A stretch of 35,340 nt of DNA. Source: a virus. The stretch spans positions 1 through 35,340 of the IMG/VR virus record IMGVR_UViG_3300012002_000305, one strand, 5' to 3'. This document shows, piece after piece, positions 1-35,340 of the stretch (positions within the stretch are counted from its first letter, which is position 1; every line of letters begins with the position of its first letter). The position numbers were made by a program, and so were the translations under genes. Below the pieces are notes generated by a model. That model was not told the origin of the DNA. It searched no databases and worked only from the letters and a program-made list of their open reading frames with translations.

Positions 1-624
1 TCAATCCCAAAACCCCCGCCAATACAACCCTAGAAGACGAAAACCTTCAGTTACTTGTTTCTCAAATTCGTCCGTACGCTTCAGATTGAGCTTCGTTGCT
101 CCATAGTCGTCATTGAATATGAGTTCGTAGTACTCTTTCTTATCGTCTACAGGCTTGGTGTAAAATGGCTCCTTTTGATTTGGATCGTAACTAGGATTTG
201 GGTCATAGACATGCTCTGGATAGACCTCTTTACTATGACCTACGTATTCAAGCGCAAAGAGCACCTTCTCAATAATCTCATTCCAGTGCTCAAAAAGCGC
301 TGCGCTCATTTCTTCATCATCTATGCTGGGGTCATTTAGGTACGTTGTTACACGCTCTTTCCCAAACTGCCTATTGTACCGTGCTTTGTTATTACTAAGA
401 ATATAATGTGTTGGGACACCACGACGTGGAAGCTTGGCAAAATCTCTAAATATGGGATAGCACTTCTCTGCCATGGCAGATGAAGCGTTCCATGGCATGT
501 CAAAGGAATACCCTGTAAAGAACTTCTGGAGGGGTCGTATGACCCTCCACCTAAATTCTACGTATACATCATGCACCCAGTCTCGTACTATTTGTCTCTT
601 GCCTGTCGATGTAAACAGTTTCAT
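1..624 (-). CDS. Hypothetical protein, 207 aa
   Basis: Complete reading frame: ATG at 624 and TGA at the window edge. No family is recognised. The protein is rich in aromatic and acidic residues (repeated Tyr, Trp and Asp in the C-terminal half) and has no signal peptide or membrane segment, so it is probably a cytoplasmic phage protein. Its start codon overlaps the stop of the upstream 113-aa gene by one base, which implies translational coupling and one transcript. Function unknown. Confidence 0.75.
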   Translation of the reverse strand: MKLFTSTGKRQIVRDWVHDVYVEFRWRVIRPLQKFFTGYSFDMPWNASSAMAEKCYPIFRDFAKLPRRGVPTHYILSNNKARYNRQFGKERVTTYLNDPSIDDEEMSAALFEHWNEIIEKVLFALEYVGHSKEVYPEHVYDPNPSYDPNQKEPFYTKPVDDKKEYYELIFNDDYGATKLNLKRTDEFEKQVTEGFRLLGLYWRGFWD

Positions 625-965
625 TAGCCTTCATCATCCTCATCCTCTGAGCTAGGGGGAGTTATTGGTGGATGGTTAATTGCTTTAGCGAGCTTATTCA
701 TTCGGCGCAACATAGCGTTGTATGCTTTGCGATCACTATCATCTACATGAGGGTGATTTGGGTCACAAGCCTCAAACAATGTTATCAAGTCGTTTGCTGG
801 TTCCGTATAAACCTTAGAACCAGCCGACATGTAGACAAGTGTTTCTAGAACACGAAAGTCTTGCATATCGTTTGATGAGAATGCCCCGTTATTATCACCT
901 ATGCTATAGGACATCATTTCGAGCTTTTCATACCAAAGTTCAAATATTGCATCGCTTTTTCGCAT
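624..965 (-). CDS. Hypothetical protein, 113 aa
   Basis: ATG at 965 and TAA overlapping the next start by one base. Mostly helical-looking, with a strongly acidic C-terminus (Ser-Glu-Asp-Glu-Asp-Asp-Glu). It begins 15 bases after the 3' end of an initiator-like tRNA gene, so it is probably on the same primary transcript and released by tRNA processing. No recognisable domain. Confidence 0.7.
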   Translation of the reverse strand: MRKSDAIFELWYEKLEMMSYSIGDNNGAFSSNDMQDFRVLETLVYMSAGSKVYTEPANDLITLFEACDPNHPHVDDSDRKAYNAMLRRMNKLAKAINHPPITPPSSEDEDDEG

Positions 966-980
966 AATAACCTCGTAATA

Positions 981-1053
981 TAGCGGGAGGGGGATTCGAA
1001 CCCCCGACCTGGTGCTTATGAGACACCCGAGCTACCAACTGCTCCACCCCGCA
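981..1053 (-). tRNA. tRNA-Met(CAT), initiator-like
   Basis: Full cloverleaf with anticodon loop CTCATAA, D-stem GAGC/GCTC and T-arm GGGGG-TTCGAAT-CCCCC. Two initiator hallmarks are visible: an unpaired 1-72 (U1, U72) and a purine11:pyrimidine24 pair (A11-U24). The anticodon stem lacks the usual three G-C pairs. CCA is not encoded. It lies 11 bases downstream of an ACTAATTA element (1064-1071). Confidence 0.93.
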
Positions 1054-1063
1054 ACGTGTTATC

Positions 1064-1071
1064 TAATTAGT
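1064..1071 (-). promoter_or_regulatory. ACTAATTA element upstream of initiator-like tRNA
   Basis: Minus-strand ACTAATTA directly after the thioredoxin stop codon and 11 bases before the tRNA 5' end. It is one of about 15 intergenic copies in the window, all oriented toward the following gene. Inferred to be a phage promoter element; no experimental basis. Confidence 0.5.
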
Positions 1072-1072
1072 G

Positions 1073-1444
1073 TTAGAGAGTGAGATTGAACTCTTCTTCT
1101 ATAATTTGTAAGAACCTGCCGCGTGGAGTAGCTCCTGATTCCATGTGAAGGCGACGCTTCCTGTCTGTCGATAGAAATAGTATCGTTGGAATTGAGCGAA
1201 TTGTCAAAAGATGAGCGAGGTCTGTCTGGGTATCGACATCGACCTTGTAGAAGTCGATTCTACCCTCAAAATCCTTTGCTAGCTGCTCAAGGATAGGGGA
1301 TACCATTTTACAGGGTGCACACCAGTCCGCATAGAAGTCTACTATCACCGGTTTATCGTTTTTAGGTACTTGACTCTCTAAATCAGCTTCATCTTCAAAT
1401 GCAAGTACTTGACTCGTAAATTCAGCTTTTGTCAGTTCGTTCAT
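1073..1444 (-). CDS. Thioredoxin
   Basis: A 123-aa single-domain thioredoxin, a dithiol-disulfide oxidoreductase of the cytoplasm. The active site W41-C-A-P-C45 follows strand VIVDFYAD, and the conserved cis-proline context SIPT comes later. The start is the ATG at 1444, preceded by AGGAG seven bases upstream. A longer frame exists, but its first 35 codons lie inside the tmRNA 3' end, so it is rejected. Thioredoxin reduces ribonucleotide reductases, and this phage encodes a class II reductase (11942-14053), so it may be the electron donor (inference). Located between tmRNA and an initiator-like tRNA. Confidence 0.93.
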   Translation of the reverse strand: MNELTKAEFTSQVLAFEDEADLESQVPKNDKPVIVDFYADWCAPCKMVSPILEQLAKDFEGRIDFYKVDVDTQTDLAHLLTIRSIPTILFLSTDRKRRLHMESGATPRGRFLQIIEEEFNLTL

Positions 1445-1456
1445 TGTTGCTCCTAT

Positions 1457-1741
1457 TGGAAGTGGGCGGATTTGAACCGCCGTCTTGCATACTACATAAT
1501 AACCTGAAGGAGGTTGTTTTGCAGGAGACGATTCCCTCAACGTCTGCAATGACTATGGATTATTTGTCATCAGGCGCGTCATTTGTTCCTGATTAGCAAC
1601 TACTTGTTGCCTTCACCAGGTGAGTTGCCAACCTATAGTGAAGGGTTGATTACGCCGCTAGTGCGTACTGAGTGTTGTCAGTTAGTTTTGAAGAACGCTG
1701 GTTATTACGCTTTTGTATGCAATCGAAACCTTGTCACCCCC
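1457..1741 (-). ncRNA. ssrA: tmRNA (ssrA), one-piece
   Basis: Rescues stalled ribosomes and tags nascent peptides. The 5' end GGGGGTG (1741-1735) pairs with CACTTCC (1458-1464), with A73 at 1457. The 5' side carries the characteristic GGTTTCGATTGCATAC segment, and the 3' side has T-arm GGCGG-TTCAAAT-CCGCC. The internal reading frame ends in codons for T-D-N-T-Q-Y-A-L-A-A then TAA (1682-1650), a typical protease-recognised tag ending. A hairpin CCTTCAC/GTGAAGG follows the tag. At about 285 nt it is shorter than the roughly 360-nt E. coli RNA. CCA is not encoded. An ACTAATTA element (1750-1757) ends 8 bases upstream. Confidence 0.93.
1650..1682 (-). other. tmRNA tag-peptide reading frame
   Basis: In-frame codons read T-D-N-T-Q-Y-A-L-A-A-stop. 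The resume codon may be a few codons upstream (preceding codons are TCA AAA CTA). The ALAA ending matches bacterial SsrA degrons recognised by ClpXP. Confidence 0.8.
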
Positions 1742-1749
1742 GATTGCTG

Positions 1750-1757
1750 TAATTAGT
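1750..1757 (-). promoter_or_regulatory. ACTAATTA element upstream of tmRNA
   Basis: Starts one base after the TAG of the 101-aa gene and ends 8 bases before the tmRNA 5' end. It gives the best-defined spacing between this element and an RNA 5' terminus. Confidence 0.55.
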
Positions 1758-1758
1758 G

Positions 1759-2064
1759 CTATTTCCTGTGTACCTCAGCTTGTTCATTTAGGGTTTTCAG
1801 ATCCTCGTTCCATCGTTGATGAAATTGTTTTTCTCCATCATCTTCAGCAACTAGATAGTCTACTCGCTCGAGCATAATCGCTGTTTCACGTACGTGTTTT
1901 GCTGTAGCTTTTAACTTCTCAATCGTTTCTGGTGAGTAGTGTTTGCCTACCATTTCGCCCCATTCATTGAGCTCTTCGGAATCATTCTGCTCAATCAGCT
2001 TATCGAGATCGTACTCAATGTCTCGAAATCGATATTGTATATAGTTCCAGGTTCCACCACTCAT
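1759..2064 (-). CDS. Hypothetical protein, 101 aa
   Basis: ATG at 2064 with a purine-rich GGGATGAGAG ahead of it, and TAG just before the tmRNA promoter element. Highly charged and probably all-helical (Leu-, Glu- and Lys-rich), with no transmembrane segment. It follows the methyltransferase gene by 11 bases and is probably the last gene of that operon. No family recognised. Confidence 0.7.
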   Translation of the reverse strand: MSGGTWNYIQYRFRDIEYDLDKLIEQNDSEELNEWGEMVGKHYSPETIEKLKATAKHVRETAIMLERVDYLVAEDDGEKQFHQRWNEDLKTLNEQAEVHRK

Positions 2065-2075
2065 ACTCTCATCCC

Positions 2076-2738
2076 TTATGCCTTTTTTAATATACCGTTC
2101 AACCAGCGTAAGCCTGGCCGATCGGGGCGCACATCATCAGTAATCCAAAAATCAATATGTTCCAAATGTCTACTGAGATAGCCTAAAATATCTCGCTCGG
2201 TCATATGCATATATGGTATGTCATGCTTTGTTTGCGTACCCCGACCGTACTTAAACGAGTAGTAAAGAATACCATACTTCTTAAGGGCGTACTCTAAACG
2301 GGTGAACACCTCACGAAGTTCCCACTTTGGTACATGAAGTAACGAAGCACACGCCCAAATGCCATCAAATTCCTCAACCTGACGCATATGCTGAAACGAC
2401 TGTATAAGAACCTCGTGCGATAGCCGCGAAGAAATCTTAGTGGCCAAGACTGACGATGGTTCCATTATCGTTACCTTGAACCCTTGATTAAGGAATACCT
2501 CGCTATCTCGCCCAGAGCCTGCTCCAGCGTCTAGAATATGAGCTCCTTTCGGGAGTAGCGGAAGAAAGCGATTGTACAATTCGGACATATCTAAGTCAAG
2601 CGTGCTCTCAACAAACGATGCCGCTATTTTATTATATGCGGTATACGGGTCGATCGTGTCTGAGGGTAGCGTGACAGCTGGTCGAGGTGTATCGGTAGCA
2701 GGTTTTGTCCCACCTCGTCTCATGTTCCCCTCTATCAT
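2076..2738 (-). CDS. Class I SAM-dependent methyltransferase
   Basis: 220 aa. Motif I is the glycine-rich loop LDAGAGSGRD (residues 69-78), followed by an acidic end of strand 2 (IMEPS) and motif IV-like WACASLLHVP. This is the Rossmann layout of small-molecule-type class I methyltransferases (Methyltransf_11/25). Nothing in the sequence shows the substrate, and no DNA-methylase catalytic motif (DPPY or PC) is seen. The start at 2738 overlaps the upstream stop by four bases (ATGA), indicating coupled translation. Confidence 0.85.
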   Translation of the reverse strand: MIEGNMRRGGTKPATDTPRPAVTLPSDTIDPYTAYNKIAASFVESTLDLDMSELYNRFLPLLPKGAHILDAGAGSGRDSEVFLNQGFKVTIMEPSSVLATKISSRLSHEVLIQSFQHMRQVEEFDGIWACASLLHVPKWELREVFTRLEYALKKYGILYYSFKYGRGTQTKHDIPYMHMTERDILGYLSRHLEHIDFWITDDVRPDRPGLRWLNGILKKA

Positions 2739-2956
2739 AGATGCTTCCTGTGTTCACGCTCTCGTCGAATCGCTATATCTTCAAGAGTTTGCATGGCACG
2801 ATAAAAGAGTACATTGTCTGATTTAACTCGTGTAAGATCTTCGAACTTTGGGTACAAGTCTTCTAGACATACGATAGTCTCCCCGCATCGTACATACCCA
2901 CGTGGAGAGCTATCGACAGTTACTGCAGCATCGTTAATCCTTACTAGCTTTGCCAT
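2735..2956 (-). CDS. Hypothetical protein, 73 aa
   Basis: Small protein with an N-terminal beta-rich half (KLVRINDAAVTV) and a basic helical C-terminus. It overlaps the HAD gene upstream by 23 bases and the methyltransferase downstream by 4, so all three are translated from one message. No family recognised. Confidence 0.65.
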   Translation of the reverse strand: MAKLVRINDAAVTVDSSPRGYVRCGETIVCLEDLYPKFEDLTRVKSDNVLFYRAMQTLEDIAIRREREHRKHL

Positions 2957-3371
2957 GTTTGTTCTTCTCCTCTACGAAAGTATCGACGATCTCAGCCATT
3001 AACCCGCCAGGTTGATATCCATCGTTAGTAGATACATCTGGCATAATGAATAATGCTATTATACCTGCTTTTTGTAATGCTTCGACCTCATATGGATCAT
3101 TATCAAAAAATACCGATATATGAAACTCATCATCTGACATCAGTTGCTTATGGCAAATAAAATCGGCTTTCGTTGGATAGAAGCGATGTACTTTACCTAT
3201 CGCCATGATGCGGTTGTCGGGAATCCCTAGCATCGCTGCACGCTGGTATATATCTTCTCCAATCTCATTACGAGATGTGATGATACACGCCTCCGAATGC
3301 TTTACGTACTCTTTAGCGAGTTCGAAGAAAGCTTCGTTGGTTAGTGTACCATCAAAATCAAAGCCTATCAT
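2934..3371 (-). CDS. HAD-superfamily phosphatase-like protein
   Basis: 145 aa. Motif I is DFDGT (residues 5-9; nucleophile D5, acid/base D7), motif II is ITSRN (30-34), Lys60/Lys68 are motif III candidates, and motif IV is FFDND (88-92). This is the compact capless HAD layout common in phages; relatives act as nucleotidases or polynucleotide phosphatases. There is no kinase domain, so it is not a complete T4 Pnk-type end-healing enzyme. Given the tRNA processing theme, RNA 3'-phosphate removal is possible but is not shown by the sequence. Confidence 0.8.
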   Translation of the reverse strand: MIGFDFDGTLTNEAFFELAKEYVKHSEACIITSRNEIGEDIYQRAAMLGIPDNRIMAIGKVHRFYPTKADFICHKQLMSDDEFHISVFFDNDPYEVEALQKAGIIALFIMPDVSTNDGYQPGGLMAEIVDTFVEEKNKHGKASKD

Positions 3372-3372
3372 A

Positions 3373-4128
3373 TCATACTTCTATGAAGTGAACTGGAAAA
3401 CCAGCTTGATATATCCCCGCAAGAGGTACCATTCCATTTTTGTTCACTACTACTTCAGCATGACCGAACCGTTCAACAGCCTCAGCATCAAGAACACTAG
3501 TCACCTCTACGTAGTTAAAGTGTATGGTATCACGAACTAGTAGTACATGATACCCTGACCGCGTTTTTAGCACGTGAGTGGTAACCTCATGCTCATGCAT
3601 GCTAGCTACAAAACGCTCCACCAAGTCAAACCCTTCTTCAGGAACATCAAAATCTATATCTATGAGATGCTTGGTGCCCTTTGCTCGTTGGTAGCAGTTG
3701 AGCAATTCAGTATCAAGCGATGCGAGCTTACGTTCAGCATCTTTCGATGTTGAAAGGTCGAAAAGTAGCTGTGTAGTTTTACTGTAAAACTCCTGTAGAG
3801 CTTTTCGACCAGAAACAGGGTTTATGTTAGCATACATTACCAAGCACTTTTCAGGTAGTTGAACACCGCCACGCGAAAGGTACCCGCCATATGCCACTTC
3901 AAAGGTGCGCACCGTTCGCATAAATACCTCAAACGAATCTTGTTTCACAAGCTTACGACCAAACATCTCTGTTCGACCAAGCTCATAATGGCGCCGCTCT
4001 TCTTCGGTAAGGTACTTGTTTCGTGCTGACATCGAGAGAAAGTATGCTTCTTCAGGAAGCAGCTCTCCGAGCAGATCATGAAACTTACGCACCTCATCTT
4101 CACTATGTACTAGTTTGTAGTAACTCAT
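3373..4128 (-). CDS. Archaeo-eukaryotic primase (AEP)-like protein
   Basis: 251 aa. The C-terminal half has the pattern of an AEP catalytic core: acidic motif DIDFD (157-161), then TRSGYHVLL (189-197), matching the sGxHhhh second motif, with acidic residues further on for the third. The segment CLVMYANINP (95-104) resembles the strand preceding the core in phage primase-like proteins. If correct it would synthesise primers or copy short nucleic acid. No helicase or zinc domain is fused. The call rests on motif spacing only. It abuts the cREC gene (start at 4128, neighbour stop at 4129). Confidence 0.5.
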   Translation of the reverse strand: MSYYKLVHSEDEVRKFHDLLGELLPEEAYFLSMSARNKYLTEEERRHYELGRTEMFGRKLVKQDSFEVFMRTVRTFEVAYGGYLSRGGVQLPEKCLVMYANINPVSGRKALQEFYSKTTQLLFDLSTSKDAERKLASLDTELLNCYQRAKGTKHLIDIDFDVPEEGFDLVERFVASMHEHEVTTHVLKTRSGYHVLLVRDTIHFNYVEVTSVLDAEAVERFGHAEVVVNKNGMVPLAGIYQAGFPVHFIEV

Positions 4129-4515
4129 TTATAATACCTCATTCAATGCCGTAAGTGGGAAGGATGAAAACGGAATATGCTCTATATCGACATCTCGTCG
4201 TAGTGTGCTACGCATGGACTGAGCAGCAACCACGTTGGACGAGTGTATGAATATTTTACGAATTTGTTCCGTATAACCATACCCATCAACAAAATCACGT
4301 TTGATACGATCTGCAAGCACTCGACCTTCGTCAAGTCCTTCTCCAAGGTCGTTATCGAGCATCACTACACGATATGGCTGCCCATCCTCGTATGCTGCTC
4401 TGAGCTCCGCATGAGCTGTAGATACAATATCTGTGATGAATAGCTGATGACTAGTTAGGTGCTTACGAATCAGCTCTTTTCGATTTACACTGTCCTCTAA
4501 GACTAGTATCTTCAT
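4129..4515 (-). CDS. Receiver-like domain protein (cREC type)
   Basis: 128 aa, a stand-alone receiver-fold domain. The N-terminus KILVLEDS carries the first acidic strand, MLDNDLGEG (52-60) carries the phospho-acceptor-like Asp, and FIHSSN (89-94) introduces a conserved His. The D-x-D-L-G plus I-H-S-x-N signature fits the cyclic-phosphate-processing receiver family (cREC) better than classic two-component receivers. Cognate kinase unknown; the window also encodes a histidine kinase (14272-15474), but nothing shows they interact. There is no output domain. Confidence 0.7.
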   Translation of the reverse strand: MKILVLEDSVNRKELIRKHLTSHQLFITDIVSTAHAELRAAYEDGQPYRVVMLDNDLGEGLDEGRVLADRIKRDFVDGYGYTEQIRKIFIHSSNVVAAQSMRSTLRRDVDIEHIPFSSFPLTALNEVL

Positions 4516-4538
4516 ATCTATTATATCTGATGTGTGTA

Positions 4539-5327
4539 TCAGAAGTCAAACTTAGCTTTTAGTATTCTCGCATCTCGTTTGGAAAGCTGCGGCTCTAGCG
4601 TATCCCAATGCTCTTTAACAAGAGAGCCTACAAGATTACGTTCATCACGAGATAGCTTTACGCTATACCGCTCGTGACGTTCCCATGCATCGAAGGCCAT
4701 TGGTACAATTGGCTGAATCATATCAGCGATTGCTTCAGCGTAGTCTCGAATTTCTTTTTGAGCATGCTCATCCGTTCGAAGACGAAGAAAGTGAAATAGA
4801 TTATGAAGGTCGATATTCCAATAAAATTCTGTATAGACTGAAAGTGGGAGGTTAATGCGGGCTAGCTCGCGAGCTACGCCATTGTCAATATATTCCCCAT
4901 ACTGTGCCGCTGCATCATTTTGCTCAGCGAGCATATGTTGTAACATAACTTCGTTGTTATGGGGATCATAACCCTCCTCAGAGCCCTGGTGATCTCCTTT
5001 TGCCTGGATACGGAGCTCTTCAGGAAGGAAAAACTCAGTATCCAACTCAACATAGCGACCGGAGATTTCGTTCATTCGCGCCGTGCGGTGTCGTACCCAT
5101 TGACGGGCAACAAAAATAGGCATTTTGAGATGAAACGTGAACAGTACCTGCTCAAATGGAGACGAATGGCTATTACGCATGAGAAAGTCAATCAAGCCAG
5201 CGTCTTGTTTTGGTGTCTTTGTGCCTTGGTTCGTTGAAATACGAGCTGAAGTGACGATACGCTCATCATCACCCATATGATCGACAAGCTTCACAAAGCC
5301 ATTTGTGTGTACAGTGGTAGTAGCCAT
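4539..5327 (-). CDS. thyX: Flavin-dependent thymidylate synthase ThyX
   Basis: 262 aa. Makes dTMP from dUMP using methylene-tetrahydrofolate, FAD and NADPH. The ThyX signature RHR-x4-NE-x-S-x-RY is present at residues 79-92, preceded by the FAD- and dUMP-binding helix (MPIFVARQWV) and followed by the usual LRxDxHAQxEIR motif. Full length compared with bacterial ThyX. AGAGG lies upstream of ATG 5327. With the B12-dependent ribonucleotide reductase and thioredoxin it forms a deoxynucleotide supply set. Confidence 0.97.
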   Translation of the reverse strand: MATTTVHTNGFVKLVDHMGDDERIVTSARISTNQGTKTPKQDAGLIDFLMRNSHSSPFEQVLFTFHLKMPIFVARQWVRHRTARMNEISGRYVELDTEFFLPEELRIQAKGDHQGSEEGYDPHNNEVMLQHMLAEQNDAAAQYGEYIDNGVARELARINLPLSVYTEFYWNIDLHNLFHFLRLRTDEHAQKEIRDYAEAIADMIQPIVPMAFDAWERHERYSVKLSRDERNLVGSLVKEHWDTLEPQLSKRDARILKAKFDF

Positions 5328-5354
5328 ATAATATCCTCTATATTGTTGGTTGTG

Positions 5355-5606
5355 TTAATATACTACTAAATCTCGTCGCAGGAAAGCTAAGTACAATTCA
5401 CCTATAATGAATCCAGGTCCTTCAACCTTACAGATTATATTGCTATTCATTGCCGCAGTTAACCGTAGTACCTTGAAATTCCCCATCAACGGTTGTGGAC
5501 CTTCCCATACATTCCAGTTACGTAGGCGAGTGTTACGATAAATCGTTTGAACGGTTTGTTCGAGATTCATATCGGGGGTGACCGACACATGAAATAGCTT
5601 AGCCAT
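5355..5606 (-). CDS. Hypothetical protein, 83 aa
   Basis: Starts at 5606, overlapping the stop of the upstream gene by one base, and ends GTA-TAT-TAA. Beta-rich, no membrane segment. The N-terminus KLFHVSVTPDMNLEQTVQTIYRNTR suggests a small alpha/beta fold, but no family is recognised. Confidence 0.65.
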   Translation of the reverse strand: MAKLFHVSVTPDMNLEQTVQTIYRNTRLRNWNVWEGPQPLMGNFKVLRLTAAMNSNIICKVEGPGFIIGELYLAFLRRDLVVY

Positions 5607-6106
5607 TATTCCGCTGCATCCACAAAGATAGGTACTGTAAATACGGTGGACGTCTCATTGACTGACTCACCGTTATTCGTTTCTCTTTCAACTTTCTCTG
5701 TTACTGTTATATCAGCTGGGTCTTGATTAAATGCTTTCGCCAGCTGCTTAGCGAGGGTGTCGTAAAATCGAACACGCGACGGTTCTGTGTTCTTTGCTCC
5801 AAATGTGACATAGTCAATTGGATCTAAGGACTCATGTAGAAACTCTTCAATAATTTTCCATACGGTATGAAATACTTTAGCTGCCAATTTCATCCCTAGG
5901 TCTATACGATCATGAGTTCCCTCATCACCAATGCCCTCATTTTCATTGAAAACCTTAAACGTTACGTCTAACGTATCCCCATCTTGAGTAAAGTTCACAA
6001 GATATTTATACTCAGTACCAGGTAATCGAAACCCATAGAGATAGTCGGATAATCGTTTATAGGGGACAGCTAGGCTACCATCAATAACTTCAACTAAATG
6101 CATCAT
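5606..6106 (-). CDS. Hypothetical protein, 166 aa
   Basis: Translation probably starts at ATG 6106 or the adjacent ATG 6103; a TTG two codons earlier is possible. No Shine-Dalgarno sequence precedes any of these, because the region is occupied by the U-tract of the upstream terminator and a variant ACTAATTG element. The message may therefore be nearly leaderless. The C-terminus is Thr/Glu-rich and then hydrophobic (STVFTVPIFVDAAE). No domain recognised. Confidence 0.65.
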   Translation of the reverse strand: MMHLVEVIDGSLAVPYKRLSDYLYGFRLPGTEYKYLVNFTQDGDTLDVTFKVFNENEGIGDEGTHDRIDLGMKLAAKVFHTVWKIIEEFLHESLDPIDYVTFGAKNTEPSRVRFYDTLAKQLAKAFNQDPADITVTEKVERETNNGESVNETSTVFTVPIFVDAAE

Positions 6107-6109
6107 ATT

Positions 6110-6117
6110 CAATTAGT
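6110..6117 (-). promoter_or_regulatory. ACTAATTG variant promoter element
   Basis: Immediately follows the T-tract of the terminator at 6122-6149 and precedes the 166-aa gene by only a few bases. It fits the recurring ACTAATTA class with one change. Confidence 0.4.
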
Positions 6118-6121
6118 ACAA

Positions 6122-6149
6122 AAAAAGAGCGCCAACTTGGCGCTCTTAG
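6122..6149 (-). terminator. Rho-independent terminator
   Basis: Minus-strand hairpin AAGAGCGCC-AAGTT-GGCGCTCTT followed by a T-run. It closes the transcript of the 111-aa zinc-ribbon-like gene. Confidence 0.9.
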
Positions 6150-6172
6150 TACTTTTTCTATATGTGCTAAAG

Positions 6173-6508
6173 CTAATCAGCAGATGGTTGCGTCATCTGC
6201 TCGATAAGAGAAGCTGCATCAGGAGTTGTGTTTTCTTGAGACTCTTCAGCTGCAGCCTGATTCTTCAACTCTTCTGGAACTACAATCTGTACAGTTTCGA
6301 TCGCACCGCTCTTTTGAAGAGAAAGGAGCACTTCATTTAGACAGTGTAAACAATACAAGTACTCTCCTTGCTTGTTCCCCTCTGAGTCCGCAAACGATAG
6401 ATGTAGCGTAGCATTGGTAATGTCCCCGTGTTTAGGACAGTAAAATCGTACTTTATCTTGGGGTACGCCAGTAGCGTCTTGTTCGGGTGTTACAGGCTGG
6501 TCTGCCAT
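6173..6508 (-). CDS. Small zinc-ribbon-like protein, 111 aa
   Basis: The core has metal-ligand spacing YCPKHGD (one Cys, one His) and, about 30 residues later, YCLHC (two Cys), consistent with a single zinc ribbon. The tails are acidic and Gln/Glu-rich, probably disordered. ATG 6508 is preceded by AAGGAG ten bases upstream. The roughly 180-nt leader is the structured RNA at 6541-6692, so the gene may share a transcript with that RNA or be regulated by it. Confidence 0.65.
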   Translation of the reverse strand: MADQPVTPEQDATGVPQDKVRFYCPKHGDITNATLHLSFADSEGNKQGEYLYCLHCLNEVLLSLQKSGAIETVQIVVPEELKNQAAAEESQENTTPDAASLIEQMTQPSAD

Positions 6509-6540
6509 ATTTCATTTGCTCCTTAGAATAAAAGTAGATT

Positions 6541-6692
6541 GATGAGATCACCTGGCGACGGTTGCTGGTATTTTTTATCGAGTTGTCTCAAGACCAGCCA
6601 CGACAACTTATTCATCAATTGCTCCGATGAGCTCTTTGTATGGAGGCGGTTACCCGCCAAGAAGTAGCCGTCGTCACCACTGCACCGATCTA
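6541..6692 (-). ncRNA. Candidate structured RNA beside Ro60 gene (Y-RNA-like or 5' leader)
   Basis: Starts a few bases after an ACTAATTA element (6697-6704) that follows the Ro60 terminator. Closing helices are AGATC/GATCT (6687-6691 with 6545-6549) and GACGACGG/CCGTCGCC (6668-6675 with 6554-6561, one mismatch). These enclose three hairpins: GGCGG-GTAA-CCGCC with a GNRA loop (6645-6658), GCTC-ATCG-GAGC (6621-6632) and GCTGGT/ACCAGC (6564-6569 with 6593-6598). Adjacent to a Ro60 gene, a Y RNA is an obvious hypothesis. No terminator separates it from the 111-aa gene, so a leader function is the alternative. Confidence 0.5.
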
Positions 6693-6696
6693 CCAA

Positions 6697-6704
6697 TAAT
6701 TAGT
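6697..6704 (-). promoter_or_regulatory. ACTAATTA element upstream of structured RNA
   Basis: Lies between the Ro60 terminator and the structured RNA, oriented toward the RNA. Confidence 0.5.
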
Positions 6705-6716
6705 GTCTCTAATATA

Positions 6717-6740
6717 CGGTAGGATCCTTTGATCCTACCG
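6717..6740 (-). terminator. Terminator hairpin after Ro60 gene
   Basis: Perfect 10-bp inverted repeat CGGTAGGATC/GATCCTACCG with a 4-base loop, starting six bases after the Ro60 stop. The U-run is weak on the minus strand but clear on the plus strand, so it may act in both directions. Confidence 0.75.
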
Positions 6741-6745
6741 ATTTT

Positions 6746-8329
6746 TTACTTTTTCTTGCGAGATGGTACTGCAATTGGGTACTCTTCAATCGTATGAATG
6801 AGAGCCTCACGATCCTGCTCGGTTACATCTAGGATGTCGAAGATCTTCTCAGACCAACCAGCAAGCGCAATTACCTTTCCATCGTTCTCAGGTACCTGCA
6901 TTGACCCATGACCATGAAGGTCGAATGAGTACACGAATGGATTAGCCTTACTACGTGACTTGTATGCATCCAATGCACTTCGAGGATGGTCGTATGACTG
7001 CATCCATGCCTGCATATCGCTAAGAATAAAGATACGATCGTAATGCGTATCCTTTGCAGTTTTGAATATGCTTTCGAAGTTTGTACCTCCACCCTTCTGT
7101 GTGATATCGCGTACCTGATCCAATGTTGATCGCGACTTAGGTACCGAAAGGTACTCAGCTGATGTGTTGAACGATATTACATCTGCATCAGTAGCTTTAC
7201 CAAGTGCGATTCCAAACAACGCTGCGATCTCAACCATTGTGGTTGAACCATTCTCCGACAATGGAGAGTGCATTGAGCCAGAGGTATCGATTGCAACCAA
7301 GGTCTTTCCATCAAGCTTTGGCAGGTTGGAAAGAGAGATTTCAATCGCTGTACCAAGCGCATCTACAAGTTTTGCAACACGACGCTTGTCATTGACACGA
7401 GACAACCTTGAATTGCTATGATAATACCAAAAGCTGTGACGTGGGGTGTCATCGATCTCGCTAAACGCTGTATACAGCTGGAACGGGAAGACCTTTGACC
7501 CCAAGATCAGCTTCTTATCCGTCAACAGTGAAAGCGCTACATCAAATGCTGCATCATCCACATCATTAGCGATGTTGACAAGGTTACGTACGAGTGCAAG
7601 ATAGCCGATCTTTTGCTCTAAGAGCAACTCAGCCCATGCATCCTGACGTGCCGCAGCCTTCTCAGTCTTGGAACCAGACTGACCGGCCTTTGAGATCTTT
7701 GCTTCCCACGTATTCTCATTCTTGAGGGTCCCATCAAGAAGAGCCTTCAGTGCCTTAGCGTTCTTCTTCGTTGGCTTTGGACGTACAAGACGAACAACGT
7801 CAACAAGCTTTACTGCCTTCTTCTCACCGCGGTACTTTGCAAGCTGGTACGCATCAAAGCGACCGATCGCTGAGGCGAATCCACGCTTCATTGCAGCAGG
7901 CAACGATGCATCTGGGTTGCTATCGAAGTAGTACCCCATGATCTCCATCATGTCATCAACACGATAGATGATTGCATCATAGAACACCTTACCCCAATCG
8001 GTACCAGACGTGATGTTCTGTGTCGCCATTTCCCCTGCCACAAGATGTGACATTGTGCGCATACCAAACTCATTACGAGCATAGAGTGCAGCTTTTGCGA
8101 GAAATGCTGTGTCATCAATTTGAGCAACAAGGTCCTGTACGCGCTTCAGAACTTGCTTCTGAGAACGATACATGTCACCTGCGAGGAAGTTAGAGAGCAG
8201 TAGGTTCACAAGCTCAAGCTTTGGGCTCTGAGCGTATGCTGCTCCGCCGGCGTCGTTGGATACAACGCGTGTTGCAACTGCGTTCGAAGACTTCGATCGA
8301 GCTGCTGTGGAATTTGAAAAACGTGCCAT
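6746..8329 (-). CDS. rsr: Ro60/Rsr-like TROVE-domain RNA-binding protein
   Basis: 527 aa, near the length of animal Ro60 and bacterial Rsr. The N-terminal two thirds (about 30-330) is the helical TROVE ring that binds Y RNA on its surface and misfolded RNA ends in its central hole. The C-terminal third is a von Willebrand A domain with an intact MIDAS motif DTSGS (348-352). In bacteria Rsr works with Y RNAs and exonucleases in rRNA maturation and RNA quality control. Structured RNA candidates lie on both sides (6541-6692 and 8877-8997). The start follows AAGGAGG. The 5' leader carries a CCCCTG/CAGGGG hairpin and a TATATTAT-rich promoter-like stretch. Confidence 0.92.
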   Translation of the reverse strand: MARFSNSTAARSKSSNAVATRVVSNDAGGAAYAQSPKLELVNLLLSNFLAGDMYRSQKQVLKRVQDLVAQIDDTAFLAKAALYARNEFGMRTMSHLVAGEMATQNITSGTDWGKVFYDAIIYRVDDMMEIMGYYFDSNPDASLPAAMKRGFASAIGRFDAYQLAKYRGEKKAVKLVDVVRLVRPKPTKKNAKALKALLDGTLKNENTWEAKISKAGQSGSKTEKAAARQDAWAELLLEQKIGYLALVRNLVNIANDVDDAAFDVALSLLTDKKLILGSKVFPFQLYTAFSEIDDTPRHSFWYYHSNSRLSRVNDKRRVAKLVDALGTAIEISLSNLPKLDGKTLVAIDTSGSMHSPLSENGSTTMVEIAALFGIALGKATDADVISFNTSAEYLSVPKSRSTLDQVRDITQKGGGTNFESIFKTAKDTHYDRIFILSDMQAWMQSYDHPRSALDAYKSRSKANPFVYSFDLHGHGSMQVPENDGKVIALAGWSEKIFDILDVTEQDREALIHTIEEYPIAVPSRKKK

Positions 8330-8386
8330 ATTAGGCCTCCTTTACCGCCCCTGCATCTTCAGGGGGAATTATAATATAATATACCA

Positions 8387-8460
8387 TGATCCTGGCTGGA
8401 TTCGAACCAGCGACCTTTAGCTTCGCAAGCTAACGCTCTAATCCACTGAGCTACAGGACC
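8387..8460 (-). tRNA. tRNA-Arg(GCG)
   Basis: Cloverleaf with anticodon loop TTGCGAA; anticodon GCG reads CGC and CGU. Acceptor GGTCCTG/CAGGATC, T-arm GCTGG-TTCGAAT-CCAGC. Most bacteria read this box with inosine-modified ACG, so a genomic GCG anticodon is uncommon. Its 5' end overlaps the stop codon of the 138-aa gene. Confidence 0.92.
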
Positions 8461-8867
8461 GCTATATTCTTTGCTGCACATATCTGCATTCCATACTCAA
8501 CCGTAGCGCCGTTGAGGTCCCATAAATGCAATGTATGCCAGTAATCAAATGCATTGAGCTTATTACGTAGTGGAATATACCCGCCACAAGCAGACATAAG
8601 CTCTACCGCCACCCCTTCACCTCGTCGTCGTGTAAGGACCACCCAATAGATATCCTCTTCATACTGGTCAGTCCATCCCAATATACGAACTATTTCAAAA
8701 GCATCTAATGCAAGATGGCCTCGAAGCTTTTTCATTTGTCGCGGTAATGATTGGTCGGCGTAATAGTATTTCTTACCACCGAAGATGCGACCAAGTATGC
8801 GACGAGGACGTTCAATCCACTTCCAATAAAACTTGCTTTTCCTTGAAACCTGTTGTGGTGTTATCAT
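8451..8867 (-). CDS. Hypothetical protein, 138 aa
   Basis: ATG 8867, just after the T-run of the RNA at 8877-8997. The stop codon TAG lies inside the tRNA-Arg gene at tRNA positions 8-10, so the last codons are also the tRNA acceptor strand. RNase P cleavage would remove the stop codon from the message. Basic N-terminus, no recognised domain. Confidence 0.65.
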   Translation of the reverse strand: MITPQQVSRKSKFYWKWIERPRRILGRIFGGKKYYYADQSLPRQMKKLRGHLALDAFEIVRILGWTDQYEEDIYWVVLTRRRGEGVAVELMSACGGYIPLRNKLNAFDYWHTLHLWDLNGATVEYGMQICAAKNIAVL

Positions 8868-8876
8868 TGTAAAAAA

Positions 8877-8997
8877 GCAGTGGGGAGCGGCATCGTTCTA
8901 TCTAAACGCCTATCCTTGAGACCCGGTAAAAGAAAATAGATGGTAGCGAAAAACCTATCCGCCCGGGGTGTACTCTATATCGCCGCGTCCCCACTGC
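8877..8997 (-). ncRNA. Candidate structured ncRNA with 15-bp closing helix
   Basis: The 5' strand (8997-8982) and 3' strand (8891-8877) pair over 15 bp, interrupted only by one bulged C ten pairs in from the end, followed by TTTTTTAC. The interior of about 90 nt can form CCCGG/CCGGG and smaller stems. It lies between the vWA gene (stop at 9007) and the 138-aa gene, in the Ro60 neighbourhood. A bulged C in the terminal helix is also a feature of Ro-binding Y RNAs, but the surrounding bases do not match the animal consensus. It could equally be an elaborate terminator. Confidence 0.55.
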
Positions 8998-9006
8998 AAG
9001 GAATGT

Positions 9007-9678
9007 CTATGTTACTGACTTGACTGAAGACTTATCCTTTCGTGTCTTTCGAGCCTTATCCATATAATCAGTTAGTGTCTCGTTACCGTCCTTGTGCGAT
9101 CGTGTGTCTGATACAAAGTTTGCAACTGAGGCGTAAAGAGTCTGCGTACCTACTGCAGATGGATCATACTGAGCGGTATTCACTGCTGCAAACCCCATAT
9201 TACCACCCTCAGCGAAGGCGTCAATGTTAGCGCCTAGGAATAGGAACTTCCAATTGAAATCCTTTTCTTGGGTATCAACCATCTTCTTGATAGAGTCAGC
9301 TGTGAACTCCTGAGAGCTGTTCTCTGCTCCATCAGTAGTGATCACTACAATCACCTGTTCAGGACGCTCGGCTTCCTCGGTCTTAGACAAACGCTCACCA
9401 ACTGTGTTAATCGTTTTACCGACGGCGTCAAGAAGAGCCGTCATTCCTCGTGCAAAATATTCATTCTTGGTTAGCTTTGGTACTGTACGTAGGTCTACTC
9501 CATCGTGGAGAACCTCGTACTGATCATCAAAGAGAACAGTTGTGAGCTTGCACTCACCTGCTTCTTGTCGTTGTTGATCAATGAAGCTATTGAATCCACC
9601 AATTGTGTCTTCGGTGAGGTTAGCCATTGATCCACTACGATCAAGAATAAAAATAACTTCAGTCAAATCCTTTTTCAT
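9007..9678 (-). CDS. vWA-domain protein (MIDAS intact)
   Basis: 223 aa, essentially one von Willebrand A domain. The MIDAS motif D13-R-S-G-S17 follows strand VIFIL. A second metal-ligand segment (FARGMTALLDAVG) and strand VIVVITTDGAENSS are in the usual order. It lacks the HEAT-like TROVE region of the nearby Ro60 protein, so it is not a Ro60 copy. Strong Shine-Dalgarno (AAGGAG). Ligand unknown. Confidence 0.85.
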   Translation of the reverse strand: MKKDLTEVIFILDRSGSMANLTEDTIGGFNSFIDQQRQEAGECKLTTVLFDDQYEVLHDGVDLRTVPKLTKNEYFARGMTALLDAVGKTINTVGERLSKTEEAERPEQVIVVITTDGAENSSQEFTADSIKKMVDTQEKDFNWKFLFLGANIDAFAEGGNMGFAAVNTAQYDPSAVGTQTLYASVANFVSDTRSHKDGNETLTDYMDKARKTRKDKSSVKSVT

Positions 9679-9687
9679 CGTTGCTCC

Positions 9688-10119
9688 TTACAGCGTGGCA
9701 TTTGTTGAACTTAGTGTACTATCATACCATGCATAGAGCTGAGTGATTAGGTAATCTGCTGTTGTTTGTGCTACCCAATTCATCCCGCTAATATTTGCTG
9801 CTGCTATAGCGGCAGATCCGTTTGTCCAACGGGGCGCAAATATTGGAGTGACTGTAATACTCCATGCATATAGACTCTCTCCTACAGGCATCCCTGAAAC
9901 CACTACATGAACATCTGCATCCCAATTTTCTAGCTGAAAATCTAGGTTCCAGTCTGAATGATTGTTAATAATCGATGCTAACTCGTTGATTACGCGTGTT
10001 CGGTAGTGGGGCTTATCAGCAACTACCCAAACACCAACCGACGCTTCTTCTGTTGGCGACTGTCCATATATAGTTGTTGCCGCTACTAGCAGCAACACGG
10101 CTAGAAATACCTTTCTCAT
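9688..10119 (-). CDS. Secreted or periplasmic hypothetical protein, 143 aa
   Basis: Sec signal peptide: basic start MRK, hydrophobic core FLAVLLLVAA, and probable cleavage after IYG. The mature part is Trp/Tyr-rich with no cysteines. It begins nine bases upstream of the vWA gene with SD AAGGAG. Because the product is exported, it may act at the cell envelope during infection (inference). Confidence 0.7.
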   Translation of the reverse strand: MRKVFLAVLLLVAATTIYGQSPTEEASVGVWVVADKPHYRTRVINELASIINNHSDWNLDFQLENWDADVHVVVSGMPVGESLYAWSITVTPIFAPRWTNGSAAIAAANISGMNWVAQTTADYLITQLYAWYDSTLSSTNATL

Positions 10120-10147
10120 TAGAAACTCCTTGGCTTATAATATACAG

Positions 10148-10471
10148 CTATTTTTTGCGTTTGTAACCTAGGTCTGTAATAGCATTGGAGTACTCATATA
10201 GGCGATCTTCCATAGCTTGACCGCGCTCTTTAGCGTATGTTGTGAGCTCGCAGATATATTCTGCGAGTTCTAAAATCTCGTTATGAACTCTATCTATGTC
10301 TGAGATACGTGTTTCAGTTAGATCATACATTTTGATCCGGTCAGCCGCATCTTCGATTTTGTCATGGGTATGACAAATAAGTTCGCGCTTCCGCTCACGT
10401 TGTCTACGTGATTTAGCTAAGTCGGAGGCTGAAAGTGGAATAGCTAGCGGCTGGGGTGTGGCTGTCGACAT
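10148..10471 (-). CDS. Hypothetical protein, 107 aa, probable coiled coil
   Basis: After a Pro/Ala-rich N-terminal 15 residues, the protein is highly charged and helical, with heptad-like spacing (IEDAADRIKMYDL, IDRVHNEILELAEYI). The C-terminus is basic (YKRKK). No family recognised. Lies just downstream of tRNA-Lys(TTT). Confidence 0.65.
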   Translation of the reverse strand: MSTATPQPLAIPLSASDLAKSRRQRERKRELICHTHDKIEDAADRIKMYDLTETRISDIDRVHNEILELAEYICELTTYAKERGQAMEDRLYEYSNAITDLGYKRKK

Positions 10472-10496
10472 ATATAGTTTCCTACATGGATTTGTA

Positions 10497-10571
10497 TGAA
10501 CCCGGAAGGATTCGAACCTTCGATCGAGGGTTAAAAGCCCCCTGCTTTAGGCCAAGCTAAGCTACGGGTCC
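10497..10571 (-). tRNA. tRNA-Lys(TTT)
   Basis: Anticodon loop CTTTTAA, acceptor GGACCCG/CGGGTTC, T-arm loop TTCGAAT. All stems intact; CCA not encoded. Confidence 0.95.
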
Positions 10572-10642
10572 GTTGAGTTTGTCGGATTTGTCGTCGTCTA
10601 CCTGTTTATGTTTCATTGACCCGTACCTCCTTGTATAGATTA

Positions 10643-10713
10643 CTGCCCGAGGAGGATTTGAACCCCCACCAACAGGACCAAAACCTGTCGTGCTGCCATT
10701 ACACTATCGGGCA
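10643..10713 (-). tRNA. tRNA-Gln(TTG)
   Basis: Anticodon loop TTTTGGT, acceptor TGCCCGA/TCGGGCA with U1-A72 as in bacterial tRNA-Gln, discriminator G. Its D-arm (GTGTAATGGCAGCAC) is identical to that of the permuted tRNA at 21762-21904. Confidence 0.95.
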
Positions 10714-11048
10714 AAGTTTGTATGCACCCTCCCCGGTCTCTCCATTACTGGTTGTAGGCGTGGATGACTAATGACGCCTCGTTGTTCGGTCTTACGACCT
10801 ACTCCGGAAACTGAAAGCGATCATCGGGAGAGCGATACCCATCGGGTAGGTCACCGACGATCCACTTTCGGACTAACACTGACAGGATTTGATACCTGCA
10901 TGACTCACGCACGATGGCCGGGATGGTTACCCCCGGGGTTACACGCTATGTCCAGTCACGTTGCTTACGTGCTACAATGTTCCTCTACAGTAGGAGTTTA
11001 GGCGAATAATCGCCGTCCTCCATTAGGCCGCTGTAGACCGTCCATAAG
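10714..11048 (-). ncRNA. Structured 335-nt spacer without genes; candidate RNA
   Basis: No credible coding frame. On the minus strand the segment folds densely. CTACAG/CTGTAG encloses GGAG/CTCC, which encloses GGCGA-TTAT-TCGCC. CACGT-AAGCA-ACGTG follows. A long helix GAAAG..GATCGTCGG pairs with CCGATGATC..CTTTC and encloses TACCC-GAT-GGGTA. GGTC-GTAA-GACC and CCA-GTAA-TGG carry GNRA loops, and AGGCGT/ACGCCT closes another hairpin. A degenerate T-arm-like stem CAGG/CCTG is also present. I could not match it to RNase P RNA, group I introns or GOLLD from memory. Confidence 0.5.
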
Positions 11049-11120
11049 CGGTGCTACGGGGAATTGAACCCCGATCTCCAGATCGACAGTCTAGCATCAT
11101 AGCCGTTAGACCATAGCACC
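11049..11120 (-). tRNA. tRNA-Asp(GTC)
   Basis: Anticodon loop CTGTCGA, acceptor GGTGCTA/TAGCACC, T-arm CGGGG-TTCAATT-CCCCG, discriminator G. Confidence 0.94.
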
Positions 11121-11129
11121 GTAATATTA

Positions 11130-11204
11130 TAGACGAGATGGGATTCGAACCCATACTGTACTGCTTTTGAAACAGCTGACTCTGCCTTGTTGGTCTACTC
11201 GTCC
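11130..11204 (-). tRNA. tRNA-Leu(CAA), short variable loop
   Basis: Acceptor GGACGAG/CTCGTCT. Anticodon stem GCTGT/GCAGT with loop TTCAAAA gives anticodon CAA. The variable region is only five bases (ACAGT), whereas bacterial tRNA-Leu normally has a long arm. The D-arm is of the same atypical kind as the other short Leu-anticodon tRNAs at 21680, 22053 and 22675. Identity rests on the anticodon alone. Confidence 0.75.
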
Positions 11205-11291
11205 AAAATGTAATAGCCCCCAACCGCCGCTATTACTGTGTGGGGCTCGCTCACGCCCCTCACCCTTGTTATATATTCTTTCCACCTACTA

Positions 11292-11376
11292 CGGAAGGAG
11301 AGGGAATCGAACCCTCAAGGCCTTTCGGCTCGACGGTTTTCAAGACCGTTTCAGTCGCCAATCTGATTGCCCTTCC
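11292..11376 (-). tRNA. tRNA-Ser(TGA)
   Basis: Class II tRNA with anticodon loop CTTGAAA, long variable arm (GAGCC/GGCCT region), acceptor GGAAGGG/TCCTTCC and discriminator G, as expected for tRNA-Ser. Confidence 0.94.
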
Positions 11377-11394
11377 AATATACACGGTTAAGCA

Positions 11395-11589
11395 TTACTC
11401 CTGATCTTCAGGTGCCTGATCTTCCGCTTCTTCCAAAATCTCATTAAGCTTCTGATACACTAAATTCAATTCTGAGCGATCGTGTTCATCACGAGCACTA
11501 CTGGCCTCACCTTCATTATAGCTCGCCATCTCTTCGGCAATTAACTCCATGGCAAACTCTAATGCATAGACCCGATCTACATGTTTCAT
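11395..11589 (-). CDS. Hypothetical acidic protein, 64 aa
   Basis: Short, strongly acidic and helical, with a C-terminus rich in Glu and Asp. ATG 11589 has SD GGAGAG. It lies between tRNA-Thr and tRNA-Ser on one transcript, so its message is expected to be freed by tRNA processing. No family. Confidence 0.6.
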   Translation of the reverse strand: MKHVDRVYALEFAMELIAEEMASYNEGEASSARDEHDRSELNLVYQKLNEILEEAEDQAPEDQE

Positions 11590-11612
11590 AGAAGCCTCTC
11601 CTTATGTTATCG

Positions 11613-11685
11613 AGCCGGATCTCGGATTCGAACCGAGGACATTTGCCTTACAAGGGCAACGCTCTAGCCACTGAGCTAATCCGGC
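11613..11685 (-). tRNA. tRNA-Thr(TGT)
   Basis: Anticodon loop CTTGTAA, acceptor GCCGGAT/ATCCGGC, T-arm CTCGG-TTCGAAT-CCGAG. Confidence 0.95.
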
Positions 11686-11689
11686 ATAA

Positions 11690-11751
11690 ATATGAGAAGC
11701 TAAGCTCGCCGTCTGCCTAAAACGTCAGCACTTCGGCTATGCTTCTCATAT
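11690..11751 (-). ncRNA. Small RNA-like element closed by perfect 11-bp helix
   Basis: ATATGAGAAGC (11751-11741) pairs perfectly with GCTTCTCATAT (11700-11690), and GCCG/CGGC can form inside. It sits directly upstream of tRNA-Thr in the leader transcribed from the promoter at 11883-11912. Could be a small RNA or a processing signal. Confidence 0.4.
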
Positions 11752-11882
11752 ATAGAAATAATGCTGTACGTTGTAGGCCTATGATACCTTGGGAGTCTAT
11801 CCAGCTTTCATCTCCCAGCTTCTAGGTGAGAGAGGAGCTACCTCTCTACTTCGTCCTACCGCTTCTACGCCTTTCTACAATA

Positions 11883-11912
11883 ATAATATCAGATGCTGTC
11901 TACAAAAGGCAA
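11883..11912 (-). promoter_or_regulatory. Sigma70-like promoter for tRNA group 2
   Basis: Minus-strand TTGCCT (-35), 18-base spacer ending TGA (extended -10), TATTAT (-10). It lies 29 bases past the ribonucleotide reductase stop and faces tRNA-Thr, the 64-aa gene and the following tRNAs. Confidence 0.7.
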
Positions 11913-11941
11913 AACCTTTATAGTATTTTCATGTTATCTCT

Positions 11942-14053
11942 TTACGCTACCTCACAAGCATTTCCACCGCATGCGATCTCAGCTTGCATCTCCGTGTTAT
12001 CTTCCAGCTCAGGTACGTGGCTCACATCCACCGTATTGAGACCTTGTACAAGGGCTTCATATTGATCCTTCTTTGTCATATAGCGAAGAGCAGAGATAAA
12101 GCGGAATGTCCCGTGAGCGTCACGAAGTTGATACCCATTGATATGATTGGCTAGCTCTGAAACAGTGATTTTCTCGATTTCCTCAGTCTCACTCGTATTG
12201 CGAACCTCTACAACCTTCTCAGGCTGCCATCCACGTATCACCTCACCGTTATCTAGCGTCAATACATATCCATCTACCAAATCTTCGAATGGAGCTTGTA
12301 CGTATGTCCCTCCATCATATGGCAGCACGGCAATCGCAGTGTAGTGTTCCTTATTGTCCCACATCCACGCACCAACCTCATTCCATTCACTATCCTTCAC
12401 TGAGATGGTACAGGAAACATTGTTGCGATTCTTACCTTTTGCGTGACCAGGACGTATCCAATTTATAGACAACGTTTTGAGACGCTCAAGCGCATCAAGC
12501 GCTGATTCAGTACGTAGAATAGCTCCATCTGGTGCCTTTTGAGGTACTGTAATAATCGCCGATGATTCTGGACTGAAGAAGTCCTCCTCTAACAGCTCTG
12601 GATAATTGATATTAAGGTATCGGTAGATTGCTTCATTCTTGTTAACACGAACGCGACGAAGGTAATAATCGTTATGCCAGGCGTGCATACCTGATGATGT
12701 ACCTAGTAGCAACGATGTAGTTCCTTCTGGTTTAACTGATGTAAGTCGTGCTGCAGGTTTGATACCTAATATTGCTGCGTATTCTTTGTTGATGCCCTTG
12801 ATTAGCGACGATGCTTTTTTCACATCAAGTGACAGTACCTTACCAGAAGCGATCCCTGTCATCGATACACCAAGTAACGCTTCTTTTTCGGTTGTCTTCT
12901 TCCAGATCGGACGCAGGTAATGAAAGTTGGTATACCCAGCTTGTAGCGTACCTAGTAGAGTTGCTGCCCAAACGCGGTCTTCGAGATCCTCCTGAGACTC
13001 AATCGTCGCTGCATTCATGGTAGTAAGGTTACAAAACTGATTCGTGCGAAGCGAGATCTCAGCACATGGATTCAACCCCCACTCACTGTCATTAGTGAAA
13101 AAGATACCTGGTTCACCGGATTTAGACGCCTCAACCTTCTTCCAAAACCACCAAAAGTCTTCCTCAGTGATCCTATCACGAACCGCAACAGCTGAGTTGT
13201 TGGCGCGCCCTCGTTGCGGGTTGTTTTCCCACCACTTGCCGAACTTTGCTTGAAGCATCTCTTCATCATCAAAGTTAAAGAGAGCAATCATGGCCGCACG
13301 GCGAATACCACCTGACAATACTGCATCAGCTATATGACACATAATATCGTGTGCTTCGATGGACTTGAGCTTTGTGCCGAATCCTCGTTCTTGAAGTGCA
13401 TTTTCAAAGATTGATCGAATCTTTACAATTGCTTGCCGTAGTGGTTCTGGACCTGGTGCTCGACCACCTGATGTGATAAGACGTGCACCCTTTGCACGAA
13501 TACCTCTAAAGTCGAACTCGACCTCTGATTTGCCATAGAAATAGGACTCTACAAGAGTCTTTATCGCATCAGCCCATCCCTCTATACTATCAGCTACAAG
13601 GTATCGTCGTGGCTCATTTGTCTGAACTCCGAGTATACCTGGCAACTTCTCCATATGATGCTGCTGAACTGAGTAACCAGTACCTACACCAGATAGAAGC
13701 AAAAACATACCTTCTGAAAAAGCGTCTGGATGATCAATATGGAAGAAAGAGCAGTTGTAGATACGCGCTGGGTTGATCTCAATTGGCTGACCGCCAAACT
13801 GAAGGCTACGCATAGATGTTAGTACCTTACCTGTACTAACATACTCGTCGTATACCTTGTGTATATCTTTCCCTAGTTGCGGGTGCTCCTTAATTTGCGG
13901 TGCATAGTGTGTGAGGTGCATTTGTTTATTTCGTTCGATAGTTTCATCCCAAGATTCCCGTCGCTCTTGTTGTGGGAGAAACCTAGCGTATTTCATGTGA
14001 TGTATAATTGCGGATAGTGGCTGTTTGTCGTTATTGATGTACGTTATCGCCAT
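11942..14053 (-). CDS. nrdJ: Class II (adenosylcobalamin-dependent) ribonucleotide reductase, monomeric type
   Basis: 703 aa, similar to monomeric B12-dependent reductases of the Lactobacillus leichmannii type (about 740 aa). It converts ribonucleotides to deoxyribonucleotides using a cobalamin-generated thiyl radical. Seen: N-terminal redox Cys in NCSFFH (C101), the radical and acid site NPCAEIS (328-334; C330, E332), PEGTTSLLLGTSSG for phosphate binding, and a C-terminal CGGNAC pair that hands electrons from thioredoxin. No intein or frameshift. There is no cobalamin riboswitch upstream. ATG 14053 is preceded by AAGGAG. Confidence 0.95.
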   Translation of the reverse strand: MAITYINNDKQPLSAIIHHMKYARFLPQQERRESWDETIERNKQMHLTHYAPQIKEHPQLGKDIHKVYDEYVSTGKVLTSMRSLQFGGQPIEINPARIYNCSFFHIDHPDAFSEGMFLLLSGVGTGYSVQQHHMEKLPGILGVQTNEPRRYLVADSIEGWADAIKTLVESYFYGKSEVEFDFRGIRAKGARLITSGGRAPGPEPLRQAIVKIRSIFENALQERGFGTKLKSIEAHDIMCHIADAVLSGGIRRAAMIALFNFDDEEMLQAKFGKWWENNPQRGRANNSAVAVRDRITEEDFWWFWKKVEASKSGEPGIFFTNDSEWGLNPCAEISLRTNQFCNLTTMNAATIESQEDLEDRVWAATLLGTLQAGYTNFHYLRPIWKKTTEKEALLGVSMTGIASGKVLSLDVKKASSLIKGINKEYAAILGIKPAARLTSVKPEGTTSLLLGTSSGMHAWHNDYYLRRVRVNKNEAIYRYLNINYPELLEEDFFSPESSAIITVPQKAPDGAILRTESALDALERLKTLSINWIRPGHAKGKNRNNVSCTISVKDSEWNEVGAWMWDNKEHYTAIAVLPYDGGTYVQAPFEDLVDGYVLTLDNGEVIRGWQPEKVVEVRNTSETEEIEKITVSELANHINGYQLRDAHGTFRFISALRYMTKKDQYEALVQGLNTVDVSHVPELEDNTEMQAEIACGGNACEVA

Positions 14054-14059
14054 ATTGTA

Positions 14060-14271
14060 TATCTTAGCTCCTTTTTATAGTGTATGTTATTGTAGAATTC
14101 AGTGTAAACAATATACTCTTACCCTGCGCCAAAATCGATCATTAGAGCGCCTCCTTTTGGGTCTCAGAATTTCCGGTCTGCGGCCCAGGTCATGGTCCGA
14201 AGAAAGGGAAAGTCGACGAATGAGTCATTCATCGACTTGCTAGATATAATTAGTCGCGTATCAGCTAAAGA
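14060..14271 (-). promoter_or_regulatory. Leader region between histidine kinase and nrdJ
   Basis: Contains, in order: an ACTAATTA element (14247-14254), a long imperfect hairpin AAGTCGA..TCGACTT (about 14204-14232) without a strong U-tract, a Shine-Dalgarno-preceded 7-codon frame (14119-14142), and a promoter-like TTTACA-N18-TACACT ahead of nrdJ. No B12-box (cobalamin riboswitch) pattern is present. Confidence 0.45.
14119..14142 (-). CDS. Possible 7-codon leader peptide upstream of nrdJ
   Basis: ATG at 14142 with a perfect AGGAGG (14155-14150) seven bases upstream, encoding Met-Ile-Asp-Phe-Gly-Ala-Gly then TAA. The Shine-Dalgarno site is better than that of most real genes here. It could be a leader peptide acting in translation-linked control, or a remnant or chance site. 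Confidence 0.3.
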   Translation of the reverse strand: MIDFGAG

Positions 14272-20813: not shown

Positions 20814-21431
20814 TTATTTCACTGGGTGTCGAAACGAATGCTTATCAAAACCATGTGTAGCAGCTTTATCTTTATCGGTCATAGGAATGCTAACATCTAT
20901 ATCATTGTTTAACGATGAAATATAGTTTTGAAGATCTTGCCAAATCTTCTCAGCATCTAATATGGATGTCAGTTTAGTGTCCGCTAGAATGGGTAATTTG
21001 ATTGTGTCGTTGATAGAACGTCTTCGATTAAGCTCGTCTAGAGAGGGTATTTCTATGTCAGTCATTTTCTTTGGAATACGACCGAAATTGCCGAAGTAGC
21101 GACTAAAAAGACGTATTCCTCGAATACTCATAAGCGCTGCGTCATTGAGATGACGATGCTCTTCATATGTATGAAGGAGCGATACCTCATAATTCTCGAT
21201 ATTGAGAGACCCGTACACTATGCTATAAATATGAACAACATATTGAACATCGCCTATCTCTAATAATACGAAACCCTGTGTGTCCTTATCGTATCGATGT
21301 ACGCTAACCCCAACCAGCATATCGTCAGTGAGACGCGTGGAGCCTCTACGATCAAAAATAATGGACTTGTCTAGTCCATATATATGAGAGAAGTGATCGT
21401 AGAAATCGGTATTTCTATCTATGATATACAT
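20814..21431 (-). CDS. Hypothetical protein, 205 aa, start abuts tRNA-Gly
   Basis: The only plausible start is ATG 21431, one base from the 3' end of tRNA-Gly(TCC). No Shine-Dalgarno is possible because the preceding bases are the tRNA acceptor. 3' processing of the tRNA would leave an almost leaderless mRNA. The N-terminal half looks alpha/beta (FVLLEIGDVQYVVHIYSIVYG). No family recognised. Confidence 0.65.
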   Translation of the reverse strand: MYIIDRNTDFYDHFSHIYGLDKSIIFDRRGSTRLTDDMLVGVSVHRYDKDTQGFVLLEIGDVQYVVHIYSIVYGSLNIENYEVSLLHTYEEHRHLNDAALMSIRGIRLFSRYFGNFGRIPKKMTDIEIPSLDELNRRRSINDTIKLPILADTKLTSILDAEKIWQDLQNYISSLNNDIDVSIPMTDKDKAATHGFDKHSFRHPVK

Positions 21432-21432
21432 A

Positions 21433-21506
21433 AGCGCCTAACCGGATTCGAACCGGTACCGTCAGCTTGGAAGGCTGTCATGCTAGCCATTAAACACCAT
21501 AGGCGC
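21433..21506 (-). tRNA. tRNA-Gly(TCC)
   Basis: Anticodon loop CTTCCAA, acceptor GCGCCTA/TAGGCGC, T-arm ACCGG-TTCGAAT-CCGGT. The outermost anticodon-stem pair is A-A. Confidence 0.88.
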
Positions 21507-21514
21507 AAAAGCGA

Positions 21515-21678
21515 TGTAGTGCGACGTGCGCTTGACGCGATTTGAGGTACACACTACATCTACGGATTATGATCTGATGTGGCTCTTCAACTACCCATGC
21601 GTGGGGAATTCGCCGTGCCCTCGGCTCTCGTCAAAGCATCAGTACCATTGCCCCTTGACCGTAGGGGTTGGATTTTTC
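21515..21678 (-). other. Structured spacer RNA region
   Basis: Perfect 9-bp helix GATGTAGTG/CACTACATC enclosing about 30 bases, plus CCCCT-ACGGTCA-AGGGG, GCCG/CGGC and CCCA/TGGG hairpins. No coding frame. Possibly a small RNA or a processing spacer. Confidence 0.35.
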
Positions 21679-21679
21679 G

Positions 21680-21754
21680 TACTCTGAGTGAGATTCGAAC
21701 TCACACTGAATAGGGTCTAGGCCTATTGCCTCTGCCAGATTGGGCTACCAGAGC
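21680..21754 (-). tRNA. tRNA-Leu(TAG), short variable loop
   Basis: Anticodon stem ATAGG/CCTAT with loop CCTAGAC (anticodon TAG), acceptor GCTCTGG/TCAGAGT, D-arm GCC..GGCAGAGGC and variable region of five bases (TCAGT). A normal long-arm tRNA-Leu(TAG) also exists at 21909. Confidence 0.75.
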
Positions 21755-21761
21755 ATAAAAA

Positions 21762-21904
21762 GAAGGGAACCATTGAAGTTCGTGTTTTTCGCGTGCTGCC
21801 ATTACACTACACCCCTGTGCTAACTTTCCAATTTATAGGGGTGGAGGGATTCGAACCCTCTCTTCGTCGTTGATAATCGAAGTAACGACCTTCATCACCG
21901 CTTC
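21762..21904 (-). tRNA. Circularly permuted tRNA in RNA scaffold (anticodon unresolved)
   Basis: Order on the minus strand: T-arm GAGGG-TTCGAAT-CCCTC (21860-21844), acceptor 3' strand CACCCCT (21843-21837), A73 at 21836, a 19-nt spacer, acceptor 5' strand AGGGGTG (21816-21810), TA, D-arm GTG-TAATGGCA-GCAC (21807-21793). All seven acceptor pairs are perfect, and the D-arm is identical to that of tRNA-Gln. Outer helix GAAG/CTTC, loop CGGTGAT opposite AATGGTTCC, inner helix GAAG-g-TCGT with ACGA-a-CTTC. The region between inner helix and T-arm also forms GTCGTT/AACGAC. I cannot identify a standard anticodon loop. Confidence 0.7.
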
Positions 21905-21908
21905 TTAG

Positions 21909-21991
21909 TGCTCCCGGTGGGAATCGAACCCACACTCCCGAAGGAACTAGATCCTAAATCTAGCGCGTCTGCCTAATTCCGCCACGGAAGC
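21909..21991 (-). tRNA. tRNA-Leu(TAG), class II
   Basis: Anticodon stem CTAGA/TCTAG with loop TTTAGGA, long variable arm (TCC-TTCG-GGA) and acceptor GCTTCCG/CGGGAGC. Canonical tRNA-Leu. Confidence 0.94.
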
Positions 21992-22052
21992 ATATGGTTG
22001 CAGGTGAGGTCGTTAACCTACTTTGCCGACATTCAACGGCGCTGCAACGTTG

Positions 22053-22127
22053 TACTCCGGGAGGGATTCGAACCCTCACTATACTGGGCTTAAACCAGCC
22101 GCCTCTGCCTGATTGGGCTACCGGAGC
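22053..22127 (-). tRNA. tRNA-Leu(TAA), short variable loop
   Basis: Anticodon stem GCTGG/CCAGT with loop TTTAAGC (anticodon TAA), acceptor GCTCCGG/CCGGAGT, D-arm GCCC..GGCAGAGGC, five-base variable region ATAGT. Confidence 0.78.
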
Positions 22128-22129
22128 AT

Positions 22130-22320
22130 GTAGCAGGTTTTCGTACTGCCTAAGCATCGTATCTCAGTTTCCAACGAACCTTCCGAGACGTGTGCTCATA
22201 CGCTCCTATTCTTTAATTATTTCCGACATCGACAGTTTCGGAGTCTGCTATCGACGAAGGCGAGATCCACCGCAGTTATTTGTGACACAACATACGCAGT
22301 GGCTTACGTATGTTGTATTG
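22130..22320 (-). other. Structured spacer RNA region
   Basis: Perfect 10-bp hairpin ACAACATACG/CGTATGTTGT with a 10-base loop (about 22288-22317), TCCGA/TCGGA and CGTCTC..GAGATACG pairings, and a GCAG/CTGC stem. No coding frame found. Confidence 0.35.
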
Positions 22321-22324
22321 TCGA

Positions 22325-22405
22325 TGGGCGAGGTGGGACTTGAACCCACATACCCGAAGGCCACGGTTTTACAGACCGCTGAGCGACCAATTGCTCAACT
22401 CGCCC
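22325..22405 (-). tRNA. tRNA-Tyr(GTA)
   Basis: Class II tRNA with anticodon loop CTGTAAA, variable arm with TTCG loop, acceptor GGGCGAG/CTCGCCC and T-loop TTCAAGT. Confidence 0.95.
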
Positions 22406-22412
22406 AAATAAA

Positions 22413-22482
22413 GGAGAGGAAACTTGAAGGCCGCGTTTTTCAAAATAAATGGTTTCGATGTAACGGCCATCATCACTGCTCC
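22413..22482 (-). ncRNA. Stand-alone scaffold RNA element (copy A)
   Basis: Outer helix GGAG/CTCC (22482-22479 with 22416-22413), 5' loop CAGTGAT, inner helix GATGGCCG/CGGCCTTC (one mismatch) and 3' loop AAGTTTCCT. The interior carries GTTACATCGA and TGAAAAAC, shared with the other copies. No tRNA sequence inside. Followed by TTTATTT. Confidence 0.6.
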
Positions 22483-22499
22483 TATGTTATCAAAATAAA

Positions 22500-22563
22500 G
22501 AAGGGAAATATTGAAGTGCGTGTGTTTTCACCTAATCGAAGTAACGCTCTTCTTCACCGCTTC
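22500..22563 (-). ncRNA. Stand-alone scaffold RNA element (copy B)
   Basis: Outer helix GAAG/CTTC (22563-22560 with 22503-22500), loop CGGTGAA opposite AATATTTCC, inner helix GAAG-a-GCGT with ACGC-a-CTTC. The interior TTACTTCGATTA is identical to that of the permuted tRNA at 21762-21904. Followed by TTTATTTTG. First RNA after the promoter at 22569-22597. Confidence 0.6.
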
Positions 22564-22568
22564 TATCT

Positions 22569-22597
22569 ATAATATACTGTTGCCTCTTGCAAGGCAA
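22569..22597 (-). promoter_or_regulatory. Sigma70-like promoter TTGCCT-N17-TATTAT
   Basis: Immediately downstream of tRNA-Cys and upstream of scaffold copies B and A and tRNA-Tyr. The -35 hexamer is part of an inverted repeat TTGCCT-TGCAAG-AGGCAA that could be an operator. Confidence 0.65.
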
Positions 22598-22670
22598 AGA
22601 CCCCGGTGGGTGTTGATCCCACTAATACTGGTTTTGCAGACCAGCGCGTTTCCCGATTCGCCACGGAGTC
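22598..22670 (-). tRNA. tRNA-Cys(GCA) with atypical T-loop
   Basis: Anticodon stem CTGGT/ACCAG with loop CTGCAAA, acceptor GACTCCG/CGGGGTC. The T-loop is ATCAACA instead of TTCRANN, so position 54 is A and the usual T54-A58 reverse-Hoogsteen pair cannot form. The D-arm is of class II style (GCG/CGC). Confidence 0.8.
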
Positions 22671-22674
22671 ATAA

Positions 22675-22749
22675 TAGACCGGGAGAGATTCGAACTCTCA
22701 CTGTACAGCCTCTCAGACTGCCGCCTCTGCCTAGTTGGGCTACCGATCC
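22675..22749 (-). tRNA. tRNA-Leu(GAG), short variable loop
   Basis: Anticodon stem GCAGT/GCTGT with loop CTGAGAG (anticodon GAG), acceptor GGATCGG/CCGGTCT, D-arm GCCC..GGCAGAGGC, variable region ACAGT. Confidence 0.75.
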
Positions 22750-22755
22750 GTGCTA

Positions 22756-22828
22756 TGAACTCGGTGGGGGTCGAACCCACGACATTCTGATTAAGAGTCA
22801 GACGCTCTACCGACTGAGCTACGAGTCC
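22756..22828 (-). tRNA. tRNA-Lys(CTT)
   Basis: Anticodon loop CTCTTAA, acceptor GGACTCG/CGAGTTC, T-loop TTCGACC. Confidence 0.93.
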
Positions 22829-22829
22829 G

Positions 22830-22958
22830 TATGAGGAGCGCCCTTTCTACCGAGATCTTGCTTATGACCATGGTACCCTACCCATAAGTCCTGCCTTGGT
22901 AGCGGGGTAACCTTGCTCCTCGACCTACCCCGGCCTTTCGCATACGTCTATGCGTTTT
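22830..22958 (-). other. Structured spacer RNA region
   Basis: Contains CGCATA-GACG-TATGCG, CGGGGTA/TACCCCG and CTTATG/CATAAG helices. No coding frame. Confidence 0.3.
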
Positions 22959-22959
22959 A

Positions 22960-23034
22960 TGGACCGAGAGGGAATCGAACCCTCCACATTCTCCTTGCAA
23001 GGGAGAATCGCCAAGCCTTGGTACATTCCAGCCC
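22960..23034 (-). tRNA. tRNA-Ala(TGC)
   Basis: Anticodon stem TCTCC/GGAGA with loop CTTGCAA. Acceptor GGGCTGG/TCGGTCC relies on several G-U pairs, and the D-stem is weak. Confidence 0.8.
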
Positions 23035-23039
23035 GTAAA

Positions 23040-23235
23040 GTTCCCTGAAAGCCACGATGGCGTACCCAACGCGCGGGCTTTCTTGATGCTAGGCAGGAGA
23101 ACGCTACCTATTCAGTTTTCTTTGTAGTTCCCCGGGTTTTACGCGTTCGGGGTTACTACGGGAAACTACTGCCCATAACTGTGACGCGGTCGGTAACGCT
23201 GACAAACGCTCTCATCACCCTGAGAGTAGGGTGGG
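23040..23235 (-). other. Structured spacer RNA region
   Basis: Helices GTAGTT-TCCC with GGGG-AACTAC, CTCTCA-GGGTGA-TGAGAG, TAGGTAG/CTGCCTA and GAAAGCC/GGCTTTC (the last enclosing GCGT-TGGGT-ACGC). The segment GGGTGATGAGAGCGTT resembles the 5' part of the scaffold elements, but the 3' partner is unclear. Confidence 0.35.
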
Positions 23236-23239
23236 TAAT

Positions 23240-23311
23240 TGCTGAGGCCCGGATTTGAACCGGGGAATGCGGATTTTCAGTCCGGTGTGTTACCAACTAC
23301 ACTACCTCAGC
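23240..23311 (-). tRNA. tRNA-Phe(GAA)
   Basis: Conventional cloverleaf with anticodon loop CTGAAAA, acceptor GCTGAGG/CCTCAGC and T-loop TTCAAAT. Confidence 0.95.
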
Positions 23312-23342
23312 CTATCTAAAGTCGCTTTCCATAGCCTCCTCC

Positions 23343-23537
23343 TTATCTAAAGTCAATATACTTCGCTGCTGCATTAAGTAAATCTTCACCTTTGCGCTGT
23401 AAGAGATCAATCTCCATTTCAGCGATCGCTCTTTTGGACCAGCCAGCTGCCTTTACTATCGACCGCAATTCTGCTACAGCAGAGTAGGTATCCTTGTTGA
23501 CGAGGGTCAATGTGTCCCCTACTGGCTTCTCATTCAT
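23343..23537 (-). CDS. Hypothetical protein, 64 aa
   Basis: ATG 23537 with AGGAGA upstream. Helical, mildly basic, no recognised domain. The ACTAATTA element 23565-23572 precedes it. Followed directly by tRNA-Phe. Confidence 0.6.
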   Translation of the reverse strand: MNEKPVGDTLTLVNKDTYSAVAELRSIVKAAGWSKRAIAEMEIDLLQRKGEDLLNAAAKYIDFR

Positions 23538-23564
23538 ACTGTATCTCCTAATCTAGAATTACTC

Positions 23565-23572
23565 TAATTAGT
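23565..23572 (-). promoter_or_regulatory. ACTAATTA element upstream of 64-aa gene
   Basis: Just after a CAGATCT/AGATCTG hairpin (about 23591-23612), 28 bases before the start codon. Confidence 0.5.
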
Positions 23573-23616
23573 TAAACTAGATAGTGGAGATCAGATCTTC
23601 GTTCTCAGATCTGCAA

Positions 23617-23688
23617 TTTAGGCAATGGGATTTGAACCCATGTTTCCCTCTTATATGAGGGCGTCCTAAGCCTCTAGACGATACCCAA
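23617..23688 (-). tRNA. tRNA with 6-base anticodon loop (identity unclear)
   Basis: Acceptor TTGGGTA/TGCCTAA, D-arm GTCT/GGAC of Glu-like form, T-arm ATGGG-TTCAAAT-CCCAT. The anticodon stem CCCTC/GAGGG encloses only ATATAA, one base short. TAT (Ile) would be the central triplet if position 33 is missing. Confidence 0.65.
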
Positions 23689-23779
23689 CACCTTGCCTTC
23701 AGTCTGGCAGGACATCTAGCGAGATGTATCTTATTCACCATCGCTTCCGCTGCCACGGTGTTGATAGTGAACCCGATAG

Positions 23780-23851
23780 TCGGGATACTGAGAGTCGAAC
23801 TCAGCGCTTCCTGGTCCCAAACCAGGCGTCTCACCTCGAGACTATACCCCG
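23780..23851 (-). tRNA. tRNA-Pro(TGG), copy 2
   Basis: Anticodon loop TTTGGGA, acceptor CGGGGTA/TATCCCG. The D-arm (GTCT/AGAC) differs from copy 1, so it is a divergent duplicate rather than a recent copy. Confidence 0.88.
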
Positions 23852-23860
23852 TTATAAGAG

Positions 23861-23933
23861 CTCCTCAGGCTGGATTCGAACCAGCAGCCCTCTGCTTAAC
23901 AGGCAGTCGCTCTACCTCATGAGCTTCTGAGGA
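23861..23933 (-). tRNA. tRNA-Asn(GTT), copy 1
   Basis: Anticodon loop CTGTTAA, acceptor TCCTCAG/CTGAGGA with U1-A72, discriminator G. Confidence 0.9.
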
Positions 23934-24038
23934 ATGTATGCTACTCTTCAGGCAGTGGTGAGTGCTGCTTGCATGGCACTCTGGCGCTTCAGCTCCCTTA
24001 CCAAAGTTTGTAGCGACTTAGCCTGCTGTCGGCTATAG

Positions 24039-24111
24039 CTCCGGGTGCAAGACTCGAACTTGCGACAAGCTGGTTAACAGCCAGCTGCTCTACCTGCTGA
24101 GCTAACCCGGA
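24039..24111 (-). tRNA. tRNA-Asn(GTT), copy 2
   Basis: Anticodon stem GCTGG/CCAGC with loop CTGTTAA, acceptor TCCGGGT/ACCCGGA, discriminator G. Confidence 0.94.
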
Positions 24112-24119
24112 ATAATATG

Positions 24120-24434
24120 TTACGAACCAGAATACAGTTCCAAGACTCCACCGTCCTCTTCAAATCCTTCAAGAAAAACGTGGTGGTAATCACCGCTGTT
24201 CTCAATTGCATGAGAAAAGAATTCCATGATCTGACCCCATGTCGGATTCGTAATCGGTCCTTTGCTCGTTACGCCGTTGTAGTGAAGAAGAAGATCTCCT
24301 TCGGCGGCTACGTCGTTGCGGATATCGCGAGCGAAATCCCCATCCCAGTCTCCGTCCCAATCAACGCCCTCTGCATCAGCAGAAAAAATACCGTGCTCGA
24401 CGTCAAAACTATCCTGCAATTCATTGTACGTCAT
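24120..24434 (-). CDS. Hypothetical acidic protein, 104 aa
   Basis: Asp-rich N-terminal half with a repeated DWDGDWDGDF segment, then a mixed alpha/beta part. ATG 24434 is downstream of the promoter at 24454-24483. No family; the Asp repeat could bind divalent ions (speculative). Confidence 0.65.
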   Translation of the reverse strand: MTYNELQDSFDVEHGIFSADAEGVDWDGDWDGDFARDIRNDVAAEGDLLLHYNGVTSKGPITNPTWGQIMEFFSHAIENSGDYHHVFLEGFEEDGGVLELYSGS

Positions 24435-24453
24435 TTATGTACTCTCCTACAAT

Positions 24454-24483
24454 CTAATATACGATTACATGCCCGAAAGGCAA
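24454..24483 (-). promoter_or_regulatory. Sigma70-like promoter TTGCCT-N18-TATTAG
   Basis: Ends 19 bases upstream of the 104-aa gene. Same -35 hexamer and spacing as the promoters at 11883 and 30355. Confidence 0.7.
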
Positions 24484-24485
24484 AT

Positions 24486-24601
24486 TGGCGAAGATGGGAA
24501 TCGAACCCGAGATCGGTTGGGTGTAACTAGGCCCTTCCGACGCCAATCGTACTCTAGCTCGCGGCTTCCGACTAACACTCAACCACTGAGTCTCCTTCGC
24601 C
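24486..24601 (-). tRNA. Oversized (116-nt) tRNA-like RNA, anticodon unresolved
   Basis: Perfect acceptor GGCGAAG/CTTCGCC, D-like arm ACTC-AGTGGTT-GAGT, T-loop TTCGATT with only three clear T-stem pairs. The 70-base middle has no evident anticodon arm; GGTTG..GTGT pairs with ACAC..CAACC around an insert carrying two TCGGAAG repeats. Same total length as the RNA at 17543-17658. Confidence 0.45.
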
Positions 24602-24604
24602 ATA

Positions 24605-24812
24605 GCGGGTGCGGGCATACGGTGCGGTAGGCAGATCGTGCACCCCCGATCTGTAGCCCCTTCCAACGCTATGCGCTGGGGAAGTAGAGTGGTTGCGGTT
24701 TTGGGTACTGCGACCCCGTTACGTACTCAACAGCTTTGATGCGACTAACCGTCAACGACATCTTGGTTTGCTGTCAACCAACTTCGGATTAAATCCGGGT
24801 AGGCTTACTATA
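24605..24812 (-). other. Structured spacer RNA region
   Basis: Hairpins CGGAT-TTA-ATCCG, TTGGTT-GACAGCA-AACCAA, CCAGCGC-ATA-GCGTTGG and CAGATCG/CGATCTG. No coding frame. Lies between the oversized tRNA-like RNA and the 77-aa gene. Confidence 0.35.
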
Positions 24813-25046
24813 CTATTCGACTGTCTTATCCTCGAATTCTACCTCAACTCCTGCTTTCCCAAGCTCGTACATCTGATGCATAAGAGCGGGAATGTTTACA
24901 ACATCGTTAAAGTCTGTTGAAAGATTCGAGTCTTCCGGCTCCCCATCTTCGACGGAAAAAGCACTTTTTCCGTCGATCTCGATATCGAAAGAGTCACGAT
25001 ATTCATTATCGTCGTTTCCGCGATAAAATGTTGATACTACTTTCAT
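24813..25046 (-). CDS. Hypothetical acidic protein, 77 aa
   Basis: ATG 25046 downstream of the promoter at 25062-25091. Asp/Glu-rich, with a beta pattern at both ends (KVVSTFYRG, GVEVEFEDKTVE). No family recognised. Confidence 0.6.
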   Translation of the reverse strand: MKVVSTFYRGNDDNEYRDSFDIEIDGKSAFSVEDGEPEDSNLSTDFNDVVNIPALMHQMYELGKAGVEVEFEDKTVE

Positions 25047-25061
25047 TTTCTTTCCTCTCTA

Positions 25062-25091
25062 TATATATCAGACTAGTCGTACAAAAGCCAA
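25062..25091 (-). promoter_or_regulatory. Sigma70-like promoter TTGGCT-N18-TATATA
   Basis: Extended -10 (TGA before TATATA). Located just after the Thg1-like gene, facing the 77-aa gene. Confidence 0.6.
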
Positions 25092-25099
25092 AAAGAATT

Positions 25100-25804
25100 T
25101 TATCTTTCCTCTCGTTCGAGGGCATTCAATGTGATGAACGGCGCCTCTACAAACGACTGATGTAAGGTGTGCCAACCTTGCTCAGCGTCATACCGTAACG
25201 TGGTACCGAGCTTCCATCGATCATGCAAACTCTCCCAATGCTCTCCTCGTTGAGCACACATCTCAATCATTTCTTGTCTATTCTTTCCATGTAGCTCTTT
25301 CGGTGAGAAGTGAGCTTGCGCAAGCATTGCTACCGAGTTACGCTCCCAATCCTTCTGTCTCCAGATGAAATAATTGTTCACCTCTTCTTCAGGAATATTG
25401 AATGCTCGACTATCAAACATCGCCAGTTGGGATGTCTCAATAATGCGATTGAAGTGTGCAGTCGCGATTGATGCAGTAACACTCACGACCTTCTGTACTG
25501 CATAATCATACCATGCAGCTGTATCGAACTTGTTGTAGTCGTGAAGTAAGAGTGAGATCTCATCAGATTGAACATATGCTAATCTGGCACCCGCAATTTC
25601 TTCGCACAATGCCCTCGCTGTCTCAATCATCGCATCAGATAATATCTCCGAAAATGGAGAGTGAAACTGACGTGTAAATGTATGAAAAGCACGGCCATCT
25701 AAACGTACGATGACAGGGGTACGTCTAGTGAGATATGTTTTAGACCGATCTTCATAATTTTCTCGAATCCGATCACCAAGAGGCTTTCTTTGTTTCGCAC
25801 TCAT
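25100..25804 (-). CDS. Thg1-like 3'-5' nucleotide-adding enzyme (TLP)
   Basis: 234 aa. Thg1 enzymes add nucleotides to RNA 5' ends in the 3'-to-5' direction. The eukaryotic type adds G-1 to tRNA-His, while bacterial TLPs repair truncated tRNA 5' ends by templated addition. Metal-binding motif RLDGRAFH (34-41; D36) and second acidic pair YVQSDEISLLL (D81, E82) match the polymerase-like palm. NNYFIWRQKDWERN (143-156) is the family signature. Full-length TLP size. In operon with pncB (15-base gap). Likely substrates are the many phage tRNAs, several with weak 5' acceptor strands (inference). Confidence 0.93.
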   Translation of the reverse strand: MSAKQRKPLGDRIRENYEDRSKTYLTRRTPVIVRLDGRAFHTFTRQFHSPFSEILSDAMIETARALCEEIAGARLAYVQSDEISLLLHDYNKFDTAAWYDYAVQKVVSVTASIATAHFNRIIETSQLAMFDSRAFNIPEEEVNNYFIWRQKDWERNSVAMLAQAHFSPKELHGKNRQEMIEMCAQRGEHWESLHDRWKLGTTLRYDAEQGWHTLHQSFVEAPFITLNALEREER

Positions 25805-25818
25805 CCCTTTTATCCAAT

Positions 25819-26997
25819 CTACTTATCTGTAATATGAAATACAGTTTTCAGGTACTGTAAGTACCCTTCATCGTTACACATACCCTTACCCGGAGAGTCC
25901 GAGATCTTCGCTACTGGACGTTCGTTCACTTCTGTCAGCTTCATAACTATCTGCAAAGGTGTCGTACCTTCGAAATCGTTAGTGAGATTAGTCCCAATAC
26001 CAAACGATATGTGCGCACGATCTTTGAAATGTTCGTAAATGCGAAAAGCTGTCTGAAAGTCTAATCCATCGGAAAAAACAAGTGTCTTAGTTTTCGGATC
26101 AATACGAAGCTTCTTATAGTGTGCGATGACCTTCTCTCCCCATTCAAATGGATCACCGCTATCATGCCGTAGCCCGTCATAGAGCTTTGCAAAATAGAGA
26201 TCAAAGTCTGCGAGAAAAGCATCGATGCCTACTGTATCGGTAAGCGCTATTCCTAGGTCACCTCGATACTCGTCAACCCAAGATTGAAGCATCGCCTTTT
26301 GGCTGTTACGAACGGGTACATCCTCTCGTGCTTGTCCTACCATCATAAATTCGTGAGCCATCGTGCCGACCGGTCGAATATTGAACTGACGAGCGAGATC
26401 TACGTTTGATGTACCTGTAAACGTCGGTAGGCTCATTAGCGTACGAATGACTGTACGATGCCAGTCCCTAGAGAATCTACGTCGAGTACCGAAATCAGCG
26501 AACGGTAACTTGCTATCACGGTAAGCTGTGCGCTTGCTATCTAATAGCATTTGAGCGAGATTCTTGCTGTGTTCAAGACCCCCGGGGACATCAGGAGGAT
26601 TGTGACGAAAATAAACTTCATTCACAATTGCTAGCACCGGCACTTCAAACGGAATGGTCAAGTACCATGGTCCACGAACTGTGATCTTTAGGTTTGACCC
26701 ATCAAGATAAGCTGAAATATGATCAGCGTTAGGCTGGTACAGTGATAGGAAGTCTACGTAATCTTTCGAAAAGAAACGGATTGAACGCAAGTATTGTAAT
26801 TCGGACTCCGTGAATCGCAATGTACAGTAATGCTCAATCTCAGAGTGAATATCATTGAGAATTGCTTGAGTGAAGATCGCCTCATTTCGGCACTGAAACT
26901 CATAATTCACATCAACTGTCGGAAATTGATGTAGTGCGACTTGTTGCTGCGTGAGCTTGTATAAATCAGTATCTAGTAAGCTCTGTATGATTGGCAT
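25819..26997 (-). CDS. pncB: Nicotinate phosphoribosyltransferase
   Basis: 392 aa. Converts nicotinate plus PRPP to nicotinate mononucleotide in the Preiss-Handler NAD pathway. Seen: N-terminal SLLDTDLYKLTQQQ, PVLAIVNE, FGTRRRFS and the catalytic-His segment GTMAHEF (cf. phospho-His of bacterial PncB), then DSGDPFEWGEK and the phosphate loop GIGTNLTNDF. The start is ATG 26997 after GGAGG; the four-codon longer start would bury the Shine-Dalgarno. It directly follows nicotinamidase, so the pair turns nicotinamide into NaMN. NadD and NadE must come from the host or elsewhere. Confidence 0.95.
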   Translation of the reverse strand: MPIIQSLLDTDLYKLTQQQVALHQFPTVDVNYEFQCRNEAIFTQAILNDIHSEIEHYCTLRFTESELQYLRSIRFFSKDYVDFLSLYQPNADHISAYLDGSNLKITVRGPWYLTIPFEVPVLAIVNEVYFRHNPPDVPGGLEHSKNLAQMLLDSKRTAYRDSKLPFADFGTRRRFSRDWHRTVIRTLMSLPTFTGTSNVDLARQFNIRPVGTMAHEFMMVGQAREDVPVRNSQKAMLQSWVDEYRGDLGIALTDTVGIDAFLADFDLYFAKLYDGLRHDSGDPFEWGEKVIAHYKKLRIDPKTKTLVFSDGLDFQTAFRIYEHFKDRAHISFGIGTNLTNDFEGTTPLQIVMKLTEVNERPVAKISDSPGKGMCNDEGYLQYLKTVFHITDK

Positions 26998-27025
26998 ATT
27001 GGCCTCCATATATAATATGGAAAGG

Positions 27026-27640
27026 CTACTCTATAGGCCTAACAGCTGTTTTGGTAGGTCGTACAGTAACGCCCATGGCGACCATATCATGAAGTGTATG
27101 AAGCCCTGCGTCACTGTTCACCGCGGCGACAGCATCAGAGAAGACAGTGATCTTCTTATATCCCAGATTGTGTGCATCATCAACGGTGCTCCATACACAG
27201 ACATCGGTAGCAATACCTACTACATGTAGTTCAGAATTTTTTGGAATGAGCCGCGCTAGTCCTGTTTCGGTCTTTTTGTCATTTTCGAGAAATGCTGAGT
27301 AAGAGTCTGTGTCTACATGCATTCCCTTGCGAACGATGTACTGGATGGGTCGCTGATCGAGATCTTCATGAAGCTTTGCTCCGTGAGTGCCTTGTACGCA
27401 GTGATCAGGCCAAGCTGTTTGCTTGAGCTCATTTATATAGGTGAATGGGGCTACCTCATGTGTCGAAGCAAAAGATACATGGCCTACTGGGTGCCAGTCC
27501 TGTGTTGCAATGACTAGATCATATGTATTAGAAGTTAAAAGCTCATTGATGACAGGTATGATATCAGCGCCATGCCGAACCGCTAGTGCACCATCGGGAC
27601 AGAAATCATTCTGTACATCGACAATTAGTAAAGTCTTCAT
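27026..27640 (-). CDS. pncA: Nicotinamidase (PncA-like)
   Basis: 204 aa isochorismatase-fold hydrolase that deamidates nicotinamide to nicotinate. Catalytic triad D8 (LIVDVQNDF), K105 (VRKGMHVD) and C148 (GIATDVCV). Metal ligands D48, H50 and H80 are in the TQDWHP and WPDHCVQGT segments. Coupled to pncB by a short gap. Lacks a strong Shine-Dalgarno. Could salvage NAD breakdown products during infection (inference). Confidence 0.95.
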   Translation of the reverse strand: MKTLLIVDVQNDFCPDGALAVRHGADIIPVINELLTSNTYDLVIATQDWHPVGHVSFASTHEVAPFTYINELKQTAWPDHCVQGTHGAKLHEDLDQRPIQYIVRKGMHVDTDSYSAFLENDKKTETGLARLIPKNSELHVVGIATDVCVWSTVDDAHNLGYKKITVFSDAVAAVNSDAGLHTLHDMVAMGVTVRPTKTAVRPIE

Positions 27641-27652
27641 ATTCTGAATATA

Positions 27653-28177
27653 CTATTCAATGATAGACTTCGTTACATCATCGACAGAAAATTGTTGATC
27701 TCGCCTATGGAGCTCATACAGATCCTTGAAAGTAATGTTGAGATTAGGAAATCGTCGTGCGAGCTCGCGGCGCTCTATCTCTAAGGAAATACGATTCATC
27801 CATGCGTTGCTAATGAGTAGGAGCGCGAAAACTCCTGTTAATGATCCACGTAGCACGATCAGTATATCTTGAATGGATGATTGAGGTGGAACTGTTTGCT
27901 TAACGATCACCACGAACAGTAGCAATGCTACTACAAGTAGAGTGCGAAAGACCTGCTTATATAGATAGGCACGTTGATATAGACGAACTAACCAAGGTTT
28001 CAGCAGTTCGTCTCGTGAAATATCATCAAGCTGACTGCAGAAGACTGCATCTTCCCAGAGTGCTCGCCGTGCGAGACCATGATAGTGGGAGACAATTGCA
28101 ACGACTATGAGCATGACAAATGCTATGAAGTCTACTACTAATAAATGTGTTTGAACAAACAGTGCAATGTCTTCCAT
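27653..28177 (-). CDS. Hypothetical membrane protein, 174 aa
   Basis: Hydrophobic helices at about 10-33 (HLLVVDFIAFVMLIVVAIV), 78-95 (TLLVVALLLFVVIV) and 105-124 (LIVLRGSLTGVFALLLISNA), with a charged 45-residue cytoplasmic loop and a charged C-terminal tail. No family recognised. Starts downstream of an ACTAATTA/ACTAACTA pair at 28212-28223. Confidence 0.7.
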   Translation of the reverse strand: MEDIALFVQTHLLVVDFIAFVMLIVVAIVSHYHGLARRALWEDAVFCSQLDDISRDELLKPWLVRLYQRAYLYKQVFRTLLVVALLLFVVIVKQTVPPQSSIQDILIVLRGSLTGVFALLLISNAWMNRISLEIERRELARRFPNLNITFKDLYELHRRDQQFSVDDVTKSIIE

Positions 28178-28211
28178 ATCAAGCCTCTACTTAAAACAGT
28201 GATTACTTACT

Positions 28212-28223
28212 TAATTAGTTAGT
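28212..28223 (-). promoter_or_regulatory. Overlapping ACTAACTA and ACTAATTA elements
   Basis: Two overlapping copies of the recurring element upstream of the membrane protein gene. Confidence 0.5.
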
Positions 28224-28247
28224 CTCTTTCGACCTATAGGTACTGTT

Positions 28248-28781
28248 TTAGCGTAGAGCTTGCATACACATACGAAACTGTTTGATTTGATGCTTACAGT
28301 CACTTAAAGCATCGTGATAGGTACCTTTACGGCGAATTGCGTAGATATTAGTACCAGCAAGATCGGTGAGAGTGCGCAAATCGCGAGCACTACGATAATG
28401 CCATGGCGGGTCCTTGTCGATCGCTTTATACGCATTTTGCATGATCGGGAAGTCGAATGTAGCATGACACCATACATTTACCTTGCGAGGGTCAGGTTCA
28501 TGACGTGTGATGAATGAGTTAAAATTAGCGAGGACTTCTTGAATACGCCCGCGAGGTGTAGACGTAATGGATGCGCGAGCTTCCTCACTCTGCTTCAACC
28601 ACCACATGATTGTATCAACCCCGATAGTCAACCCTACTTCAATACACGACTGAGGATCGACGTCTGCTTTGAATTCTTCAATAATATTACCGGTGTCTCT
28701 ATCGAAAACAACCGCTCCAATCTGTACAATGGCGGTTGTTGCCAAGTTATCAAAGGTCTCTAAATCAAGCATTACATCCAT
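28248..28781 (-). CDS. DEDDh 3'-5' exonuclease (Rv2179c-like)
   Basis: 177 aa from ATG 28781 (AGAGGA upstream). Exo I motif MLDLETF (D6, E8), Exo II in WCHATFDFP, Exo III YHDALSDCKHQ (H-x4-D form, DEDDh class). The run IMWWLKQSEEARA resembles the DnaQ-like exoribonuclease family typified by mycobacterial Rv2179c. Could trim RNA 3' ends, fitting the RNA-processing theme, or act on DNA. Overlaps the upstream 84-aa gene by ten bases. The longer frame starting at 28835 runs entirely through that gene and is rejected. Confidence 0.85.
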   Translation of the reverse strand: MDVMLDLETFDNLATTAIVQIGAVVFDRDTGNIIEEFKADVDPQSCIEVGLTIGVDTIMWWLKQSEEARASITSTPRGRIQEVLANFNSFITRHEPDPRKVNVWCHATFDFPIMQNAYKAIDKDPPWHYRSARDLRTLTDLAGTNIYAIRRKGTYHDALSDCKHQIKQFRMCMQALR

Positions 28782-29026
28782 TTCAATTTCCTCTTTACCA
28801 CAGTCCAGATCCGTTCCCAGTGCGAAGGACGACACGCTATCTCTCTAATGAGACGTTTTTCCATCTCATCCATCCAGTATCGTAGCGGACGATCTGGGCT
28901 TTGCCCATACAGAGATGATTTGAACCCCTCTAAGAGATGTGTACCTCTCTCAGCTTTCAATGTTCGCCACATACGCTGCATATCGCGTCGTGAAAGTTTA
29001 CAAAAATCTTCTTCCATCAATCCCAT
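28772..29026 (-). CDS. Hypothetical protein, 84 aa
   Basis: Basic, Trp- and Arg-rich, helical. Overlaps both the ligase stop upstream (10 bases) and the exonuclease start downstream (10 bases), so the three genes are translationally coupled. No family. Confidence 0.65.
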   Translation of the reverse strand: MGLMEEDFCKLSRRDMQRMWRTLKAERGTHLLEGFKSSLYGQSPDRPLRYWMDEMEKRLIREIACRPSHWERIWTVVKRKLKWM

Positions 29027-30333
29027 CGTCCCTCTGCTCCGTAGATATACTGAATAGTTGGGAATCGAAGCGAGATTCCACCTTGCTTATTCTGCGTCTC
29101 TTCGAAATATTTCACCTTGATAGTCTTTCCAATGAGGTCATTAGGATTGGCGAAATAATATCGTCTCTGATCGATGGTGAATCCCGAGCCTACCGACACT
29201 TTGTAGCCTTTGTGTTCAATATGTACGGCAGTCAGCATCTCTTCTACAGTCTCTCGACCATTCACGATGTAGCGAAAGGGGCCGGTTTCTACACCAGTTA
29301 TCTCGTATTCTGCATCGTGAAAGTTCTTGACTTTGAGCATGTCGTTGGAGCGCTTGCCTTTATACGGAACATCTTTGCGAAGGATCAAGCCTTCCCAACC
29401 ACTTGCTGTAGCAGTTGCTGCAAGCTCGAGGAGATGCTGTTGGTCTGTGATCTTGATCTGGTCAATGACGTCGAAATAGTTCGCGACGTTAGAACTTTTG
29501 GCAAGCTCTTTCATTTGCTGTAAGCGTTCGATTCTCTCTGAGAATGCTGCTGTACCCTGACCTTCAATAAACTCTTTCTTCGTCAAAACATCAAATACTT
29601 TGAATCGAGGAGATTTGATGACGTGATCTTTTTTACGAATCTCCTTCATTACAGAAGCGAAGTCTTCGTTCCCTTCGGCATCTACAAGGCAGATTTCTCC
29701 ATCAAATACGAAGCTAGACCAATCAGGAATACGTGTGATAGCCTTGGCAAGCACACCAAGTGTTTCGTATCTACGACCTTGACGAGAGTAGAAAACTGGT
29801 TGACCGTTCTCCTCCATAATGATGCAACGCACACCATCGATCTTACGAGAGGCAAACCAAGTATCTTTTTCGAAATCAACGCGATTGGCTACCTTCCAAT
29901 AATCATTAGCCAACGCTACATCGAAGGTAGGAATCAGTTTTTTGAACACTTTGTTGATGGTCGATGCATCGATACGAATTTTCAGATCTTTGTCGATGAT
30001 ATTGAGAATTTCAGTCTCGTATTCAGGATACTGCTCGATAAAATCGATCACAGTATCAAGCGCATCACTTCCTGTCGTCTTACGAAGGTGCAGCGCTTCA
30101 AGCAGTGAATAGAGTGACGTATAGGACTGGACAGGGTAATCTGACTGAGGCCGATGCTTTTTAACATTCTTAGACGTTACATTGAACTTCATCAACGGAT
30201 GATATGTATACAGAAGAATCTGCTGCATATCTGGGTACTTTGCAAGTATCGCTTGCTTTTCTGTTGAAGACGACGTTGCTGCGATTTTGTTGCTCATCTC
30301 TCTGAGCTGTTTTAATTCCATTTCGGGTGTCAT
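29017..30333 (-). CDS. ATP-dependent DNA ligase
   Basis: 438 aa. Nucleotidyltransferase motif I is RKIDGVR with adenylated Lys164; motif III FVFDGEI, motif IV WEGLILRK, motif V LKVKNF, followed by an OB-fold region ending SLRFPTIQYIYG. An N-terminal helical domain of about 145 residues is present, as in T4-type ligases. Seals DNA nicks in replication. SD GGAGTGAG. A sigma70-like promoter lies just upstream (30355-30384). Confidence 0.93.
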   Translation of the reverse strand: MTPEMELKQLREMSNKIAATSSSTEKQAILAKYPDMQQILLYTYHPLMKFNVTSKNVKKHRPQSDYPVQSYTSLYSLLEALHLRKTTGSDALDTVIDFIEQYPEYETEILNIIDKDLKIRIDASTINKVFKKLIPTFDVALANDYWKVANRVDFEKDTWFASRKIDGVRCIIMEENGQPVFYSRQGRRYETLGVLAKAITRIPDWSSFVFDGEICLVDAEGNEDFASVMKEIRKKDHVIKSPRFKVFDVLTKKEFIEGQGTAAFSERIERLQQMKELAKSSNVANYFDVIDQIKITDQQHLLELAATATASGWEGLILRKDVPYKGKRSNDMLKVKNFHDAEYEITGVETGPFRYIVNGRETVEEMLTAVHIEHKGYKVSVGSGFTIDQRRYYFANPNDLIGKTIKVKYFEETQNKQGGISLRFPTIQYIYGAEGRWD

Positions 30334-30354
30334 TTAGACTCACTCCTTCCATGT

Positions 30355-30384
30355 ATAATATACGATAATCGTAAAGGAAGGCAA
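30355..30384 (-). promoter_or_regulatory. Sigma70-like promoter TTGCCT-N18-TATTAT
   Basis: Ends 21 bases upstream of the ligase start codon. Good match to the other copies in this window. Confidence 0.75.
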
Positions 30385-30408
30385 AAGTGACGTGCGCCTA
30401 GTTTGTGA

Positions 30409-30427
30409 GTTTCTTAGTATCTAAGAA
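30409..30427 (-). terminator. Hairpin in terminase-ligase intergenic region
   Basis: Perfect 8-bp stem TTTCTTAG/CTAAGAAA with loop ATA, in an AT-rich gap after the terminase gene (30385-30512). No U-tract, so termination is uncertain. Confidence 0.4.
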
Positions 30428-30512
30428 AGTCGCTGGGTATATAAGAATATGTATTATTATAATAATATAAGAAGATAGGCGCGCCGCAACTGTAGGACTA
30501 TCGCGAAGTAGA

Positions 30513-32717
30513 TTATAATGACAATCCTCGTTTGGCGAGAAACTCTTGCATCTGATCACGAGATCGATCGCGATTCTTCTCAACAATCTGTGTGGGGTCC
30601 CATGTCTCATATGGCATTACGTTGTGTTTGCGTAATAGCTCACAACATGCACAAGCTGCATCTGACACGTCCTTTGCATGTTGCCCAATAGCGCTCATAT
30701 CCCAGGATGTATTGCCTTCAAAAATTGTCTCTCCTAATGTATGATCGATCTTGCGTGATCCAGTTCGCTTGCCGTCCGCTCCTCTTCGTTGGACGATCTG
30801 CAGGGATTTGAGATTATTTTTCAAATGCAGATTTCGTCCTGCACGTAAGCGGCCCGATTCGATAATAGAAACAAAATTGAGGTATGGATCCATGGTTTTA
30901 TCGACTGATAGCTTTTCAATCGCAAAGTCACGTCGCTTCAAATATTGCATAGTTGCTTCAGATTGAAATTGGTCAAATGACCCTAAGATCAATGATAGAC
31001 TCCCTTTCTCTTGAAGGTCCGTTATGAAATAGCGTATTGCGTCTAGATTGATTCGCCCGCCCTTGGGAGTGATAGGAATTGACATATCGATAACATATAT
31101 GTTCTGCGATTGTTCTGGTATCTCTTCGGTAGCTGGTATTATCTCGCGTTCGATATGAGCAATAACAATAGCTGTAACGTCACCAGAGATCGACTGGTCA
31201 ACTGCGAATACACGAGGTACATGTGGTTTATACCAAAACTGGTATTTATCTAATACCTTCACAAAGAACTTATCTTTGATTTGATTCCAGATCAATTCTT
31301 CAGGAGGATCAGTTGACATCGCAAGTATCTGTGTATAAATAGATCGTAGCTTAGGTTCAAATATTTGTTCGATCTTATCATAATCATAGAAGATCTTGTC
31401 TGAGGATCCTGCAGGGATACCAGCTTGATCCTTAAGCGCCTCATACAAGTTTTCTTCAAATGCTCCACGCATCAGAAATGTATCTGGTACATCAATAACG
31501 TCCTCTGGAGCATATTCACTTCGGGATTCTGGATCTATCATTTGAGGAGGTCGTCCTTTACCTCCTACAAACACCGGAAACGACTTCTCAGGTTTCAATT
31601 TCATATTTTCATCGAAGTAGTCATCGGGAAAATCCGAAGGCACCCATTTCCAGCGTGAACCTTTGATGATATAGTTCGTAGGATTTTTGGGTGCTGTATT
31701 GATGATCCAATCATCAATGACGGACTCTAGAGTGTTTGGAGATGAGTCAAGTACGAATCTACCAAAATAATTACCCTTCATACGTGACTCAATACGACCG
31801 CGAAGCTTGGTGAAGAACTTGTACACATATTCCTCTGATTTTCCACTCTCATAAAAGAACGTCAACTCAGTCATCGTTCCCATCACAATCGTCTGTCCTA
31901 ATAACCCATTCGGATTAGATATGAGCTTGAAATTAGCACCATTAGAAAATTGAATAGCTGATGTGGGAACAGCAGTGGTCCAGAATATGCGATCGATATT
32001 ATTCATTCGTTTGAAGTCACGCTCTCTTTTTGCCATCCCTTCCTTGGTATGTACCTTCTCAAAAAACTCAGCGGATTCGATCATGTTGAGCAATGGCTCA
32101 AACAATAGCTCAGATGACTTCTTTAGAGATACAGCAGCGAAAACCTGCGTATAGATTGTAGCAGGGCTTTGACCAAAAAACTTCCATGGCGCTCTCATCA
32201 TCGCCATATGTACACCCACAAAGAGATTTACCAGAACAGCTAGATATGATTTACCCCAACCAATATGAGGATACAGAACGCATGTTCTATATGGCTTTGT
32301 AGGATCTAAGAACTCTATAAACGTCTCTCTAATATGACTGAAAATAGTGCCAGCGACTGGACCTAGATATTTCTCAGTCAAGAACTCTTCTGGTGATGGA
32401 GGCTTGTCACGATAGTTGACCCTCCATGAATTCGCTAATAGATCTGACTTTTGCAAGGAAGAGAGCTGTTCATCAGAGAGTATAAAGTCTAATGCTGCTT
32501 TGATCTGTGATACATTTAGCCCACGAAACTCCGGGCGGTTTAATGTATCTTCATCCCCTGCTAATAGATCTTTCAATATATAGTTCATTTCATTGAGAAC
32601 ACGAGGATCAATTGTGGCTGGATCGGCTGCTGGTACGTGCTCTATTGAAAAAGGGTTAGAGATATCTAGCGCAGGAGGGTTTTGCTTGTCAATATTTGTA
32701 GATTTCTCTGATTTCAT
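30513..32717 (-). CDS. terL: Terminase large subunit
   Basis: 734 aa. Packaging motor: ATPase plus headful nuclease. Walker A-like HIGWGKSYLA (151-160), an acidic Walker B-like segment near VMGTMTELTF, and a C-terminal RNase H-like nuclease domain opening with VFAVDQSISGD and continuing to the FDQFQSEATMQYLKRR segment and VSDAACACCELL. Larger than average (500-650 aa), with about 120 N-terminal residues before the motor. SD AGAAGG. It is the first minus-strand gene of the divergent boundary. Confidence 0.9.
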   Translation of the reverse strand: MKSEKSTNIDKQNPPALDISNPFSIEHVPAADPATIDPRVLNEMNYILKDLLAGDEDTLNRPEFRGLNVSQIKAALDFILSDEQLSSLQKSDLLANSWRVNYRDKPPSPEEFLTEKYLGPVAGTIFSHIRETFIEFLDPTKPYRTCVLYPHIGWGKSYLAVLVNLFVGVHMAMMRAPWKFFGQSPATIYTQVFAAVSLKKSSELLFEPLLNMIESAEFFEKVHTKEGMAKRERDFKRMNNIDRIFWTTAVPTSAIQFSNGANFKLISNPNGLLGQTIVMGTMTELTFFYESGKSEEYVYKFFTKLRGRIESRMKGNYFGRFVLDSSPNTLESVIDDWIINTAPKNPTNYIIKGSRWKWVPSDFPDDYFDENMKLKPEKSFPVFVGGKGRPPQMIDPESRSEYAPEDVIDVPDTFLMRGAFEENLYEALKDQAGIPAGSSDKIFYDYDKIEQIFEPKLRSIYTQILAMSTDPPEELIWNQIKDKFFVKVLDKYQFWYKPHVPRVFAVDQSISGDVTAIVIAHIEREIIPATEEIPEQSQNIYVIDMSIPITPKGGRINLDAIRYFITDLQEKGSLSLILGSFDQFQSEATMQYLKRRDFAIEKLSVDKTMDPYLNFVSIIESGRLRAGRNLHLKNNLKSLQIVQRRGADGKRTGSRKIDHTLGETIFEGNTSWDMSAIGQHAKDVSDAACACCELLRKHNVMPYETWDPTQIVEKNRDRSRDQMQEFLAKRGLSL

Positions 32718-32734
32718 ATATTTCCTTCTGTGCC

Positions 32735-32742
32735 ACTAATTA
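32735..32742 (+). promoter_or_regulatory. ACTAATTA element facing plus-strand genes
   Basis: Plus-strand ACTAATTA between the terminase gene and the plus-strand operon, paired with a minus-strand ACTAACTA at 32763-32770. It is 185 bases from the next start codon. Confidence 0.5.
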
Positions 32743-32762
32743 TTATGTAGCTACGGTATACG

Positions 32763-32770
32763 TAGTTAGT
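32763..32770 (-). promoter_or_regulatory. ACTAACTA element facing terminase
   Basis: Minus-strand copy 46 bases upstream of the terminase start. With the plus-strand copy it forms a divergent promoter pair. Confidence 0.5.
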
Positions 32771-32926
32771 ATTAGGACCAAAATGTGCAATATGCAAAAG
32801 CAAAATGCTCGGGTTAAGCGATAGGCCAACCGTTCCCTATGCTAAAATGTGGGGCAATGACCAAAGCAGTCGTTGACTGTGATATCGCACACAAAGAAGT
32901 CGCTCGTTGAGCGCAAGGACAACATA

Positions 32927-34426
32927 ATGGCATTCGATAGGGATGAATTTCGCCGCAAAGCGCGAGCAAAGGCAATTCGTGAACGCGTACAAAAAGTACG
33001 ATCACGACGTATGCAGGAAGGGAAAGTACCTGCAGACGATGACATGGAAGACGAGGAGAACCTCGATCTAGAGAACGGAGAGGGTAAGCTTTCCAAGGAA
33101 GAAGAGAACGTTCTTCGACAGTATCGTCAATGGAAGAGAACTCGAGAATCAGCACAGCGTTCTACCGGAAAGTCCAAGTCTACCAAAAAGAACAATAAGT
33201 CAAAGTCAGCTCAAATTCGTGAGCGAATTGCACGGCGTATGAGAGAGGAAGAGGATATTCCCGTTGACGAAGAGTATAGCGAGAAAGATCCTTCAACTGC
33301 CAATAAGCCAGGTGCTGATACGCAGAAGGTCGGAAAGGGCAGGACTGTTTCTCAGAAGCAGCTCGAGTCGCGACGTGTTCGCGTACAGAAGCTTCGTCGT
33401 AAGCTTGAGAAGAGACGACGTATTGCAAAGATTAAAGATCGCATTGCTGAGCGTCGTGAATCAGCAAACGATAATGTATCATCAACTAAGATCCGTGAAG
33501 ATGCGAAGAAGCTGAAGCGTCGAATTTCTCGGGTACGAAAGATGATTGAACAAGATATGCAGCAGCAACCCATGGATCAGCAGTCTCAGATGATGGATCC
33601 AGCAGATCCGAACCAGCAAGACATGGGTATGGACATGGAAATGGAAGGAATGGATCAAGGTACCCAGCTTCCACCTGAAGTTGTAACTGAAATTCAGAAC
33701 ATTTCCACCGCAGCTCAGAGCCTTGCCGCACTTGCAGGTGTTCAGGCAGATGATGCAATGGGTGCAGATCCTGAAGCTGGTGTTGGCGCTGAGATGGGTG
33801 CTGGTGTTGAGGGTATGGAACAAGAGATGGATCCGCAGCAACAGCAAATGGACCCACAACAGCAGCAGATGGAGAGTAGAAAGATGTCTTCCGCCAAAAA
33901 GAAGAAGGTGCTCGAAGGTATCAAAAAGCGAAAAGCAAACAATCGCAACAGCGCTGACTCCCTCGTTGAGTCGACACGCAGTCGCGTAGCTAGCCGCCGA
34001 GAAGCTCTCAAGAAGCTTCGCGCACAGGCTCTATCAGAAGACGCTTACCAGGGTGCTGGACAGGATTTTACGGCTAACATTGAGGATGAATCTCAAAACT
34101 TCTTGGGTAACAATCACAACGATCCAAAGAAGGTAGTTCATCAACAGGGTCGCAGTATTGATGGTCCTTCTAAGTCAATGCCTGGCTCAAAGAAGCTTAA
34201 GCCAGCGAAAACGTGGCCAACAAAGCCAGCAAAGGGTGGCAAGTTTGAGAGCAAAGAGCAAGACAACGACAGGATAGAGGATGAGGAGCTAACCGACGAA
34301 GAGCGGGAGCAGATGGAGAAGCAGGAAGAAAAAGCTAATGGCTGGGATGAGAAGCACATCAATCATTACATTGAGCGCAAAGAGTTAGACTTTGGTTCGA
34401 TGATAAAGAACGGGCTCCTCGGTTAA
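32927..34426 (+). CDS. Low-complexity charged protein, 499 aa (possible virion or scaffold protein)
   Basis: ATG 32927 with AAGGAC upstream is preferred over a TTG 54 bases earlier. Very basic Arg/Lys-rich first 210 residues with coiled-coil-like repeats (KLRRKLEKRRR, IRERIARRMREEE), then a Met/Gln/Asp-rich stretch with MDPQQQQ tandem repeats, an Ala/Gly-rich segment, a second basic stretch and an acidic C-terminal region. Almost certainly largely disordered. Position beside terminase and before a terminator suggests a structural, scaffolding or DNA-condensing role (inference). No family recognised. Confidence 0.75.
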   Translation: MAFDRDEFRRKARAKAIRERVQKVRSRRMQEGKVPADDDMEDEENLDLENGEGKLSKEEENVLRQYRQWKRTRESAQRSTGKSKSTKKNNKSKSAQIRERIARRMREEEDIPVDEEYSEKDPSTANKPGADTQKVGKGRTVSQKQLESRRVRVQKLRRKLEKRRRIAKIKDRIAERRESANDNVSSTKIREDAKKLKRRISRVRKMIEQDMQQQPMDQQSQMMDPADPNQQDMGMDMEMEGMDQGTQLPPEVVTEIQNISTAAQSLAALAGVQADDAMGADPEAGVGAEMGAGVEGMEQEMDPQQQQMDPQQQQMESRKMSSAKKKKVLEGIKKRKANNRNSADSLVESTRSRVASRREALKKLRAQALSEDAYQGAGQDFTANIEDESQNFLGNNHNDPKKVVHQQGRSIDGPSKSMPGSKKLKPAKTWPTKPAKGGKFESKEQDNDRIEDEELTDEEREQMEKQEEKANGWDEKHINHYIERKELDFGSMIKNGLLG

Positions 34427-34445
34427 GCTGAACATTTATTCATAC

Positions 34446-34472
34446 AAAGGCCTCTTCGGAGGCCTTTTTTTA
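34446..34472 (+). terminator. Rho-independent terminator
   Basis: AAAGGCCTC-TTCG-GAGGCCTTT stem with stable UUCG tetraloop and a T-run, closing the 499-aa gene transcript. Confidence 0.95.
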
Positions 34473-34480
34473 TGTTCCGC

Positions 34481-34488
34481 ACTAATTA
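34481..34488 (+). promoter_or_regulatory. ACTAATTA element after terminator
   Basis: Plus-strand copy between the terminator and the next gene, 33 bases before its start codon. Confidence 0.55.
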
Positions 34489-34521
34489 TACAATGACAGA
34501 TCGCACGATAGGAGTGATACA

Positions 34522-35340: not shown

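What the first reader, a model, noticed from the sequence alone, without database searches (positions are those of the whole stretch)
22413..22563. Tandem cargo-free scaffold elements behind their own promoter
Copies B and A follow a TTGCCT-N17-TATTAT promoter (22569-22597) and contain no tRNA. Copy B shares the interior TTACTTCGATTA with the permuted tRNA at 21762. These could be the ancestral or catalytic form of the element, or an empty form from which the tRNA was lost.
Basis: seen in the sequence. Interest (0 to 1): 0.7.

Follow-up and report, generated by a model that had tools for sequence, protein, structure and literature searches.

The report
Phage Y RNAs without tRNA modules
The two small elements are very probably Y RNAs, structured RNAs that dock on the ring-shaped Ro (Rsr/Ro60) protein that this phage also encodes, in a minimal form that lacks the tRNA-like domain which bacterial Y RNAs usually carry.

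Summary
Copies B (22499-22564, -) and A (22412-22483, -) are minimal Y RNAs. The phage encodes a Ro60/Rsr protein (6746-8329, -; Pfam TROVE E=1.3e-19, vWA_Ro60 4.6e-9). In other Ro-encoding phages, YrlA-type Y RNAs lie beside the Ro gene and share one covarying terminal domain: 5-bp outer stem, 7-nt loop (GGUG-type), 8-bp inner stem, UUACUUC; then inner stem, 9-nt loop ending UUCC, outer stem. A covariance model of that domain, built without any window sequence, gives B and A as its two best window hits (E=1.8e-8 and 9.5e-4). A full-length model finds the 'permuted tRNA' (T, 21761-21905) at E=2.9e-18: it is a YrlA-type Y RNA, whose tRNA-like module is known to be circularly permuted. Two further copies, U (16090-16221) and V (16386-16515), are probable. 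Module-less Y RNAs recur in other Ro phages, including tandem copies right after a Ro gene, so A and B are not random decay. The promoter is a 9/12 match, no commoner than in shuffles. Identity is strong; Ro binding, and gating rather than tethering by A and B, is inference. New member of a known kind.

The parts
22499..22564 (-). Element B: minimal Y RNA. Outer stem 22564-22560/22503-22499, 5' internal loop CGGUGAA 22559-22553, inner stem 22552-22545/22520-22513 (one A.A mismatch), conserved UUACUUCG 22544-22537, 16-nt loop, 3' internal loop AAUAUUUCC 22512-22504
   Evidence: Best window hit of model R1 (built from other phages only), 35.0 bits, E=1.8e-8; score 35.1 against shuffle maximum 24.0
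22412..22483 (-). Element A: minimal Y RNA. Outer stem 22483-22479/22416-22412, internal loop CAGUGAU, inner stem 22471-22464/22433-22426, UUACAUCG, 22-nt loop, 3' internal loop AAGUUUCCU
   Evidence: Second window hit of R1, 19.7 bits, E=9.5e-4; folding z-score -3.3
21761..21905 (-). Element T ('permuted tRNA'): YrlA-type Y RNA with T arm - closed acceptor - D arm module and no anticodon arm
   Evidence: Full-length model R2 (no window sequence), 75.3 bits, E=2.9e-18; same segment order as Rfam YrlA RF02553
16090..16221 (-). Element U: probable YrlA-type Y RNA; module also carries an anticodon-like arm (ACUGU CUGAAAA ACAGU)
   Evidence: R2 31.5 bits, E=1.5e-6; RF02553 full length but only 16.9 bits; Ro-domain score 24.3. 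tRNA junctions reach similar R2 scores in other loci, so graded probable
16386..16515 (-). Element V: probable Y-RNA stem enclosing a complete, normal-order tRNA-Ile(GAU) (16421-16495)
   Evidence: Ro-domain score 21.6; scores of 20 or more occur 0.2 times per shuffled window; MFE fold forms both stems
6746..8329 (-). Ro60/Rsr ortholog, 527 aa, the likely protein partner
   Evidence: PF05731 TROVE E=1.3e-19, PF25045 vWA_Ro60 4.6e-9; PDB TROVE proteins 9l5y/9kop E=1.2e-26, D. radiodurans Rsr 2nvo 9e-8; MIDAS residues DTSGSM...T...D present by inspection
22569..22597 (-). Promoter-like TTGCCT-N17-TATTAT in front of B, overlapping a hairpin after tRNA-Cys
   Evidence: 9/12 match; 3 sites found against 2.5 expected: not above chance

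Best explanation
A and B are minimal Y RNAs of the phage's own Ro (Rsr) protein. They are probably transcribed with the tRNA cluster and released by the processing of the flanking tRNAs (A ends 5 nt before tRNA-Tyr; B starts after tRNA-Cys); an own start cannot be excluded. The terminal stem, with its two internal loops and the UUACUUC segment, docks on the outside of the Ro ring. Because A and B lack the tRNA-like module that reaches effectors such as PNPase, they most likely act as gates or place-holders: they occupy Ro, stabilise it and control entry of other RNA to its central cavity, while T (and probably U and V) add a tRNA-like arm for tethering or mimicry. Shown: structure, family consensus, presence of Ro, genomic linkage of the same RNAs to Ro genes in other phages. 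Inferred: transcription, Ro binding, gating (about even odds as the specific mechanism), and any role in handling tRNAs damaged during infection.
For: Ro ortholog in the window. YrlA-like RNAs beside Ro genes in Olaya, CcrColossus, BRock, csAssE-Sib, matching Rfam YrlA at up to 50 bits, E=5e-12. Ro-domain model R1 without window sequences finds B and A as its two best window hits. Helices covary: 10 of 13 pairs with changes on both sides, 96.7% of cells paired against 62% in shuffles; the same with the window copies added. R1 hits in whole genomes cluster at Ro: Kikimora 3/3 within about 1 kb of Ro in 313 kb, viral contig L070/G001 3/3 just downstream of Ro (neither used in training). Module-less copies in Olaya (59 bits), LR745206, Atuin, BRock, phiLo, L070. 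The closest Ro relative, LR745206 (42% identity), has both kinds: a YrlA-type copy between tRNA-Ala and tRNA-Gly (69.1 bits) and a module-less one by tRNA-Trp.
Against: No expression or binding data. A is only moderately scored (E about 1e-3), and B's folding energy is not unusual for its composition (z -1.04). The Ro gene is 14 kb from A and B here, not adjacent. R1/R2 E-values are rough (short calibration). Rfam YrlA itself does not reach its cut-off on any phage copy tested. With stricter filters R1 missed many Ro phages, so the consensus does not cover all phage Y RNAs.
Confidence: 0.87

Rival explanations
1. A and B are decayed YrlA RNAs that lost the tRNA-like module and are on their way out (empty relics).
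For: B is nearly identical to T in the stem, so one may derive from the other; A is more divergent.
Against: Both stems and both internal-loop lengths are kept in exact register; module-less Y RNAs are a recurrent class in unrelated Ro phages, with three copies directly after a Ro gene in L070.
Confidence: 0.07
2. The elements are Y RNAs, but their main partner is a host Ro/Rsr: they act as decoys or recruiters of host Ro.
For: A YrlA-like RNA sits in Felixounavirus phages in which no Ro gene was found, so Y-type RNAs can occur in phages apart from Ro.
Against: This phage carries its own Ro gene with an apparently intact vWA site, and in other phages the RNAs lie next to the Ro gene.
Confidence: 0.1
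3. One reading: a tRNA-circularising or tRNA-splicing ribozyme/scaffold, with A and B its cargo-free catalytic form.
For: tRNA parts in permuted order inside the same scaffold (T).
Against: T lacks an anticodon arm; permuted order and closed acceptor are the normal anatomy of YrlA (PMC11472068); no ribozyme family matches.
Confidence: 0.02
4. Spacer hairpins that only serve tRNA processing in the polycistron.
For: They sit between tRNA genes.
Against: Conserved unpaired sequences and fixed loop lengths are shared with Ro-linked RNAs elsewhere, including Olaya, where no tRNA genes are annotated around them.
Confidence: 0.01

Closest known systems
Bacterial YrlA Y RNAs (Rfam RF02553; Salmonella YrlA, PDB 6CU1)
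   Same: Terminal stem formed by the 5' and 3' ends with two internal loops; T has the T arm - closed acceptor - D arm module in the same permuted order; Ro protein encoded in the same genome.
   Different: A and B lack the tRNA-like module; sequence is too divergent for the Rfam cut-off; genes lie in a phage tRNA cluster, not in an rsr-rtcBA operon.
Phage-encoded Ro and Y RNAs reported in mycobacteriophages (Chen 2014, as cited in PMC12282133) and TROVE proteins in jumbo phages (PMC7824862)
   Same: A phage genome with both a Ro protein and Y RNAs.
   Different: Here at least three (probably five) Y RNAs in one phage fragment, tandem module-less ones among them, hidden in a tRNA cluster away from the Ro gene.
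Metazoan Y RNAs (Rfam RF00019)
   Same: Ro-binding terminal stem with a variable loop and no tRNA module (analogy, from general knowledge).
   Different: No Rfam match; sequence of stem and internal loops differs.
Permuted tRNA genes of red algae and archaea
   Same: tRNA 3' part precedes 5' part in T.
   Different: No anticodon arm in T, no processing motif shown, and the order is that of YrlA.

Membership tests
Y RNA (Ro-binding RNA) | 5' and 3' ends form a stem with the family's internal loops and conserved segments | tested here: met
   R1, built from Ro-linked phage Y RNAs without the window: B 1.8e-8, A 9.5e-4; register identical
Y RNA (Ro-binding RNA) | Genome encodes a Ro/TROVE protein | tested here: met
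   6746-8329, PF05731 E=1.3e-19 and vWA_Ro60 4.6e-9
Y RNA (Ro-binding RNA) | Physically bound by Ro | not testable with these tools
   Needs EMSA or pull-down
YrlA (RF02553) | tRNA-like module (T arm, acceptor, D arm) between the strands of the stem | tested here: not met
   For A and B: none. For T: met (R2 75.3 bits). A and B are therefore not filed as YrlA
YrlA (RF02553) | Rfam gathering score 69 bits | tested here: not met
   Best window hit 16.9 bits (U); none of the phage copies tested reaches it
Permuted tRNA gene | Both tRNA parts including the anticodon arm, so that a full tRNA can be restored | tested here: not met
   T: T arm, acceptor and D arm only, no anticodon arm (sequence; alignment)
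Self-splicing or self-cleaving ribozyme | Match to a known ribozyme family | tested here: not met
   No ribozyme among Rfam matches up to E=10 in 21500-22620

The most novel reading that the evidence does not exclude
One phage carries a graded set of Y RNAs on a common Ro-binding stem: no module (A, B), a tRNA fold grafted at its anticodon end (T), at its variable loop with an anticodon-like arm kept (U), and at its acceptor end with a complete tRNA-Ile inside (V). The Ro ring would then be a swappable platform presenting alternative tRNA mimics, with A and B as the bare gate.
Probability: 0.4. Interest if true: 0.7.

Novelty: new member of a known kind. Interest (0 to 1): 0.52.

Why it matters
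It shows that unannotated gaps in phage tRNA clusters can hold Y RNAs, gives a compact consensus for finding them, and links 'permuted tRNA' sightings in such clusters to Ro biology. Minimal and tRNA-bearing Y RNAs side by side in one phage make it testable what the tRNA-like module adds to a Ro particle and why phages carry Ro at all, an open question.

Tried and rejected
Direct motif scan of viral contigs returned one coding family, unrelated. Nucleotide similarity to phages found only tRNA genes and chance matches. Close-relative scan with the Ro protein in viral contigs found none. Plus-strand look-alike at 21997-22050: not a hit of R1. Hammerhead, pistol, twister, HDV-like and group I readings were considered from the sequence; no Rfam support. 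Many partial RF02553/R2 hits in tRNA clusters are junctions of neighbouring tRNAs (T arm of one, D arm of the next) and were discarded by comparing with ARAGORN. A first alignment with length variants was misaligned at the 3' end and replaced by a gapless one. A second, broader motif scan gave 11 contigs of which only two (L070, L067) look like real Y RNAs. Promoter scan: chance level. Key papers (Chen 2014, Wang 2018, Sim & Wolin 2018, Sim 2020) could not be read here, so statements on them rest on citing papers.

Full report
Observation. On the minus strand of a phage tRNA cluster, between tRNA-Cys (22598) and tRNA-Tyr (22406), lie two related elements, B (22499-22564) and A (22412-22483), with no tRNA inside. 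B and the element at 21761-21905 (T) share both strands of the scaffold, and the core pattern is far beyond chance. The promoter-like string in front of B is a 9/12 match at chance level.

The clue. The window encodes a 527-aa protein with TROVE and Ro60 vWA domains (6746-8329), related to solved TROVE proteins and to D. radiodurans Rsr. Ro proteins bind Y RNAs, and the bacterial YrlA type carries a tRNA-like module. In matches to Rfam's YrlA model, T arms fall at positions 31-47 and D arms at 63-81, the very order seen in T; published structural comparison calls this a circular permutation of tRNA (PMC11472068; see also PMC8394870). So the 'permuted tRNA' is the expected anatomy of a YrlA RNA.

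Test on other phages. Phages with Ro relatives were fetched and searched with RF02553. YrlA-like RNAs lie directly beside the Ro gene: three in Xanthomonas phage Olaya (up to 50 bits, E=5e-12), three in CcrColossus, two in BRock, one in csAssE-Sib. Their terminal domain has one register: outer stem 5 bp, loop 7 nt (GGUG-type), inner stem 8 bp, UUACUUC, and on the 3' side inner stem, 9 nt ending UUCC, outer stem. Seven of them align without gaps once the module is cut out; 10 of 13 pairs show double changes and the covariation score is 1.04 against 0.27 in shuffles.

Held-out test on the window. A covariance model of this domain (R1, no window sequence) gives as its best window hits B (35.0 bits, E=1.8e-8) and A (19.7 bits, E=9.5e-4), with T third as a fragment at E=0.5 because the module interrupts it. 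An independent score that allows any loop of 8-130 nt puts T (35.4) and B (35.1) on top against a shuffle maximum of 24.0. A full-length model with the module (R2, no window sequence) finds T at 75.3 bits, E=2.9e-18, and U (16090-16221) at 31.5 bits. U is graded probable because tRNA junctions reach similar scores elsewhere. A looser scan adds V (16386-16515), a Y-type stem around a normal-order tRNA-Ile; csAssE-Sib offers a precedent with two annotated tRNAs inside such stems.

Module-less copies are a class. R1 finds short copies without a module in Olaya between YrlA-type copies (59 bits; this one was in the training set), in LR745206 (the closest Ro relative), Atuin, BRock, phiLo and CcrColossus, and three in tandem just after the Ro gene of viral contig L070. 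In whole genomes, all R1 hits of Kikimora (3) and of the L070 contig (3), neither used in training, lie next to Ro. This speaks against random decay of A and B.

Mechanism. Shown: the anatomy, the consensus, the Ro gene, the linkage elsewhere. Inferred: that A and B are made, bind the phage Ro, and act as gate or place-holder because they lack the module by which YrlA is reported to reach PNPase (PMC8394870). tRNA repair or decay during infection is a plausible setting: Salmonella rsr-yrlBA-rtcBA responds to tRNA fragments (PMC7790460), and jumbo-phage TROVE proteins have been placed among RNA repair systems (PMC7824862).

Comparison and novelty. Phage Ro proteins and Y RNAs have been reported (PMC7824862; PMC12282133 citing Chen 2014). 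A and B belong to the Y RNA kind by every feature testable here, but not to YrlA, since the module is absent. Not found in the literature I could read are the number and mixture in one phage, the compact consensus, and the possible alternative grafting of the tRNA fold.

Limits. The window is a 35-kb fragment; no expression or binding data; E-values from short calibration are rough; several primary papers could not be read.

Noticed in passing
window 16386-16515 (-) and 16090-16221 (-): V: tRNA-Ile(GAU), called by ARAGORN, sits in normal order inside a Y-RNA-like stem; U: YrlA-like with an extra anticodon-like arm. With T this suggests three graft points of the tRNA fold on one Ro stem.
   Followed up: partly
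L043 (csAssE-Sib OR575929) 4590-4735 and 4742-4880: The annotated tRNA-Tyr and tRNA-Lys lie in normal order inside Y-RNA stems with the full Ro-domain consensus, beside the Ro gene.
   Followed up: partly
L076 (Escherichia phage wV8) 4762-4927 (-): A YrlA-like RNA (T arm, acceptor, D arm, stem GACCGUU/AACGGUC) in Felixounavirus, found in 251 phage records; no Ro gene was found there by tblastn with the window Ro.
   Followed up: partly
L080 2685-2759 (Kikimora tRNA-Ser); L039 4044-4111 (CcrColossus tRNA-Gln): Annotated tRNAs overlap YrlA-type hits next to Ro (87.7 bits for Kikimora; RF02553 hit 109153-109249 in CcrColossus): probable mis-annotation of Y RNAs.
   Followed up: partly
window 25100-25804 (-): Thg1 (tRNA-His guanylyltransferase) homolog, E=3.8e-28; ARAGORN finds no tRNA-His in the window.
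   Followed up: no
window 25819-27640 (-): Nicotinate phosphoribosyltransferase (PF04095) next to an isochorismatase/nicotinamidase-like protein (PF00857): NAD salvage pair; cr111_1 also carries such a phosphoribosyltransferase gene near Ro.
   Followed up: no
window 21507-21678, 22829-22958, 23031-23239 (-): Further long, strongly folding gaps between tRNA genes that neither R1 nor Rfam explains; possibly other structured RNAs.
   Followed up: no
window 23617-23688 (-): ARAGORN calls a tRNA with an unreadable anticodon ('at').
   Followed up: no
window 9007-9678 (-): A second vWA-domain protein close to the Ro gene (weak PF13519).
   Followed up: no
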